Source: Streptomyces sp. NRRL F-5630
Lineage (GTDB): Bacteria; Actinomycetota; Actinomycetes; Streptomycetales; Streptomycetaceae
NCBI RefSeq assembly: GCF_000719475.1
Contig: NZ_JOGO01000003.1
Location: 221,193 to 285,192, forward strand
Reading direction: 5' to 3'
Length of the DNA: 64,000 nt
The position numbers and the translations under genes were made by a program. Shown one piece after another: positions 1 to 64,000 of the stretch. Every line of letters begins with the position of its first letter. Position 1 is the first letter of the stretch. The notes beneath the pieces are model-generated. The model made no database searches. It saw nothing but the letters and a program-made list of their open reading frames with translations, and was not told the origin of the DNA.

Positions 1-71
1 CCCCAGCCGAGCAGCAGCGTGAGCAGGACGGAACCGCCGATGACGAGGACGGGACGCAGGATCTCTTCCAT
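1..71 (-). CDS. N-terminus of a membrane protein, cut by window edge
   Basis: The minus strand opens with an ATG at 71 and stays open to the window edge. It gives 23 residues: a short charged head (MEEILRP) and then a hydrophobic run rich in V, L, I and G that looks like the first transmembrane helix. No stop or further domain is visible, so the family cannot be named. No strong ribosome-binding site is seen upstream. It is transcribed divergently from the hydrolase gene that begins about 80 bases away. Confidence 0.5.
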   Translation of the reverse strand, partial: MEEILRPVLVIGGSVLLTLLLGW

Positions 72-138
72 GGGGGTCAAAGGTCTCCGGGTCTCGGTCG
101 GCCCCCGGGGCCTGGCGCGTCCGGGCCGGGGGCGCTGG

Positions 139-144
139 CAGGAT
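139..144 (+). promoter_or_regulatory. Candidate -10 element (CAGGAT) for the dienelactone hydrolase gene
   Basis: CAGGAT lies 7 nt before the ATG at 152, the geometry of a leaderless transcript. This supports the start at 152 over the in-frame ATG at 143, which overlaps the element. Confidence 0.35.
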
Positions 145-151
145 GACGGTC

Positions 152-721
152 ATGGACATCCTGCTTTTTCACTCCGCCTACGGACTGCGACCGGCTGTGC
201 ACGAGGCCGCCGACCGGCTGCGGGCGGCCGGACACCAGGTGCGCGTGCCCGACCTGTACGAGGGGCAAACGGTGGAGACGGAGGAGGAGGCCGCCGCCCT
301 GCGCGAGTCGATCGGCAACGACCGGCTCCTGACCAGGGCCGTCAAGGCAGCCGCGCCCTACAGTGACAAAGGACTCGTCTACGCCGGTTTCTCCCTCGGC
401 GGCGCCCTCGCGCAGAACCTGGCGCTCGGCGACGAGAACGCCCGCGGTCTGCTCCTCCTCCACGGCACGTCGGACCTGCGTGAGGACGCGGCTGTGGACG
501 ACCTGCCCGTGCAGCTGCACGTCGCCGATCCCGACCCGGCCGAGACCCACGAGTGGCTGAGCCTGTGGTATCCGCAGATGCGCCGCGCGGGCGCCGACGT
601 GGAGATCTACCGCTACCCGGGAGCGGGCCACCTCTACACCGACCCGGGGCTTCCCGACTACGACGCCGAGGCGGCCGCGAGCACGTGGCGCACGGCGCTC
701 GCGTTCCTGGACAGCCTGTAG
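152..721 (+). CDS. Dienelactone hydrolase family protein
   Basis: This is a 189-residue alpha/beta-hydrolase. The N-terminus (MDILLFHSAYGLRP) is a beta-strand followed by an oxyanion-like turn. A nucleophile elbow GFSLGGALA lies near residue 78, and a C-terminal GAGHLYTD supplies a His of the triad. Classical dienelactone hydrolases carry Cys at the nucleophile position; here it is Ser, so esterase chemistry on an unknown small ester is more likely than true dienelactone cleavage. The start is taken at 152 because a -10-like CAGGAT sits 7 nt upstream; an in-frame ATG at 143 would add three residues. A strong hairpin at 791-835 ends transcription. Confidence 0.8.
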   Translation: MDILLFHSAYGLRPAVHEAADRLRAAGHQVRVPDLYEGQTVETEEEAAALRESIGNDRLLTRAVKAAAPYSDKGLVYAGFSLGGALAQNLALGDENARGLLLLHGTSDLREDAAVDDLPVQLHVADPDPAETHEWLSLWYPQMRRAGADVEIYRYPGAGHLYTDPGLPDYDAEAAASTWRTALAFLDSL

Positions 722-790
722 GAGCGAGCCGCACGGAGGGGAGTGGCGCCGTCCGCACGCCGGGGGCGGCGGCCCCCCTCCCGCGCGCAC

Positions 791-835
791 GGGAGCGGCG
801 GCCGTCCCCGTACCGCGGGAACGGCCGCCGCTCCC
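791..835. terminator. Bidirectional intrinsic terminator between convergent genes
   Basis: A perfect 15-bp inverted repeat (arms 791-805 and 821-835) with a 15-nt loop lies between the hydrolase (plus) and the DsbA-like gene (minus). There is no U-tract, as is usual for Streptomyces. Confidence 0.7.
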
Positions 836-873
836 GGTGGCCGGGGCCTCGGCCCCTCAGCGGGGCCGGGTGA

Positions 874-1728
874 TCAGCCCTTCAGCGCCGTGTCGATCGC
901 CGTCCTGTAGTCCGCGGCGGTCATCGGGGCGTTCTGGCCGTCGCTGCCGACGACCTTCTTGCCGTCCATGACCATCGAGGGCGTGCCGGTGACGCCGTAC
1001 TTGTCGGACTGCTTGTTGAAGTTCTTGCTCATCTCGATCGCCCAGCGGTCGTACGTGCCGTCCTTGACCTGCTTCTCGAAGGTGGCGTTGTCCTTGAGCG
1101 CGGGGACGGTCGCGGCGATCTTGAGGAGGTAGGAGTCCGAGTTGAACTTGTCGTCGGTCTCGTCCGGGTGCCACTTCTTCGCGTACATGGCGTTCTTGTA
1201 GTCGAGGAAGGCGTCCGGGCTGACGTTGAGCGCGGCGCCGAGGGCGCTCATGGCGTTCTTGGAGCCGGAGCCCCGGCTGCCGAGGTCGATCTTGCTGCCG
1301 GAGCCCGAGTCCCCGTCGAGGAACGTCGCGCCGACGTACTCGACCTTGAACTTGCCCGCTTCGAGGTCCGCGTGGAGGTCCGGGCCCACGGTCTGCTCGA
1401 ACTGCGAGCAGATCGGGCAGCGCGGGTCCTCGAAGAGGGTCAGGGTCTTCTTCGCCGAGTCCTTGCCGAGGAGCACGGTCGTGCCGTTCGGGCCGCTCGT
1501 GTTCTTCGGCTTGACGAGGGTGTCCGAGGTCGCGGCCTCCCACTGCGAGGGCTTGTTGCCCTGGGCGACGGCGACGGCTATCCCGGCGCCTATCGCGAGG
1601 ACGGCGACGACGCCGCCGGCGACGAGGAACTGCCGCTTGCGGGCGTCCTTCTTCGCCTGGCGCTCGCGTTCGGCGCGCAGCCGCTCGCGGGCGGTGGCCT
1701 TGGCCTGCTGGCTGTTGCGCTGGCTCAT
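874..1728 (-). CDS. Membrane-anchored DsbA-like thioredoxin-fold protein
   Basis: This 284-residue protein has a basic, coiled-coil-like cytoplasmic N-terminus (1-33), one transmembrane helix (about 34-56) and an extracytoplasmic DsbA-type thioredoxin domain. The active-site motif CPIC is at 104-107, and the cis-proline loop appears as GTPSMVMDG near the C-terminus. It probably oxidises or isomerises disulfides of secreted proteins on the outer face of the membrane. The ATG at 1728 is preceded by GGAG at the right distance. The membrane-protein gene upstream lies 76 bp away on the same strand and may be co-transcribed. A second protein of the same architecture lies at 36898-37680. Confidence 0.9.
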   Translation of the reverse strand: MSQRNSQQAKATARERLRAERERQAKKDARKRQFLVAGGVVAVLAIGAGIAVAVAQGNKPSQWEAATSDTLVKPKNTSGPNGTTVLLGKDSAKKTLTLFEDPRCPICSQFEQTVGPDLHADLEAGKFKVEYVGATFLDGDSGSGSKIDLGSRGSGSKNAMSALGAALNVSPDAFLDYKNAMYAKKWHPDETDDKFNSDSYLLKIAATVPALKDNATFEKQVKDGTYDRWAIEMSKNFNKQSDKYGVTGTPSMVMDGKKVVGSDGQNAPMTAADYRTAIDTALKG

Positions 1729-1804
1729 GGGGGTGACTCCGTAATCCGTAAGACGTGTGAGGACGTGCGAGACGAGGCCGTGCCCGCGGGCACGGCAGGG
1801 GACT

Positions 1805-2494
1805 TCAGGCGGCGAGAGCGACCGCGGGAGGTCCCCGGCGTCCTACGGAGTGGGCCAGGAGCAGCAGGTGGGGGCGGGCGGCGCGGGCGAGGCCGAGGGC
1901 CGGGCGCGTGCGGGCCGCGCGGGAGCGGGCGGTGGCGCAGGCCACGGCGAGCAGCAGCGGCCGGAAGGCGAACCAGGTGAGCGAGCCGAGCGCCCGCGCG
2001 AGGGCCTTCTCGCCGCCGCGCAGCCACGCCGCCGCCAGCATCCCGACGGCCAGGTGCGTGCCGAGCAGCAGCCAGGCGGCACCCGGACGCGGGTCGGTGA
2101 GCAGGGTCGCCGCGCCGGTGGGCTCGCCCCCGGCGAAGTGGCTCAGAGGGACACCGACCGGGCCGCCGCCGCACAGCACGTCGATGCCGACGCTGCGCAG
2201 CGGTCCGGCGACCGGGCCGCCGCCCTCGCCGTAGCAGAGGTGCTGGCCCGTCGTGAAGACGGTGTCGGCGGCGAGCTCCAGCGGGACGAGGAGCGCGGCG
2301 ATGGCCCCGTAGCGCCGCTCACGGCCCGCGAGCGCGTACGCGAGCGCGAAGACGACCCCGGCGACCACGAGGAGCGGCGTGAGGGGCAGTGGCGAGCGGG
2401 TCAGGATCACGTGGGAGGCAGCCGAGAGCGTCACCACGAGCGCGGTGAAGAACGTCGCGCGCAGTGCTCTGAGCTGGGTCCCTGATATGTCCAT
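1805..2494 (-). CDS. Integral membrane protein of unknown function
   Basis: This 229-residue protein has several predicted transmembrane helices: about residues 12-30, 38-55, 63-80, a segment around 150 and one near 185. A loop near 85-125 is Gly- and Cys-rich (HLCYGEGGGP and LCGGGP). I do not recognise a family with certainty. The ATG at 2494 is chosen because a CAGACT -10-like element lies 8 nt upstream (2503-2508) and the protein then begins with a typical short cytoplasmic head. An open frame extends further upstream but reads through the start region of the DUF2252 gene's 3' end. The downstream neighbour is the DsbA-like gene. Confidence 0.6.
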   Translation of the reverse strand: MDISGTQLRALRATFFTALVVTLSAASHVILTRSPLPLTPLLVVAGVVFALAYALAGRERRYGAIAALLVPLELAADTVFTTGQHLCYGEGGGPVAGPLRSVGIDVLCGGGPVGVPLSHFAGGEPTGAATLLTDPRPGAAWLLLGTHLAVGMLAAAWLRGGEKALARALGSLTWFAFRPLLLAVACATARSRAARTRPALGLARAARPHLLLLAHSVGRRGPPAVALAA

Positions 2495-2502
2495 CGCTGT
2501 CG

Positions 2503-2508
2503 AGTCTG
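2503..2508 (-). promoter_or_regulatory. Candidate -10 (CAGACT), leaderless geometry
   Basis: On the minus strand CAGACT ends 8 nt before the ATG at 2494, and no Shine-Dalgarno sequence lies in between. Confidence 0.35.
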
Positions 2509-2643
2509 CCACGGGCCCGGTTAAGCGAGCCCTAAAAGGATGCTGTGGAAAGGCCCGGGGTGACGGGCGCCACCGCGAAGCCGTGTGGCGCAAGGGAATC
2601 ATCCGTCCGTCCCCGGGACAACACCCCGGGGACGGACGGTCGC

Positions 2644-3981
2644 TCACAGCCCGGGGATGCGGCCGTTGCGGAAGAGGTCCACGAAGATCTGGTGGTCACG
2701 ACGGGCGACCGCTCCGTACCCGTGCGCGAAATCGACGAGGAGCGGCGCGAAGCCCTCCTCGTCGGCGGCGATCGCGGCGTCGATGGCCCGCTCGGTCGAG
2801 AAGGGCACCAGCTCCGAGTGCTCGCTCTCGTCGTCCGCCGCCGCGTGCATCGCGGCCGTGGCGCGCCCGAGGTCGGCGACGACGGCCGCGATCTCCTCGT
2901 ACTCGTCGATGTCGCTCCAGTCGAGGTCGACCGCGTACGGGGAGACCTCGGCGACGAGCTGCCCGGCGCCGTCCAGCTCGGTCCAGCCGAGCCACGGGTC
3001 GGCATGCGCCTGGAGGGCGCGCTGCGAGATGACGGTGCGGTGCCCCTCGTGCCGGAAGTACGCGCGCGCCGCCGCGTCGTCCACGTGCCGCGAGACGGCG
3101 GGGGTCTGGGCCTGCTTGAGATAGATCACGACGTCGTTCTCCAGCGCGTCGCTGTTCCCCTCCAGGAGGATGTTGTACGAGGGCAGCCCGGCCGAGCCGA
3201 TGCCGATGCCGCGCCTGCCGACGACATCCTTGACGCGGTAGGAGTCGGGCCGCGCGAGGCTCGCCTCGGGCAGCGTCTCCAGGTACCCGTCGAAGGCGGC
3301 CAGGACCTTGTACCGGGTCGCCGCGTCCAGCTCGATCGTGCCGGGACCGGCGGAGAAGCGGCGCTCGGCCTCGCGGATCTCGGTCATCGACTCCAGGAGC
3401 CCGAAGCGGGTCAGCGAGCGGGCCTCGCGCAGCGCGCCGAGCAGCGGGCCGTCGGCGGTGTCGAGCGTGAAGGGCGGCACCTCGTCGCTCTTGGCGCCGG
3501 TCGCGAGCTGGCGGATCCGCTCTCGGTAGGCGTCGGCGTAGACCGTGACCAGCTCGGTGATCTGCGCGTCGCTGAGCGCCTTCGCGTAGCCGATGAGGGC
3601 GACCGAGGCGGCGAAGCGCTTGAGGTCCCAGGTGAAGGGGCCGACGTACGCCTCGTCGAAGTCGTTGACGTTGAAGACGAGGCGCCCGCGGGCGTTCATG
3701 TACGTGCCGAAGTTCTCGGCGTGGAGGTCGCCGTGCACCCACACGCGGCTCGTGCGCTCGTCGAGGTACGGGCCGGTGTGCTGCTCGCGCGCGAGGTCGG
3801 CGTAGAAGAGGCAGGCCGTGCCGCGGTAGAAGGCGAAGGCGGAGGCCGCCATCTTGCGGAACTTGACCCGGAAGGCGGCGGGGTCCGCCGTCAGCAGCTC
3901 TCCGAAGGCCGTGTCGAACACGCCGAGGATGTGCTCTCCCCGCTCCGGTGCGGAGAGGGCGGTGGGCTGCGGGACGGACAT
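2644..3981 (-). CDS. DUF2252 family protein
   Basis: This 445-residue cytoplasmic protein belongs to the DUF2252 family, which has a kinase-like (aminoglycoside phosphotransferase-like) fold and no assigned biochemical role. Visible motifs are VWVHGDLHAENFG near residue 80 and NVNDFDEAY some 20 residues later. They resemble the HGDLH and D-F-D catalytic and metal motifs of small-molecule kinases. Activity as a phosphotransferase is an inference. The ATG at 3981 has an excellent AAGGAGGC ribosome-binding site 8 nt upstream, which excludes the longer open frame. It is divergent from dnaE across about 210 bp. Confidence 0.85.
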   Translation of the reverse strand: MSVPQPTALSAPERGEHILGVFDTAFGELLTADPAAFRVKFRKMAASAFAFYRGTACLFYADLAREQHTGPYLDERTSRVWVHGDLHAENFGTYMNARGRLVFNVNDFDEAYVGPFTWDLKRFAASVALIGYAKALSDAQITELVTVYADAYRERIRQLATGAKSDEVPPFTLDTADGPLLGALREARSLTRFGLLESMTEIREAERRFSAGPGTIELDAATRYKVLAAFDGYLETLPEASLARPDSYRVKDVVGRRGIGIGSAGLPSYNILLEGNSDALENDVVIYLKQAQTPAVSRHVDDAAARAYFRHEGHRTVISQRALQAHADPWLGWTELDGAGQLVAEVSPYAVDLDWSDIDEYEEIAAVVADLGRATAAMHAAADDESEHSELVPFSTERAIDAAIAADEEGFAPLLVDFAHGYGAVARRDHQIFVDLFRNGRIPGL

Positions 3982-4147
3982 CGCGGTTGCCTCCTTGGGC
4001 GGTGAACCAGGGGACGGAATCAACTCCCCGAGCGGGAACGAGCGGCAGCCGGGTGAGGGTTCCGGCGGAGGGGAAATAAAGCCCGTCCGGCGTGCGGGGA
4101 CGCGTCCCTCGGGCGATCCGGGGCCACCCCGGCCCCGTGCGGAACCG

Positions 4148-4153
4148 TAGACT
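4148..4153 (+). promoter_or_regulatory. Candidate -10 element of dnaE (TAGACT)
   Basis: TAGACT fits the Streptomyces TAgRRT pattern at five positions and would place a transcript start about 33 nt before the dnaE GTG. No convincing -35 is seen. The rest of the 210-bp divergent spacer shows only an AT-rich patch (4069-4078) that could serve the opposite gene. Confidence 0.4.
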
Positions 4154-4192
4154 TCCCGGGTCCCTGTGTCCGCCCCCGCCCCCGGAGGAACC

Positions 4193-7100
4193 GTGCCTGC
4201 CAAACCGCCGTTCACTCACCTGCACGTGCACACGCAGTACTCGCTCCTGGACGGCGCGGCGCGGCTCAAGGACATGTTCCAGGCGTGCAACGAGATGGGC
4301 ATGACGCACATCGCGATGTCCGACCACGGCAACCTGCACGGCGCCTACGACTTCTTCCACCAGGCGAAGAAGGCGGGTGTCACGCCGATCATCGGCATCG
4401 AGGCGTACGTGGCGCCCGAGTCCCGCCGCAACAAGCGCAAGATCCAGTGGGGCCAGCCGCACCAGAAGCGCGACGACGTCTCCGGCTCCGGTGGCTACAC
4501 GCACAAGACGATCTGGGCGGCGAACAGCACCGGGCTGCACAACCTCTTCAAGCTCTCCTCCGACGCCTACGCGGAGGGCTGGCTCCAGAAGTGGCCCCGC
4601 ATGGACAAGGAGACGATCTCGCAGTGGTCCGAGGGCCTCATCGCCTCGACCGGCTGCCCATCCGGCGAGGTGCAGACGCGGCTGCGGCTCGGGCAGCCCG
4701 AGGAGGCGCTCAAGGCGGCGGCCGACTACCAGGACATCTTCGGCAAGGACCGGTACTTCCTGGAGTTGATGGACCACGGCATCGACATCGAGCACCGGGT
4801 GCGTGACGGGCTCCTGGAGATCGGCAAGAAGCTCGGCATCCCGCCGCTCGTCACCAACGACTCGCACTACACCTACGCGCACGAGGCCACCGCCCACGAC
4901 GCGCTGCTGTGCATCCAGACCGGCAAGAACCTCTCGGACCCGGACCGCTTCCGCTTCGACGGCACCGGCTACTACCTCAAGACGACCGACGAGATGTACG
5001 CCATCGACTCCTCGGACGCCTGGCAGGAGGGCTGCCGCAACACGCTCCTGGTCGCCGAGCAGATCGACACGACCGGCATGTTCGAGAAGCGCGACCTCAT
5101 GCCGAAGTTCGAGATCCCGGACGGCTTCACGGAGATCACCTGGTTCCAGGAGGAGGTCCGCCGCGGGATGGAGCGCCGCTTCCCGGCGGGCGTCCCCGAG
5201 GACCGGCGCAAGCAGGCCGAGTACGAGATGGACGTCATCATTCAGATGGGGTTCCCCGGCTACTTCCTCGTCGTCGCCGACTTCATCATGTGGGCGAAGA
5301 ACAACGGCATCGCGGTCGGCCCCGGGCGAGGCTCCGCGGCCGGCTCGATCGTCGCGTACGCGCTGGGCATCACCGACCTCGACCCGATCGAGCACGGGCT
5401 GATCTTCGAGCGCTTCCTCAACCCCGAGCGCATCTCGATGCCCGACGTCGACATCGACTTCGACGAACGCAGGCGCGTCGAGGTCATCCGCTACGTGACC
5501 GAGAAGTACGGCGCCGACAAGGTCGCCATGATCGGCACGTACGGCAAGATCAAGGCCAAGAACGCGATCAAGGACTCCGCGCGCGTCCTCGGCTACCCGT
5601 ACGCGATGGGCGACCGCATCACCAAGGCGATGCCCGCCGACGTCCTCGGCAAGGGCATCGACCTCGACGGCATCACCAACCCCACGCACCCGCGCTACTC
5701 CGAGGCGGGCGAAGTGCGGGCCATGTACGAGAACGAGCCCGACGTCAAGAAGGTCATCGACACCGCCAAGGGCGTCGAGGGCCTCGTGCGGCAGATGGGC
5801 GTGCACGCCGCAGGCGTCATCATGTCCAGCGAGCCGATCATCGACCACGCCCCGGTCTGGGTCCGGCACACGGACAACGTGACGATCACGCAGTGGGACT
5901 ACCCCCAGTGCGAGTCGCTCGGCCTGCTGAAGATGGACTTCCTGGGCCTGCGCAACCTGACGATCATGGACGACGCCGTCAAGATGGTGAAGTCCAACAA
6001 GGGCAAGGAACTCGACCTCCTCGCCATCCCGCTCGACGACCCGAAGACGTACGACCTGCTGTGCCGCGGCGACACGCTCGGCGTCTTCCAGTTCGACGGC
6101 GGCCCGATGCGCTCCCTGCTGCGCCTCATGAAGCCGGACAACTTCGAGGACATCTCCGCCGTCTCGGCCCTGTACCGGCCGGGCCCGATGGGCATGAACT
6201 CGCACACGAACTACGCGCTGCGCAAGAACGGCCAGCAGGAGATCACCCCGATCCACCCCGAGCTGGAGGAGCCCCTCAAGGAGGTCCTGGGGCTCACCTA
6301 CGGCCTCATCGTGTACCAGGAGCAGGTGCAGAAGGCCGCCCAGATCGTCGCCGGGTACTCGCTCGGCGAGGCCGACATCCTGCGCCGTGTGATGGGCAAG
6401 AAGAAGGCCGACGAACTGGAGAAGAACTTCGTCCTCTTCCAGGCCGGTGCCCGCAAGAACGGCTACAGCGACGAGGCGATCCAGGCCCTGTGGGACGTCC
6501 TGGTCCCCTTCGCGGGCTACGCGTTCAACAAGGCGCACTCCTCCGCGTACGGCCTCGTCACCTACTGGACCGCGTACCTCAAGGCGAACTACCCCGCCGA
6601 GTACATGGCCGCCGTGCTCACCTCCGTGCGCGACGACAAGGACAAGTCGGCCGTCTACCTCAACGAGTGCCGGCGCATGGGCATCCGGGTGCTGCCGCCG
6701 GACGTCAACGAGTCGCTCGCGAACTTCGCGGCCCAGGGCGACGACGTGATCCTCTTCGGTCTCACGGCGGTCAGGAACGTCGGCCAGAACGTGGTGGACT
6801 CGATCATCCGCAGTCGCAAGGCGAAGGGGAAGTACGCCTCGTTCCCCGACTACCTCGACAAGGTCGAAGCCGTCGTCTGCAACAAGCGCACGACGGAATC
6901 GCTCATCAAGGCGGGCGCCTTCGACCAGCTCGGGCACACCCGCAAGGGCCTCACCGCGCAGTACGAGCCGATGATCGACAACGTCGTCGCGGTCAAGCGC
7001 AAGGAGGCCGAGGGGCAGTTCGACCTCTTCGGCGGCATGGGCGACGACGACGGCAAGGACGAGCCGGGCTTCGGGCTCGACGTGACCTTCGGCGACGACG

Positions 7101-7738
7101 AGTGGGAGAAGAGCTATCTCCTCGCGCAGGAGCGCGAGATGCTCGGCCTCTACGTCTCCGACCACCCGCTCTTCGGCCTGGAGCACGTCCTCTCGGACAA
7201 GGCGGACGCGGGGATCGGGCAGCTCACGGGCGGCGATTTCGGCGACGGCGCCGTCGTCACCGTCGGTGGCATCATCTCGGGCCTCCAGCGCAAGATGACC
7301 AAGCAGGGCAACGCGTGGGCGATCGCCACGGTGGAGGACCTCGCGGGCTCCATCGAGTGCATGTTCTTCCCCGCCACCTACCAGCTCGTCTCGACCCAGC
7401 TCGTCGAGGACACCGTCGTCTTCGTCAAGGGCCGCCTCGACAAGCGCGAGGACATCCCGCGCCTCGTCGCGATGGAGATGCAGGTCCCCGACCTCTCGAA
7501 CGCGGGCACCAACGCGCCCGTGGTCATCACCATCCCGGCGACCCGCGTCACGCCGCCGATGATCAGCCGCCTGAGCGAGGTGCTCGGCAGCCACCGGGGC
7601 AACTCGGAGGTGCGCATCAAGCTCCAGGGGCCGCGCAAGACGACCGTGCTGCGCCTGGACCGCCACCGGGTGCAGCCCGATCCCTCGCTCTTCGGCGACC
7701 TGAAGGTGCTGCTCGGGCCGTCCTGCCTGGCGGGGTAG
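4193..7738 (+). CDS. dnaE: DNA polymerase III alpha subunit
   Basis: This 1181-residue replicative polymerase catalytic subunit (DnaE1 class) synthesises both strands at the replication fork. An N-terminal PHP domain starts with HLHVHTQYSLLDG (metal-ligand His pattern at 9, 11, 13). The palm carries the catalytic PDVDIDF motif, with D418 and D420 as magnesium ligands. A helix-hairpin-helix and beta-binding region follow, and an OB-fold near 1020-1065 ends the conserved part. The GTG at 4193 is chosen for the GGAGG at 4184-4188, 4 nt before it; the family start also falls here. A perfect 38-bp palindrome downstream terminates it. Confidence 0.97.
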   Translation: MPAKPPFTHLHVHTQYSLLDGAARLKDMFQACNEMGMTHIAMSDHGNLHGAYDFFHQAKKAGVTPIIGIEAYVAPESRRNKRKIQWGQPHQKRDDVSGSGGYTHKTIWAANSTGLHNLFKLSSDAYAEGWLQKWPRMDKETISQWSEGLIASTGCPSGEVQTRLRLGQPEEALKAAADYQDIFGKDRYFLELMDHGIDIEHRVRDGLLEIGKKLGIPPLVTNDSHYTYAHEATAHDALLCIQTGKNLSDPDRFRFDGTGYYLKTTDEMYAIDSSDAWQEGCRNTLLVAEQIDTTGMFEKRDLMPKFEIPDGFTEITWFQEEVRRGMERRFPAGVPEDRRKQAEYEMDVIIQMGFPGYFLVVADFIMWAKNNGIAVGPGRGSAAGSIVAYALGITDLDPIEHGLIFERFLNPERISMPDVDIDFDERRRVEVIRYVTEKYGADKVAMIGTYGKIKAKNAIKDSARVLGYPYAMGDRITKAMPADVLGKGIDLDGITNPTHPRYSEAGEVRAMYENEPDVKKVIDTAKGVEGLVRQMGVHAAGVIMSSEPIIDHAPVWVRHTDNVTITQWDYPQCESLGLLKMDFLGLRNLTIMDDAVKMVKSNKGKELDLLAIPLDDPKTYDLLCRGDTLGVFQFDGGPMRSLLRLMKPDNFEDISAVSALYRPGPMGMNSHTNYALRKNGQQEITPIHPELEEPLKEVLGLTYGLIVYQEQVQKAAQIVAGYSLGEADILRRVMGKKKADELEKNFVLFQAGARKNGYSDEAIQALWDVLVPFAGYAFNKAHSSAYGLVTYWTAYLKANYPAEYMAAVLTSVRDDKDKSAVYLNECRRMGIRVLPPDVNESLANFAAQGDDVILFGLTAVRNVGQNVVDSIIRSRKAKGKYASFPDYLDKVEAVVCNKRTTESLIKAGAFDQLGHTRKGLTAQYEPMIDNVVAVKRKEAEGQFDLFGGMGDDDGKDEPGFGLDVTFGDDEWEKSYLLAQEREMLGLYVSDHPLFGLEHVLSDKADAGIGQLTGGDFGDGAVVTVGGIISGLQRKMTKQGNAWAIATVEDLAGSIECMFFPATYQLVSTQLVEDTVVFVKGRLDKREDIPRLVAMEMQVPDLSNAGTNAPVVITIPATRVTPPMISRLSEVLGSHRGNSEVRIKLQGPRKTTVLRLDRHRVQPDPSLFGDLKVLLGPSCLAG

Positions 7739-7811
7739 GGGCGCGCGGGCCGGGCGGGAGCCGTACGGGTCCCGCGGTCCTCGCGCGGGCGCCACGGCTC
7801 CCGCGCGTGCC

Positions 7812-7849
7812 GAAGGGGCGCCACCGTCGCGCGACGGTGGCGCCCCTTC
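7812..7849. terminator. Perfect 38-bp palindromic terminator after dnaE
   Basis: The two 19-nt arms (7812-7830 and 7831-7849) are exact reverse complements with no unpaired spacer. It lies between dnaE and a convergent small gene, so it can terminate both. Confidence 0.75.
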
Positions 7850-7909
7850 TCGTACGTCCCGGGGGTGCGGGACACCGGGAGACGTACGGGCCGCGACCCG
7901 GCCCCGGGG

Positions 7910-8074
7910 TCAGTTGTGGCCGAAGCGCCGCTCGCGCCCCTTGCGGGCCATGTCCCCCGGCGTCGCCTGGGACGCCTGGTGCGCCTCGGTGGACGTCTCC
8001 TTGGCCCGCGCGCCCGCGGCCTCGGCGGAGGAGCGGTTCTGGGCGCTCTGCTTGCGGTTCTTGTTCTTGGCCAT
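7910..8074 (-). CDS. Small basic conserved protein
   Basis: This is a 54-residue, highly charged hydrophilic protein. The N-terminus is Lys/Asn/Arg-rich (MAKNKNRKQSAQNRSS), the middle Ala/Glu-rich and the C-terminus basic (GRERRFGHN). No signal peptide, membrane helix or catalytic motif is visible. The start at ATG 8074 has a strong AGGAGGA ribosome-binding site on the minus strand about 9 nt upstream, which rules out the longer frame. Similar short Lys/Asn-headed proteins are common beside dnaE in streptomycetes. Function unknown; nucleic-acid binding would fit the charge but is only a guess. Confidence 0.75.
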   Translation of the reverse strand: MAKNKNRKQSAQNRSSAEAAGARAKETSTEAHQASQATPGDMARKGRERRFGHN

Positions 8075-8379
8075 GGGAATCTTCCTCCTGGGAAGTCTGG
8101 GGGCCAGGTACGCGCTCACTCTCACACGGCCCGACAAAGAACGCATTTCGGATAATTACCCTGCGTGAGGGGTGCGGGGGAGTGGCGTGCGCGCGCCGTG
8201 ACACGGCCGGTAACGGACCGTGGCGACGATGCGTGCGGGGAAACGGCACGCCGATGATCGAGTTCGGACCGTTAACCCTCGTACGGTCGGGCAGACTCGA
8301 AGCGAAGCCGGAGCGAAACCGCCTTCTGTCACCCGAGACGGAAGCGGGCCCCGGGTCGCGAGGGAAGAGGGTGGAACGC
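8075..8379. other. Divergent promoter spacer between the small basic gene and the NYN gene
   Basis: About 305 bp without a gene. A conspicuously AT-rich patch at 8132-8159 probably serves the small minus-strand gene. Nearer the NYN gene are CAGACT (8292-8297) and AGAGG (8366-8370). I see no hairpin or repeat that I can name. Confidence 0.4.
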
Positions 8380-9681
8380 GTGGACCGCTGCGTTGTCCTG
8401 GTGGACGCCGGATATCTCCTCGGTGCCGCCGCCAGTCTGCTGGCCGGTGATCCCTCGCGTTCCCGGATCACCGTCGATCACGCCGCGCTCATCCAGCGGC
8501 TGCGCGAGCGGGCCGAGGAGGAGACGGGCCAACCCCTGCTCCGCATCTACTGGTTCGACGGCGCCCCCGACCGCGTGCCGCAGCCCGAGCACCGCAGGCT
8601 CCGCGTCCGCCCGCGCGTCACCGTGCGGCTCGGCGCCCTGACGCGCAGTGACGGGCGCTGGGCCCAGAAGGGCGTCGACGCGGCGATGCACGCCGAACTC
8701 ACGGAGCTGGCCCGCAATCGCGCCTGCTCCGACGTCGTCCTCGTGACGGGCGACGGCGACCTCCTGCCCGGCCTCGTCTCGGCAAAGGAGCACGGGGTCG
8801 CCGTGCACCTGTGGGCCGTTCAGGCGGCGGACGGCGACTACAACCAGTCCGAGGACCTCGTCGCCGAGGCCGACGAGCGCAGGGTCCTGGACCGGCAGTG
8901 GATCACGGGCGCGATCCGCGCCAAGGAGGCCCCCGGGCCCTGCGCGCTGCCGACGGGCTCGCGCAGCCCCGAGATCACCGCGATCTTCTCGGCGCCGCTC
9001 CCCGACGGCGACGGCGCGCCCCCGGTGCCGCGCGCGTCCGGCCCCGGCGGTGCGGGGGCCGGAGCGGAGGCGGGCGTCGGGGGCGGTGCGGGCGTCGGCC
9101 CCGCGGCCGGACCGGGTGCGGGTGCCGAGGCGGGCGGTGCCGGGGGCGGTGCGGGCTCCGGTTCCGAGGAGCACGGGCAGGCGGGGGAGCGGGCCGGGGG
9201 GAGGGTCGTCCCCACGCCGAAGGACCTCGCGGCTCTCAAGACCCCCGCCCCGGCCCCCCAGCCCGCGCCGAACGCGACCCTGAGGTGGTCCTCCGACAAG
9301 GGCTGGGTCGAGCGGCCGGGCGGCGAGCCGCCCGAGGCCGCCGCGCTCCCGACGCTCGCCCAGCTCACCACCGCCGAACAGAGGTGGGCGGACCGCGAGG
9401 AGGACATCACGACGGTCGGCGGCGACCCCTTCGAGGTCGGCCAGGTCTTCGCCCGCCGCTGGCTCGCCCGTCTCCCGCCGCACCCCCCGGCCCGCGAGCG
9501 CCTGGCCCCCCTCTACCCCCGCATCCCGCACCGCATCGACGGCGAACTCCTGCGCTACGCGGCCCGCTTCGGCCTCCTCGCGCACAAGGACGACCAGATC
9601 GACGAGAACGACCGCTACGCGATCAGGGCGGGCTTCTGGCGCGAGACGGGCGTGGAGGCAGGAGCGACGACCGGGCGCTGA
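8380..9681 (+). CDS. NYN-domain (PIN-like) RNase-type protein with disordered linker
   Basis: This 433-residue protein begins directly with a NYN/PIN-like nuclease domain (about 1-180). Acidic residues sit in VLVDAGYLLG (Asp9), KGVDAAM and VTGDGDLLPG, the standard metal-binding carboxylates. A Gly/Ala-rich low-complexity linker follows (about 215-280), then a Pro-rich stretch and a conserved C-terminal region (about 330-425) ending in DENDRYAIRAGFWRE that may bind RNA or protein. NYN proteins usually process or degrade RNA. GTG 8380 is preferred over GTG 8371 because AGAGG at 8366-8370 then has 9-nt spacing. Substrate unknown. Confidence 0.85.
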   Translation: MDRCVVLVDAGYLLGAAASLLAGDPSRSRITVDHAALIQRLRERAEEETGQPLLRIYWFDGAPDRVPQPEHRRLRVRPRVTVRLGALTRSDGRWAQKGVDAAMHAELTELARNRACSDVVLVTGDGDLLPGLVSAKEHGVAVHLWAVQAADGDYNQSEDLVAEADERRVLDRQWITGAIRAKEAPGPCALPTGSRSPEITAIFSAPLPDGDGAPPVPRASGPGGAGAGAEAGVGGGAGVGPAAGPGAGAEAGGAGGGAGSGSEEHGQAGERAGGRVVPTPKDLAALKTPAPAPQPAPNATLRWSSDKGWVERPGGEPPEAAALPTLAQLTTAEQRWADREEDITTVGGDPFEVGQVFARRWLARLPPHPPARERLAPLYPRIPHRIDGELLRYAARFGLLAHKDDQIDENDRYAIRAGFWRETGVEAGATTGR

Positions 9682-9735
9682 CCCCCCTCGGGGAAGGCGG
9701 TGCCCGCCGGAAGGGCGGTGAGTCCCCCGGGAAAG

Positions 9736-9773
9736 ACGGTGACCTCCCCCGGGGAGGCGGGGGAGGTCACCGT
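9736..9773. terminator. Strong terminator between NYN gene and gas-vesicle operon
   Basis: A perfect 15-bp stem (9736-9750 with 9759-9773) and an 8-nt loop sit between two convergent transcription units. Confidence 0.75.
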
Positions 9774-9874
9774 GGCGCGCGCGGGATGCGCGGGCGCGGG
9801 GAGCCGGGCGGTGGGGGAGCGGTTCCGGTCTTCGCGAGCAGGGAGGCCCGCGGGTGCCCGTCCCCCGCCCCGCC

Positions 9875-10177
9875 TCAGTTCGGCAGCAGGGTCCCGAGCG
9901 GGCCGAGGTCCAGGTTGAGGTCCTCGCGGCGCAGACCGTGGCGTTCGCACAACTCCGTCATGCGCTCGTCGAGGAGCATCAACGCCGTGCCGACCGTTTC
10001 CTCCTGCTCGTTCGTGAGGTCGCCCGAGTCGAAGCGCCGCACCGCCTGCCGTTCCATCAGCTGCCGCAGCAGCTCGACGACCGTCAGGACGAGCGCGGCG
10101 AGGTCGCGGCCCACCGCCGCCGGGTCGAGATCGAGGGTCGCCGGAGGCTTCGCGGGACCGGGGAGCATGTGCGTCAC
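9875..10177 (-). CDS. gvpK: Gas vesicle protein GvpK
   Basis: This 100-residue protein closes the gas-vesicle operon. It matches the GvpK family over its length: an LVLTVVELLRQLMERQA helix, a DSGDLTNEQ turn, a LMLLDERMTEL helix and the family-typical C-terminus LNLDLGPLG. GvpK is an accessory protein needed for vesicle assembly in characterised systems. The GTG at 10177 forms a GTGA overlap with the gvpS stop, so translation is coupled; an ATG three codons in is the alternative. Confidence 0.93.
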   Translation of the reverse strand: MTHMLPGPAKPPATLDLDPAAVGRDLAALVLTVVELLRQLMERQAVRRFDSGDLTNEQEETVGTALMLLDERMTELCERHGLRREDLNLDLGPLGTLLPN

Positions 10178-10404
10178 AGGGGGCCTCCGTCGTTCCAGGG
10201 GGCGGGTACGGACTCGCTCACCGAGGCGAGGAGCGCGTGCAGGGAGATGCGTACGAGCGGGACCTCCGCGATGGCGAGCACCAGGTCCCCGCTCACCACG
10301 ACCCCCGCCCCGAGCACCCGGTCGAGCAGGTCCACGAGCGGCACCCCCAGCGGCGCCCCGCTGTCCGGCCCGGTCCACGCCACCGGCGCCCCCGCCGCGC
10401 TCAC
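10174..10404 (-). CDS. gvpS: Gas vesicle protein GvpS (GvpA/J-like)
   Basis: This 76-residue member of the GvpA/GvpJ family contains the conserved shell-protein core VDLLDRVLGAGVVVSGD followed by a second helix (LVRISLHALLASV). It lacks the long tails of the GvpA and GvpJ here. In Streptomyces-type clusters this position, between gvpL and gvpK, is gvpS. It probably caps or seeds the vesicle shell, by analogy with GvpJ. Both ends overlap neighbours by 4 nt (GTGA). Confidence 0.88.
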   Translation of the reverse strand: MSAAGAPVAWTGPDSGAPLGVPLVDLLDRVLGAGVVVSGDLVLAIAEVPLVRISLHALLASVSESVPAPWNDGGPL

Positions 10405-11177
10405 GCCGGCTCCCCGGTGAAGGAGTACGGGACCCAGGGCCCCGCGAGCTCCAGCGTGCACCCCTCGGGGAGGGCCGCCCGCTCCCGCGCGATCCGCTCC
10501 TCGAAGGCGGTGGCCTTCGCGAGTGGCACGAGGTAGGCGCCGTTCAGCACCTGCGAGCGCTTCTCGCCCGTCACCTCCTTGCCGTGCAACGGCCGCCGCA
10601 CCCCCTCGGCCGCCACCTCGCGCGCCGCGCCGTCGACCTGGTCCGCGATCCGCAGCGCCGTCTCGTGCCCGGACTGCTGCGCGCGCTGCCTGGCCCGTAC
10701 CCGGTCCAGGTAGTCGCGCCCCCCACCGGGCCGCCCGGACGGCGGCGGGGCGGGGGACACGGAGGGTGCTGCCTCGCGGTGCACCTTGACGGCCCACTCG
10801 GCGTGCTCCGCCACGCGCCGCAGCACGGCGTCGAAGCGGTCCGCGTGCGCGAGCAGTCCCCTGCGCGCCCCGTGCTCGTCGTGGTAGAGCGTCGCGAGCG
10901 GCAGGGGCACGGCACGCCACTCGGCGGCGGCCGCCGAGACGACCGCGTGGTGGGTACGGGCGAGCCGCTCCAGCTCGGCCGGATCGGCGCACCGCGCCCG
11001 GAGCGCCGCGTCGTCGTACCCGGCGGCGGGCACCTCCTGCACGACGGCCCACAGGTCGCCTGCCGCCATGAGCCGTACCTCGCCGCCGTCGCTGTGGCCG
11101 GTCAGCCCCGCGGGGAGCGCGGGCCCGCGCCCGCGCCGTACCGCGAAGACGCAGACGGCCGTCGCCGCGTCCGTCAT
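10401..11177 (-). CDS. gvpL: Gas vesicle protein GvpL (GvpF/L family)
   Basis: This 258-residue GvpF/GvpL-family protein has two modules, as usual. The N-terminal part holds ATLYHDEHG and RRVAEHAEWAVKVH. The C-terminal part carries NGAYLVPL and ends with GPWVPYSF, which parallels the end of GvpF in this cluster. A Pro/Ser/Gly insertion (about residues 137-153) separates the halves. The family binds GvpA and guides assembly at the vesicle surface. The ATG overlaps the gvpJ stop (ATGA). Confidence 0.93.
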   Translation of the reverse strand: MTDAATAVCVFAVRRGRGPALPAGLTGHSDGGEVRLMAAGDLWAVVQEVPAAGYDDAALRARCADPAELERLARTHHAVVSAAAAEWRAVPLPLATLYHDEHGARRGLLAHADRFDAVLRRVAEHAEWAVKVHREAAPSVSPAPPPSGRPGGGRDYLDRVRARQRAQQSGHETALRIADQVDGAAREVAAEGVRRPLHGKEVTGEKRSQVLNGAYLVPLAKATAFEERIARERAALPEGCTLELAGPWVPYSFTGEPA

Positions 11178-11596
11178 GCCTTCTCCTTCTCACGCCGGGT
11201 GGCCTTCTCGCGCCCCGTGGCGTTCTCGCGCGCGGGGTCGCCCTCGCTCCCCGCGGCGTCCTCGCTCCCGTGCCCGGGCACGCCCAGGCGCTCCAGTTCG
11301 GCGAGGCGTGCGCGCAGTTCCCTGTTCTCCTCGCGGAGTTCCTCGCGGGCGGCGCGCGAGGACAGGGCGGGATCGGTCTCCCACCAGTCGATGCCCGCCT
11401 TGCGCGCGGTGTCCACCGAGGAGACGAAGAGCCGCAGCCGGATGGTGAGCAGTTCGATGTCGAGCAGGTCGATCTTGATGTCTCCCGCGATGACGACCCC
11501 CTTGTCGAGCACCCGTTCCAGGATGTCGGCGAGGTTCGCGGGCTGCGCGGCGTGCGAGGGCGGGTCGAGGGGTGTGGTGGTCAGGTCGACGGTCAT
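11174..11596 (-). CDS. gvpJ: Gas vesicle protein GvpJ
   Basis: This 140-residue GvpA-like protein has the conserved core (about 22-68): ADILERVLDKGVVIAGD, then IDLLDIELLTIRLRLFVSSV. A coiled-coil-prone Glu/Arg-rich segment follows (about 83-105) and then a charged low-complexity tail. The core differs from GvpA mainly in the loop and in having IKIDLLDIELL, the GvpJ-type signature. GvpJ is thought to form the conical tips of the vesicle. It overlaps gvpZ upstream and gvpL downstream by 4 nt. Confidence 0.92.
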   Translation of the reverse strand: MTVDLTTTPLDPPSHAAQPANLADILERVLDKGVVIAGDIKIDLLDIELLTIRLRLFVSSVDTARKAGIDWWETDPALSSRAAREELREENRELRARLAELERLGVPGHGSEDAAGSEGDPARENATGREKATRREKEKA

Positions 11597-12699
11597 CGGG
11601 CCGCACCCCGGGCCCTGCGACGGCGGCGCGGACGCTCCTCGGGCTCTTCCTCCTCCTCGGGCTCCTCCTCGTCCTCCTCCGGAGCCTCCTCGTCCTCGTC
11701 CTCCTCACCCTCTTCGGGTTCCTCCTCGTCCTCGTACGGCTCTTCCTCGTCCCCTTCGTCCTCCTCGGGCTCCTCCTCGTCCTCCTCCGGAGCCTCCTCG
11801 TCCTCGTAACCCTCCTCGTCCTCGCCCTCCTCGCCGTTCTCCTCGTCCGCGCCGTTCTCCTCGTTCTCGTCGTCCTCCAGGCCCTCCTCGTGGCTGCGGA
11901 CGACCTCGCCGTCGCGGATCTCGCCGCGCCAGCCCTCGATCTCGTCGTCCTCGTGGAGGGTGACGTGGCGGGCGAAGTGCTTGAGGTCGAGGCGGAGCCT
12001 GCGGCCCTGCGCGCGCCAGAGGTTGGCGGTCTTCTCGAAGAAGCCGGACGCCTCGTACTCGACGACGACCACGACGCGGGTGAGGTCCGGGGTCAGCTCG
12101 TGGAAGCTGACGCAGCCGGTCGTCGAGGCCTGGGCGCCCTCGGAGGTCCACACGATCCGTTCGTCGGGGACCTGTTCCTGCGTCGTGGCCTTCCAGCTGC
12201 GGGCCGAGGGGCCGATCTTCATCTGCCACTGCGTCGTGACGTCGTCCTCCTGGTTGACGCCCTTGACGCCCTTCGTGAAGCCGGGGAAGTCGGCGAGCTG
12301 CGTCCAGTGGTCGTAGACGGTGCGCACGGGCTTGCCGATGTCGACCGTCTCGATGATGTTCGTCGTCTTCACGTTCTCGCCCCCGCCTCCGCCACCCCCT
12401 CCGCCGCCTCCGCCGTCGTCCCCGCCCCCGCCGCCCCCGAAGAGGCTCTTCGCCTTGTCGGTCACGCCGCCCGTGAGGTCCTTGGCCTTCTGCCCGGCGA
12501 TCGCCCGCAGGGGGTTCTGGCCGCTGAGGATGCGCCCGCCGATCCCGGCGATGCCACCGCCGCCGCCACCCTCGCCGAGCTTCTCGACGAGCCCGCTGAG
12601 GGAATGCCCCGCCTTCTCGGCCAGCTTGCCGCCCTGGGCGCCGAGGTAACCGTTGAACTCTTCCTTGAGACGGTCGAGGCCCGAATGCTCCGCAGCCAT
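11593..12699 (-). CDS. gvpZ: Gas-vesicle-associated SRPBCC protein GvpZ with polyGly and acidic tail
   Basis: This 368-residue protein begins with an amphipathic region (1-80). A near-pure Gly run follows (about 88-107). An SRPBCC (START-like) cyclase/dehydrase domain occupies about 110-255 and includes KPVRTVYDHWTQLADFPGF and PDERIVWTSEG. A long Glu/Asp-rich tail (about 270-350) closes with an Arg cluster. SRPBCC proteins bind hydrophobic ligands or lipids; here the role in vesicles is unknown. The ATG at 12699 has an AGGGAGG ribosome-binding site. It lies between gvpY and gvpJ and shares a 4-nt overlap with gvpJ. Confidence 0.88.
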   Translation of the reverse strand: MAAEHSGLDRLKEEFNGYLGAQGGKLAEKAGHSLSGLVEKLGEGGGGGGIAGIGGRILSGQNPLRAIAGQKAKDLTGGVTDKAKSLFGGGGGGDDGGGGGGGGGGGGENVKTTNIIETVDIGKPVRTVYDHWTQLADFPGFTKGVKGVNQEDDVTTQWQMKIGPSARSWKATTQEQVPDERIVWTSEGAQASTTGCVSFHELTPDLTRVVVVVEYEASGFFEKTANLWRAQGRRLRLDLKHFARHVTLHEDDEIEGWRGEIRDGEVVRSHEEGLEDDENEENGADEENGEEGEDEEGYEDEEAPEEDEEEPEEDEGDEEEPYEDEEEPEEGEEDEDEEAPEEDEEEPEEEEEPEERPRRRRRARGAAR

Positions 12700-12703
12700 T
12701 GCC

Positions 12704-13351
12704 CTACCTCCCTCGTCCGCCACGCGAAGCCGAACGCTTCGCGGTGCTCTTCGTCGTGCGCTTCGCCGCCTTCTTGGCGGGCTTCGCGGGCTCCTTGCGC
12801 GTGGGCTGGCCCCTGAGCGCCGCAGCCTTCCTGGCGCCGGGGTTGTTGGCGGGGGGCCGCTTGGCCGGGGCCTTCTTGGCCGGGGCCTTCTTCGCCGCCT
12901 TCTTGGCGGGGCGCCGGTGGCGGGACGAACGGCGAGGCGCGGGCTCTTCCTCCTCCGGCTCCTCCTCGCCTTCCTCCTCGTCCTCCTCGTCCCGGGGTTC
13001 CTCCTCGCCCTCCTCCGGCTCCTCTTCCTCCTCTTCCCCGGCCCGCGGGGACTCCAGGAGGGCGGCGGTGCGGGCCGCGAGGGTATCGGCGAGGGCGCTG
13101 AGGCGGCGGTCGGCGGCCGCGCGCCCGGCGGTGAGCAGTTCCTCGCGCACCTGGTCGCTCAGCTCGGCGAACTGGGGGGTCTCGCGCAGCTTGCGCACGG
13201 CCGAGGTGAGGAGGTCCTGCGGGGTCAGATTGAGGCGCTTGCCGGCGAGGCAGGAGGCGACCACGAGGGCGAGCCGTGCCTTGCGGGTGCGCCCGAGCAG
13301 GTAGCCGCCGACGAGGGCGCTACCGAGAACAAGCTTGTCCGAGTCATCCAT
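12704..13351 (-). CDS. gvpY: Gas-vesicle-cluster protein GvpY with acidic then Lys-rich blocks
   Basis: This 215-residue protein has a conserved N-terminal part (about 1-105) that begins MDDSDKLVLGSALVGGYLLG, a possible membrane-contacting helix, followed by helical segments. The second half is low complexity: a Glu block (about 110-145) and then an Ala/Lys/Pro block (about 155-215) that resembles the tails of actinobacterial histone-like proteins. Its function is not known; the position matches gvpY of Streptomyces clusters. The start overlaps the gvpG end by 8 nt. Confidence 0.82.
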   Translation of the reverse strand: MDDSDKLVLGSALVGGYLLGRTRKARLALVVASCLAGKRLNLTPQDLLTSAVRKLRETPQFAELSDQVREELLTAGRAAADRRLSALADTLAARTAALLESPRAGEEEEEEPEEGEEEPRDEEDEEEGEEEPEEEEPAPRRSSRHRRPAKKAAKKAPAKKAPAKRPPANNPGARKAAALRGQPTRKEPAKPAKKAAKRTTKSTAKRSASRGGRGR

Positions 13352-13625
13352 CGGGCATTCCCAACGTTCTGGGGGACGGGTGTGTGGGGGACATGACGGG
13401 GGAGCGGCTCTCCAGCAGGCCGAGCAGGTGGTCCTCCTCGGCCTCGAACGCGGCCTCGTCGATCTCGCCCGCCTCGAAGGCGGAGTTGAGCGCGGCGAGG
13501 CGGGCGCGGACGGCGGCGGGCGAGTACAGGCGGCGCTCCGCCTCGTCCGCGATCTGCCCCGCGACCCAGGCGACGCCGCGCACGGGCGCGAGCGGCAGCA
13601 GCAGGACGCCGCCGACGAGGCCCAT
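13344..13625 (-). CDS. gvpG: Gas vesicle protein GvpG
   Basis: This 93-residue GvpG-family protein has a short hydrophobic N-terminus (MGLVGGVLLLPLAPVRGVAW) followed by helices in ADEAERRLYSP and FEAGEIDEAAFEAEE. GvpG is an accessory protein that interacts with GvpF/GvpL during assembly. The ATG at 13625 gives the arrangement TGATATG with the gvpF stop; a GTG three codons earlier is an alternative. It overlaps gvpY. Confidence 0.9.
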   Translation of the reverse strand: MGLVGGVLLLPLAPVRGVAWVAGQIADEAERRLYSPAAVRARLAALNSAFEAGEIDEAAFEAEEDHLLGLLESRSPVMSPTHPSPRTLGMPDG

Positions 13626-13626
13626 A

Positions 13627-14364
13627 TCAGGCACCCACCGGGACGGGCGGCGCGGCGACGAAGCTGTAGCAGGGCAGCGGGCCGGTGAGGACGAGCGCGA
13701 GGTACGGCGCCGAGCGGCCCGCGAGCCGCCCCGCCTCGGCGCGGAAGGCGTCGAGGCGGTCGGCGTCCACCAGCCAGGAGCCGTTGAGGACGGTGCCCTC
13801 GTCCACGGCGCCCTGGCAGGACTCCACGGCGAGCGGTTCCAGCGCCGCGCGCACCGCGCCCGCCGCCTCCCGCGCCCGCCGGGTGAGCCCCTCGGCGACC
13901 GCGCGGCCGAGCCGCACCTCGGCCTCGTACCCGGGCCGGGCCCGCGCCTCGTCGCGCAGCCCGCGCAGCCGCGCGTCGGCGCGCAGGAGCGCGGGCAGGC
14001 CCTCCTCCGAGACGGTGCCCTTGATGTTGACCTCGACCCGCCCGGTCACGTGCTCCAGCGCGGCGCGGTACCGCTCGGCGCCGCGCCGCAGGTCCTCGCG
14101 CACCGCCTCCTCGTCGTCCACCACGACGCCGAAGCGCATCGGGACGACGGGACCGCGCGCGGCGAGCGCGTCGAGGACCCGCTGGTGGGCGAGCAGGTCG
14201 CGGCGCTTGGCGCGCAGCGGCGCGGGCGCCGGGCCCACGAGCGCGGCGAGGCCCGCCGCGCGCACCGCGCGCGGCTCCCGCGCCGGGCTCCCGACCCCGG
14301 AGAGGCCGGCCGGCTCCGTGTCCTCGGGGACGACGGCGTAGACGTAGAGGCCGGGGGCGCTCAC
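13627..14364 (-). CDS. gvpF: Gas vesicle protein GvpF
   Basis: This 245-residue GvpF/L-family protein starts [13 protein letters not shown]. It contains the family segment [18 protein letters not shown] near residue 75 and a C-terminal LNGSWLV and GPLPCYSF. The last motif matches the end of GvpL at 10401-11177, showing that the two are paralogs. GvpF binds GvpA monomers and prevents premature aggregation in studied systems. GTG 14364 overlaps the gvpA stop (GTGA). Confidence 0.93.
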
Positions 14365-14819
14365 GCGGCCTCACTCCTGCGGCGGCGCGCGGCAGCGGCC
14401 GGGCGGTGGCGGGAGCGGGACTCGCGCGCTTCCTCACGGTCCTCCCCGTCCTCGTCCCCGCCGTCGACGCCGAGCGTGTCCTTGACCTTGTCGCCGACCG
14501 AACGGGCGGCGCGCTTCGCGCCGGCACCGGCGAGTCCCGCCGTGCCCCCGGAGAACAGCTCGGGGACCGTGCGGCTGGACGGGTCGTTCGACAGGTCGAC
14601 CCTGTTGCACGCCTCGGCGAAGCGCAGGTACGTGTCGACCGACGCGACGACGACGCGGGCGTCGATCTTCAGGATCTCGATGCCGACGAGGGACACGCGG
14701 ACGAAGATGTCGATGACCATGCCGCGGTCGAGGATGAGTTCGAGGACGTCGTAGAGGGTCCCCGCGCGCGGTGCGCACAGGACGGCGGCGGGTTCTGTGT
14801 ACTCGGTCTGGATTGTCAT
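14361..14819 (-). CDS. gvpA: Major gas vesicle structural protein GvpA
   Basis: This 152-residue shell protein has the conserved GvpA core at about 20-70: [20 protein letters not shown] and then [20 protein letters not shown]. The rest is a C-terminal extension, acidic ([12 protein letters not shown]) and then Arg-rich, absent from the roughly 70-residue GvpA of floating bacteria but usual in Streptomyces. It would form the rib of the vesicle wall. A GGAG lies about 12 nt before the ATG. GvpO is 55 bp upstream. Confidence 0.95.
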
Positions 14820-14874
14820 GGCAGGACGTGCTCCTAGCTCGGTGTGGCCCCCGTCCGGTGCGGCCCGGTTCGGT

Positions 14875-15450
14875 TCAGCCGTCGGCCCAGCCCCGGCGGA
14901 ACCGCCGGAGCCTGCGGTACTCGACGAGCTGGCCCTCCTCGTCGAGCGACATCTCGTACGTGGCGAGCAGGCTCGTCGTGTCCGGGATGCGGTGCACCTC
15001 GACCACGTCGACCTCGACCCGCCACCCCGCCTCGCCTCGCCGCACCGCCGAGACGCCCTCGGCCTCGTGGCCGATGAGCGCCGCCAGTTCGTCCGCGGCC
15101 TCGGTGGCGATCTCGCGCAGCCGGGAGACCGCGGCGGGGACCTCCCCGGAGGTCTCGCCGGAGCCGTGGTGCGGCGCCCGGGACCGGTCCGCCGCCTTCG
15201 AGCCCGCGGCGCCCGTCGCCCGCGGGGACGCGCTCTTCTTGGCGCGCGGGCTCGTGGCCGTGCTCTTCGCCGTGCCCTTCGGAGGGCTCGTGGCCTTGCT
15301 CTTCGCCGCGCTCTTCGCCGTGCTCTTAAACGTGTTCGTGGAGGTGCTCTTCGGCCGGGACGTGCCCGAGGCCGTCTTCGGCCGGGAGCCGCCTGTGCTC
15401 TTCGTGCCACCACTGTGGGTAGCTCTGCGTGTACCGCGCGTTTCCGCCAT
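14875..15450 (-). CDS. gvpO: Gas vesicle protein GvpO
   Basis: This 191-residue protein heads the operon. The first half (about 1-90) is a Lys/Ser/Thr/Ala low-complexity region. The GvpO domain (about 95-190) includes [30 protein letters not shown] and [14 protein letters not shown]. GvpO is a required, regulator-like accessory in haloarchaea; its bacterial role is less clear. ATG 15450 is preferred, with ATG 15468 possible. No strong ribosome-binding site is visible. The gene is divergent from an ABC transporter across about 160 bp. Confidence 0.9.
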
Positions 15451-15597
15451 GGGGAAACCGTCCGGCATCGCCGTGCGGGCGCGCGCGGTGAGGGGAGCCA
15501 TCCGGGTCCCGCGTACGGCCGGTGCGGTGGTCCGGGCCGACACGCCGGGGCCGGGACCGGAGCGGGCCCCGGGCGCCGCGCCCCGGCCCCGACCCAG

Positions 15598-15603
15598 TAG
15601 CCT
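15598..15603 (+). promoter_or_regulatory. Candidate -10 (TAGCCT), leaderless geometry
   Basis: TAGCCT ends 8 nt before the GTG at 15612 with no ribosome-binding site between them. Confidence 0.4.
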
Positions 15604-15611
15604 CGGGTGTC

Positions 15612-16622
15612 GTGGACACGGGTACGGCACTGGCGCGCGACGGCGAGGTCGTGTGCGCGGTGCGTGAGCTGGTCAAGACGTATCCGGCCGTGCGGGGGCG
15701 CCGCGGACGGCCCCCCACCCCCGCCGTGCGCGCCACCGACGGGGTGGACCTCGATGTCCGCCGCGGCGAGATCTTCGGCCTCCTCGGCCCCAACGGGGCG
15801 GGCAAGTCCACGCTGGTGCGGCAACTCACCGGGCTCATGCGCCCCGACGCGGGCTCCGTCCACCTCCTCGGCCACGACCTCGTGCGCCATCCCGAGCGCG
15901 CCGCGCGCCTGCTCGCCTACCTCGGGCAGGAGTCGACGGCGCTCGACGAGCTGACCGTGTCCCTGGCCGTCGAGACGACGGGCCGGTTGCGCGGCATGGA
16001 CGCCGCCGCGGTGCGAACGGCCCGCGAGGCGATCCTCGACGAACTCGGCCTCACCGCACTCGCAGCCCGGCCGCTCAAGAAGCTCTCCGGCGGCCAGCGC
16101 CGCCTCGCCTGCTTCGCCGCCGCCCTCGTCGGAGACCGCTCCGTCCTCGTCCTCGACGAGCCCACGACCGGCATGGACCCCGTCGCGCGCCGTGCCGTGT
16201 GGGCCGCCGTCGACCGGCGCCGCGAGGAACAGGGCGTCACCGTCCTGCTCGTCACCCACAACGTCATCGAGGCGGAGACCGTGCTCGACCGGGTCGCCGT
16301 GCTCGAAGCGGGGCGCGTCATCGCCTGCGACACACCCTCCGGGCTCAAGTCCCGCGTCGCCCACGAGGTCAGGCTCGACCTCGTGTGGCGCGAGCGGGCG
16401 CCCCTCGACGTGCCCGAGGTCGCGGCGCTGCGGGCCTCGGCGACCGAGTCCGGGCGGCGCTGGACGCTGCGGCTCGCTCCCGACGAGGCCCGCGCGGCCG
16501 TCTCCGCCGTGACCGGCGGCGCCGCCTTCCTCGCCCTCGACGACTTCACCCTCACGACCCCCAGCCTCGAAGACGTCTACCTCTCCCTCGGGGGAAGCAC
16601 GAAGGGGCTGGTCAAGGCGTGA
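15612..16622 (+). CDS. ABC transporter ATP-binding protein
   Basis: This 336-residue nucleotide-binding subunit belongs to an ABC-2-type exporter (DrrA/CcmA-like). Motifs are Walker [10 protein letters not shown] near 60, Q-loop LGQES, signature LSGGQRR, Walker [14 protein letters not shown] and the switch His in [13 protein letters not shown]-terminal extension (about 245-330) is typical of antibiotic/lipid exporters. It should energise the permease encoded 119 bp downstream. GTG 15612 is taken because it gives leaderless geometry with a -10 at 15598. The substrate cannot be told from sequence. Confidence 0.92.
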
Positions 16623-16684
16623 GCCCCCGCAACGGCAGGCCGACGGGCACCAGCCCGGCGCAAGCGAACAGGAGCACGCGGACC

Positions 16685-16744
16685 GTGACAGCCGTACCGG
16701 TGGATCTGGTGGACCCTGCCGACGACGCGGACGGCCGCCGGTGA
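16685..16744 (+). CDS. Possible 19-codon micro-ORF coupled to the permease
   Basis: A GTG at 16685 with AGGAG ten nt upstream (16670-16674) opens a 19-residue frame that ends in a TGA overlapping the permease GTG (GTGA at 16741-16744). It could be a translational-coupling leader. Alternatively it is the true N-terminus of the permease, separated by a frameshift or sequencing error. No known domain. Confidence 0.3.
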
Positions 16745-17580
16745 GCGCCGCCCCGATCGAGGTGTCCGGCACCGTGCGCGCCCGGCCCCGCCGGGGCGAC
16801 GGGCCCGCCACCGAGCCCGCGCCGCTCGCGCCGCGGGCCCGCCTGCTGCCCGCGCTCGGCGCCGTCTACCGCGCCCAGCTCTCGCGGGCCCGTGTGGCCC
16901 GCATCCCGCTGCTCTTCGTCGCGACGTTCCAGTCGGTCGGCATCATGATCCTCATGCGCGGGGTCGTCGACGGCGGCGCGGAAGCCCGCGCGGTCGTCGC
17001 CGGGTCCGCCGTCCTCGTCGTCGCCTTCGTCGCGCTCAACCTGCTCGCCCAGTACTTCGGCCAGCTCCGCGCCACCGGCGGGCTCGACCACTACGCGACC
17101 CTCCCCGTGCCGCCCGCCGCCGTCGTCCTCGGCGCCGCCGGGGCGTACGCGTCCTTCACCGCGCCGGGCACCCTCGTCACCGCGCTCGTCGGCTGCGGGC
17201 TCTTCGGGCTGCCCGTCTCGCACGTGTGGATACTCCTCGCGGTCGTGCCCCTCGCCGGGGCCGCGCTCGCCGGACTCGGCGCCGCCTTCGGGCTGCTCGC
17301 GCCGCGCCCCGAACTCGCCACGCTGCTCGGCCAGCTCGGCATGTCCGCCGCGCTGCTCCTCGGCGTCCTGCCCGCCGACCACCTGCCCGAGCCGATCCAG
17401 TGGTGCCGCGACCTGCTGCCCTCGACGTACGGGGTCGAAGCCTTCGCGAGGACCTTCACGGCGCACCCCGACTGGCTCGTCGTCCTCGGTGACCTCGGCG
17501 TCTGCGCGGGGGTCGGGGTCGTCTCGCTCGCGGTGGCGACCTGGGCGTACCGGCGCGCGGCGGTCGCGGGACCCCGCTGA
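16741..17580 (+). CDS. ABC-2 type transporter permease
   Basis: This 279-residue polytopic membrane protein has about six hydrophobic segments after a 50-residue Arg/Pro-rich cytoplasmic head. The first helix ([18 protein letters not shown]) starts near residue 60, and later segments include [17 protein letters not shown] and [19 protein letters not shown]. The layout is that of ABC-2 permeases. It pairs with the ATPase just upstream. The GTG overlaps the stop of a possible micro-ORF. Confidence 0.88.
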
Positions 17581-17671
17581 ACCCGCCGCCGGACCACCCG
17601 CGCGCCGCACCGTCCGTCCACCGCGTGCCCCGCACGGCACCCCTCGAACGGCCGTCCCGGGGCGCGTTTGG

Positions 17672-17677
17672 CACGAT
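17672..17677 (+). promoter_or_regulatory. Candidate -10 (CACGAT), leaderless geometry
   Basis: CACGAT stands 6 nt before GTG 17684. The following GGGCCG is identical to the bases after CACAAT in front of the DUF2752 gene at 32534. Confidence 0.35.
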
Positions 17678-17683
17678 GGGCCG

Positions 17684-18424
17684 GTGAGCGCTCCCCAGAC
17701 ACCGCCCCCGCCCCCGTACGACCCCGCGCAGCAGCCTTCCGAGAGCGGGGGAGCGCAGGTGAGGCGCGGCGTCCTGCTCGCCCTCGCGCTGGTCGTGCTC
17801 GGGCTCGCCTTCGGCGCGCTGTGGCTGTGGCTCGCGCCGCGCGTGCCGCTCGTCGCGGACGGCAAGGCGGTGTACCTCAAGGACAGCGAGGGCGAGCAGC
17901 CCATCGGCGCGGACGGCACGTTCGCCCTGATCGGCCTCGGGCTCGGCGTCCTCACCGGACTGACCGTCTTCCTGTGGCGCCGCGCCGGGGGCGCGACGCT
18001 CGTCCTCGGCATGGCGGCCGGCGCGCTGCTCGGCTCGGTCGTCGCCTGGCGGCTCGGCGTGTGGCTCGGGCCGACGCAGGACGTCGTGGCCCATGCCAAG
18101 GAGGTCGGCAAGAACGTCACCTTCGACGCCCCCCTGAAGCTCGCCGCCAAGGGCACCCTCCTGGCCTGGCCCCTCGCCGCCTGCGCCGTCCACCTCCTCC
18201 TGACCGCCGCTTTCGGCCCCCGCGACCCCTCGCCGTACGGCCCGGACGGCGTCCCCGCCTGGACGGCCCCGAGCGACGCACCGAAGCGCCGGCCCGACCC
18301 GGCCCCGGCGGGCGGCGCGACCGGAAGCGGGGACACGGCGCCCGAGGGCACGGGCGGTCCTGGCCGCGACGGACGCGACGGCCCGGGTGCCCCGGCCCCG
18401 TACGCGCCGCCGCCCGCGGGCTGA
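17684..18424 (+). CDS. DUF2567-like membrane protein
   Basis: This 246-residue membrane protein has a Pro-rich N-terminus (PQTPPPPPYDPAQQ). The first helix is at about 28-48, followed by an extracytoplasmic segment APRVPLVADGKAVYLKDSEG. Further helices are at about 85-105, 112-130 and 165-185, and the C-terminal tail is Pro/Gly/Asp-rich. The layout and the VWLGPTQDVVAHA motif resemble the actinobacterial DUF2567 family, which has no known role. GTG 17684 is supported by a -10-like CACGAT 6 nt upstream. It is convergent with ybaK. Confidence 0.75.
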   Translation: MSAPQTPPPPPYDPAQQPSESGGAQVRRGVLLALALVVLGLAFGALWLWLAPRVPLVADGKAVYLKDSEGEQPIGADGTFALIGLGLGVLTGLTVFLWRRAGGATLVLGMAAGALLGSVVAWRLGVWLGPTQDVVAHAKEVGKNVTFDAPLKLAAKGTLLAWPLAACAVHLLLTAAFGPRDPSPYGPDGVPAWTAPSDAPKRRPDPAPAGGATGSGDTAPEGTGGPGRDGRDGPGAPAPYAPPPAG

Positions 18425-18457
18425 GCCGGGCGCGCCCGCCGCGTCGGTCCCGCCGCG

Positions 18458-18958
18458 TCAGCCCCGCCCGATCGGGGCCAGCACCGCCTTCGTCAAGGTC
18501 GCCAGGTCCCCCGGGGACAGTTCGACCTCCAGGCCGCGGCGGCCCGCCGACACGCAGATCGTGGCGTGGGACGCGGCGGAGTCGTCGATGACCGTGGGCA
18601 GGGCCTTGCGCTGGCCCAGTGGGGAGATGCCGCCGCGGACGTAGCCCGTCGTGCGCTCGGCCGCCGCCGGGTCGGCCATCACCGCGCGCTTGCCGCCCGT
18701 CGCCACCGCGAGTGCCTTGAGGTCGAGGGTGCCCGCGACCGGGACCACCGCGACCGTCAGGGCGCCGTCCACCTCGGCCACGAGCGTCTTGAAGACCCTG
18801 TCCGGCGCCACGCCGAGTGCCTCGGCCGCCTCCTCGCCGTACGAGGGGTGCGCGGGGTCGTGCGCGTAGGCGTGCAGCGTGTACGCGGTGCCCGCCCGCG
18901 CGAGCGCGACCGTCGCCGGGGTGCCGCCCGCCTGGTTCTTCTTCGTCTTCTTCGCCAT
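18458..18958 (-). CDS. ybaK: Cys-tRNA(Pro)/Cys-tRNA(Cys) deacylase YbaK
   Basis: This 166-residue protein belongs to the YbaK/EbsC editing-domain family, which hydrolyses Cys-tRNA(Pro) made in error by prolyl-tRNA synthetase. Family features are GVAPDRVFKTLVAEVDG, the catalytic-Lys segment FKTL, GTLDLKALA, TGYVRGGISPLGQRK and the C-terminal DLATLTKAVL. The N-terminus is Lys-rich (MAKKTKKNQ). A purine-rich GAGAGAGG precedes the ATG. The LON-domain gene ends 28 bp upstream on the same strand, so the two may be co-transcribed. Confidence 0.93.
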   Translation of the reverse strand: MAKKTKKNQAGGTPATVALARAGTAYTLHAYAHDPAHPSYGEEAAEALGVAPDRVFKTLVAEVDGALTVAVVPVAGTLDLKALAVATGGKRAVMADPAAAERTTGYVRGGISPLGQRKALPTVIDDSAASHATICVSAGRRGLEVELSPGDLATLTKAVLAPIGRG

Positions 18959-18986
18959 CGGCCTCTCTCGCTCCGGGTGGGCGGCC

Positions 18987-19727
18987 TCAGTTCAGGCTGG
19001 TCGGCGTCCGCGTCAGCTCCATCGCGGGGAGCGAGGGCAGGTGCCGGATGAGCGCCGTCTCGGCGCGCAGCAGCCGCACCTCCTCGCGCAGCCGCGAACT
19101 CGTGTCCGGGGCCTGGAGCAGCCGCTGCCGCGTCGGCACGTCGAGCATCGTCGCCGCCGCCACGAGGTACGAGACGACGGACGGCTCGTCCGGCAGCTCG
19201 GTACCCGCGGCGAGCGTCCGCTCCCGCGCCCCCGCGAGCCGCTTCTGGTACGCGCGAAACGCCCGCAGCACCGCCTCGGCGAGCGCCTCCGGGTCGTCCC
19301 CGGGCTCCTCGGTCAGCTCCTCCGCCTCCACCGTCAGGTACGGGCCCGAGTCGTCCACCGCGCCGAGCCTGACCCGCGTCGTCCCGGTCGTCAGGACCTC
19401 GTACCCGCCGTCGGGCCGCTCGCGCACACTCGCCGCGTCCGCGACGCACCCGATCTCGTGGAAGGCCCGCCGCGGATCGGGCCCGAACCCGGCCCCCGCC
19501 CGCGTATCGGGCTTCGCGTCCTCGCCGGGCAGCCCCGGCAGGCTCGGCGCGACCTCCAGGCCGTCCTTGATCGCCACGACCACGAAACGGCGCGGCTCCT
19601 CCTCGGGGAGCTTTTCCAGGTCGCGGACGAGAGCGCGATAACGCTCCTCGAAGATGTTGAGGGGAAGCACGAGCCCGGGGAAGAGCACCGAGTTCAGCGG
19701 GAAGAGAGGCAATCGGACGGTCGTCAC
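18987..19727 (-). CDS. LON-substrate-binding-domain protein
   Basis: This 246-residue protein consists of the N-terminal substrate-binding domain of Lon without ATPase or protease domains. It begins TTVRLPLFPLNSVLFPGLVL, followed by IFEERYRALVRDL near residue 26, AFHEIGCVADA and a helical C-terminal bundle (SVVSYLVAAATMLDVP). Stand-alone LON-domain proteins are widespread in actinobacteria; their partner is unknown. GTG 19727 is chosen because the family conserved block begins there and TAGGCT lies 8 nt upstream. Confidence 0.9.
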   Translation of the reverse strand: MTTVRLPLFPLNSVLFPGLVLPLNIFEERYRALVRDLEKLPEEEPRRFVVVAIKDGLEVAPSLPGLPGEDAKPDTRAGAGFGPDPRRAFHEIGCVADAASVRERPDGGYEVLTTGTTRVRLGAVDDSGPYLTVEAEELTEEPGDDPEALAEAVLRAFRAYQKRLAGARERTLAAGTELPDEPSVVSYLVAAATMLDVPTRQRLLQAPDTSSRLREEVRLLRAETALIRHLPSLPAMELTRTPTSLN

Positions 19728-19735
19728 GGCTGGCA

Positions 19736-19741
19736 AGCCTA
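19736..19741 (-). promoter_or_regulatory. Candidate -10 (TAGGCT), leaderless geometry
   Basis: On the minus strand TAGGCT ends 8 nt before GTG 19727; there is no Shine-Dalgarno sequence between them. Confidence 0.45.
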
Positions 19742-19884
19742 ATGCGCCGGGACGCCCCCGCGCCGCGCCCTCGCGCACTCCGCGCCGCGCCGTCCCCGTA
19801 CCGCCACGCCCCGACCCCCGCCCAGGGGCTCCCTGAGCCCCGTACCACCGCCTCCCGCACTCCGGTTCGGCGCCGAGCCCCCCG

Positions 19885-20889
19885 TCAGGCGTCCGTCCCG
19901 CGCGGGTGGGCCGCCGCGGCGGCCTCGACGCGCACACCGTCCCGCACGTCCATGAACCGCGCGAGCGGGTCGTCGGAAAGTCGCGCCCAGGGGAGCGAGG
20001 TCACGAGCGGCCCCACCCGCCGCACCTCCTGGAGCGCGGCGTCCCAGGCCCGCAGCCGCACCAGCACGTACACGAGCAGATTGCGCACCTCGGCGGGCCA
20101 CGGATCGCCCTCGGCGAACCGCGCCGAGAGCGCCCGCGCCCGCTCGGCCGCCGCGACGACGCGCTCCCCGGGGACGGCGTCGCCCGCCCCCTCCGCGCGC
20201 AGCCACAGGTACGCGGCGCGCAGCGGCAGCGCCTGGCTCAGCGAGCCGGGGAGGGCGTCCTCGGCGGCGCGCTCGGCGAAGTCGAAGCACTCGCCGTGCG
20301 AGCCGTGCCAGGCCGCCGAGAGATAGAGCAGCGCCGAGACGTGGGAGCCGTCGTGGTGCGGGCTGCGCCGCGCCGCCCGCTCCCACAGGTCCGTGAAGAC
20401 CGCGTGCCCGGCGCCCGTGCCCCGCGCCACGTCGAGCGCGAGCCGCCACGGCACCGGGTCCTCGGGCTGGGCCCCGGCCGCCGCGGCGACGAGCGGCGCG
20501 GTCTCCCGCAGCAGTTCGGCGCGCACGGGCGACTCCCAGGCGGCGTGGACGGCGACCTGCGCGCGCAGGAGGAGCAGGCCGGGGTCGTGCGGGGCCGTCG
20601 CCGTCCAGTGCGCGTACCACTCGGGGCGGCGCGCGGCGAAGGCGGCGAGCCGACGCACCGCGCGGTCCCGCACCTCCCACCGCGCGCGCTCCCGCGTCGT
20701 CGCGAGCAGCTTCGCCGCCGCCTCGTGGTCGCCCGCCCCCGCCGCCACGAGCGCGGGCGCGAGCCAGGGCTCCGGCGCGTCGAGCAGCAACTCCTCGTCG
20801 GCGGGCAGCCCGTCCGGGAGCGGGGCGGTGTGCCGGGCCGTCCGGGCGGCGCGGCGCAGGGCGAGCAGGGAACGCATGGTACGGGCCAT
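19885..20889 (-). CDS. Conserved protein of unknown function, alpha-solenoid-like
   Basis: This 334-residue, Ala/Leu/Arg-rich protein is almost entirely helical, with repeated helix pairs resembling TPR-type repeats, for example HEAAAKLLATTRERARWEV and SHVSALLYLSAAWHGSHGE. There is no signal peptide or catalytic motif. I do not recognise a named family. The start is uncertain: ATG 20889 (MARTMRSLLALRRAARTA) gives a typical head, ATG 20877 is possible, and an open frame runs further upstream. No ribosome-binding site is evident. The upstream 120 bp contain nothing notable. Confidence 0.6.
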   Translation of the reverse strand: MARTMRSLLALRRAARTARHTAPLPDGLPADEELLLDAPEPWLAPALVAAGAGDHEAAAKLLATTRERARWEVRDRAVRRLAAFAARRPEWYAHWTATAPHDPGLLLLRAQVAVHAAWESPVRAELLRETAPLVAAAAGAQPEDPVPWRLALDVARGTGAGHAVFTDLWERAARRSPHHDGSHVSALLYLSAAWHGSHGECFDFAERAAEDALPGSLSQALPLRAAYLWLRAEGAGDAVPGERVVAAAERARALSARFAEGDPWPAEVRNLLVYVLVRLRAWDAALQEVRRVGPLVTSLPWARLSDDPLARFMDVRDGVRVEAAAAAHPRGTDA

Positions 20890-21009
20890 TGAAAACCGCA
20901 GATGGGAGCGCGTCCAGAGGGCGGGGGGTGCCGTTTCGGCCTCGGGAGGCACGTTGTACGGGCGGGGGTAAAGTCCCGGCAAATCCTGGCGTCCGCCGGG
21001 CCGCCGCGC

Positions 21010-22581
21010 TCAGCCCTTCCGCAGCGCCCGCGTCGCCCCCGCGGCGACCGTCGTCGCGAGCGTCCAGCCGAGCGCCACGAGCCCCGCCGCCGCCCACTGC
21101 GCGGCCCCCTGCATCCGCCAGAAACCCTGCTGCCCCAGGTCCACGACCGGGACGAGCAGGTCGAGCGCGAAGAGCGCCGGATTCCACTGCGGGTGCTCGC
21201 CCGCGCGCAGCGGCGAGGGCGGCTCCCAGGAGAAGAACAGGCTGCTCGCCGCCCACAGCACCCCCATCCACAGCGCCGCCCGCCCGGGCCGGTACCCGTA
21301 CGCCACGGTGACGTCCTGCACGTAGCCCCACAGCCGTACGGCGGGCGGCAGCGTCGCGCGCCGCGCCCGCTCCTTGGCGAGCAGCACCAGGCGCGCCTCC
21401 GGGTCCTCGCCGCTCGCGCGCAGCACGGCGGCGAGCCGCTCGTATCCCTCGGGCCGGTACTCCGGCTCGGCGGCGGCGACCCACGCGAGCCGCGCCGAGA
21501 GCGGGAAGGCCCCGACAGGCACGAGGCTCTCGTAGCTGAAGCCGCCCATCGCGAGCAGCCCCGCGCGCGGCCAGCTCGCCGCCCGGTCCACGAGCGTCCC
21601 GACCCGCGCCCCCGAGAGCACCACCCGCCCCCGCTCCACGCGCCGGGCGAGATACCGCAGCTCGGGCACCTGGACGCGGCGCAGCGACACCTCCTGGTCG
21701 TTGTCGAGCACGAACTCCGCCTGCTCCAGGTCCACCGCGTCCCCGAACCTCCCGTCGTCGAGCCGCACCCCGCCCCGGCACTCGAAGCCCCGCACCCGCG
21801 CCCCGCGCGCCGGGGTGCTCCCGCCCGTCACCGGCGGGTCGAGCACGGCGGCCGGGGTCAGGTAGAGGGTGCGCTCGACGGTGAGCTGCGGCGCGTTGAG
21901 CGCGCGCCGCCCGTACGGGTGACTGAGCCGCGCCCCGCGCAGACTCAGCGAGACCCCGATCTGCGCCCCGCGCAGGCTCACCTCGCCCTCCGCCTCCAGC
22001 AGTTCCGCCTGGAGATCCTGGCCCACGCTCAGCCCGTCGCCGAGCAGGCAGCTCCCGCGCCGGTCCGCGCGCAGCACCGCCTGGTTGAGGAGCAGGTCGG
22101 TGCCGATGTGCGCGTCCGTGAGCCGGGCACCGTGCGCGACCTGGCAGCGCGGGAGGTGGAGATCGCCCTCGGTGTGCAGCCGCGCCGCCTCCAGGCGCGG
22201 CAGCGCGCAGTCCACGAGCCGCAGCGTCGTGAACCGCGCCTCCGGCAGCAGCACCTCCTGCTCGAAGCGGCAGCCCACGAGCTCGACGTAGGGGGCGACC
22301 GTGCCGCCCGCGAGGTCCAGCAGGCCCGTCACGCGCGCCCCGGCGAGCTTGAGCGAGGAGACCCGCCCCCGCAGCGGAGGCGGACAGCTCAGCAGCAGGA
22401 CGCACACGACGCGCGCCCGTATCTCCCTGTCGTGGCCCCACGGCTCGGTGCCGTGCGGGTCGTCCCTGACCGGGTCCCCGGTGCGCAGGTCGAACATGCT
22501 GCCGTTGCGGAACGCCTGCCACAGCCCGGCTTCCACCGGGCTCAACCACTCCGGTGGCTCGCCGCTCAGTTCCTCGTACAC
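21010..22581 (-). CDS. Pentapeptide-like repeat protein with C-terminal membrane helices
   Basis: This 523-residue protein matches what streptomycete genomes often label 'membrane-associated oxidoreductase'. I see no cofactor motif to support that name. Residues about 60-330 form irregular repeats with A-[RL]-[VL] spacing (GARVTGLLDL, GAQIGVSLSL, ARLHTEGDLHL), suggesting a right-handed beta-helix. A helical region follows, and the last 120 residues hold two hydrophobic helices (AALWMGVLWAASSLFFSW and WAAAGLVALGWTLATTVAAG). GTG 22581 has a strong GGGGAGG site 7 nt upstream, so the longer frame is rejected. It is divergent from hisD. Confidence 0.75.
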   Translation of the reverse strand: MYEELSGEPPEWLSPVEAGLWQAFRNGSMFDLRTGDPVRDDPHGTEPWGHDREIRARVVCVLLLSCPPPLRGRVSSLKLAGARVTGLLDLAGGTVAPYVELVGCRFEQEVLLPEARFTTLRLVDCALPRLEAARLHTEGDLHLPRCQVAHGARLTDAHIGTDLLLNQAVLRADRRGSCLLGDGLSVGQDLQAELLEAEGEVSLRGAQIGVSLSLRGARLSHPYGRRALNAPQLTVERTLYLTPAAVLDPPVTGGSTPARGARVRGFECRGGVRLDDGRFGDAVDLEQAEFVLDNDQEVSLRRVQVPELRYLARRVERGRVVLSGARVGTLVDRAASWPRAGLLAMGGFSYESLVPVGAFPLSARLAWVAAAEPEYRPEGYERLAAVLRASGEDPEARLVLLAKERARRATLPPAVRLWGYVQDVTVAYGYRPGRAALWMGVLWAASSLFFSWEPPSPLRAGEHPQWNPALFALDLLVPVVDLGQQGFWRMQGAAQWAAAGLVALGWTLATTVAAGATRALRKG

Positions 22582-22608
22582 GGCCGGCCTCCCCTCAAGG
22601 AGTCGTCG

Positions 22609-22629
22609 GTGCGCACAGCCGTGCGCACA
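22609..22629. repeat. Paired palindromic GTGCGCACA boxes
   Basis: GTGCGCACA occurs at 22609-22617 and 22621-22629. The core GTGCGCAC is itself a palindrome, and the two start 12 nt apart. They lie just upstream of the 22581 gene start and could form a tandem operator. Confidence 0.4.
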
Positions 22630-22805
22630 CACCGTCAGGGATCACATGCCCGCTGAGTGACGTCGTGAACGCGGACCGTGAGACGAATCGCGTGGTGGTG
22701 AGGGGTTCTTTTGTTCGGACGGCCTGCCGCGGGGTGACGCACGGTGGCAGCCCCCGTCTCCTCACGCACACACGGCCACGTCCCGCGCCGCGACCGTGCC
22801 CCTCC

Positions 22806-25905
<3,100 letters not shown>

Positions 25906-25909
<4 letters not shown>

Positions 25910-26064
25910 ACGGCACCTCCACGCTTCTGATCATCATCGGCCTGTTCCTCGCCGGGGGCGTCTGGTCGTTCGTCAAGCAGGGGATGCCGAAGAGCCTGCT
26001 CGCGATGCTGTCCGTCGGCGCCGGCGTCTTCCTGATCGCGGGCGTCCTCAACCTGACGGTGTGA
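25906..26064 (+). CDS. Small membrane protein inside the his operon
   Basis: This 52-residue protein has two hydrophobic segments ([16 protein letters not shown] and [17 protein letters not shown]) separated by KQGMPKSLL. It therefore looks like a two-helix membrane hairpin. GTG 25906 overlaps the hisB stop, and its own TGA overlaps the GTG of hisH. Such precise coupling shows it is a real gene of the operon. Streptomycete amino-acid operons are known to hold small ORFs; this one has no assigned function. A membrane tether or sensor for the pathway is only a hypothesis. Confidence 0.8.
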
Positions 26065-26717
26065 GCGCCACGATGAGCAAGAGCAGCAAGAAGGTCGTCG
26101 TCCTCGACTACGGCTTCGGCAACGTCCGCTCCGCCGAGCGCGCCGTCGCCCGCGCCGGTGCCGAGGTCGAGATCAGCAGCGACTACGACGCCGCCATGGC
26201 CGCCGACGGGCTCCTCGTGCCCGGCGTCGGCGCCTTCGCCGCCTGCATGGCCGGGCTCCGCGCCGCGCGCGGCGACTGGATTGTCGACCGCCGCCTGACC
26301 GGGGGCCGCCCCGTCCTCGGCATCTGCGTCGGCATGCAGATCCTCTTCGGGCGCGGCATCGAGCACGGCGTCGAGACCGAGGGACTCGACGAGTGGCCCG
26401 GCACCGTCGGCCCGCTGCGGGCCGACGTCGTCCCGCACATGGGCTGGAACACCGTCGAAGCGCCCGCCGACAGCGCCATGTTCGCCGGGCTGAGCCCCGA
26501 GGAGCGCTACTACTTCGTGCACTCCTACGCGGTCCACGACTGGACGCTCCAAGTCACCAACGCCCACATGCGCGCCCCCCTCGTGACCTGGACCACGCAC
26601 GGCGAACGCTTCGTCTCCGCCGTCGAGAACGGCCCCCTGTGGGCCACCCAGTTCCACCCCGAGAAGTCCGGCGACGCCGGAGCCCAGCTCCTCACCAACT
26701 GGATCGAGACCCTCTGA
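26061..26717 (+). CDS. hisH: Imidazole glycerol phosphate synthase, glutamine amidotransferase subunit
   Basis: This 218-residue class I amidotransferase supplies ammonia to HisF. The nucleophile Cys is in [11 protein letters not shown], and the catalytic His-Glu pair is in [19 protein letters not shown] and [11 protein letters not shown] are N-terminal family blocks. GTG 26061 overlaps the preceding stop; ATG 26073 would be a four-codon-shorter alternative. It ends 2 nt before priA. HisF lies two genes downstream, the usual heterodimer partner. Confidence 0.96.
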
Positions 26718-26719
26718 CC

Positions 26720-27451
26720 ATGGCCCAGCAGCTCGCACTCCTCCCCGCCGTCGATGTCCGCGACGGCCAGGCCGTGCGCCTCGTGCACGGCGAGTCCGGC
26801 ACGGAGACCTCCTACGGCTCCCCGCTGGAGGCCGCCCTCGCCTGGCAGTCCGCGGGCGCCGAGTGGCTGCACCTCGTCGACCTCGACGCCGCCTTCGGCA
26901 CCGGCGACAACCGCGCGCTCGTCGCCGAGGTGACAGCCGCCATGGACATCCGGGTCGAACTCTCCGGCGGCATCCGCGACGACGACACGCTCGCCGCCGC
27001 GCTCGCCACCGGCTGCACCCGCGTCAACCTCGGCACCGCGGCCCTGGAGACCCCCGAGTGGGTCGCCAAGGTCATCGCCGAGCACGGCGACCGCGTCGCG
27101 GTCGGGCTCGACGTACGCGGCACGACGCTCCGCGGCCGCGGCTGGACCCGCGACGGCGGCGACCTCTACGAGACCCTCGCGCGCCTCGACGCCGAGGGCT
27201 GCGCCCGCTACGTCGTCACCGACATCGCCAAGGACGGCACCCTCAAGGGCCCCAACCTCGACCTCCTGCGCGGCGTCTGCGCCGCGACGGACCGTCCCGT
27301 CGTCGCCTCCGGCGGCGTCGCGACCCTCGACGACCTGCGCGCGCTCAGCACGCTCGTCCCCGAGGGCGTCGAGGGCGCGATCGTCGGCAAGGCGCTCTAC
27401 GCCAAGGCGTTCACGCTGGAGGAGGCGCTCGACGTGGTGAGGCAGCCGTGA
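26720..27451 (+). CDS. priA: Bifunctional HisA/TrpF isomerase PriA
   Basis: This 243-residue (beta-alpha)8 barrel isomerises both ProFAR (histidine pathway) and phosphoribosylanthranilate (tryptophan pathway). That is established for PriA of Streptomyces and Mycobacterium. Catalytic Asp12 is in LPAVDVRDG and Asp131 in VGLDVRG, equivalent to the known D11/D130 pair. Phosphate-binding loops LSGGIRDD and [10 protein letters not shown] are intact. No separate trpF is present near the trp genes in this window, consistent with PriA serving both routes. Confidence 0.95.
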
Positions 27452-27854
27452 GCGGCCCCGGCGAGATCCGGCGGATCTCCTCCGGCGGCCCCTACGAGGA
27501 GGCCATCGGCTACTCGCGCGCCGTCGCCCTGCCCAACGGCCTCGTCCTGGTCTCCGGCTGCACGGGGATACAGGCCGGGCGCCTCGTCGCGGGCGGCCCC
27601 TACGAGCAGGCCCGCGCCGCCCTCGCGACGGCGCTCGACGCGCTCGCCCGCCTCGGCCTCACCGCCGCCGACGTCGTGCGCACCCGCATGTACGTCGTGC
27701 ACAACGGCGACACCGCCGAGGTGGGCCGCGCGCACGCCGACGTCTTCGGCGAGGTCCGCCCCGCCGCGACCCTCGTCCTCGTCGCCGGGCTCATCGACCC
27801 GGAGATGTCGGTCGAGATCGAGGTCGAGGCGTACCGGGCCCCCGGGGTGGACGC

Positions 27855-27858
<4 letters not shown>
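27448..27858 (+). CDS. RidA family (YjgF/YER057c/UK114) protein
   Basis: This 136-residue RidA-type protein is embedded between priA and hisF with 4-nt overlaps at both ends. It has [18 protein letters not shown], the [18 protein letters not shown] helix, the key arginine in DVVRTRMYV and a C-terminal [10 protein letters not shown]. RidA proteins hydrolyse reactive enamine/imine intermediates from PLP enzymes. In this operon HisC is the PLP enzyme, so protection of the pathway or of hisC product is a plausible reason for its presence. Direct evidence is lacking. Confidence 0.9.
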
Positions 27859-28616
<758 letters not shown>

Positions 28617-28618
28617 GC

Positions 28619-28646
28619 GCGCCGGGCCGTCCCGGCGGCCCGGCGC
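28619..28646. terminator. Terminator of the his operon
   Basis: A perfect 11-bp GC stem (28619-28629 with 28636-28646) starts 3 nt after the hisF stop and lies between convergent genes. Confidence 0.7.
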
Positions 28647-28664
28647 CCCCGCCGCAATGCGACC

Positions 28665-29300
28665 TCAGAACCCCAGCTTGTCCGTCTCGGTCAGCGCCGT
28701 CACGGCCGCCTTCTCGCCCTCCAGCTGGACGTCCGCGTGGCCCTGGCGGCCCATGGCGAAGAGCGTCAGCTCGCCCGGCTCACCGGTCACCGTGACGACG
28801 GGGGTGCCCCGGTTGGCGACCGCCGTGCGGCCGTCGGGCAGCCGCAGCACCATGCCGACGGGCGCCTTGCGACCGCTCATCCGCGCCGTCTTCTCCAGGC
28901 GCGTCCACAGCGTCCCTGCGAAGACCGGGTCGAGCGTGCGCGGCGTCCAGTCGGGCTGGGCCCGGCGGACGTCCTCGGCGTGGACGAAGAACTCGACGGC
29001 GTTCGCCAGCTCGTCGACCTGCTTGAGCTTGAACGGCGAGTACTTCTGCGGGCCCGTGCGGATGAGCTGGACCAGCTCCTCGTACGGCTTCGCGGCGAAC
29101 TCCGCCTGCACCCGCTCCAGGCGCGGGGCGAGCGCCTTGACGAACATGCCCCCCGCCGCGTCCGGGCGCCGCTCGCGCACCACCACATGGGCGGCCAGGT
29201 CCCGCGTCAGCCACCCCTCGCACAGGGTCGGCGCGGTGGGACCCGACGCCTCCAACAGATCGGCCAGAAGCAGCCGTTCACGCTTCGCATGACTGGACAT
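28665..29300 (-). CDS. TIGR03085 family protein (DinB / maleylpyruvate-isomerase-like)
   Basis: This 211-residue protein belongs to the actinobacterial TIGR03085 family within the DinB/MDMPI superfamily of metal-dependent helical bundles. It shows AKRERLLLADLLEASG, LCEGWLTRDLAAHVVVRERR and LANAVEFFVHAEDVRRAQ, with His residues placed as possible metal ligands. These enzymes often use mycothiol, but this one's substrate is unknown. TAGGCT 7 nt before ATG 29300 suggests a leaderless mRNA. It is convergent with hisF and divergent from hisI. Confidence 0.85.
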   Translation of the reverse strand: MSSHAKRERLLLADLLEASGPTAPTLCEGWLTRDLAAHVVVRERRPDAAGGMFVKALAPRLERVQAEFAAKPYEELVQLIRTGPQKYSPFKLKQVDELANAVEFFVHAEDVRRAQPDWTPRTLDPVFAGTLWTRLEKTARMSGRKAPVGMVLRLPDGRTAVANRGTPVVTVTGEPGELTLFAMGRQGHADVQLEGEKAAVTALTETDKLGF

Positions 29301-29307
29301 GGAAGTC

Positions 29308-29313
29308 AGCCTA
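29308..29313 (-). promoter_or_regulatory. Candidate -10 (TAGGCT), leaderless geometry
   Basis: The minus-strand TAGGCT ends 7 nt before ATG 29300; there is no ribosome-binding site. Confidence 0.45.
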
Positions 29314-29366
29314 GCCCCGCGACCGGCAGGTGAAACGTCCCGCACCCCGGGCGCGCCGCGCTGCGC

Positions 29367-29372
29367 GACAAT
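29367..29372 (+). promoter_or_regulatory. Candidate -10 (GACAAT) of hisI, leaderless geometry
   Basis: GACAAT ends 6 nt before ATG 29379. The same GACAAT occurs at 32144-32149 ahead of the HGxxPAAW gene. Confidence 0.4.
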
Positions 29373-29378
29373 GGCCGT

Positions 29379-29744
29379 ATGAACAGTACGGCCGACAGCC
29401 CCCTCGACCCGGACCTCGCCCGGCGCCTCAAGCGGACGGCGGACGGGCTCGTGCCCGCGATCGCCCAGCAGTACGACACCGGCGAGGTGCTCATGCTCGG
29501 GTGGATGGACGACGAGGCGCTGCACCGCACCCTCACCACCGGGCGCTGCACCTACTGGTCGCGCTCGCGGCAGGAGTACTGGGTCAAGGGCGACACCTCC
29601 GGGCACGTCCAGCACGTCAAGTCCGTGGCCCTGGACTGCGACGGCGACACCGTGCTCGTCATGGTCGACCAGGTGGGCGCCGCCTGCCACACGGGCGACC
29701 GCACGTGCTTCGACGCGGACGTGCTGCTCGCACCGGAGTCCTGA
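29379..29744 (+). CDS. hisI: Phosphoribosyl-AMP cyclohydrolase
   Basis: This 121-residue single-domain HisI opens the adenine ring of PRAMP, the third step of histidine synthesis. Zinc/magnesium site residues are in [10 protein letters not shown] and [11 protein letters not shown] (the three Cys). The typical [14 protein letters not shown] and [14 protein letters not shown] blocks are present. HisE, the partner pyrophosphohydrolase, is not in the window. It stands apart from the main his operon and just upstream of trpE. Confidence 0.96.
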
Positions 29745-29746
29745 AC

Positions 29747-29835
29747 CGGCGGCCCGGCGGCGGGCACCCGCGCCCCGTGGTGCGGCGGCCCGGCGGCGGG
29801 GACACGCGCTCCCTCGCGCGGCGGCCCGGCGGCGG
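29747..29835. repeat. Three 17-bp repeats at an exact 36-bp period between hisI and trpE
   Basis: CGGCGGCCCGGCGGCGG is repeated without change at 29747-29763, 29783-29799 and 29819-29835. The 19-nt intervals differ from one another. It fills about half of the hisI-trpE gap, ending about 60 nt before the trpE -10 element. Confidence 0.8.
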
Positions 29836-29895
29836 AACGCGGATCTCGGCCGTCTTCGGTGGCGGGACGTGAATCCGGCGGCCCCCGCGGGCCAG

Positions 29896-29901
29896 TAGGG
29901 T
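29896..29901 (+). promoter_or_regulatory. Candidate -10 (TAGGGT) of trpE, leaderless geometry
   Basis: TAGGGT is a full match to TAgRRT and ends 8 nt before ATG 29910. No leader ORF with tandem Trp codons is seen upstream. Confidence 0.5.
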
Positions 29902-29909
29902 CCTGCCCC

Positions 29910-31415
29910 ATGGACCTCGCAGCCTTCCGCGCTCTCGCCACCGACCGGCGGGTCATCCCCGTCAGCCGCACCCTCCTCGCCGACGGCGACACCCCGGTCG
30001 GCCTCTACCGCAAGCTCGCCGCCGAGCGCCCCGGCACCTTCCTGCTCGAATCGGCCGAGAGCGCGGGCCAGTCCTGGTCCCGGTACTCCTTCATCGGCGT
30101 CCGCAGCGCCGCCGTGCTCAGCGAGAAGGACGGGCAGGCGCACTGGACGGGCACCCCGCCCGTCGGCGTCCCCACCGACGGCGACCCGCTCGCGGCCCTG
30201 CGCGCCACCGTCGAGGCCCTGCACACCCCGCGCGACCTCGCCCCCGGACTCCCGCCCTTCACCGGCGGCATGGTCGGCTACCTCGGCTACGACGTCGTGC
30301 GCCGCCTGGAGAAGCTCCCCGAGGACACGCCCGACGAGCTGGGCCTGCCCGAGCTGACGATGCTCCTCACCTCGGACCTCGCCGTGCTCGACCACTGGAA
30401 CGGCACCGTCCGGCTCATCGCCAACGCCATCAACCACAACGACCTCGCGACGGGCGTCGACGAGGCGTACGCGGACGCCGTCGCCCGCATCGACGCGATG
30501 GAGGCCGACCTGCGCCGCCCCCTCGCCTCCGAGCCCGCCGCGCTCCCGGAGTCCGCGCTCCCGGAGTACACCGCGCGCTGGGGCGGCCCCGACTTCCGTA
30601 CCGCCGTCGACACGATCAAGGAGCGCATCCGGGCCGGGGAGGCCTTCCAGGTCGTGCCCTCGCAGCGCTTCGAGACACCGTGCGCGGCGAGCGCCCTCGA
30701 CGTCTACCGGGTCCTGCGCGCCACCAACCCCTCGCCCTACATGTACCTCCTGCGCCTCGACGGCTTCGACATCGTCGGCTCCAGCCCCGAGGCACTCGTG
30801 AAGGTCGAGGACGGCCGCGCCCTGGTCCACCCCATCGCGGGCACGCGCCCGCGCGGCGCCACCCCCCAGGAGGACCGCGAACTCGGTGAGGAACTCCTCA
30901 AGGACCCCAAGGAGCGCGCCGAGCACCTCATGCTCGTCGACCTCGGCCGCAACGACCTCGGCCGCGTCTGCGCGCCCGGCAGCGTCGAGGTCGTCGACTT
31001 CATGTCCGTCGAGCGGTACTCGCACGTCATGCACATCGTCTCGACCGTCACCGGGCGGGTCGCGGAGGGCCGCACGGCCTTCGACGTCCTCACCTCCTGC
31101 TTTCCCGCCGGGACCCTCTCGGGCGCGCCGAAGCCGCGCGCCCTGGAGATCATCGACGAACTGGAGCCCTCGCGACGCGGCGTGTACGGCGGCGCCATCG
31201 GCTACCTCGACTTCGCGGGCGACTCGGACACCGCGATCGCGATCCGCACCGCCGTGCTCCGCGAGGGCACCGCCTACGTGCAGGCCGGAGCCGGGGTCGT
31301 CGCCGACTCGGACCCGCTCGCCGAGGACCAGGAGTGCCGCAACAAGGCCGCCGCCGTGCTCCGCGCCGTCCACAGCGCCGACCGCCTGCGGACCGCGCGC
31401 GGCGGTGAGGGATAG
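29910..31415 (+). CDS. trpE: Anthranilate synthase component I
   Basis: This 501-residue chorismate-utilising enzyme makes anthranilate with the amidotransferase TrpG, which is not in this window. Feedback-site motif LLESAES lies near residue 45. Catalytic-domain motifs are [52 protein letters not shown] and [13 protein letters not shown] 29910 rather than an earlier in-frame start is chosen because TAGGGT lies 8 nt upstream. The next gene begins 8 nt after its stop. Confidence 0.96.
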
Positions 31416-31416
31416 T
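31411..31416 (+). promoter_or_regulatory. Candidate internal -10 (GATAGT)
   Basis: GATAGT overlaps the trpE stop codon and ends 6 nt before GTG 31423, so the membrane-protein gene may have its own leaderless transcript besides read-through from trpE. Confidence 0.3.
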
Positions 31417-31422
31417 GGACGG

Positions 31423-32091
31423 GTGACTGCTGTCCCGCATCCCCGTACCGACGCGCCGCCCGCGAGCCCGGCGGTCCCCGAGGCCGCGCCCGCCCAGCGC
31501 GGCGCGCGCCGGAGCCTCGCCGCCGCGCTCGTGCTCGGCGCCGCGGGTGCCGCGCTCGCCCTCCTGTGCTCGCGCCAGACCTGGGCGCACGGCACCGCGA
31601 CCGTCGTGGGCGGCACCCTCCCGCTCTCGGTGAAGGGCGGCGACGTCACCGGCGCCCCGGCGGCCCTCGCCATCGTCGGCCTCGCCTCCCTCTTCGCCGT
31701 CTTCGCCGTCCGCCGCGCGGGCCGCGTCTTCGTCGCGGCCCTGCTCGCACTCAGCGGCGTCGGCACCGTCGTCGCGGGCGTCCTCGGCGCGCGCGATCAC
31801 AGCGCGCTCGACGACAAGGCCGCCGAAGCCTCCGGGCACGCGGCGGCGACCGTCCACGCCTTCAGCGCCACCGTCTGGCCCTGGGTCTCCACGGGCGCCG
31901 GCGCCCTCCTCCTCCTCGCGGGCGTCCTCGCGCTGCTGCACGGCCGCCGCTGGCCCGCGATGTCCGGACGGTACGAGCGCGGGGCCGAGGCGCCCCGCCC
32001 GCGTGCCCCGCGCCGCGCGGTCGACCCGGACCGCCCCGAGGACCTGTGGAAGGCCATCGACCGGGGCGAGGACCCGACGGGCGACCGCTGA
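31423..32091 (+). CDS. TIGR02234 family Trp-biosynthesis-associated membrane protein
   Basis: This 222-residue protein has a short Pro/Ala-rich head and four predicted helices: about 34-50, 82-97, 102-118 and 150-170. An extracytoplasmic loop contains SRQTWAHGTA and GTLPLSVKGGDVTG. The C-terminal tail contains DRPEDLWKAIDRGEDPT. This layout is the actinobacterial TIGR02234 family, found beside trp genes. Its function is not known. Position 8 nt after trpE implies co-expression. Confidence 0.88.
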   Translation: MTAVPHPRTDAPPASPAVPEAAPAQRGARRSLAAALVLGAAGAALALLCSRQTWAHGTATVVGGTLPLSVKGGDVTGAPAALAIVGLASLFAVFAVRRAGRVFVAALLALSGVGTVVAGVLGARDHSALDDKAAEASGHAAATVHAFSATVWPWVSTGAGALLLLAGVLALLHGRRWPAMSGRYERGAEAPRPRAPRRAVDPDRPEDLWKAIDRGEDPTGDR

Positions 32092-32183
32092 GCCGCGCGG
32101 TGCGCGGGGCCCACCCCCGTGAGCACCGCCGGGTCCCGTGCGCGACAATGGACGCGTAGATCCACCGCATCGAGGAGCAAGTC

Positions 32184-32408
32184 ATGTCGCAACAGGGCCA
32201 CGGACACACACCGGCGGCGTGGACCGGCGTTCTGATCGCCTTCGTGGGGTTCATCGTCTGCAGCGTCTTCACCGTGATGGCCGTGCCGGTCGGCTTCTGG
32301 GTCGGCATCGGCATCCTGCTGCTCGCGGCGATCGTGGGCGGCGTGATGAGCGCGGCCGGTCTGGGCGCGCCCAAGGGGAACGGCCCGCTCGGCCACGGCC
32401 ACCACTGA
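32184..32408 (+). CDS. HGxxPAAW family small membrane protein
   Basis: This 74-residue protein carries the name-giving motif HGHTPAAW at residues 6-13, then two hydrophobic helices (TGVLIAFVGFIVCSVFTVMA and FWVGIGILLLAAIVGGVM), and ends in a His-rich GHGHH. The family is restricted to actinobacteria and sits near trp genes; its role is unknown. Metal binding by the His-rich ends is possible. A GGAG lies 7 nt before ATG 32184; GACAAT at 32144-32149 is a candidate -10. Confidence 0.88.
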   Translation: MSQQGHGHTPAAWTGVLIAFVGFIVCSVFTVMAVPVGFWVGIGILLLAAIVGGVMSAAGLGAPKGNGPLGHGHH

Positions 32409-32417
32409 ACCCGGGTG

Positions 32418-32436
32418 AGCGGGGCTCTGCCCCGCT
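32418..32436 (+). terminator. Short hairpin after the HGxxPAAW gene
   Basis: AGCGGGG and CCCCGCT pair around a 5-nt loop, 10 nt after the stop codon. There is no U-tract. Confidence 0.5.
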
Positions 32437-32521
32437 GCCCGCGCGCCGGAGGGCTGGGCCGTCCGCCACGCCGCGGAGGGCGCGCCCGCGCCGCCCGCGT
32501 GCGGCATCGGCCGCCCGGTCC

Positions 32522-32527
32522 CACAAT
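32522..32527 (+). promoter_or_regulatory. Candidate -10 (CACAAT), leaderless geometry
   Basis: CACAAT ends 6 nt before GTG 32534 and is followed by GGGCCG, as at 17672-17683. Confidence 0.4.
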
Positions 32528-32533
32528 GGGCCG

Positions 32534-32956
32534 GTGACCACCTCCGCCCCCCTCGCGCGTCCCGCCCGTCGTCTCGCCGCCCCCGTTCTCGCCCTCGTCG
32601 GCGTGGCGGGGGCGTTCGCGTACGTCGGGGCCGTCGACCCGAACGAGCCGGGGCACTACCCCGCCTGCCCGCTGCTGCGGTTCACCGGGATCTACTGCCC
32701 CGGGTGCGGCGGGCTGCGCAGCGCGCACGCCGTCGCGCACGGGGACCTCGTGGCGGCTTTCCAGGACAACGCGCTCGCCGTCGCCGGATACGGGATCGCC
32801 GCCGTGCTCTGGCTCGTGTGGGCCGTACGCGCCGCGCGCGGCCAGGACCTCGCGGTGCTCCAGCCCCCGGCCCGGCTGCGCTGGGCGCTCGGGGCCGTCC
32901 TGCTCGTCTTCACCCTCGTACGCAACCTGCCGTTCGGCGGCTTCCTGCACCCCTGA
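32534..32956 (+). CDS. DUF2752 family membrane protein
   Basis: This 140-residue membrane protein has about three helices. The DUF2752 signature is clear: YCPGCGGLRSAHAVAHGD, followed by a helix AVAGYGIAAVLWLVWAV and the C-terminal LVRNLPFGGFLHP. The CPxCGG pair could bind metal or form a disulfide. No function is known. It lies between trpE and trpC with the two other membrane-protein genes. Confidence 0.88.
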   Translation: MTTSAPLARPARRLAAPVLALVGVAGAFAYVGAVDPNEPGHYPACPLLRFTGIYCPGCGGLRSAHAVAHGDLVAAFQDNALAVAGYGIAAVLWLVWAVRAARGQDLAVLQPPARLRWALGAVLLVFTLVRNLPFGGFLHP

Positions 32957-33104
32957 ACCCACGCACGCCCCGCTCCGCGGAATCCGCTGGTGAGCCTCGC
33001 CACCGTCAACCGGATGCGGGGCTTACGCCCTGCGGCGGCTACCATCGCAAGAGGTCCCCCGCCCCCCGTTCCACCGGGCACGGCCGGGCCTGAACCACGT
33101 TTCC

Positions 33105-33122
33105 CCTCCCCGCGCGGGGAGG
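33105..33122 (+). promoter_or_regulatory. Hairpin immediately before the trpC ribosome-binding site
   Basis: CCTCCCC-GCGC-GGGGAGG is a perfect 7-bp stem, ending 4 nt before the AGAGGAG ribosome-binding site (33127-33133). The CCTCCCC arm is complementary to a GGAG-type site, so the structure could influence trpC translation. Confidence 0.4.
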
Positions 33123-33142
33123 TTCGAGAGGAGTCCGCCGGA

Positions 33143-33952
33143 GTGAGTGTGCTCGACGAGATCATCGACGGAGTGCGTGCCGACCTCGCGGAACGGCAGG
33201 CGCGCGTCAGCCTCGACGAGCTGAAGGAGCGTGCGGCCCGCGCCCCGGAGGCCCGCGACGGACTCGCCGCGCTCGGCGGCGAGGGCGTGCAGGTCATCTG
33301 CGAGGTCAAGCGCTCCAGCCCCTCCAAGGGCGCGCTCGCCGCGATCGCCGACCCCGCCGCGCTCGCGGCGGACTACGAGGCGGGCGGCGCCGCCGTCATC
33401 TCCGTGCTCACCGAGCAGCGCCGCTTCGGCGGCTCGCTCGCCGACCTCGAAGCGGTCCGCGCCAAGGTGGACATCCCCGTCCTGCGCAAGGACTTCATCG
33501 TCACCTCGTACCAGCTGTGGGAGGCCCGCGCCTACGGGGCCGACCTCGCGCTCCTCATCGTCGCGGCCCTGGAGCAGCCCGCGCTCGAATCGCTCATCGA
33601 GCGGGCCGTCTCGATCGGCCTCACGCCGCTCGTCGAGGCGCACGACGAGGCGGAGGTCGAGCGCGCGGTCGAGGCGGGCGCCCGCCTCATCGGCATCAAC
33701 GCGCGCAACCTGAAGAACCTCAAGGTCGACCGCAACACCTTCGAGCGCGTCGCCCCCGAGGTCCCGGCGGGCGTCCTCAAGGTGGCCGAGTCGGGCGTAC
33801 GCGGCCCGCACGACCTCATCGCCTACGCCAACGCGGGCGCCGACGCCGTCCTCGTCGGCGAGTCCCTCGTCACCGGGCGCGACCCGAAGACCGCCGTCGC
33901 CGACCTCGTCGCCGCAGGCGCCCACCCGGCGCTGCGCCATGGACGGGACTGA
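33143..33952 (+). CDS. trpC: Indole-3-glycerol-phosphate synthase
   Basis: This 269-residue (beta-alpha)8 barrel makes indole-3-glycerol phosphate. Catalytic and substrate motifs are [11 protein letters not shown] (Lys), [41 protein letters not shown] and [14 protein letters not shown] 33143 is chosen for AGAGGAG 9 nt upstream and because the family begins with SVLDEIIDG. The domain is single: no TrpF fusion is present, in keeping with PriA. Confidence 0.96.
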
Positions 33953-33960
33953 CACCCCCC

Positions 33961-34248
33961 ATGACCACCGCTTCCCCCGCCCCCGCGACCCGGCAGGCCC
34001 CGTGCCCGTCCGGGGCCGCGGTGTGCGCGGCGGAGAGCGGTCCCGCGGCTCCCCCGAGGCCCGGCCTCGCACCGGAACGGGCGGCGTGCGCGCAGGCCCG
34101 CGACCCGTACGCGTGCCTCGCCCGGGGCTGCCGCCCGCGTGGCTGCCGCGCCCCGGCGCGCCGCGTCCACGGCCGCCGCGTGCGGTACGTGATCGGCGAC
34201 GAGCCGGGCCAGGTCAACGGCATGCGATGGCGCCGCGCCGGCCGCTGA
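33961..34248 (+). CDS. trpM: TrpM (TrpX) small protein of the trp operon
   Basis: This 95-residue protein lies between trpC (8 nt upstream) and trpB, the position of SCO2038 in Streptomyces coelicolor. That protein was named TrpM and reported as a modulator of tryptophan synthesis and development. Here it is Ala/Pro/Arg-rich with six Cys (15, 22, 43, 52, 57, 62), the last three within RDPYACLARGCRPRGC. The basic C-terminus is GRRVRYVIGDEPGQVNGMRW. No enzymatic motif is seen. The S. coelicolor protein is shorter in my memory, so the N-terminal 35 residues may be variable. Confidence 0.75.
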   Translation: MTTASPAPATRQAPCPSGAAVCAAESGPAAPPRPGLAPERAACAQARDPYACLARGCRPRGCRAPARRVHGRRVRYVIGDEPGQVNGMRWRRAGR

Positions 34249-34380
34249 GGGCCTGACGCGGCGTGCCGCCCGTACCGTACGTGTCCGGGCGTGCGCGCGC
34301 CGTACCCTCGTGGCCACCGTGCCGTCCCCGACCACCTCTCCCGGGCCGCCCGCGCGCGCCCGGTACCGGAGCGTCCACCC

Positions 34381-35675
<1,295 letters not shown>

Positions 35676-35679
<4 letters not shown>

Positions 35680-35747
35680 GCAACACAGCGAGTGACGCAG
35701 TGAGCGACACAGCGAGTGACGCGATGAGTGGCACGGCGAGCGACGCG
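35676..35747 (+). repeat. Three tandem 24-bp repeats at the start of trpA
   Basis: Units at 35676-35699, 35700-35723 and 35724-35747 share the pattern (G/A)TGAG-(C/T)-xxCAC-(A/G)GCGAG-(T/C)GACGC. Units 1 and 2 differ at two bases. Each begins with a possible start codon in frame. Confidence 0.85.
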
Positions 35748-36575
35748 GCGGCCCGGCAGCACGCCGGGCAGTCCGCGCTGCTGAGCGAGACCCTCGCGGC
35801 CGCCCGCGCCGAGAACCGCGCGGCGCTCGTCGCGTACCTCCCGGCGGGCTTCCCGAGCATCGAGGGCGGCGCGAAGGCCGTGCGGGCCGCGCTCGAAGGC
35901 GGCGCCGACATCGTCGAGGTGGGGCTGCCGCACTCCGACCCGGTCATGGACGGCCCCGTGATCCAGACCGCCGACGACATCGCGCTGCGCGGCGGCCTCA
36001 AGATCCGGCACGTCATGGACACGGTCCGGCAGGCGTTCGAGGCGACGGGCAAGCCCGTCCTCGTCATGACCTACTGGAACCCGATCGACCGCTACGGTGT
36101 CGAGCGCTTCACCCGTGAGCTCGCCGAGGCCGGGGGAGCGGGCTGCATCCTGCCCGACCTGCCCGTGCAGGAGTCCGCGGAGTGGCGCGCGCAGGCCGGG
36201 AAGCGCGGCCTCGCGACGGTCTTCGTCGTCGCGCCCAGCAGCACCGACAAGCGGCTCGGCGAGATCACCTCGGCGGGCAGCGGCTTCGTCTACGCGGCCT
36301 CCCTCATGGGCGTCACGGGCACACGCGACTCGGTCGGCGCGCAGGCCAAGGACCTCGTGACCCGCGCCCGCGCCACGACTGACCTGCCGATCTGCGTCGG
36401 CATCGGCGTCTCGACCCCGGCCCACGCCGCCGAGGTCGCCTCCTTCGCGGACGGCGTCATCGTCGGCTCCGCCTTCGTCAAGCGCCTCCTGGACGCGCCA
36501 GACGAGGAGGCCGGACTCGCGGCGGTACGCGAACTGGCGGGCGAACTGGCGAAGGGCGTCCGGCGACGGGACTGA
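35676..36575 (+). CDS. trpA: Tryptophan synthase alpha subunit
   Basis: This 299-residue alpha subunit cleaves indole-3-glycerol phosphate. Catalytic Glu is in [16 protein letters not shown] and the catalytic Asp in [10 protein letters not shown]; loop GVTGTRDS and phosphate site [13 protein letters not shown] are intact. The first 24 residues are three tandem 8-residue repeats of the type S-x-T-A-S-D-A-x, not seen in other TrpA, and each repeat starts with GTG or ATG. The conserved part begins at [20 protein letters not shown] terminator follows at 36612. Confidence 0.96.
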
Positions 36576-36897
36576 GCCGAGACGCCGGTCCGGTGGACGC
36601 GACGCACGGCCGCGGGCCGGGCACGACGGGGAACCCCCGGCGGGCCCGGCCCGCAGGGGTTTCCGGGGACTCACGGCTCCGGCTCCCCGGGGTTCGGCCT
36701 CTCCGTCCGGTTCAGACCTCCTGAGGCCCCGGCCTTCCGGGGTGTTCCGGCCTGTGCCTCCCGAGCCGTCCGCGCGGGGTGGGCGATGAGCCGATGGTCC
36801 GACCGGTTCCCGGCAACCCAGTGCACTCCGTTTCACTCGTCCGCGTGAAGAAGTGAGGGGGCAGGCACGCGTGCCCCTCCGGTTCGTTGGCGGGAGT
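36576..36897. other. Intergenic region between trpA and the DsbA-like gene
   Basis: About 320 bp. It holds the trp terminator (36612-36654). The remainder is GC-rich with several short CCGG-type inverted repeats. A less GC-rich part (36815-36850) before the next gene probably carries its promoter. I see no gene. Confidence 0.5.
36612..36654 (+). terminator. Terminator of the trp operon
   Basis: A perfect 11-bp outer stem (36612-36622 with 36644-36654) encloses an inner CGGGG/CCCCG pairing. It starts 37 nt after the trpA stop. Confidence 0.65.
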
Positions 36898-37680
36898 GTG
36901 AGCGAGAAGAATCGTCAGGGAAAGCTGTCCGCGCGGGACCGCATCGCGGCCGACCGCCGTCGCGAGGAGGCCCGCGAGAAGCGGCGCAAGAGCCTCGTGA
37001 TGGGAGCCGCCGTGCTCGGGGTGCTCGCCGTGGTGGGGGGCGTCGGCGCCGCCGTCACGCTGGGCAAGAAGGGCAGCACGGACTCCGCGGGACCCGTCGT
37101 GGCCCCCAAGGGCGCGACGGGCGAGGACGGGCTCGCCATCCCGCTCGGCGAGAAGTCGGCCCCCTCCGTCCTCACCATCTGGGAGGACTTCCGCTGCCCG
37201 GCCTGCGCCCAGTTCGAGAACGGCTTCCGGTCCACGATCCACGAGCTGACCGCCTCGGGGAAGCTCCGCGTCGAGTACCACCTCACCACCCTCATCGACG
37301 GCAACATGGGCGGCAGCGGCTCGGCGACCGCCGCCAACGCGGCGCTCTGCGCCCAGGACGAGGGCCGCTTCCCGGCGTACCACGATGTCCTCTACGCCAA
37401 CCAGCCCGCCGAGACGACCGACCCCTACGCCGAGCCGGACAAGCTCCTCGCCCTCGCCGAGAAGGTCAAGGGCCTCGACACCCCCGCCTTCCGCGAGTGC
37501 GTCAAGGGGAACACCCACCGCGCCTGGGTCACCAAGTCCCACGAGAAGTTCCAGCAGGGCGACTTCCGCGGCACCCCCACGGTGATCCTCGACGGCAAAG
37601 ACGTCTTCAAGGACCCGAAGCCGGCCTTCACTCCGGACCGCCTGAAGGAACTCGTGGAGGAGAAGGCCGGGAAGAGCTGA
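36898..37680 (+). CDS. Membrane-anchored DsbA-like thioredoxin-fold protein
   Basis: This 260-residue protein has the same plan as the one at 874-1728: a charged Arg/Lys/Glu head (1-31), one helix (about 33-55, LVMGAAVLGVLAVVGGVGAA) and an extracytoplasmic thioredoxin domain. The active site is CPAC at 100-103 and the cis-Pro loop is FRGTPTVILDG. Two extra Cys (CAQDEGRF and FRECVKG) may form a second disulfide. The start is uncertain: GTG 36898 fits the family, and GTG 36853 is in frame. Lgt follows. Confidence 0.88.
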   Translation: MSEKNRQGKLSARDRIAADRRREEAREKRRKSLVMGAAVLGVLAVVGGVGAAVTLGKKGSTDSAGPVVAPKGATGEDGLAIPLGEKSAPSVLTIWEDFRCPACAQFENGFRSTIHELTASGKLRVEYHLTTLIDGNMGGSGSATAANAALCAQDEGRFPAYHDVLYANQPAETTDPYAEPDKLLALAEKVKGLDTPAFRECVKGNTHRAWVTKSHEKFQQGDFRGTPTVILDGKDVFKDPKPAFTPDRLKELVEEKAGKS

Positions 37681-37686
37681 ACCGCG

Positions 37687-37701
37687 GCCCGGCGGCCGGG
37701 C
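37687..37701 (+). terminator. Small GC hairpin after the DsbA-like gene
   Basis: GCCCGG and CCGGGC pair around a 3-nt loop, 7 nt after the stop. It is a weak candidate with no U-tract. Confidence 0.3.
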
Positions 37702-37817
37702 AACCGCGCCCTTCCGGCACACGCGGACCCGGCCGGAGGCCGCCGGGGCCGCCCGGCGAGGGACGGTGTTACGGAGACGTTGCCAACACCGCGCCCCGCC
37801 CCCCGCTCGCCACGCGA

Positions 37818-37823
37818 TAGCGT
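37818..37823 (+). promoter_or_regulatory. Candidate -10 (TAGCGT) of lgt, leaderless geometry
   Basis: TAGCGT ends 9 nt before ATG 37833 with no ribosome-binding site between them. Confidence 0.4.
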
Positions 37824-37832
37824 TGAGTCGTC

Positions 37833-38858
37833 ATGGACCTTGCCTACATTCCCAGCCCGTCGCGCGGAGTGCTGTACCTCGGCTCCATCCCGCTGCGCGG
37901 ATACGCGTTCTGCATCATCATCGGCGTCTTCGTCGCCGTGCTCATCGGCAACCGGCGCTGGATCGCGCGCGGCGGCCGGGCGGGCACGGTGGCGGACATC
38001 GCCGTCTGGGCCGTGCCCTTCGGGCTCGTCGGCGGACGGCTGTACCACGTCATCACCGACTACGAGCTGTACTTCACCGAGGGCAGGGACTGGGTCAACG
38101 CCTTCAAGATCTGGGAGGGCGGCCTCGGCATCTGGGGCGCGATCGCCTTCGGCGCCCTCGGCGCCTGGATCGGCTGCCGCAGGCGCGGCATCCCGCTCCC
38201 GGCCTGGGCCGACACGGTCGCCCCCGGCATCGCCTTCGCGCAGGCGATCGGTCGCTGGGGCAACTGGTTCAACCAGGAGCTGTACGGCAAGCCGACCGAC
38301 CTGCCCTGGGCGGTGAAGATCACCAGCGACAGCGGTGGCCGCATCCCCGGCACGTACCACCCGACGTTCCTCTACGAGTTCCTGTGGTGCGTCGGCGTGG
38401 GCTTCCTCGTGATCTGGGCCGACCGCCGCTTCCGGCTCGGCCACGGGCGCGCCTTCGCGCTCTACGTCGCCGCGTACTGCGCGGGCCGCGGCTGGATCGA
38501 GTACATGCGGGTCGACACCGCGCACCACATCTTCGGGGTCCGGCTCAACGTGTGGACGGCGATCGTCGTCTTCATCGGCGCCGTCGCCTACTTCGTGCTC
38601 TCCGCCCGGCTCCGTCCGGGCCGCGAGGTCATCCACGACAACGGCGGCGACGGGGAGACCCCGGAACCGCGCGACGCCGAGGACACGCGGACGCCCGAGG
38701 ACGCGGACGCGAAGGACGCCGAGGCCGGGGCCGCCGAGGCGGACACGACCGAGGACAAGGCGGGGGACAAGACCGGGGACAGGACCGGGGCACCGGGCGA
38801 CCCCGTCGTCGAGGACGCCGAGTCCTCCGGCTCCACCGCCTCCCTGAAGAAGAGCTGA
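37833..38858 (+). CDS. lgt: Prolipoprotein diacylglyceryl transferase
   Basis: This 341-residue polytopic enzyme transfers diacylglycerol to the lipobox cysteine of prelipoproteins at the membrane. About seven helices are present. Family signatures are GGLGIWGA, the Lgt motif GRWGNWFNQELYG and GRGWIEYMRVD. The last 75 residues form an acidic, disordered cytoplasmic tail of D/E/T/A/G repeats (DKAGDKTGDRTG), a feature of streptomycete Lgt. Transcription seems independent, with a -10-like TAGCGT 9 nt before the ATG. Confidence 0.96.
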   Translation: MDLAYIPSPSRGVLYLGSIPLRGYAFCIIIGVFVAVLIGNRRWIARGGRAGTVADIAVWAVPFGLVGGRLYHVITDYELYFTEGRDWVNAFKIWEGGLGIWGAIAFGALGAWIGCRRRGIPLPAWADTVAPGIAFAQAIGRWGNWFNQELYGKPTDLPWAVKITSDSGGRIPGTYHPTFLYEFLWCVGVGFLVIWADRRFRLGHGRAFALYVAAYCAGRGWIEYMRVDTAHHIFGVRLNVWTAIVVFIGAVAYFVLSARLRPGREVIHDNGGDGETPEPRDAEDTRTPEDADAKDAEAGAAEADTTEDKAGDKTGDRTGAPGDPVVEDAESSGSTASLKKS

Positions 38859-38871
38859 GCCTGCGGCCCAC

Positions 38872-38920
38872 GGGCCTCACGACTCACGGGCCCACGATTC
38901 ACGGGCCCACGCCCACGGCA
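38872..38920. repeat. Short tandem repeats downstream of lgt
   Basis: The unit [AC]TCACGGGCCCACG occurs twice in direct succession (about 38883-38911), with a partial related copy (GGCCCACGGGCC) just before. Confidence 0.5.
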
Positions 38921-38924
38921 CCCG

Positions 38925-38959
38925 GCAGGGTGGGACGGATCACCTCCGTCCCGCCCTGC
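38925..38959. terminator. Terminator between lgt and the convergent ADPRH operon
   Basis: A 15-bp stem with one G-U pair (38925-38939 with 38945-38959) and a 5-nt loop ends both converging units. Confidence 0.7.
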
Positions 38960-39003
38960 TCCGTGTCCGCCCCCGCTCCGTGTCCGGGCCGCCGCCCCGC
39001 CCC

Positions 39004-39864
39004 TCACCCCACCCCGAGCCGCTCGGCGAGCGCCTTCGTGCGGCGGGCGACCGCGACGAGCGCGGCGTCCACGAAGCGGCCGTCCGGGAGCGCGAACGCG
39101 CCGCCGTCCCGTGCCGCCGCGCTCAGCACCTCGTCCGCCGCGGCGACCTCCGCCGCGCCGGGGCGCCACGCGTGCTCGATGACCGCGAGCTGACGGGGAT
39201 GGATCGCGGCGCGCCCGAAGAAGCCGACGTCCCTGCCGTGGCGGCACGAGGCCGCGAGACCCTCCTCGTCCCGCACGTCCGGGTACACCGACTGCGGCGG
39301 TGGCGCGAGCCCCGCCGCGCCCGCCGCCAGGACGACACGCCCCCGCGCGTGGTCGAGCCCCGCGTCCCCGCGCACCCCGAGCGCCGCCCGCAGGTCCGCC
39401 TCACCGAGCGCCACGCCCCGCACCGCCGGGTGCGCCGTCGCGACCTCGAAGGCCCGCTCGACGCCGAGCGGGCACTCCAGGACCGGGTACAGCTCGGGGA
39501 CCGGCGCTCCGCCGCAGGCCACCGCCGCGCGCCGCACGTCCTCCGCGCCCCGCGACTTGGGCAGCCGCAGGCCCGACAGGTGCGGCAGCCCGACGAGCGC
39601 CGCCACGTCGTGCGCGCCCCAGGGACCGTCCAGATGGTTGACGCGTACGTGCACGGGGACCGGGACCGGGGACGAGAGGAGTTCGACGACGGCGGACCGC
39701 GCGTACTCCTTGCCGTCGGGCGCCACCGCGTCCTCCAGGTCCACGAGCACCACGTCGGCACCCGCCGAGAGTGCCTTCTGGACCCGCGCGGGACGGTCGC
39801 CCGGCACGTACAGCCAGGTCAGCGGAGTGCCGGACAGATCGTTCTCCCTCTCCTCGCCCGTCAT
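39004..39864 (-). CDS. CitE-like HpcH/HpaI aldolase/lyase family protein
   Basis: This 286-residue TIM-barrel protein of the CitE/HpcH family is the last gene of the seven-gene operon. It begins with the typical TWLYVPGDRPARVQKALSAG and has the metal-site VVLVDLEDAV, LRLPKSRGAEDV, a Glu in VLECPLGVERA, and the C-terminal FGRAAIHPRQLAVIE. Relatives cleave citryl-, malyl- or citramalyl-CoA, or act as thioesterases. Its pairing with a CoA-transferase suggests a CoA-ester substrate. No hydratase is encoded here, so a full citramalate-type route is not evident. ATG 39864 overlaps the CoA-transferase stop. Confidence 0.88.
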   Translation of the reverse strand: MTGEERENDLSGTPLTWLYVPGDRPARVQKALSAGADVVLVDLEDAVAPDGKEYARSAVVELLSSPVPVPVHVRVNHLDGPWGAHDVAALVGLPHLSGLRLPKSRGAEDVRRAAVACGGAPVPELYPVLECPLGVERAFEVATAHPAVRGVALGEADLRAALGVRGDAGLDHARGRVVLAAGAAGLAPPPQSVYPDVRDEEGLAASCRHGRDVGFFGRAAIHPRQLAVIEHAWRPGAAEVAAADEVLSAAARDGGAFALPDGRFVDAALVAVARRTKALAERLGVG

Positions 39865-41183
39865 ACCGCCCCCGCCGCCCGCAGCCGCGCGATGTCCCCG
39901 GCGCCGAAGCCCGCCTCACCGAGCACCGCGTCCGTGTCCGCGCCGTGCGGCCTGCCCGTCCAGCGGATGTGCCCCGGCGTCTCCGAGAGCCGGAAGAGCA
40001 CGTTCTGCATCCGCAGGCGTCCCAGCTCGGGATCGTCGAACGCGGGCAGCGAGCCGAGCGCCGCGTACTGCGGATCGGCCATGATGTCGGCGATGTCCTG
40101 CACGGGCGCGATCGCCGCATCCGCCTCCTCGAAGGCGTCCACGACCTCCTTGCGCTCGCGCGCCGCGATCCAGGAGCCCACCGCCTCGTCGAGCACGTCC
40201 GCGTGCGCCGCGCGCCCCGCGCCGCTCGCGAACCACGCCTCGTCGATCAGCTCGGGGCGCCCCACGAGCCGCATGACCCGCTCGGCGACCGACTGCGCCG
40301 AGGTCGAGACCGCGACCCAGCGGCCGTCCGCCGTGCGGTACGTGTTGCGCGGCGCGTTGTTCGCGGAGCGGTTGCCGGTGCGCGGCTGGACGTAGCCGAG
40401 CTGGTCGTACCAGAGGGGCTGCGGGCCGAGCACGGTGAGGATCGGCTCGATGATCGCCAGGTCGACGACCTGCCCGCGCCCCGTCCGCTCCCGCCCCGCG
40501 AGCGCCGTCATGACCGCGTACGCCGTCGCGAGGGCCGCGATCGAGTCGGCGAGCCCGAACGGCGGCAGCACGGGGGGACCGTCCGGCTCCCCGGTGATCG
40601 CGGCGAATCCGCTCATCGCCTCCGCGAGCGTCCCGAAGCCGGGGCGCTTCGCGTACGGGCCGAACTGCCCGAAACCCGTCACACGGGCGAGGACGAGCCG
40701 CGGGTTCACCTCGCTCAGCTCCGCCCAGCCCAGCCCCCAGCGCTCCAGCGTCCCCGGGCGGAAGTTCTCGATCACGACATCCGCGTCCGCGACGAGCCGC
40801 AGCAGCACCTCACGGCCCTCGGGCCGCGACAGGTTCGCCGTCGCGTTCCGCTTCCCGCGCCCGAGCAGCTTCCACCACAGCCCCACGCCGTCCTTGCCCG
40901 GCCCGTGCCCCCGTGAGGGATCGGGACGCGTGGGGTGCTCGATCTTGACGACGTCGGCGCCGAAGTCGGCGAGCATCGTCGCGGCGAGCGGCCCGGCGAA
41001 GAGCGTCGCGAGATCGAGCACGCGAATGCCGTGCAGGGGGCCCGGCTCCTCGGGGGCCTCGGGCGTGTCGGGCTCGTACGGGCTCAGGGCCGGGCCTGAG
41101 GCGCCGGACCCCCACCTGCTCCCATCCGGCTCCCGCTCGTTCCCGTCGGGCTCCCGCCCACCCTCGCAGGGTTCCCGCGTCAC
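39861..41183 (-). CDS. CaiB/BaiF (family III) CoA-transferase
   Basis: This 440-residue family III CoA-transferase carries IRVLDLATLFAGPLAATMLA, FGADVVKIEHP, a Gly-rich turn, VVIENFRPGTLERWGLGW and GRGQVVDLAIIEPIL, where the Asp corresponds to the catalytic nucleophile of formyl-CoA transferase. A Glu/Pro/Gly-rich head (about 1-50) is non-conserved; Gly-Ser-Glu repeats there (GGREPDGNEREPDGSR) look disordered. GTG 41183 overlaps the kinase stop (GTGA). Donor and acceptor are unknown. Confidence 0.9.
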   Translation of the reverse strand: MTREPCEGGREPDGNEREPDGSRWGSGASGPALSPYEPDTPEAPEEPGPLHGIRVLDLATLFAGPLAATMLADFGADVVKIEHPTRPDPSRGHGPGKDGVGLWWKLLGRGKRNATANLSRPEGREVLLRLVADADVVIENFRPGTLERWGLGWAELSEVNPRLVLARVTGFGQFGPYAKRPGFGTLAEAMSGFAAITGEPDGPPVLPPFGLADSIAALATAYAVMTALAGRERTGRGQVVDLAIIEPILTVLGPQPLWYDQLGYVQPRTGNRSANNAPRNTYRTADGRWVAVSTSAQSVAERVMRLVGRPELIDEAWFASGAGRAAHADVLDEAVGSWIAARERKEVVDAFEEADAAIAPVQDIADIMADPQYAALGSLPAFDDPELGRLRMQNVLFRLSETPGHIRWTGRPHGADTDAVLGEAGFGAGDIARLRAAGAV

Positions 41184-42079
41184 GCCACCACCCCCGCGCT
41201 CGCGTCGATCTCGGACCGGTGCGGCATCGAGGGCGCCGCGCCCGCGCGCTGCACCGAGAGCGCCGCCGCCGTGCCCGCCCACGCGAGCGCGTCGGGCATC
41301 GCCCGCCCCTCGCCGAGCGCGACCGCGAGGGCGCCGACGAAGGTGTCTCCCGCCGCCGTCGTGTCCACCGGGTCCACCTCGGGCGCCGGGACGACGAGTT
41401 GTTCCGCGCCTCGCGCGGCGTACAGGCAGCCGCGCGCGCCGAGCGTCACGACTACCTCGGGCACGCGGTCGAGCAGGACGCGCGCGGCCTCGGCCGGGTC
41501 GCGGATGCCGGTCAGGGCGGCGGCCTCGTGCTCGTTGGGGACGAGGAGGTCGGTCGCGGCGAGCAGCCCGGGGGGCAGGGTCTGCGCGGGCGCGGGCGTG
41601 AGGACCGTGCGCACGCCGTGGCGGCGCGCGGCCTCGGCGCCGGCGAGGACCGCGCCGAGCGGGATCTCCAGTTGCAGGAGCAGCGTGTCGGCCGCGGCGA
41701 TGAGGTGCTCGTCGCCGGGCGCGAGCCCCGTGAGGCTCCCGTTGGCTCCGGGGACGACGACGATCGCATTGCCCCCTTCGTCGTCCACGACGATGTGCGC
41801 GGTGCCGCTCGGGCCGGGGACGAGGCGGAGCAGTTCGGTGTCCACCCCGGCGTCGGCGAGTTCCTGCCGCAGCCGGGTGCCGAAGGCGTCCTCGCCGACG
41901 GCGCCGATCATCGCGACGCTCCCGCCCGCGCGCGCGGCGGCGATGGCCTGGTTGGCGCCCTTGCCGCCGGGATGGGTGCGGAAACTGTGCCCGGTGACGG
42001 TCTCGCCGCGTTCGGGGGCGCGGGCGACGTGGGCGACGAGGTCCATGTTCGTGCTGCCGAGGACCACGATGTGGCTCAT
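41180..42079 (-). CDS. rbsK: Ribokinase / PfkB-family sugar kinase
   Basis: This 299-residue PfkB kinase has the ribokinase pattern: VVLGSTNMDLVAHVARAPERGETV, then the sugar-binding HPGGKGANQAIAAARAGG and the ATP/anion-hole DTTAAGDTFVGALA with catalytic Asp. Ribokinase makes ribose-5-phosphate; a nucleoside or other pentose is possible. Located directly downstream of four ADP-ribosylglycohydrolase-type genes with 4-nt overlap, it most simply phosphorylates the ribose-type product of those hydrolases. E. coli yegU-yegV is a known parallel pairing of an ADPRH-like and a PfkB gene. Confidence 0.9.
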   Translation of the reverse strand: MSHIVVLGSTNMDLVAHVARAPERGETVTGHSFRTHPGGKGANQAIAAARAGGSVAMIGAVGEDAFGTRLRQELADAGVDTELLRLVPGPSGTAHIVVDDEGGNAIVVVPGANGSLTGLAPGDEHLIAAADTLLLQLEIPLGAVLAGAEAARRHGVRTVLTPAPAQTLPPGLLAATDLLVPNEHEAAALTGIRDPAEAARVLLDRVPEVVVTLGARGCLYAARGAEQLVVPAPEVDPVDTTAAGDTFVGALAVALGEGRAMPDALAWAGTAAALSVQRAGAAPSMPHRSEIDASAGVVA

Positions 42080-43614
42080 GGAGTGGGGCTCCTGGTGGCG
42101 GTCGGGGGCGGCGCCTCGCCGTCCGGGGCGGACTCGTCCCGGACGAGGACGCGCTCCCGGGCGGTGGGGCGGCGGGCGGGCTGGTCGTGGGCGGACCCGG
42201 GGGCGAGGGCGAGTTCCGTGGTGAGCCGGGCGAGCGTGCCGTAGTCCGCGCCGGTCTCGCCGGGATCGTTCCAGCTCCCCTTGACCGCTGTCCTCAATCG
42301 GTTCCCCAGCGGAGCCGTCCACACCCCGGGGACCCCGTGGAGCACTCCTGCGACGGACCCGGCCGTCGCTCCGTTCGAATCCGTGTCCCAGCCGCCGGAG
42401 ACGGCACGGGTCACCGCGGCGGTGAAGAAGTCCTCCTCCGCGCCCGCCTCGACCGCGAGCGCCGCGTGCGTGAGCGCGGCGGCCAGGAGCGCCGCGTTGG
42501 GGACGACGTGCACCCAGTGCGTGCCCCGGTGCGCGGCGTGCAGCGCGTCGACGACGGTGGCGAAGTCCTCGTGCGTACGGGCGAGGGCGACCGCCTCGCG
42601 GACGGCGCGCGCGAGGCGGGACCCCCGCGGCACGACGCGCAGGCCCGTCGCGAGGCAGTGGTGCACGTCCCCGCCGTGCGCGGTCGCCTCCGCGAGCACG
42701 GCCGCCGCGAACATCGCCCCGTACACCCCGTTGCGCGTGTGGCTCAGCACCGCGTCCCGCCACGCCTGCTCCGCCGCGCCCGCCGGGTCGCCCGGGTGCG
42801 TCCAGCCGTGCACGTCGGCCCTGATCAGGGCCCCGATCCACTCGCGGAAGGGGTTGCGGTGCCGGGCGGTCTCCGGCGGTTCGATGCCGCGCAGGAGGTT
42901 CGCGTACGCGACCCGCTCGGCCGTGAAGACCTTTCCGGCGGGCAACTGCTCCAGCCACAGCGCCGCGAGATCGGCCGTCGTGAAGCCCCGCCCGTGCCGC
43001 AGCAGCAGCTCGACGGTCAGCACGGGGTGGTCGAGGTCGTCGTCCTCGGGCGTCCCCGCGAGGTTCTCGGCGAGGCAACTGCCCGCGCTGCGCCGGTTCC
43101 ACGGGTACGCGGCGAGCACGTCCGCCGGGACGCCGCGCGCCGTGAACCACGTGCGCAGCGGCCAGTTCCCCGCCGCCCGCGCGAGCGCCCTGATGCCGTC
43201 GAGGGGAAGCTTCTCGACCGGCTTGCCCAGCACGCACCCGGCCGCGCGCCCGCGCCAGGCGGCTTCGAGCCGCCGCTCCAGGGCCACCGGATCGCCGTCG
43301 TACGCGCGCACGCCGGGCCACTCGGGGCACGCCGCGACGATCTCGCCGAACTCCGTCGGCTCAGCGCCGTCCGCCGCCTCGGGAACCTCCGCGATCCGGG
43401 CCAGCAACTCCTCGGCGAGCGCGCGCAGCGCAGGCGGTACGGGGGCCGGGGACGCCCCCGCCCGCACGGGTGCCGCCAGGCCGCCCGCCGCGAACCAGCG
43501 CGCCGCGATCCCCGCGACCTCGCGCCCCTCCTCGCCCGCCTGCCGCACCTCGTGCCCGATCAGGTCCTCCGGCTGCACCCACGTGAGGCGCAGCCCCGCG
43601 CCCGTACCGCTCAC
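42076..43614 (-). CDS. ADP-ribosylglycohydrolase family protein, copy nearest the kinase
   Basis: This 512-residue, largest and most divergent copy has about 110 N-terminal residues before the fold begins at LERRLEAAWRGRAAGCVLGKPVE. Metal-site motifs are TPEDDDLDHPVLTVELLL (Asp190-192) and GGWDTDSNGATAGSVAG (Asp410/412), the DxD-type C-terminal signature, so the di-metal site looks intact. The EDDDL form places it in a subgroup distinct from the TDDT type of its neighbours. The substrate could be an ADP-ribose adduct or another N-riboside. GTG 43614 overlaps the preceding stop. Confidence 0.85.
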   Translation of the reverse strand: MSGTGAGLRLTWVQPEDLIGHEVRQAGEEGREVAGIAARWFAAGGLAAPVRAGASPAPVPPALRALAEELLARIAEVPEAADGAEPTEFGEIVAACPEWPGVRAYDGDPVALERRLEAAWRGRAAGCVLGKPVEKLPLDGIRALARAAGNWPLRTWFTARGVPADVLAAYPWNRRSAGSCLAENLAGTPEDDDLDHPVLTVELLLRHGRGFTTADLAALWLEQLPAGKVFTAERVAYANLLRGIEPPETARHRNPFREWIGALIRADVHGWTHPGDPAGAAEQAWRDAVLSHTRNGVYGAMFAAAVLAEATAHGGDVHHCLATGLRVVPRGSRLARAVREAVALARTHEDFATVVDALHAAHRGTHWVHVVPNAALLAAALTHAALAVEAGAEEDFFTAAVTRAVSGGWDTDSNGATAGSVAGVLHGVPGVWTAPLGNRLRTAVKGSWNDPGETGADYGTLARLTTELALAPGSAHDQPARRPTARERVLVRDESAPDGEAPPPTATRSPTP

Positions 43615-44810
43615 GCGCGATCCCCCGCTTCCAGGGCCGCGAACGCCGCCTCGTGCGCGCGCCGCCGCGCCACGTCCCTGCCGTGGACCTCCCGCGCCAC
43701 CTCGGTGAGGGCGGCCGCCGCGCCGCGCACGTCGAGGCGGCTCGCGCGGCTCACCTCCTCCGCCCACTCCGCCGGGATCACCGCCGCGCCGCCGAGCGCT
43801 CCCGCGAGTGCCCCGGCCATCGTCGCGATCGAGTCGCAGTCCCTGCCGTAGTTCACCGCGCCGAGGATGGTGTCCCTGCCCCGCCCCGCGCACACGAGCA
43901 ACATGCCGAGCGCGATGGGCAGTTCCTCGATCGCGTGCAGCCGCGAGGGCCGCCGGGCGCCGAGCGAGGGTGCCCGGTACTCCTCGCCGACCGTGTCGTA
44001 CGGCGCGATCGCCGCGCGCAACGCGGCCTGCGCCGCCTCGGGTTCGCCGTAGCGGACGGCGACCTCGCAGACCGCCTCGATCGCCGCGCGCGTGCCGTCC
44101 TTCGCGAGCCGCAGACACGCCTCCACGACGTCCCCGGGAGAGGCCCCCGGCCGGCACGCCGCGGCGACGGCCGCCGCGAAGACCGCGGCCGCCTCCCGCC
44201 CGTACGAGGACTGGTGCGCGCCCGCGATCTCGGCGGCCTCCGCGTAAGCCCCCTCCGGGTCACCGGCGTTGACGAGCCCGACCGGGGCCATGTACATCGC
44301 CGCGCCGCAGTTCACGACGTTCCCGACGCCCGCCTCGCGCGGGTCGGCGTGCGCGTAGTGCAGCCGCGTCACGAGCCACTTCTCGGCGAGGAAGACGCGG
44401 TGCAGCGGCAGCGCCTCGGCCTCCAGCTCGGGAATCCACCGCGGGTTCTCGGTGAGTTCGGGCACGAGATGGGCGGCGATCGCGTGCGCGTCCAGGTGGT
44501 CGCGGACGGTGCCGTAGACGCGGATCAGCGCGTGCGTCATGAGGGTGTCGTCGGTGACGTGCCCGTCGCCCTTGTGGTACGGGGCCAAGGGGCGCGCCGT
44601 GCGCCACTCCTCACCCGCCCACGGACCGACGATGCCCGTCACCCTGCCGCCGTGCCGCGCCACGATCTGCTCCGGGCTGTATCCCTCCACGGGCCCGCCG
44701 AGCGCGTCGCCCACGGCGGCGCCGAGCAGCGCGCCGAGCACGCGGTCGGCGAGTCCCGGGCCCGTCGCCGGGACGTCTCGGGCAGGGGGGAGCGGTGAGA
44801 CTGCGGTCAT
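43611..44810 (-). CDS. ADP-ribosylglycohydrolase family protein, canonical TDDT type
   Basis: This 399-residue protein has all DraG/ARH landmarks: GALLGAAVGDALGGPVE (25-42), the metal motif VTDDTLMTHALIRVY (TDDT 86-89) and the second metal motif NYGRDCDSIATMAGALAG (GRDCDS 322-327). It should bind two divalent cations and hydrolyse a ribosyl N- or O-glycosidic bond. A segment near 190-215 (EIAGAHQSSYGREAAAVFA) is typical. ATG 44810 overlaps the upstream stop (ATGA). Confidence 0.9.
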   Translation of the reverse strand: MTAVSPLPPARDVPATGPGLADRVLGALLGAAVGDALGGPVEGYSPEQIVARHGGRVTGIVGPWAGEEWRTARPLAPYHKGDGHVTDDTLMTHALIRVYGTVRDHLDAHAIAAHLVPELTENPRWIPELEAEALPLHRVFLAEKWLVTRLHYAHADPREAGVGNVVNCGAAMYMAPVGLVNAGDPEGAYAEAAEIAGAHQSSYGREAAAVFAAAVAAACRPGASPGDVVEACLRLAKDGTRAAIEAVCEVAVRYGEPEAAQAALRAAIAPYDTVGEEYRAPSLGARRPSRLHAIEELPIALGMLLVCAGRGRDTILGAVNYGRDCDSIATMAGALAGALGGAAVIPAEWAEEVSRASRLDVRGAAAALTEVAREVHGRDVARRRAHEAAFAALEAGDRA

Positions 44811-46129
44811 GAGGCGGTGTCCTTTCCCGCGTCCGTGGGTGGTGCGGTGGTCTTCTCGTGGAGAGGGAGGCGCGCGGGCTCGCGGAGGGTGCCCCGCGCG
44901 GGTTCCCGTGGCGGGTCCCGCAGGGGGACGAGGGCGTCGAGGCGTGCGGCGAGCGCGAGGAGGTCGGTGCCCGCGAGCCGGGGCACCGCGCAGCCGCTGA
45001 GCCACCGGCAGGCCGCGCGCCACGGCGCGGGCACCACGGCGCCGAGCGCCCCGGTGAGCGCGCCGGTCAGCGCGGGCGCCGAGTCGGCGACGCGGGCGAG
45101 GCACGCGGCGGCGGGCAGCGCGGCCTCGGCACGGCCGCGCGCGGCGAGCGCCAGCGCCAGCGCGACGGGCACGGTCTCGGCGGCGGCGACGCCGTAGCTG
45201 TAGACGTGGTCCACGATCTCGTGTTCCAGGACCGGGACGAGCGCGAAGGCGGCGGTGCCCGGGTCGGGGCCGGGCCCGTCCCCGCCGTGGCTCCCGCCCG
45301 TGCCCTCGCCGTCACCGACGGCCCGGCGCGCGTGCGCGACCGCCTCGCGCGTGGCCCTCCCGATCGCCGTGTCCTCGGGCAGTTCGGCGAGCGCGGCGCC
45401 GACCGCGCCCTCCGCGTCCGCGCCGCCGAGTCCCGCCGCGACCGCCGCGGCGACGGCCCGCGCGCCGAGCACCCCGTCCCCGTCCTGCGTGTAGCGCGCG
45501 TCGTACTCGGCGAGCGCGGCGGCCGCGCGCGGCTCCCCGGGGCGCAGCGTCGCGAGGACGGCGGCGCGCACGCACGCCGCGTCGTCGAAGTAGTGCGGGT
45601 TGTCGTGCCCGCAGGCCGGGGGCGCGAGCCCGGCGGCGAGGTTCGCGAGCGAGGTCCGCACCGAGATCCGGGCGCGGAAGGCGGGCGGCGGCTCGGCGGG
45701 CGCGCCGCCCGCCCGTTCGGCGGGCGGGGCGGTGAGCTGGGCCGCGAGCGCCGCCCAGTGCCGGTCGAGCGCCTCGCGTACCCCGCTCTCGCCGGGCGTC
45801 ACGGCGTCGAGCAGCGCGTATGCCGTCAGCGCCGCCCATTCCGCGTCGTCCGAGGGCCCGAGCCGCAGCGGTCCGGGGGCTTGGTTGAGCGCGACGGGCA
45901 CCGGGAGCGTGGTCACGCCGCCCTGCTCGGCGAAGAGGTCGAGTTCGCGTGCGAGCCGCCGCGTCCAGGCGGGCATCCCGTGCGCCCGGTGCCGCCCCGC
46001 GGGCCACCCCGCCGCGTCCCCGGCGGCGATCCCGAGCAGCACGCGGGCGGCGGGCGAGCCGGGATCGACGACGGGGTGCGGGCGGGCGGGCGCGAGGGGA
46101 ACGGTCGCGGACTCTGCGGGGGCGCTCAT
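44807..46129 (-). CDS. ADP-ribosylglycohydrolase-like protein with degenerate metal site
   Basis: This 440-residue homolog starts LLGIAAGDAAGWPAG (31-45). The TDDT motif has become SDDA (93-96, in GPSDDAEWAALTAY), and the GRDxD[ST] motif has become ARVADS (345-350), replacing the first Asp with Val. With two of the metal-site positions altered, hydrolytic activity is doubtful; it may be a regulatory or structural partner of the other three. The fold is otherwise full length. It overlaps both neighbours by 4 nt and so is kept in frame with the operon. Confidence 0.78.
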   Translation of the reverse strand: MSAPAESATVPLAPARPHPVVDPGSPAARVLLGIAAGDAAGWPAGRHRAHGMPAWTRRLARELDLFAEQGGVTTLPVPVALNQAPGPLRLGPSDDAEWAALTAYALLDAVTPGESGVREALDRHWAALAAQLTAPPAERAGGAPAEPPPAFRARISVRTSLANLAAGLAPPACGHDNPHYFDDAACVRAAVLATLRPGEPRAAAALAEYDARYTQDGDGVLGARAVAAAVAAGLGGADAEGAVGAALAELPEDTAIGRATREAVAHARRAVGDGEGTGGSHGGDGPGPDPGTAAFALVPVLEHEIVDHVYSYGVAAAETVPVALALALAARGRAEAALPAAACLARVADSAPALTGALTGALGAVVPAPWRAACRWLSGCAVPRLAGTDLLALAARLDALVPLRDPPREPARGTLREPARLPLHEKTTAPPTDAGKDTAS

Positions 46130-47265
46130 GGGGTGGCTCCGGAGGAGGGAGGGAACGGGAGGGGAGGTCCTCCGGCCGGGGGCGCGGCGGCGGGGCCCGG
46201 GACGGGACGGCCGGGCACGGCCGCCGTCGGCGGGGCCGTGGCGGCCTCGCCCGCGGCGTGCGCGGGGGAGGCGCTGTCGTCCGCCGTCCGCCGGGCCGTG
46301 ACGAGCTGGTCGGCCAGGTCGAGGACGTGACGGCCCGCCATCGCGGGGAGGCAGGAGCCGCGCGCGGGACCGATGCGGCGCGCCCACTCCGGGGGGATCG
46401 CCCCGACCCCGCCCGCCGCGCCCGCGAGCGCCCCGGCGATCGCGGCGGTCGTGTCCGCGTCGCGCCCCATGTTCACCGCGGCGAGCACTGCCGTGCGGAA
46501 CGCGCCGCCCGCGAGCGCGTATGCGCCGAGCGCGAGTCCCACCGCCTCCGGCGCGAGGTCCGTCCACGGGTAGGCGCGCACCACGACGGCGGCCCGCAGC
46601 GCCCGTTCCCCCTCGCGCGCCGCCACGAGCGCACGGCTCAGGGACCGGTACGTCCACGAATCGGCCGGTACGGAGGCGAGCGCCGCCTCCGTCACCTCGC
46701 CGGGACCCGCCCCCGTCATCGCCACGGCGACCGCGGCGGCGACGGCCTGCCCGCCGTGGATGCCCTCGCCCTCGTGGCTGACCGCGCCGTCCACGGCGAC
46801 GAGCCGCGCCGCCTCGGCCGGGTCGCCCGCCGCGTACACCCCGAAGGGCGCGGCGCGCATCGCGAGGCCGTCGCTCCACGGGTGCCGGTGCTGCGCGCTC
46901 GCCGGGGCACCGAGCCCGCGCCGCAGGTTCTCGACCGTGCCGCGCTCGCTGAACCCGGCCCCGCGGAAGGCGCCCGCGTCGATGTCGGTGAGCCACTCGC
47001 GCCAGGCCGCCTCCGCGTGCGCCACGGTGAGCCCGGCCCCGTGCCTCACGAGCAGCAGGCCCGAGAACAGGGCGTACTCGGTGTCGTCCGTCCCGGCGGG
47101 CCGCTCCGCCACGTACCCCGTGATCCGCCCCCAGCGCCGTCTGATCTCGCTCGGCTTGAGGTTCTCGGCGGGCGCGCCGAGCGCGTCCCCGACCGCGAGC
47201 CCGAGGAGCGCGCCCCGCGCCCGTGCCTCCACCCCGGCCGGTGCCGTGCTCACCGTGGTGGCCAT
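46126..47265 (-). CDS. ADP-ribosylglycohydrolase family protein, first gene of operon
   Basis: This 379-residue canonical copy leads the operon. Motifs are GALLGLAVGDALGAPAENL (18-36), TDDT at 59-62 in AGTDDTEYALFSG, and NMGRDADTTAAIAGALAGA with GRDADT at 267-272. All expected metal ligands are present. ATG 47265 has an outstanding AGGAGGT ribosome-binding site 6 nt upstream; the longer open frame reaching 47463 is therefore rejected. The C-terminal 55 residues are Pro/Ala-rich and probably disordered. Confidence 0.9.
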   Translation of the reverse strand: MATTVSTAPAGVEARARGALLGLAVGDALGAPAENLKPSEIRRRWGRITGYVAERPAGTDDTEYALFSGLLLVRHGAGLTVAHAEAAWREWLTDIDAGAFRGAGFSERGTVENLRRGLGAPASAQHRHPWSDGLAMRAAPFGVYAAGDPAEAARLVAVDGAVSHEGEGIHGGQAVAAAVAVAMTGAGPGEVTEAALASVPADSWTYRSLSRALVAAREGERALRAAVVVRAYPWTDLAPEAVGLALGAYALAGGAFRTAVLAAVNMGRDADTTAAIAGALAGAAGGVGAIPPEWARRIGPARGSCLPAMAGRHVLDLADQLVTARRTADDSASPAHAAGEAATAPPTAAVPGRPVPGPAAAPPAGGPPLPFPPSSGATP

Positions 47266-47771
47266 CGGGTACCTCCTCGGGCGGCCTGCGGCGGGACCCT
47301 CGTTCCGCCCTCTGCCCGCTGATCCTGCGCCATGCGGCGCGCTGTTCGGACGACGTTCGAGGCGAAGGGGGAGGGGCGCGGGAGCGGAATCACTCGTTCG
47401 GCGGTCGCGGGAGCAGGGGGCGGCAGGAGGCGGGCGCGCGGCGCGGCACGGTGCGCCCCTCACGCGCCGGGATCACCCGTACGAGGGCTCCGTGCGGGCG
47501 CCGGGTGAGGTGCCATGCGGGCGCCGGGTGAGGCGCCGGGCGAGCAGTCGCGCGAGAGGGAGGGCGAGCTGCCGCGCGAGGCGCCCAGGAGCGGCTGCCC
47601 GAGGCGCCCCGCGCGGACCACGGCGGGTCCCCCTGAGGCGCCGCGCGAGCGGCCCCGCGAGCCCCCGCCCGCCCCCGGTAAGTACGGCCTTCCTTGCTGG
47701 CAGCGGCCGTTTTCCGCGCGTATTTTCGAGCGTCCCGCTCCACTCGTCCGACCCGCGAAGGACCCCCGGCC
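47266..47771. other. 506-bp divergent region between the ADPRH operon and the VIT-type gene
   Basis: No gene is seen. It contains a 22-bp direct repeat (47493-47514 and 47516-47537) and five copies of GAGG(C/T)GCC. It ends in a less GC-rich stretch (47681-47735) that probably carries the promoter of the plus-strand gene. The ADPRH side shows GTTCG three times (47367-47406), two of them spaced 12 nt apart. Confidence 0.5.
47493..47642. repeat. Direct repeat and GAGGYGCC boxes
   Basis: A 22-bp unit beginning TGCGGGCGCCGGGTGAGG is present twice with a 23-bp period. GAGG(C/T)GCC starts at 47507, 47530, 47578, 47601 and 47635; the 23-nt spacing recurs between the first two and the third and fourth. 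Confidence 0.6.
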
Positions 47772-48548
47772 ATGACGCCGCTCGACCTCACCACCCCGCC
47801 GACGCCCGACCCCGCCGACGCCCCCGGTGTCACCGCGCCCGCCGCCGTCCCGCACACGCCCCCGCACCCCCACCACCGCGACGTCAACGGGGGCTGGCTG
47901 CGGCCCGCCGTGTTCGGGGCCATGGACGGGCTCGTCTCGAACCTCGCGCTCATGAGCGGTGTCGCCGGCGGGGCCGTCGCACCGCACACCGTCGTGCTGA
48001 CCGGGCTCGCCGGGCTCGCGGCGGGGGCGTTCTCGATGGCGGCGGGGGAGTACACCTCGGTCGCCTCGCAGCGCGAACTCGTCCTCGCCGAGCTGGAGGT
48101 CGAGCGGCGCGAGCTGCGGCGCAACCCGGAGGAGGAGCTGGCGGAACTGGCCGCCGTCTACGAGGCGCGCGGCGTCGATCCGCGTCTCGCCGCCGAGGTG
48201 GCCCGCCAGCTCTCGGCCGACCCCGAGCAGGCGCTGGAGGTGCACGCGCGCGAGGAACTGGGCGTCGACCCCGACGACCTGCCCTCGCCGCTCGTGGCCG
48301 CGGGGTCCTCCTTCGTCTCCTTCGCGCTCGGCGCGCTGCTCCCCGTCCTCCCCTATCTCCTGGGCGCGACGGCGCTGTGGCCCGCCGTGGCGCTCGCGCT
48401 CCTCGGGCTCTTCGGCTGCGGCGCGGTCGTGGCCCGCGTGACGGCGCGCAGCTGGTGGTACGGGGGGCTGCGCCAGCTCGTCCTGGGCGGCGCGGCGGCG
48501 GGTGTGACCTACCTCCTGGGCAACCTCTTCGGGGCCGCTCTAGGATGA
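47772..48548 (+). CDS. VIT1/CCC1 family transporter
   Basis: This 258-residue protein of the vacuolar iron transporter (VIT/CCC1, DUF125) family exports or sequesters Fe(II)/Mn(II) in characterised members. After a Pro/His-rich head (about 1-45), helix 1 includes LRPAVFGAMDGLVSNLALMS, helix 2 GLAGLAAGAFSMAAGEYTSV and then a charged helical metal-binding-type domain (about 97-165, VASQRELVLAELEVERREL). Three more helices close the protein. The His-rich PHTPPHPHHRD may bind metal. A hairpin with a T-tract follows at 48702. Confidence 0.92.
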   Translation: MTPLDLTTPPTPDPADAPGVTAPAAVPHTPPHPHHRDVNGGWLRPAVFGAMDGLVSNLALMSGVAGGAVAPHTVVLTGLAGLAAGAFSMAAGEYTSVASQRELVLAELEVERRELRRNPEEELAELAAVYEARGVDPRLAAEVARQLSADPEQALEVHAREELGVDPDDLPSPLVAAGSSFVSFALGALLPVLPYLLGATALWPAVALALLGLFGCGAVVARVTARSWWYGGLRQLVLGGAAAGVTYLLGNLFGAALG

Positions 48549-48701
48549 GATGACTGAGCGCCTATACAGAACTTCGCATAAGCAGTCGTTACCAGGCGGT
48601 TTCAGTCGCGCGACGACAGGGCATGAGCCGTACGCGCCACGGGCAGCGTCGCCCGTTCCCCGGCCTGCCGGGCACGACCCCCCGCACCTCGCAGGCCCCC
48701 C

Positions 48702-48722
48702 GCCCGGCTCCGCCGGGCTTTT
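48702..48722 (+). terminator. Intrinsic terminator with U-tract
   Basis: GCCCGGC-TCC-GCCGGGC followed by TTTT is a textbook intrinsic terminator, rare in this genome for its T-tract. It lies 150 nt after the VIT-type gene. Confidence 0.7.
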
Positions 48723-48946
48723 CCAGCCCCGATCGTCCCCGCTCGACCAGCACCCTGATCGGGTGCCGCCGCCAGACCGCCGCAGGCGGCCGGACCACGC
48801 CCATGGACCGGTCGCTGTACGTGTCTCGGCAGACCCCGGCAGCACCGGAACCGGACCGCCGCCACCCCGCACGAGCCGCGGGTTCCGCCGGGTGATTGTC
48901 CGCATGGTGGAACGCAGTATCCGGTTTCCGGGATTGCTTCCATCAT

Positions 48947-48962
48947 GTAACCTGCTCGAAAT
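48947..48962 (+). promoter_or_regulatory. Candidate GlnR half-operator upstream of gltB
   Basis: GTAAC-n6-GAAAT matches the actinobacterial GlnR a/b-site pattern gTnAc-n6-GaAAc at all but one position. It lies 65 nt before the gltB ATG. A second copy pair is not obvious. Confidence 0.35.
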
Positions 48963-49027
48963 TTCGCAGAGGGCCAACGTCGTCCCTCGGCACATGTCAT
49001 ATGCCACCGACGACGACGGGAGAGCCG

Positions 49028-52000
49028 ATGCGTACTCCGCGCCCGCAGTCCCCGCAGGCAGCGGCCAAGGGCTCCGCGGTCACCTCGACCTCCTGGGCCC
49101 ACATGGACGCCCGCCCTGCCGCCCAGGGCCTGTACGACCCCCGCGACGAGCACGACGCCTGCGGCGTCGGCTTCGTGGCGACCCTCACCGGCGAGGCGAG
49201 CCACACGCTCGTCGAGCAGGGACTCACGGTGCTCAAGAACCTGGAGCACCGCGGCGCGACCGGCTCCGAACCCGACTCGGGCGACGGCGCGGGCCTCCTC
49301 ACCCAGATCCCCGACGCCTTCCTGCGCGAGGTGGCCGGCTTCGAGCTGCCCGCCCCGGGCGCGTACGCCGTCGGCATCGCCTTCCTCCCCGACAACGAGC
49401 CCGACGAGGTCGCCGACGCGGTCGCGATCCTCGCCCGCGAGGAAGGACTCACCGTCCTCGGCTGGCGCGAGGTCCCCGTCGCCCCCCAGCTCCTCGGCGC
49501 CGCCGCCCGCGCCACCATGCCCGTCTTCCGGCAGCTCTTCGTCGCCGACGCGGGCACCGACCCCGCCACCGGCGAAGCCGCCACCGGCATCGCGCTCGAC
49601 CGCCGCGCCTTCCTGCTCCGCAAGCGCGCCGAACGCGAACTCGGCGTCTACTTCCCCTCGCTCTCCGCACGCACCATCGTGTACAAGGGGATGCTCACCA
49701 CGGGGCAGCTGGAACCTTTCTTCCCCGACCTCTCCGACCGCCGCTTCGCGAGCGCCGTCGCCCTCGTCCACTCGCGCTTCTCGACGAACACCTTCCCGAG
49801 CTGGCCGCTCGCCCACCCGTACCGCTTCATCGCGCACAACGGCGAGATCAACACCGTCAAGGGCAACCGCAACTGGATGCGCGCCCGCGAGTCGCAGCTC
49901 GCCTCCACGCTCTTCCCCGGCGAGTCCCTGGAGCGGATCTTCCCGATCTGCACCCCCGACGCCTCCGACTCCGCGTCCTTCGACGAGGTCCTCGAACTCC
50001 TCCACCTCGGCGGCCGCTCGCTCCCGCACAGCGTGCTCATGATGATCCCCGAGGCGTGGGAGAACCACGCCTCGATGGACCCGGCACGCCGGGCCTTCTA
50101 CGAGTACCACTCGGCGCTCATGGAGCCCTGGGACGGCCCCGCCGCCGTCGCCTTCACCGACGGCGTCCAGATCGGCGCCGTCCTCGACCGCAACGGCCTG
50201 CGCCCCGGGCGCTACTGGGTCACCGACGACGGTCTCGTCGTGCTCGGCTCCGAGGTCGGCGTCCTCGACATCGACCCCGCCAAGGTCGTCCGCAAGGGCC
50301 GCCTCCAGCCGGGCCGCATGTTCCTCGTCGACACCGCCGAGCACCGCATCATCGAGGACGACGAGGTAAAGGCGGCCCTCGCCGCCGAGCACCCCTACGA
50401 GGAGTGGGTCGAGGCCGGCGAGATCGAGCTGCCCGACCTGCCCGAGCGCGAGCACGTCGTGCACACGCACGCCTCCGTCACCCGCCGCCAGCAGACCTTC
50501 GGCTACACCGAGGAAGAGCTGCGCGTCCTCATCGCCCCCATGGCCCAGGCCGGCGCCGAGCCGATCGGCTCCATGGGCACGGACTCGCCGATCGCCGCGC
50601 TCTCCGCCCGGCCCCGGCTCCTCTTCGACTACTTCACGCAGCTCTTCGCCCAGGTCACCAACCCTCCGCTCGACGCGATCCGCGAGGAACTGGTCACCTC
50701 GCTGCGCTCCGTGCTCGGCCCCCAGGGCAACCTCCTGGAGCCCACCGCGGCCTCCTGCCGCGGCGTGACCCTGCCCTTCCCCGTCATCGACAACGACGAG
50801 CTGGCCAAGCTCATCCACATCAACGCCGACGGCGACCTGCCCGGCATGAAGGCGGTCACGCTCTCCGGCCTCTACCGCGTCTCCGGCGGCGGCGAGGCGC
50901 TCGCCGCCCGCATCGAGGAGATCCGCGCCGAGACCGACGCGGCGATCGAGGCGGGAGCGCGCCTCATCGTGCTCTCCGACCGGCACTCCGACGCCGAGCA
51001 CGCCCCCATCCCCTCGCTGCTGCTCACCGCCGCCGTGCACCACCACCTCATCAAGACCAAGCAGCGCTCCCAGGTCGGCCTGCTCGTCGAGGCCGGGGAC
51101 GTCCGCGAGGTCCACCACGTCGCGCTCCTCATCGGCTACGGAGCCGCCGCCGTCAACCCGTACCTCGCCATGGAGTCCGTCGAGGACCTCGTGCGCGCCG
51201 GGACCTTCCTCCCCGACACCGAGGTCGAACAGGGCATCCGCAACCTCATCAAGGCGCTCGGCAAGGGCGTGTTGAAGGTCATGTCGAAGATGGGCATCTC
51301 GACCGTCGCCTCCTACCGCGGCGCGCAGGTCTTCGAAGCCGTCGGCCTCGCCGCCGACTTCGTCGACACCTACTTCTCCGGCACCGCGTCCAAGATCGGC
51401 GGCATCGGCATCGACGTCGTCGCCGAGGAGGTCGCCGCCCGCCACGCCAAGGCGTACCCGCCCACCGGCATCGCCTCCGCGCACCGCGCCCTGGAGATCG
51501 GCGGCGAGTACCAGTGGCGCCGCGAGGGCGAACCGCACCTCTTCGACCCCGAGACGGTCTTCCGCCTCCAGCACGCCACCCGCAGCCGCCGCTACGACAT
51601 CTTCCAGAAGTACACGGAGCGCGTGAACGAGCAGTCCGAGCGGCTCATGACGCTGCGCGGCCTCTTCCACTTCGCCACCGGGCGCCCCCCGGTCCCGCTC
51701 GACGAGGTCGAGCCCGTCTCCGAGATCGTCAAGCGCTTCTCCACCGGCGCCATGTCGTACGGCTCCATCTCCAAGGAAGCGCACGAGAACCTCGCCGTCG
51801 CGATGAACCAGCTCGGCGGCAAGTCGAACACGGGGGAGGGTGGCGAGGACGCCGACCGGCTCCACGACCCCGCGCGCCGCTCCGCGATCAAGCAGGTCGC
51901 CTCGGGGCGCTTCGGCGTCACGAGCGAGTACCTCGTCAACGCCGACGACATCCAGATCAAGATGGCCCAGGGTGCCAAGCCCGGCGAGGGCGGCCAGCTC

Positions 52001-53665
52001 CCGGGCCACAAGGTCTACCCGTGGGTCGCCACCACCCGGCACTCCACGCCCGGCGTCGGCCTCATCTCGCCGCCCCCGCACCACGACATCTACTCCATCG
52101 AGGACCTCGCCCAGCTCATCCACGACCTGAAGAACGCCAACCCCAAGGCGCGCATCCACGTCAAGCTGGTCTCCGAGGTCGGCGTCGGCACCGTCGCCGC
52201 CGGTGTCTCCAAGGCCCACGCGGACGTCGTCCTCGTCTCCGGCCACGACGGCGGTACGGGAGCGTCCCCGCTCACCTCGCTCAAGCACGCGGGCGGCCCC
52301 TGGGAGCTGGGCCTCGCCGAGACCCAGCAGACCCTGCTCCTCAACGGGCTCCGCGACCGCATCGTGGTGCAGACCGACGGCCAGCTCAAGACGGGCCGCG
52401 ACGTCGTCATCGCCGCGCTCCTCGGCGCCGAGGAGTACGGCTTCGCGACCGCCCCGCTCGTCGTCTCCGGCTGCGTCATGATGCGCGTCTGCCACCTCGA
52501 CACCTGCCCCGTCGGCATCGCCACGCAGAACCCCGTCCTGCGCGAGCGCTTCGCCGGCAAGCCCGAGTTCGTCGTGAACTTCTTCGAGTTCATCGCCGAA
52601 GAGGTCCGCGAACTCCTCGCCGAGCTGGGCTTCCGCAGCCTGGACGAGGCCATCGGCCACGCCGAGTACCTCGACACGAGCCGCGCGGTGGACCACTGGA
52701 AGGCGCAGGGCCTCGACCTCGCCCCGCTCTTCCACGTCCCCGAACTGCCCGAGGGCACGGCCCGCCGCCAGGTCACCGCGCAGGACCACGGCCTCGCCAA
52801 GGCGCTCGACAACGAGCTGATCAAGCTCGCCGCCGACGCCCTCGCCGCCGACTCGCCCGAAGCGGCCCCGCCGGTCCGCGGGCGGCTCGCGATCCGCAAC
52901 ATCAACCGCACCGTCGGCACCATGCTCGGCCACGAGGTCACCCGCCGCTTCGGCGGCGCCGGCCTGCCGGACGACACGATCGACATCACCTTCACCGGCT
53001 CCGCCGGCCAGTCCTTCGGCGCCTTCCTCCCGCGCGGCGTCACGCTGCGCCTGGAGGGCGACGCCAACGACTACGTCGGCAAGGGCCTCTCCGGCGGCCG
53101 CGTCGTCGTCCGCCCCGACCGGGGCGCCGACCACCTCGCCGAGTACTCCACGATCGCGGGCAACACGATCGCCTACGGCGCGACCGGCGGGGAGCTCTTC
53201 CTGCGCGGCCGCACCGGCGAGCGCTTCTGCGTCCGCAACTCCGGCGCCACCGTCGTCTCCGAAGGCGTCGGCGACCACGGCTGCGAGTACATGACCGGGG
53301 GCCGCGCCCTCGTCCTCGGCGCGACCGGACGCAACTTCGCGGCCGGCATGTCCGGCGGCATCGCGTACGTCATCGACCTCGACCGGGACAACGTCAACGC
53401 CGAGTCCCTCGCCTCCGTCGCCGACACGCTCGACGACACCGACACCGCGTGGCTGCACGAGACCGTGCGCCGCCACCAGGAGGAGACCGGCTCCACCGTC
53501 GCCGCCAAGCTCCTCGCCGACTGGGACAGCGCCGTCCACCGCTTCAGCAAGATCATTCCCCGTACGTACCAGGCCGTGCTCGCCGCCAAGGACGCCGCCG
53601 AGCGGGCCGGGCTCTCGGAGAACGAGACCCAGGACAAGATGATGGAGGCGGCGATCCATGGCTGA
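49028..53665 (+). CDS. gltB: Glutamate synthase large subunit
   Basis: This 1545-residue alpha subunit of NADPH-type GOGAT makes two glutamates from glutamine and 2-oxoglutarate. A propeptide of about 44 residues precedes the N-terminal nucleophile Cys45 in [10 protein letters not shown], which starts the type II amidotransferase domain. The central domain, FMN barrel ([36 protein letters not shown]) and 3Fe-4S Cys motif ([15 protein letters not shown]) follow. The C-terminal beta-helix contains [12 protein letters not shown] 49028 has GGGAG 6 nt upstream; an in-frame ATG at 49001 exists. It overlaps gltD by 8 nt. Confidence 0.97.
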
Positions 53666-55121
53666 CCCCAAGGGCTTTCTCACCCACGGGCGCGAGGTCG
53701 CCCGCACCCGTCCCGTCGCCGAGCGCGTCCAGGACTGGAACGAGGTCTACGTCCCCGGCTCCCTGCTGCCGATCATCTCGACGCAGGCCAGCCGCTGCAT
53801 GGACTGCGGCATCCCGTTCTGCCACCAGGGCTGCCCGCTCGGCAATCTCATCCCCGAGTGGAACGACTACGCCTACCGCGAGGACTGGTCCGCCGCGGCC
53901 GAGCGCCTCCACGCGACGAACAACTTCCCCGAGTTCACCGGGCGGCTCTGCCCCGCCCCGTGCGAGTCGGCGTGCGTCCTCGGCATCAACCAGCAGCCGG
54001 TGACGATCAAGAACGTCGAGGTCTCGATCATCGACAAGGCGTGGGACACCGGCGACGTCGCCCCGAGCGTCCCCGAGCGCCTCTCCGGCAAGACCGTCGC
54101 CGTCATCGGCTCGGGCCCCGCCGGTCTCGCCGCGGCCCAGCAGCTCACCCGCGCCGGGCACACCGTCGCCGTCTACGAGCGCGCCGACCGCATCGGCGGG
54201 CTCCTGCGCTACGGCATCCCCGAGTTCAAGATGGAGAAGCGGCACATCAACCGCCGCATCGAGCAGATGCGCGCGGAGGGCACCAAGTTCCGCACCGGTG
54301 TCGAGGTCGGCCGCGACCTCGACGCGGCGAAGCTGCGCCGCCGCTACGACGCCGTCGTCATCGCCGCGGGCGCCACCGTCTCGCGCGACCTGCCCGTCCC
54401 CGGACGCGACCTCAAGGGCATCCACTTCGCGATGGAGTACCTGCCCCTGTCCAACAAGGTGCAGGAAGGCGACTACGTCACCTCGCCGATCTCGGCGCGG
54501 GGCAAGCACGTCGTCGTCATCGGCGGCGGCGACACCGGCGCCGACTGCGTCGGCACCGCGCACCGCCAGGGCGCGGCCTCGGTCACGCAGCTGGAGATCA
54601 TGCCGCGACCGGGCGCCGAGCGGAACCCGGACGCGCAGCCCTGGCCGACCTTCCCGATGCTCTACAAGGTCACCTCCGCGCACGAGGAGGGCGGCGAGCG
54701 GATCTACTCCGCCGGCACCACCCACTTCGAGGGCGACGAGGACGGCAACGTGCGCTTCCTGCACCTCGCCGAGGTCGAGTTCGTCGACGGCAAGCTCACC
54801 CAGAAGCCGGGCACCGAGCGGAAGATCCCCGCCGAACTGGTCACCCTCGCCATGGGCTTCACCGGCACCGACCAGTCCAACGGCCTCGTCGAGCAGTTCG
54901 GCCTCGACCTCGACGCGCGCGGCAACATCGCCCGCGACGAGCACTTCGAGACCAACGTCCCCGGCGTCTTCGTCGCGGGCGACGCCGGACGCGGCCAGTC
55001 CCTCATCGTCTGGGCCATCGCCGAGGGCCGCTCCGCGGCGCGCGGCGTGGACCGCTTCCTGACCGGGGCCAGCTCGCTGCCCGCCCCGATCCGCCCCACG
55101 GACCGCTCCCTCGCGGTCTGA
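53658..55121 (+). CDS. gltD: Glutamate synthase small subunit
   Basis: This 487-residue beta subunit passes electrons from NADPH to the large subunit. N-terminal Cys motifs [17 protein letters not shown] and CPAPCESAC bind two 4Fe-4S clusters. The FAD motif [11 protein letters not shown] and NADPH motif GGGDTGADC follow, and the C-terminal [14 protein letters not shown] completes FAD binding. The ATG lies inside the end of gltB (8-nt overlap), ensuring paired translation. A terminator follows at 55179. Confidence 0.97.
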
Positions 55122-55178
55122 GAGGCCGCCCCGGCAAGGGGCCCTCACCGTCCCGTACAAAGGCGTACGGAACCGAGC

Positions 55179-55218
55179 GCGGCGCCCGCCCCGTCCCCGA
55201 CCGGACGGCGGGCGCCGC
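55179..55218 (+). terminator. Terminator of gltBD
   Basis: A perfect 12-bp outer stem (55179-55190 with 55207-55218) contains an inner CCGTCC/GGACGG pairing. It lies 57 nt after the gltD stop. Confidence 0.65.
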
Positions 55219-55387
55219 TGCGCGTCCCGGGCCCCCGCCCCCGGGCCCCGCACCGGCGCGTACCACGCCCGTGGCGCACGCCTGACCTGCGCCGCGACAC
55301 GCCCGAGTGGCCTGGCTCACCCACGAGGCGGGCTGTGCGTGTTAGGCTTGTGATGTTGCAGTTTTGGTACCCATAGAACTTTCTTAT

Positions 55388-55428
55388 GTGCGCCTGACGG
55401 AATGCTTCGTCGGGCGCATCGTTTGTTT
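55388..55428 (+). promoter_or_regulatory. Stem-loop with T-rich tail in the csp leader
   Basis: TGCGCC-T-GACG pairs with CGTC-G-GGCGCA around an 8-nt loop (55389-55418) and is followed by GTTTGTTT. It has the form of an attenuator or thermosensitive terminator inside the leader. Confidence 0.5.
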
Positions 55429-55520
55429 GGTCCCGGTTCTCCGGGTGGGGCTCATGGTGCGACACGGTGCGTGCACAGGGTACGTACCGCTCTCATCTCT
55501 CGACCTCTCAGGAGATTGAT

Positions 55521-55727
55521 ATGGCCACCGGTACCGTGAAGTGGTTCAACAGCGAAAAGGGCTTCGGCTTCATCGAGCAGGATGGCGGCGGCCCCGACGT
55601 CTTCGCCCACTACTCGAACATCGCGTCCTCGGGCTTCCGTGAGCTCATCGAGGGCCAGAAGGTCGAGTTCGACGTCACGCAGGGCCAGAAGGGCCTGCAG
55701 GCGGAGAACATCACGCCCAAGGGCTGA
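55521..55727 (+). CDS. Cold-shock protein (CspA family)
   Basis: This 68-residue single-stranded nucleic-acid-binding protein forms an OB fold. RNP1 is KGFGFI and RNP2 is DVFAHYS, preceded by [11 protein letters not shown]; the ending [20 protein letters not shown] is typical. It acts as an RNA chaperone. ATG 55521 has AGGAG 7 nt upstream. The long structured leader suggests temperature-dependent control. A DEAD-box helicase, another RNA-unfolding protein, follows after a terminator. Confidence 0.96.
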
Positions 55728-55770
55728 TTTTTGCGCGCGGCCCCCTCGGGGGCCGAGAACGCCGCGTGAG

Positions 55771-55803
55771 CGGGGTCCGCACCAGCAGGTGCGGGCCCCG
55801 TTT
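55771..55803 (+). terminator. Terminator after the cold-shock gene
   Basis: A 13-bp stem with one G-U pair (55771-55783 with 55788-55800) and a tetraloop AGCA is followed by TTT. Confidence 0.75.
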
Positions 55804-55870
55804 CCGTGCCGACGCCTTCCGCGCACGGGCGTCACCCACCCGCCCGCCGCCCCCAGAGGAAGGCACCCGT

Positions 55871-57508
55871 ATGACCACCCCCCAGGACCCCGCAGGCCGC
55901 CCCGCCCGCGATTCGCGCCGACCCGCCCGCCGCCGGGGCGCGAACGCCACCGCCCGCACCGAGGCCCCCCGCGCCCCCCGCGGCGAAGCGCCCCGCACCG
56001 GCCGCGGAGAGACCCGTACCGCCCGCGGCGACAGCGCCCGCGCCCCCCAGCCCCGCCGCCGCGGCCCCGCCTCCGGCGCAGGCACCCGGGGCAGCGGCTC
56101 GCGAGGCGGCGCCAAGCCGGCCGGCGGTCCCCGCGACTTCGCCGCGCCCGAGCCCCGTACCCCCGCGCTCCCGCCCGTCGCGGCCTTCGAGGACCTCGAC
56201 ATGCCCGAGGCGCTCCTGAAGACCCTCGCCGCGCAGGGCGTCACGACGCCGTTCCCGATCCAGGCCGCGACCCTCCCGAACTCCCTCGCGGGCCGCGACA
56301 TCCTCGGCCGGGGCCGCACCGGCTCCGGCAAGACCCTCGCCTTCGGCCTCGCGCTCCTCGCCCGCACGGCCGGCCGCCGCTCCCAGCCGCGTGCCCCGCT
56401 CGGCCTCGTCCTCGTGCCCACGCGCGAACTCGCCCAGCAGGTCACCGACGCCCTCACCCCCTACGCCACCTCGGTGAACCTGCGCCTGACGACCGTCGTC
56501 GGCGGGCTCTCGCTCACCAAGCAGGCGAACGCGCTGCGGCGCGGCGCGGAACTCCTCGTCGCGACCCCCGGCCGCCTCAAGGACCTCATCGACCGCGGCG
56601 ACTGCACCCTCCAGGACGTGCGTACCACCGTCCTCGACGAGGCCGACCAGATGGCCGACATGGGCTTCCTGCCCCAGGTCACGCGCCTGCTCAACCAGGT
56701 CGAGCCCGAGGGCCAGACGATGCTGTTCTCGGCGACGCTCGACGCCAACGTCGACCGCCTCGTCCGCGAGTTCCTCGACGACCCGGTCGTCCACTCCGTG
56801 GACCCCTCGGCGGGCGCCGTCACGACGATGGAGCACCACCTCCTGTACGTCGCCGACGCGACCGTCAAGCGCGCCGTCACGCACCACATCGCCGCCCGCC
56901 AGGGCCGCCTCATCATGTTCGTCGACACCAAGCACGGCGCCGACCGCCTCGCCAAGCGCCTCCTCGCCGACGGCGTCCCCGCCGCGGCCCTGCACGGCGG
57001 ACGCAGCCAGCCCCAGCGCACCCGCACCCTCGACCAGTTCAAGAACGGGCAGGTCACCGCGCTCGTCGCGACCAACGTCGCCGCGCGCGGCATCCACATC
57101 GACGCGCTCGACCTCGTCGTCAACGTCGATCCGCCCGTCGACCACAAGGACTACCTGCACCGCGGCGGGCGCACCGCCCGCGCCGGCGAGTCCGGGAGCG
57201 TCGTCACGCTCGTCCTGCCCGAGCAGAAGCGCGACACGCAGCGCCTCTTCACGGCCGCCGGCATCCGCCCGCAGACCGCGAACGTCACCGCGAGCGACCC
57301 CGAACTCGCCCGCGTCACCGGCGCCCGCGAACCCTCGGGCGTGCCCGTGACCCTCGCCCCGCCCGTCAGCGCCACCCCGCCCGCCCCGCGCGGCGGCACC
57401 GGCGGCGGCACCCGCACCGGCTCCGGCAGGCGCCGCGGCGGCAGCGGCGGTGGCGGCGGCGCGAGCCGACGCGGCCGGGGGCGCGGACCGCGCTCGCAGG
57501 CAAGCTGA
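55871..57508 (+). CDS. DEAD-box RNA helicase
   Basis: This 545-residue helicase has a 95-residue Arg/Ala/Gly-rich disordered head and a Gly/Arg-rich tail (about 505-545, RGG-like), both suited to RNA binding. Core motifs are Q-motif FPIQAATLP, motif I GRTGSGKT (148-155), Ia PTRELAQQ, Ib TPGR, II DEAD (256-259), III SAT (287-289), V ARGIHI and VI HRGGRTARAG. ATG 55871 has an AGAGGA site. Placement after csp suggests a role in unfolding structured RNA in the cold, but it has its own promoter region. Confidence 0.94.
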   Translation: MTTPQDPAGRPARDSRRPARRRGANATARTEAPRAPRGEAPRTGRGETRTARGDSARAPQPRRRGPASGAGTRGSGSRGGAKPAGGPRDFAAPEPRTPALPPVAAFEDLDMPEALLKTLAAQGVTTPFPIQAATLPNSLAGRDILGRGRTGSGKTLAFGLALLARTAGRRSQPRAPLGLVLVPTRELAQQVTDALTPYATSVNLRLTTVVGGLSLTKQANALRRGAELLVATPGRLKDLIDRGDCTLQDVRTTVLDEADQMADMGFLPQVTRLLNQVEPEGQTMLFSATLDANVDRLVREFLDDPVVHSVDPSAGAVTTMEHHLLYVADATVKRAVTHHIAARQGRLIMFVDTKHGADRLAKRLLADGVPAAALHGGRSQPQRTRTLDQFKNGQVTALVATNVAARGIHIDALDLVVNVDPPVDHKDYLHRGGRTARAGESGSVVTLVLPEQKRDTQRLFTAAGIRPQTANVTASDPELARVTGAREPSGVPVTLAPPVSATPPAPRGGTGGGTRTGSGRRRGGSGGGGGASRRGRGRGPRSQAS

Positions 57509-57517
57509 ACAAGCCCT

Positions 57518-57556
57518 CGCAGGGGCGCTCCGGGATCCTCCCGGGGCGCCCCTGCG
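57518..57556 (+). terminator. Terminator after the helicase gene
   Basis: CGCAGGGGCGC pairs exactly with GCGCCCCTGCG, and the 17-nt interior forms a second CCGGG/CCCGG stem. It starts 9 nt after the stop. Confidence 0.75.
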
Positions 57557-57794
57557 GCGTTTCGGCAACCCCCTTGGCGTTCCCTGCGGCGCTCCGGGAC
57601 ACCTGAGTCGCGCCGTCGCCGGTCCGGGATCACTCGGAGGGTGTCTGCGGAGTCTCGGGCCACTTTCGGCGTTCCCGAGCCCACCCGGAGGAGCCCCTTC
57701 GGCGCCGTGGCCGTCACGCTTCCCCGCCCGTCTCGTTGGGCAGGCTCCCCACCGGCACCCGTCACCGGAGCACCCCCCAGCGAAAGGGCCCCCG

Positions 57795-58547
57795 TTGCCG
57801 TACCGCACCCTCGGCGCCGTCGTCGCCGCCGTCGCGCTCACCTTCGCCGGCACCGCCGCCCACGCCGCGCCGCGCCCCGTCGTCGGCGGCTCCGCGGTGG
57901 CCCCCGGCGAGTACCCCTGGACGGTCCATCTCTCGATGGGCTGCGGCGGCTCCCTCTACGCCGACGACCTCGTCCTCACCGCCGCGCACTGCCTCGACGG
58001 CACCGTCCGCCCCGACCAGGTCACCGCGACCCTCGGCACCACCGACCTCGACAGCCCCGACGCGCTCAAGGTGCGCGGCACCAAAGCCGTCCTCGCCCCG
58101 GGCTACGACGGATCGGGCAAGGACTGGGCCCTCCTCGAACTCGCCGAGCCCGTCGACCTCCCCACCCTCCCGCTCACCCCGTCGAAGCGCTACGACAAGG
58201 GCACCTTCACCGTCGCCGGCTGGGGCGCCACTCACGAGGACGGCACCGAGGTGCGCCGGCTCCGCGGCGTCCACGTCCCCTTCGTCGACGACCGCACCTG
58301 CGCCCGCACCTACGGCAAGGAGCTCGTCCCGGCCGAGGAACTCTGCGCGGGCAGGCCCCAGGGCGGCGCCGACGCCTGCCAGGGAGACTCCGGCGGTCCC
58401 CTCTTCCGCCCCGGCCCCTCGCGCGAACCCGTCCAGATCGGCATCGTCAGCTGGGGCCAGGGCTGCGGCCGCGCCCACACCCCCGGCGTCTACACCGAAC
58501 TGAGCCACTTCCGCGAGGACATCGCGAAGGCGGCACAGACGCTGTGA
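57795..58547 (+). CDS. Secreted trypsin-like serine protease
   Basis: This 250-residue protease of family S1 has a signal peptide (about 1-24, PYRTLGAVVAAVALTFAGTA, cut near AHA-AP), a very short propeptide and mature N-terminus VVGG at 29. The triad is His65 (LTAAHCL), Asp110 (KDWALLEL) and Ser199 (GDSGGP); Asp193 predicts trypsin-like cleavage after Arg/Lys. No ATG or GTG gives this frame a signal peptide; the TTG at 57795 with GAAAGG 7 nt upstream does. It resembles Streptomyces trypsins in length and in the six Cys. Confidence 0.88.
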   Translation: MPYRTLGAVVAAVALTFAGTAAHAAPRPVVGGSAVAPGEYPWTVHLSMGCGGSLYADDLVLTAAHCLDGTVRPDQVTATLGTTDLDSPDALKVRGTKAVLAPGYDGSGKDWALLELAEPVDLPTLPLTPSKRYDKGTFTVAGWGATHEDGTEVRRLRGVHVPFVDDRTCARTYGKELVPAEELCAGRPQGGADACQGDSGGPLFRPGPSREPVQIGIVSWGQGCGRAHTPGVYTELSHFREDIAKAAQTL

Positions 58548-58675
58548 CGCCGGGGGAGCGGCCCCGGGAGCGCCGGGGACCACCGCGGCACGGGCACCGG
58601 GACCATGGCGATGCGGGCCCCCGGACACCCGGGACCACGACGGCACGGGCCCCGGACCGGCCGAGCGGAGCGGGC

Positions 58676-60409
58676 TCAGCCCTCCACCGGCCGCAACCGC
58701 ACCGCCCCGGCCTCCCCGCCGTCCACGCCCTCGGGCCCCGCCAGCTCCAGGACCCGTAGCTCGTTCTCGCCCTCCGCCCGCACGACGGGCCCCGGCACGA
58801 AGAGCTCCCGCTGCGGTCCCTCGGACCAGTAGCGGCCCAGGCACACGCCGTTGAGCCACACGAAGCCCCGCCCCCACCCCGGCAGCGACAGCCAGGCGTC
58901 ACCCGCGGCGGCGGTCGTGAACGTGCCGCGGTGCAGGCCCCGCGCCCCCGCCACCGGCGGCGCCGTGAAGGGCAGCGCGGGCAGCGCGCCCTCCAGGTCC
59001 CGCAGGCGCAGCGGGGTCGCGCGAAAGCCGTGGAGGTACTGGGTCGCGTGCAGGACACCGCCCGGCAGACCCTTCGACTCGCCCAGCCGCGGCCCGTAGT
59101 TGACACGCCCCAGGGACTCCACCCACAGCTCGACCTCCGCCCCGCCTCCCATTGGCGTGCCCGGCGCGACCCGGACCCCGTCCACGTACATCTCGCACAG
59201 GTCCCGTACCTCCGGCAGCCGCAGGGGAAGCGGCGCGCGCGGCCCCGGGACACGCAGCCGGTAGCGGACCAGACCCCGGTCCACGCCCAGATCCTCGAAC
59301 GACGGAGCCCACGCCGACTCGCGCTCCCCGCCGCCCACCGCGTCCACGACCGCACCGAGCGGCGCCCACGCGGCGGGCCGCACGGACGCCTCCGCGCCGA
59401 GCGCCGGGGGAGCGGCGGGCAACTCCGGGAGCGGACCGTCCGCGTACGGTGCCAGGACCTCCCGCATGAGGTGGAACTTCCGCGTCGGACGGCCCGCCTC
59501 GTCGATCGGCGCGTCGTAGTCGTACGACGTCGTCGTCGCCGTGTACGCCTCGTCCTGCCACTCGCCGAGCCGGTTCGCGCCCTCCCAGCCGCCGTTCGAG
59601 CCGCCGTGCGCCATGTAGATGTTCACCGAGGCGCCCGCGTCGAGGATCGCCCGCAGCTCCGCCGCCGCGTCCACCGCGTCCCTGCGCTCCACCGCCTCGT
59701 CCCCCCAGTGCGTGAACCACCCGCACCAGAACTCCATGACCATCAAAGGGCCCTCGGGCCGCACCCGCCGCAGCGCCGCGAGCGCCTCCGCGCTCCCCGA
59801 GCCGAAGTTCACCGTCGCGAGCACCCCGGGCACCGTGCCGCCCGACAGCATCCAGTCCTCGGGACCGTCGGACGTGCACAACGGCACCGTCACCCCCACC
59901 TCACGCAGCAGCCCCTCCAGCCACCGCAGGTACAGGGCATCCGAGCCGTAACTCCCGTACTCGTTCTCCACCTGCACCAGGACCACGGGCCCGCCCCGGT
60001 CCGCCTGCCGCTCCACGACCTGCGGCAGCAGGCGCCGGAACCACTCCGCGACCGGCTCGGTGAAGCTCGCGTCCCGCGTCCGCAGCGGGCCCCTCAGCCA
60101 CGCGGGCAGCCCGCCGTTCTCCCACTCGGCGCAGATGTACGGCCCCGGGCGGACGATCGCGTACAGGCCCGCCTCCGCCGCCGCGTCCAGGAAACGACCG
60201 AGCGCCGCCACGTCCTCGTACCGCCCCCGCTCCGGCTCGTGCAGGTTCCACGGCACGTATGTCTCCACGCAGTTGAGGCCCAGTGCCCGCAGCATCCCCA
60301 GCCGGTGCGCCCATTGCCCCTCGTGCACCCGGAAGTAGTGCAACGCCCCGGAGAGCAGCCGCACGGGCCGCCCGTCCACGAGGAAATCCCGCTCGCCCGT
60401 GCCGAACAT
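58676..60409 (-). CDS. GH35 beta-galactosidase
   Basis: This 577-residue, signal-less cytoplasmic glycoside hydrolase of family 35 removes terminal beta-galactose. The barrel holds LLSGALHYFRVH, RPGPYICAEWENGGLPAWL, the acid/base Glu150 in QVENEYGSYG and the nucleophile Glu226 in MEFWCGWFTHWG. YMAHGGSNGGWEGAN marks the barrel end, and beta-sandwich domains follow (about 345-577). The ATG at 60409 lies only 50 bp from the divergent chorismate mutase gene. No transporter or regulator is adjacent. Confidence 0.93.
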   Translation of the reverse strand: MFGTGERDFLVDGRPVRLLSGALHYFRVHEGQWAHRLGMLRALGLNCVETYVPWNLHEPERGRYEDVAALGRFLDAAAEAGLYAIVRPGPYICAEWENGGLPAWLRGPLRTRDASFTEPVAEWFRRLLPQVVERQADRGGPVVLVQVENEYGSYGSDALYLRWLEGLLREVGVTVPLCTSDGPEDWMLSGGTVPGVLATVNFGSGSAEALAALRRVRPEGPLMVMEFWCGWFTHWGDEAVERRDAVDAAAELRAILDAGASVNIYMAHGGSNGGWEGANRLGEWQDEAYTATTTSYDYDAPIDEAGRPTRKFHLMREVLAPYADGPLPELPAAPPALGAEASVRPAAWAPLGAVVDAVGGGERESAWAPSFEDLGVDRGLVRYRLRVPGPRAPLPLRLPEVRDLCEMYVDGVRVAPGTPMGGGAEVELWVESLGRVNYGPRLGESKGLPGGVLHATQYLHGFRATPLRLRDLEGALPALPFTAPPVAGARGLHRGTFTTAAAGDAWLSLPGWGRGFVWLNGVCLGRYWSEGPQRELFVPGPVVRAEGENELRVLELAGPEGVDGGEAGAVRLRPVEG

Positions 60410-60445
60410 CGCCCACCCCTGTCCGCCCCGGCACCCCGGCCACCG

Positions 60446-60451
60446 TAGGCT
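60446..60451 (+). promoter_or_regulatory. Candidate -10 (TAGGCT) of the chorismate mutase gene
   Basis: TAGGCT ends 8 nt before ATG 60460, within a 50-bp spacer shared with the divergent beta-galactosidase gene. Confidence 0.45.
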
Positions 60452-60459
60452 CCGTGTCC

Positions 60460-60777
60460 ATGACCACCAGCAACGCCGAGGACGCCCGCGCCGAACTGCT
60501 CCGGCTCCGGGACAGCATCGACAACATCGACGCCGCTGTCATCTACATGCTCGCGGAACGCTTCAAGGCCACGCAGCAGGTCGGCCACCTCAAGGCCGCC
60601 CACCAGCTGCCCCCCGCCGACCCCGCCCGCGAGGCCCAGCAGATCGCCCGCCTCCGCCGCCTCGCCGAAAGCGCCAAACTCGACCCGGCCTTCGCCGAGA
60701 AGCTCCTCAACTTCATTGTGGCGGAGGTCATCCGGCACCACGAGCGCATCGCGGAGGAAGCGGGCGGCAAGAGCTGA
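60460..60777 (+). CDS. Chorismate mutase (AroQ class)
   Basis: This 105-residue all-helical chorismate mutase converts chorismate to prephenate for Phe/Tyr synthesis and so competes with TrpE. It has LLRLRDSIDNIDAAVIYMLA, the active-site RFKATQQVGHLKA, then DPAREAQQIARLRRLAES and the C-terminal helix FAEKLLNFIVAEVIRHHE. It is the stand-alone short form, with no dehydratase fusion and no signal peptide. ATG 60460 is chosen with the -10 at 60446; GTG 60454 is possible. Confidence 0.94.
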   Translation: MTTSNAEDARAELLRLRDSIDNIDAAVIYMLAERFKATQQVGHLKAAHQLPPADPAREAQQIARLRRLAESAKLDPAFAEKLLNFIVAEVIRHHERIAEEAGGKS

Positions 60778-60993
60778 GGCGCACGGGGCGGGCGGCGCAC
60801 CCGCACCCCGCCCCGTCGGGGCCGCTGCCCGGGGGGCGTGGTGGCGTCCCACCGGGGGCTGGGTGGGCGCGCGATCCGCGCTGTGCGGGCGCGTGCACGC
60901 GGACCGGCCCCGTACGGGCCGTGCGCGGGGCGCGCACGCGCGGTCCCCTCCCGTGGGAGCCGTGCGGGCGCGCGCCACGCCGCCCCGTACCCG

Positions 60994-61185
60994 CTACACC
61001 CCCGGCACCGACTCCACGTACCGGTACGCCCCGTCCTCCCGCCGGTACACGAGCGTCACCGCCTCGTCCTCCCGCGCCCCCTCCCACTTCGGCACCGCCG
61101 CGAACCGCAGCTCCGCACCCGGCTCCCCCTCCACCTCGTGCCGCTTCCCGTCCAGCGGACCCCCGTACAGCTCCACCACCGTCAC
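60994..61185 (-). CDS. Small conserved protein of unknown function
   Basis: This 63-residue protein is mostly beta-strand by appearance: TVVELYGGPLDGKRHEVEGE, AELRFAAVP, DEAVTLVYRREDGAYRYV. It lacks Cys, a signal peptide or a membrane helix. I do not know the family by name. GTG 61185 has GGAGGAG about 11 nt upstream on the minus strand, a strong argument that it is translated. It is divergent from pepN. Confidence 0.7.
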   Translation of the reverse strand: MTVVELYGGPLDGKRHEVEGEPGAELRFAAVPKWEGAREDEAVTLVYRREDGAYRYVESVPGV

Positions 61186-61299
61186 ACCGCTCACTCCTCC
61201 CACACAGCCGGACGCGCACAGTAGACCTCCCCACCCCCGCGCGCCACCATGCCGCGCCCTGCCTCCCGCAACCCCACCCGTCTCCGGCAGCATGTCCCC

Positions 61300-63792
61300 A
61301 TGTCCGTACTGACGCGCGACGAAGCGCACACCCGCTCCGCACTCCTCGACGTCCAGCGCTACGAGGTCCACCTCGACCTCACCCAGGGCCACGAGACCTT
61401 CGGCTCCACCACCGCCATCCACTTCACCGCCCGCACCGAAGGCGACACCTTCGTCGAGCTGAAGCCGGACACGCTGCACCGCATCGCCCTCGACGGCGCC
61501 CCCCTCGACCCCGCCCGCCTCGACGGCAATCGCTACCCCCTGCCCGCCCTCGCCGCGGGCGAACACACCCTCACCACCGAAGCGACCATGCGCTACTCCC
61601 GCACCGGCGAGGGCATGCACCGCTTCACCGACCCCAGCGACGGCGAGACCTACCTCTACACCCAGCTCTTCATGGAGGACGTCCAGCGCGTCCTGACCGC
61701 CTTCGACCAGCCCGACCTCAAGGCCGTCTTCGACCTCACCCTCACCGCCCCCGAAGGCTGGACCGTCCTCACCAACACCGTCACGACCCACGACGGCCAC
61801 GGCACCTGGACCGCCGCGACCACCCCTCTCATCTCCACCTACCTCCTCGCCATCGCCGCCGGACCCTGGCACTCCATCCGCACCGAGCACCGCGGCCTCC
61901 CCTTCGGCATCCACTGCCGCCGCTCCCTCGCCCCCTACCTCGACGCCGACGCCGAGGAGATCCTCGACGTCACCCGCGCGCTCTTCGACCGCTACCACGA
62001 GAAATTCACCGAGCCCTACCCCTTCGACTCCTACGACCAGGCATTCGTCCCGGAGTTCAACGCCGGCGCCATGGAGAACCCCGGACTCGTCACCTTCCGA
62101 GACGAGTTCGTCTACCGCTCCGCCGTCACGGAGACCGAACGCCAGACCCGCGCCATGGTCATCGCCCACGAGATGGCCCACATGTGGTTCGGCGACCTCG
62201 TCACGCTGCGCTGGTGGGACGACATCTGGCTCAACGAGTCCTTCGCCGAGTACATGGGCTACCAGACCCTCACCGAGGCCAGCACCCGCTTCGCCGACGC
62301 CTGGACCGAGTTCGTCGCCTCCCGCAAGACCTGGGGCTACGAGGCCGACCAGCGGCCCTCCACCCACCCCGTCGCCCCCGACGACGTCCCCGACACCGCC
62401 GCCGCCCTCCTCAACTTCGACGGCATCTCCTACGCCAAGGGCGCCTCCGCCCTCCGTCAACTCGTCGCCTGGCTCGGCGAGGAGGACTTCCTCGCGGGCA
62501 TCAACACCCACTTCGCCCGCCACAAGTTCGCCAACGCCTCCCTCGCCGACTTCCTCGACTCGCTCGCCTCCGCGACCGAACGCGACGTCCACGCCTGGGC
62601 CGAGTCCTGGCTGCGCACCACGGGCGTCGACACCCTCACCCCCGCCCTCGACGAGACCGGCACCCGCCTCACCGTCCGCCACGAGGGCACCCGCCCCCAC
62701 CGCGTCCGCCTCGGCCTGTGGGACCTCGACCCCGAGGGCGCCCCGCGCCGCCGCCCCGACACGTGGCTCGACCTCACCCCCGGCACCCCCACGACCGTCA
62801 CCGTCGAAGCCCCCCGCCCCGCACTCGTCCTCCTCAACGACCACGACCACACCTACGTCAAGACCGCCTTCGACGACGTCTCGCACGCCACCCTCACCGC
62901 CCACCTCTCCGGCATCACGGACCCCCTGAGCCGCGCCGTCGTCTGGACCGCGCTCCGCAACGCCGTCCGCGACAGCCGCCTCGCCCCCGCCGACTACCTC
63001 GCCGTCGTCCGCGCCCACCTCCCGCACGAGGACGACCCCGCCGTCGTCCGCGGCGTCCTCCAGTTCGCCCACACCCAGGTCGCCGACCTGTACACCGACA
63101 CCGCCCGGCGCCCCGAGGTCCTCGCCCTCCTCGGCGACACGTGCCGCGACCTCCTGCGCCGCACCGAGGACGGCCACAACCCCTCGCTGCGCCTCACCGC
63201 CGTACGCAACCTCCTCCACCTCGCCACGCGCCCCGAGACCCTCCAGGAGTGGTACGACGACGGCACCGTCCCCGGCGGCCCCGCCCTCGACCCCGAACTG
63301 CGCTGGGCACTCCTCACCCGCCTCGCCGTCCTCGGCGCCACCGACGAGGCCGCCATCGCCGCCGCACTCGACCGCGACCCGAGCGCCACCGGTCACGAGG
63401 GCGCCGCCCGCTGCCGCGCCGCCCTGCCGACCCCCGAGGCCAAGGAAGCCGCCTTCCACTCCCTCTTCGAGGACGACACCCTCTCCAACTACCTCTTCAC
63501 CGCCACCGCGCAGGGCTTCTGGCAGCCCGAACAGGCCGAGCTGCTGGCCCCCTACGTGGACCGCTACTACCCGGCCGCGCTCGCCCTCGCCGCCCGCCGC
63601 AGCCCCGCCCTCGCCCAGGCGGCTGGCCGGACCGCCTTCCCGAGGAGCGCCGTCACCCCCGCACACCTCGCCCTCGGCGAGGAAACCCTCCGCACGGCCA
63701 CCGACGCGACCCCGGCCCTGCGCCGCACCCTCGCCGACCAGCTCGACGACCTCCGCCGCGCCCTGCGGGTGCGGGAGAACGCGAAGGGCTGA
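61300..63792 (+). CDS. pepN: Aminopeptidase N
   Basis: This 830-residue M1 zinc metallopeptidase cleaves N-terminal residues from peptides in the cytoplasm. Family landmarks are the GAMEN exopeptidase motif (GAMENPGLVTF near 256), zinc site HEMAHMWF (His290, Glu291, His294) and the third ligand Glu313 in NESFAEY, then the ERAP1-like C-terminal helical domain. ATG 61300 fits the family start (SVLTRDEAHTRS). Its stop codon is the first unit of a 14-bp tandem repeat. Confidence 0.96.
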   Translation: MSVLTRDEAHTRSALLDVQRYEVHLDLTQGHETFGSTTAIHFTARTEGDTFVELKPDTLHRIALDGAPLDPARLDGNRYPLPALAAGEHTLTTEATMRYSRTGEGMHRFTDPSDGETYLYTQLFMEDVQRVLTAFDQPDLKAVFDLTLTAPEGWTVLTNTVTTHDGHGTWTAATTPLISTYLLAIAAGPWHSIRTEHRGLPFGIHCRRSLAPYLDADAEEILDVTRALFDRYHEKFTEPYPFDSYDQAFVPEFNAGAMENPGLVTFRDEFVYRSAVTETERQTRAMVIAHEMAHMWFGDLVTLRWWDDIWLNESFAEYMGYQTLTEASTRFADAWTEFVASRKTWGYEADQRPSTHPVAPDDVPDTAAALLNFDGISYAKGASALRQLVAWLGEEDFLAGINTHFARHKFANASLADFLDSLASATERDVHAWAESWLRTTGVDTLTPALDETGTRLTVRHEGTRPHRVRLGLWDLDPEGAPRRRPDTWLDLTPGTPTTVTVEAPRPALVLLNDHDHTYVKTAFDDVSHATLTAHLSGITDPLSRAVVWTALRNAVRDSRLAPADYLAVVRAHLPHEDDPAVVRGVLQFAHTQVADLYTDTARRPEVLALLGDTCRDLLRRTEDGHNPSLRLTAVRNLLHLATRPETLQEWYDDGTVPGGPALDPELRWALLTRLAVLGATDEAAIAAALDRDPSATGHEGAARCRAALPTPEAKEAAFHSLFEDDTLSNYLFTATAQGFWQPEQAELLAPYVDRYYPAALALAARRSPALAQAAGRTAFPRSAVTPAHLALGEETLRTATDATPALRRTLADQLDDLRRALRVRENAKG

Positions 63793-63828
63793 CGGCAGGG
63801 GGCTGACGGCAGGGGGCTGACGGCAGGG
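63787..63828 (+). repeat. 14-bp tandem repeat covering the pepN stop codon
   Basis: GGCTGACGGCAGGG is repeated three times with period 14, starting at 63787, 63801 and 63815. The first copy contains the last codon and stop of pepN. Confidence 0.85.
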
Positions 63829-63987
63829 GGTACGTACGCCCCTCGGCGGGCGGGTTCGGGGGAGCCGGCCGCTGCGGGCCGGGGGCGTGGGCGGGCGGGG
63901 TTGTGGCCGACCGTGGTGGGCCTGTTGTTGTCGGCCGGGTGCTGGGGGTCGGCTGTTGTGGGCCGGCCGTTGGCCGGGGTGGGGGCG
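63829..63987. other. Non-coding G/T-rich end region
   Basis: No gene is seen. From 63841 to 63987 the plus strand contains only two A residues and repeats words such as TGTTGT and GGCCGG, a strong strand asymmetry. Confidence 0.5.
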
Positions 63988-64000
63988 CTGTCTCTTATAC
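63988..64000 (+). other. Probable residual Nextera (Tn5 mosaic-end) adapter
   Basis: The final bases CTGTCTCTTATAC equal the first 13 bases of the Nextera transposase adapter read-through sequence. This is most likely a library artefact at a contig end and not genomic DNA. Confidence 0.85.

Follow-up and report, generated by a model that had tools for sequence, protein, structure and literature searches.

Several described systems resemble parts of the locus analyzed here. The itaconate pathway RipA-RipB-RipC joins a CoA-transferase to a CitE-type lyase. The rus locus (BT2803-2809) of Bacteroides thetaiotaomicron is a Gram-negative PUL with RusR and RusT, and it contains kinases and an ADP-ribosylglycohydrolase (ADPRH). 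To our knowledge, rus has neither a four-ADPRH set nor a CaiB-CitE pair, and yegTUV of Escherichia coli has no CoA enzymes. The likeness of rus to our locus would lie in ribose utilization, the role given to it in the available text of PMC12596196. According to the available text of PMC10819704, yegTUV, of the GgaR regulon, encodes a predicted nucleoside symporter (YegT), a predicted ADPRH (YegU), and a putative sugar kinase (YegV); no clear function is known for it, and the link proposed there is to glycogen and ADP-glucose, not ribose. On the same text, a comparison with yegU-yegV made in the first-pass annotation is fair in layout, as both systems place a putative transporter, an ADPRH, and a sugar kinase on one repressed transcript. 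The E. coli operon differs in having an MFS-type transporter, a single ADPRH, and a GntR-family regulator.

In Streptomyces coelicolor, four consecutively numbered ARH homologues, SCO2028-SCO2031, are among the eight listed in the available text of PMC9411070, while that of PMC5087735 (2016) lists SCO2028-SCO2030 only. There, they are named solely as uncharacterized DraG or DraG/ARH homologues. SCO2028 and SCO2030 are reported as inactive on U-alpha-ADPr, the one substrate given in the available text. In PMC5087735 (available text), the many ARH homologues of this species are taken to reflect a lively ADP-ribosylation metabolism. A literature search of titles and abstract openings, with subscription journals thinly covered, gave no description of the present gene set among the matches listed.

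How does the present locus compare? The window, a 64,000-nucleotide stretch of a Streptomyces sp. NRRL F-5630 contig, carries seven intact open frames on its minus strand between 39004 and 47265, with the ends that the first-pass annotation had given.

46126..47265, minus strand: A1, ADPRH-fold hydrolase, 379 aa (open reading frame; PF03747, 193.4 bits)
44807..46129, minus strand: A2, divergent ADPRH-fold protein, 440 aa (PF03747, 104.4 bits)
43611..44810, minus strand: A3, ADPRH-fold hydrolase, 399 aa (PF03747, 167.4 bits; motifs kept)
42076..43614, minus strand: A4, ADPRH-fold hydrolase, 512 aa (PF03747, 162 bits)
41180..42079, minus strand: RbsK, PfkB-family ribokinase, 299 aa (Pfam PfkB; TIGR02152)
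39861..41183, minus strand: CaiB, family III CoA-transferase, 440 aa (Pfam CoA_transf_3)
39004..39864, minus strand: CitE/RipC-like acyl-CoA lyase, 286 aa (Pfam HpcH_HpaI)
47266..47771, no strand: divergent intergenic region from A1 to a VIT-family gene, without a LacI operator

Pfam matches for all seven bear out the description as four ADPRH-fold proteins, a ribokinase, a CoA-transferase, and a CitE-like lyase. All four ADPRH proteins exceed the PF03747 gathering cut-off of 26.2 bits, and they share 33-41% pairwise identity in local alignments. The 4-nt overlap claimed for every junction is likewise present at six of six, reading ATGA, ATGA, GTGA, ATGA, GTGA, and ATGA from the first gene to the last. 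Any one such overlap is ordinary in this window, because 15 of its 43 same-strand neighbor pairs (by the window gene calls) have one; the six of this operon are the longest consecutive run. An ARAGORN tRNA call inside RbsK was dismissed as spurious.

The gene order is strongly conserved, beyond chance. Among 67 named loci no shorter than 18 kb, drawn from 80 fetched for holding an A2 relative, A1, A2, CaiB, and CitE occur in 67, A3 and A4 in 66, and RbsK in 54; the 13 loci missing RbsK retain CaiB and CitE. RbsK is an optional member; of 26 family-set loci, 6 do not have it between A4 and CaiB. The genes make up a single conserved unit, and the neighborhood comparison that the first-pass annotation had called for did not find the rare co-occurrence it had named as counting against this. 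The seven-gene set stands with the proviso that kinase and CoA enzymes beside the ADPRHs are not universal. Of the 15 distant loci not cut at this point, three (L175, L176, and L178) have operons without adjoining CaiB and CitE, and L171 has no adjoining CitE. L175 and L178 also lack RbsK, which was likewise not seen in L183, where the contig stops 0.9 kb past A2. L182, in a 1.3-Mb genome, has the order LacI-PermF-PermG-SBP-A3-A1-A2-CaiB-CitE (genes named by eye, A2 also matched by the A2 profile), with neither A4 nor RbsK beside the operon. Across the window's order, A3 is present in 140 of 197 genomes (two by partial matches), while a phylum-wide A3 profile search at E 1e-40 matched 10 of 396, all of the window's genus, and gained no wider context.

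What else belongs to the unit? In complete loci of relatives, a LacI regulator, two BPD_transp_1 permeases, and an SBP are encoded on the same strand, together with an operator-like palindrome. The importer in these other actinobacteria is a CUT1-type sugar ABC system on the strand of the ADPRH genes. Of 20 distant loci, 16 have LacI-PermF-PermG-SBP ahead of the ADPRH genes, as do 7 of the 67 named loci; four of these seven (L094, L098, L099, and L150) are still between gltB and lgt. PermF-PermG-SBP immediately precedes A1, on the same strand, in 9/9 non-gltB family-set loci, the Pfam check having been run on one, L037. Of 31 loci, 28 have the palindrome GNAAACGTTTNC upstream of LacI at no more than one mismatch, against an average of 0.2 after shuffling; the motif was derived from the same loci, with three mini-cluster loci omitted. 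At this threshold, it was found upstream of PermF in 0/39 and of A1 in 0/37. Because it precedes LacI and not PermF or A1, its placement fits a single transcript starting at LacI.

The unit stands as first described, but the regulator and importer that join it in relatives are absent in the window. The first-pass annotation had mentioned neither these two, nor the loci whose kinase or CoA enzymes are not next to the ADPRHs, nor the metal-site losses of A2 described below. A search at up to 4 mismatches of 33 sequences (the window itself together with 26 loci of the family set and 6 of the importer) found the LacI operator in four, L031 (inside A4), L034, L037, and L039, and not in the window; at up to 2 mismatches it occurs in 0/6 whole genomes of the window's genus. 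Footprinting of the VIT-A1 intergenic region brought out a single element, on the VIT side. In this genome, close relatives of the importer are encoded on a different contig, C48, and such a separate locus is found in 6 of 9 Streptomyces genomes, this one among them. Among the 197 genomes of the order, A3 and PermF co-occur in 109, A3 stands alone in 31, PermF alone in 9, and 48 have neither, counted without regard to kinship.

The four ADPRH-fold proteins are not equivalent. The metal-site set of DraG/ARH hydrolases, Glu, DDT, and DxD-T/S, is present in A1, A3, and A4, and several of its residues are missing from A2. A1 retains PAEN, TDDTE, and GRDADT; across its family of 45 sequences, DD and DxD are found in 45 and the Glu in 38/38 reaching its region. 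Its ATG is preceded by GAGGAGG, and its C-terminal tail is low-complexity. A3 keeps the metal-site motifs in 43 sequences and has a mean column identity of 74% over 12. A4 has PVEK, EDDD (in place of TDDT), and WDTDS in 42 sequences, as well as an additional helical region, roughly 100 residues long, at its N-terminus; for the c8 N-terminus, the three proteins scanned, out of eight, gave no match to Pfam at E values up to 10. In A2, DDT has become DDA, the first Asp of the C-terminal DxD is replaced, and the Glu is absent. Among 39 sequences sharing 45% identity or more, matched to A1 positions by eye, DDA occurs in 39/39, the first DxD Asp is V, L, I, or T in 39/39, and the Glu is absent in 32/32 reaching that region; the A2-like proteins of L182 (DDS) and L183 (32% identical) were excluded. 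By these motifs, A2 is a degenerate ADPRH. Its predicted model resembles ARH3 and DraG with moderate scores, and DraG is nearest to the predicted model of A4. The operon shares with DraG, ARH1, and ARH3 the fold and, in A1, A3, and A4, the metal-site motifs; it differs in gene context, in the degeneration of A2, and in falling below the equivalog cut-offs. For dinitro_DRAG (337.05 bits), A1 reaches 79.1 and A3 47.8; for Tri1 (NF041672, 490 bits), 44.5 and 44.2. A2 and A4 match neither model.

The assignment of the kinase as a ribokinase is upheld by its NCBIfam score (TIGR02152, 319.2 bits against a cut-off of 299.65), with a second ribokinase model, NF008353, below cut-off (279.3 of 341 bits). 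A general ADPRH-PfkB association is weak: PfkB lies within 10 kb of 3 of 31 other ADPRH loci, with about 1 expected. A ribokinase relative, 42-68% identical to the L177 kinase, is encoded elsewhere in the genome in 8/8 genomes tested, a count without a control set. CitE residues R74, E130, and D157, which we take to be the Arg, Glu, and Asp of the Mg-dependent acyl-CoA lyase active site, do not vary across 12 sequences. Its best NCBIfam model is RipC (140.7 bits against 375), a likeness to RipA-RipB-RipC, from which the operon differs in this score and in having no hydratase. Another equivalog model gave CitE 121.9 of 443.4 bits; neither CaiB nor CitE reaches any NCBIfam equivalog cut-off, and family assignment yielded no substrate.

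We consider it likely that these seven genes supply the enzymes of an operon that takes up and breaks down a glycoconjugate from outside the cell, with a riboside as the likeliest candidate. In complete loci, control would fall to a LacI-type repressor, and the substrate would enter via the CUT1-type importer; in this genome, the close relative on C48 may serve instead. A1, A3, and A4, as metal-dependent ADPRH-fold enzymes, would then cleave glycosidic bonds, A2 being either their partner or a member turned to another use. Ribose released in this way would be phosphorylated by RbsK to ribose 5-phosphate. The CoA-transferase would activate a carboxylic acid carried by the substrate, giving a 3-hydroxyacyl-CoA that the CitE-like enzyme would split. 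Of the salvage model in the first-pass annotation, the catabolic route gains from the LacI and importer linkage and the ribokinase score, while ribose and the acid-remnant chemistry keep the standing of inference. We prefer salvage or catabolism since many actinobacteria carry these genes behind a LacI regulator and an ABC importer for sugars. The alternative first offered, a signaling ADP-ribose cycle, finds no support in this context or in the reported inactivity of SCO2028 and SCO2030 on U-alpha-ADPr.

Must the enzymes form one fixed pathway? Counting against this are the distant operons without CoA-transferase and lyase beside them (3/15) and the named loci without the kinase (13/67). The former, along with smaller ADPRH-ABC clusters without CaiB and CitE (L173, L180, and L181), would suit an arrangement in which ADPRHs, kinase, and importer form a sugar pathway and CaiB-CitE another acid pathway sharing only the transcript. 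We give this a low but appreciable probability, as CaiB and CitE accompany the ADPRHs in 67/67 named loci, including the 13 lacking RbsK, and stand beside them in the 1.3-Mb L182 genome. In most Streptomyces, the operon might instead now salvage an endogenous ribosylated metabolite (e.g., damaged NAD products), the importer being lost or reassigned. The 31 of 140 A3-bearing genomes missing a close PermF relative and the missing operator in all six whole genomes of the genus are in line with this, yet 109 of the 140 keep a PermF relative and some Streptomyces retain the complete operon, and we regard it as unlikely.

Could the ADPRHs instead strip ADP-ribose from modified proteins, nucleic acids, or antibiotics, with the kinase recycling ribose? 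The metal sites of A1, A3, and A4, the ARH3- and DraG-like predicted models of A2 and A4, and the A1 segment GLAMR, which aligns opposite GAAMR of DraG, would agree, as would the listing of the S. coelicolor relatives as putative ADP-ribosyl hydrolases in the literature text available and the activity of another homologue of that species, SCO5809, on phosphate-end ADP-ribosyl RNA. Set against these are the linkage to LacI and a sugar importer, the inactivity on U-alpha-ADPr, the unmet DraG and Tri1 cut-offs, and, in a weak alignment, a Tyr of A3 opposite the DraG Arg. PADLOC models matched none of the seven proteins, and a defense reading was dropped on that ground. We judge such removal of ADP-ribose very unlikely. 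Immunity to toxins, with ADPRHs of the ART-ARH pair type guarding against ADP-ribosylating effectors, is hardly credible: Tri1-type immunity proteins (6dre, 8za7) have the same fold, but A1 and A3 fall far below NF041672, and the neighbors are catabolic.

Returning to uptake and breakdown, we suggest that these ADPRH-fold enzymes work in nutrition and not in protein editing. A wider reading is offered tentatively and may well prove wrong: the actinobacterial enzymes would be a dedicated glycosidase set for an abundant environmental riboside with a 3-hydroxy-acid part degraded via CoA, arranged as two pairs, A1-A2 and A3-A4, with one redirected or non-catalytic member; the pathway would be undescribed and the ADP-ribosyl hydrolase label wrong for this branch. 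Retention of the operon by most Streptomyces examined points to a common substrate, named in no literature found, on which the importer's binding protein offers a direct handle. If SCO2028-SCO2031 belong to a nutrient pathway, the argument from ARH number to lively ADP-ribosylation weakens. We infer that these tags match the operon ADPRH genes; in Streptomyces violaceoruber (L120), the order is VIT-A1-A2-A3-A4-CaiB-CitE-Lgt.

The seven minus-strand genes at window positions 39004-47265 encode four proteins of the ADPRH fold (A1, A2, A3, and A4), followed by RbsK, CaiB, and CitE, labels assigned with Pfam and NCBIfam. The first-pass annotation had described a set coupled by six 4-nt overlaps, and an ORF check in the window bore out the gene ends, the gene set, and all six overlaps. 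By the window's gene calls such overlaps are common (15 of 43 same-strand neighbor pairs), and the longest run of them, six in a row, lies at this operon. What might it do? We consider it likely that this conserved operon serves the uptake and breakdown of a glycoconjugate, with a riboside as the most probable substrate; ribose as the sugar, and the acid step, are proposed with less confidence than this general reading. RbsK scores over one ribokinase cut-off (319.2 versus 299.65) and under another (279.3 versus 341), and neither CaiB nor CitE scores over any NCBIfam cut-off. ARAGORN also called a tRNA with a four-base anticodon inside RbsK (41195-41290), an odd prediction that is probably spurious.

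A4 relatives are present in 38 of 101 family genomes. At 57% identity or above they occur in 27 genomes, the window's own included, and the loci of the other 26 form the family set. The order A1-A2-A3-A4-(RbsK)-CaiB-CitE is found in 25 of these; in the exception, L038, A1 was not seen, the contig stopping 0.8 kb past A2. The position seen in the window, with gltB/VIT on one side and lgt on the other, is shared by sixteen loci; L038 shows the lgt side, and nine are located elsewhere. RbsK is missing between A4 and CaiB in 6 of the 26. In an uncontrolled count, all eight RbsK-poor genomes sampled carry a ribokinase relative elsewhere (42 to 68% identity), in one case (G017) on the operon's contig, immediately past LacI. 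A set of 80 named loci was fetched for having an A2 relative; all are labeled Streptomyces apart from two, L118 (Actinobacteria bacterium) and L165 ([Kitasatospora] papulosa). Restricted to the 67 of at least 18 kb, the counts are 67 for A1, A2, CaiB, and CitE, 66 for A3 and A4, and 54 for RbsK. A1-A2 spacing varies widely among species by gene calls, and in one cut locus, L148, A4 and RbsK each appear twice, possibly by duplication or as an assembly artifact. A3 profile matches occur in 140 of 197 order genomes (two of them partial) and in 10 of 396 genomes of the phylum draw; A2 profile matches at E 1e-30 occur in 62 of 394 class genomes, smaller ADPRH clusters accounting for some. Of 7999 proteins scored in the protein collection, 6144 match A3 at E 1e-40; among the 120 matches listed, those bearing a name are annotated as ADP-ribosylglycohydrolase or hypothetical protein, and their genera include Nonomuraea and Streptosporangium.

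The case for uptake comes from a CUT1-type sugar ABC importer. All nine family-set loci away from gltB carry its two permeases (PermF and PermG) and solute-binding protein (SBP) on the same strand upstream of A1, with a LacI-cluster gene upstream of these in six; the remaining three are cut at that point. Pfam, run on one such locus (L037), returned LacI, BPD_transp_1 twice, and SBP_bac_1, and the NCBIfam model nearest to LacI is RbsR, under its cut-off (193.4 versus 382). LacI-PermF-PermG-SBP also precedes the ADPRH genes in 16 of 20 distant loci, and the block is found in 7 of the 67 named loci (L094, L098, L099, L107, L118, L144, and L150). An eighth, L126, has kept LacI with the importer block gone, which looks like decay. 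Upstream of LacI lies a palindrome whose perfect form is CTGTAAACGTTTACAG. Its core, allowing one mismatch, occurs in 28 of 31 LacI upstream regions (20 shuffles average 0.2), the motif having been derived from the same loci as were scored, with three mini-cluster loci excluded; the three regions lacking it (L032, L036, and L042) belong to LacI genes at the ends of fetched stretches. The same search found it in 0 of 39 PermF and 0 of 37 A1 upstream regions. Since the palindrome precedes LacI and neither of the other two, complete loci would fit a single transcript running from LacI to CitE.

Neither importer nor operator was found at the window's own A1-CitE locus. Close PermF and SBP relatives are carried on another contig of the genome, C48, and identity to L037 is 71% for SBP, 82% for PermG, and 83% for PermF. 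These genes sit at the contig end, so the region where a regulator could precede them is out of view. The importer is often at a locus apart from the enzymes. Among the 197 order genomes, 109 have both A3 and PermF, 31 A3 only, 9 PermF only, and 48 neither (Fisher p about 6e-16, with genomes treated without regard to kinship). Where the PermF relative is missing, in 31 of 140 A3-bearing genomes, the case for straightforward import is weaker. Five further importer loci were fetched (L188-L192); they keep an APH-type phosphotransferase and a glycosyltransferase as neighbors and showed no ADPRH or LacI gene.

Are all four ADPRH-fold proteins enzymes? A1, A3, and A4 retain, in 42 to 45 sequences each, the metal-binding motifs of DraG and ARH3, 7 A1 sequences and 1 A3 sequence not reaching the N-terminal motif. 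In A2, DDA replaces DDT and the C-terminal Asp pair has a different residue at its first position (39 of 39 sequences each, two more distant A2-like proteins, L182 with DDS and L183 at 32% identity, being left out), and the Glu is absent in all 32 sequences long enough to cover the region. Average column identity is nevertheless 61%, and A2 is predicted to be a degenerate ADPRH partner. Its predicted model (mean pLDDT 72.8) matches 8xks, a chloroplast motor complex entry, first, and ARH3 and DraG next, with moderate scores; that of A4 (76.0) is closest to DraG. Where DraG has GAAMR, A1 has GLAMR and A3, in a weak alignment, GAAMY. The A1 C-terminal tail (46126-46300) is rich in proline.

For S. 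coelicolor, published counts give seven DraG homologs, SCO2028-SCO2030 among them (PMC5087735), or eight, with SCO2028-SCO2031 (PMC9411070). Because these are four consecutive ARH tags and the S. violaceoruber locus is laid out VIT-A1-A2-A3-A4-CaiB-CitE-Lgt, we infer that they are A1-A4. SCO2028 and SCO2030 reportedly showed no activity toward U-alpha-ADPr (PMC13036486), and the ARH3 homolog SCO5809 is reported to act on phosphate-end ADP-ribosyl RNA (PMC11833690). Literature searches, judged mostly by title and abstract, turned up no published account of the A1-CitE gene set.

How fixed is the gene set? In L182, from a 1.3-Mb genome, the order, named by eye, is alpha/beta-hydrolase-LacI-PermF-PermG-SBP-A3-A1-A2-CaiB-CitE, with A4 and RbsK not found alongside. 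In L183, CaiB-CitE lie upstream of LacI, and LacI-PermF-PermG-SBP is followed by A3-A4-A1-A2, so the pairs A1-A2 and A3-A4 remain together. CaiB and CitE are not adjacent to the operon in 3 of the 15 distant loci uncut there (L175, L176, and L178), nor is CitE in L171; RbsK is not beside it in L175 and L178 and was not seen in L183. These missing neighbors count against an obligate pathway. Three smaller clusters have two ADPRHs divergent from a block of LacI, SBP, and two permeases, with the CoA enzymes absent:
L173:1878-9503, smaller ADPRH-ABC cluster, additionally holding an A4-like ADPRH and a ribokinase-like gene
L180:8960-15358, smaller ADPRH-ABC cluster
L181:8733-15139, smaller ADPRH-ABC cluster
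Also in L173 (13014-19496), a weak ADPRH of 651 aa adjoins a BPD_transp_2 permease and a ribokinase-like gene. In all eight f19 operon loci, a c8 protein (638 to 667 aa; e.g., L168:3870-5837) sits between RbsK and CaiB. Among three scanned, the C terminus has an FGE-sulfatase match and the N terminus no assigned family, though by eye the latter looks like a glycosidase barrel.

A second class of A4-like ADPRH, about 45% identical to A4, occurs at L044:6618-9036 and in L043-L054 (Pfam scan of L044). In 10 of 12 loci a NUDIX-cluster gene is adjacent or one gene off, and 8 of 12 have a SIR2-cluster gene close by; the class may be a genuine ADP-ribose module. Finally, the ten-mer CCTTGCTGGC in the VIT-A1 intergenic region (window 47266-47771) is common to 15 of 17 such regions, the window's included, and in some a AGGTTAGCC-type word lies nearby, a combination that we take to resemble an actinobacterial iron box.
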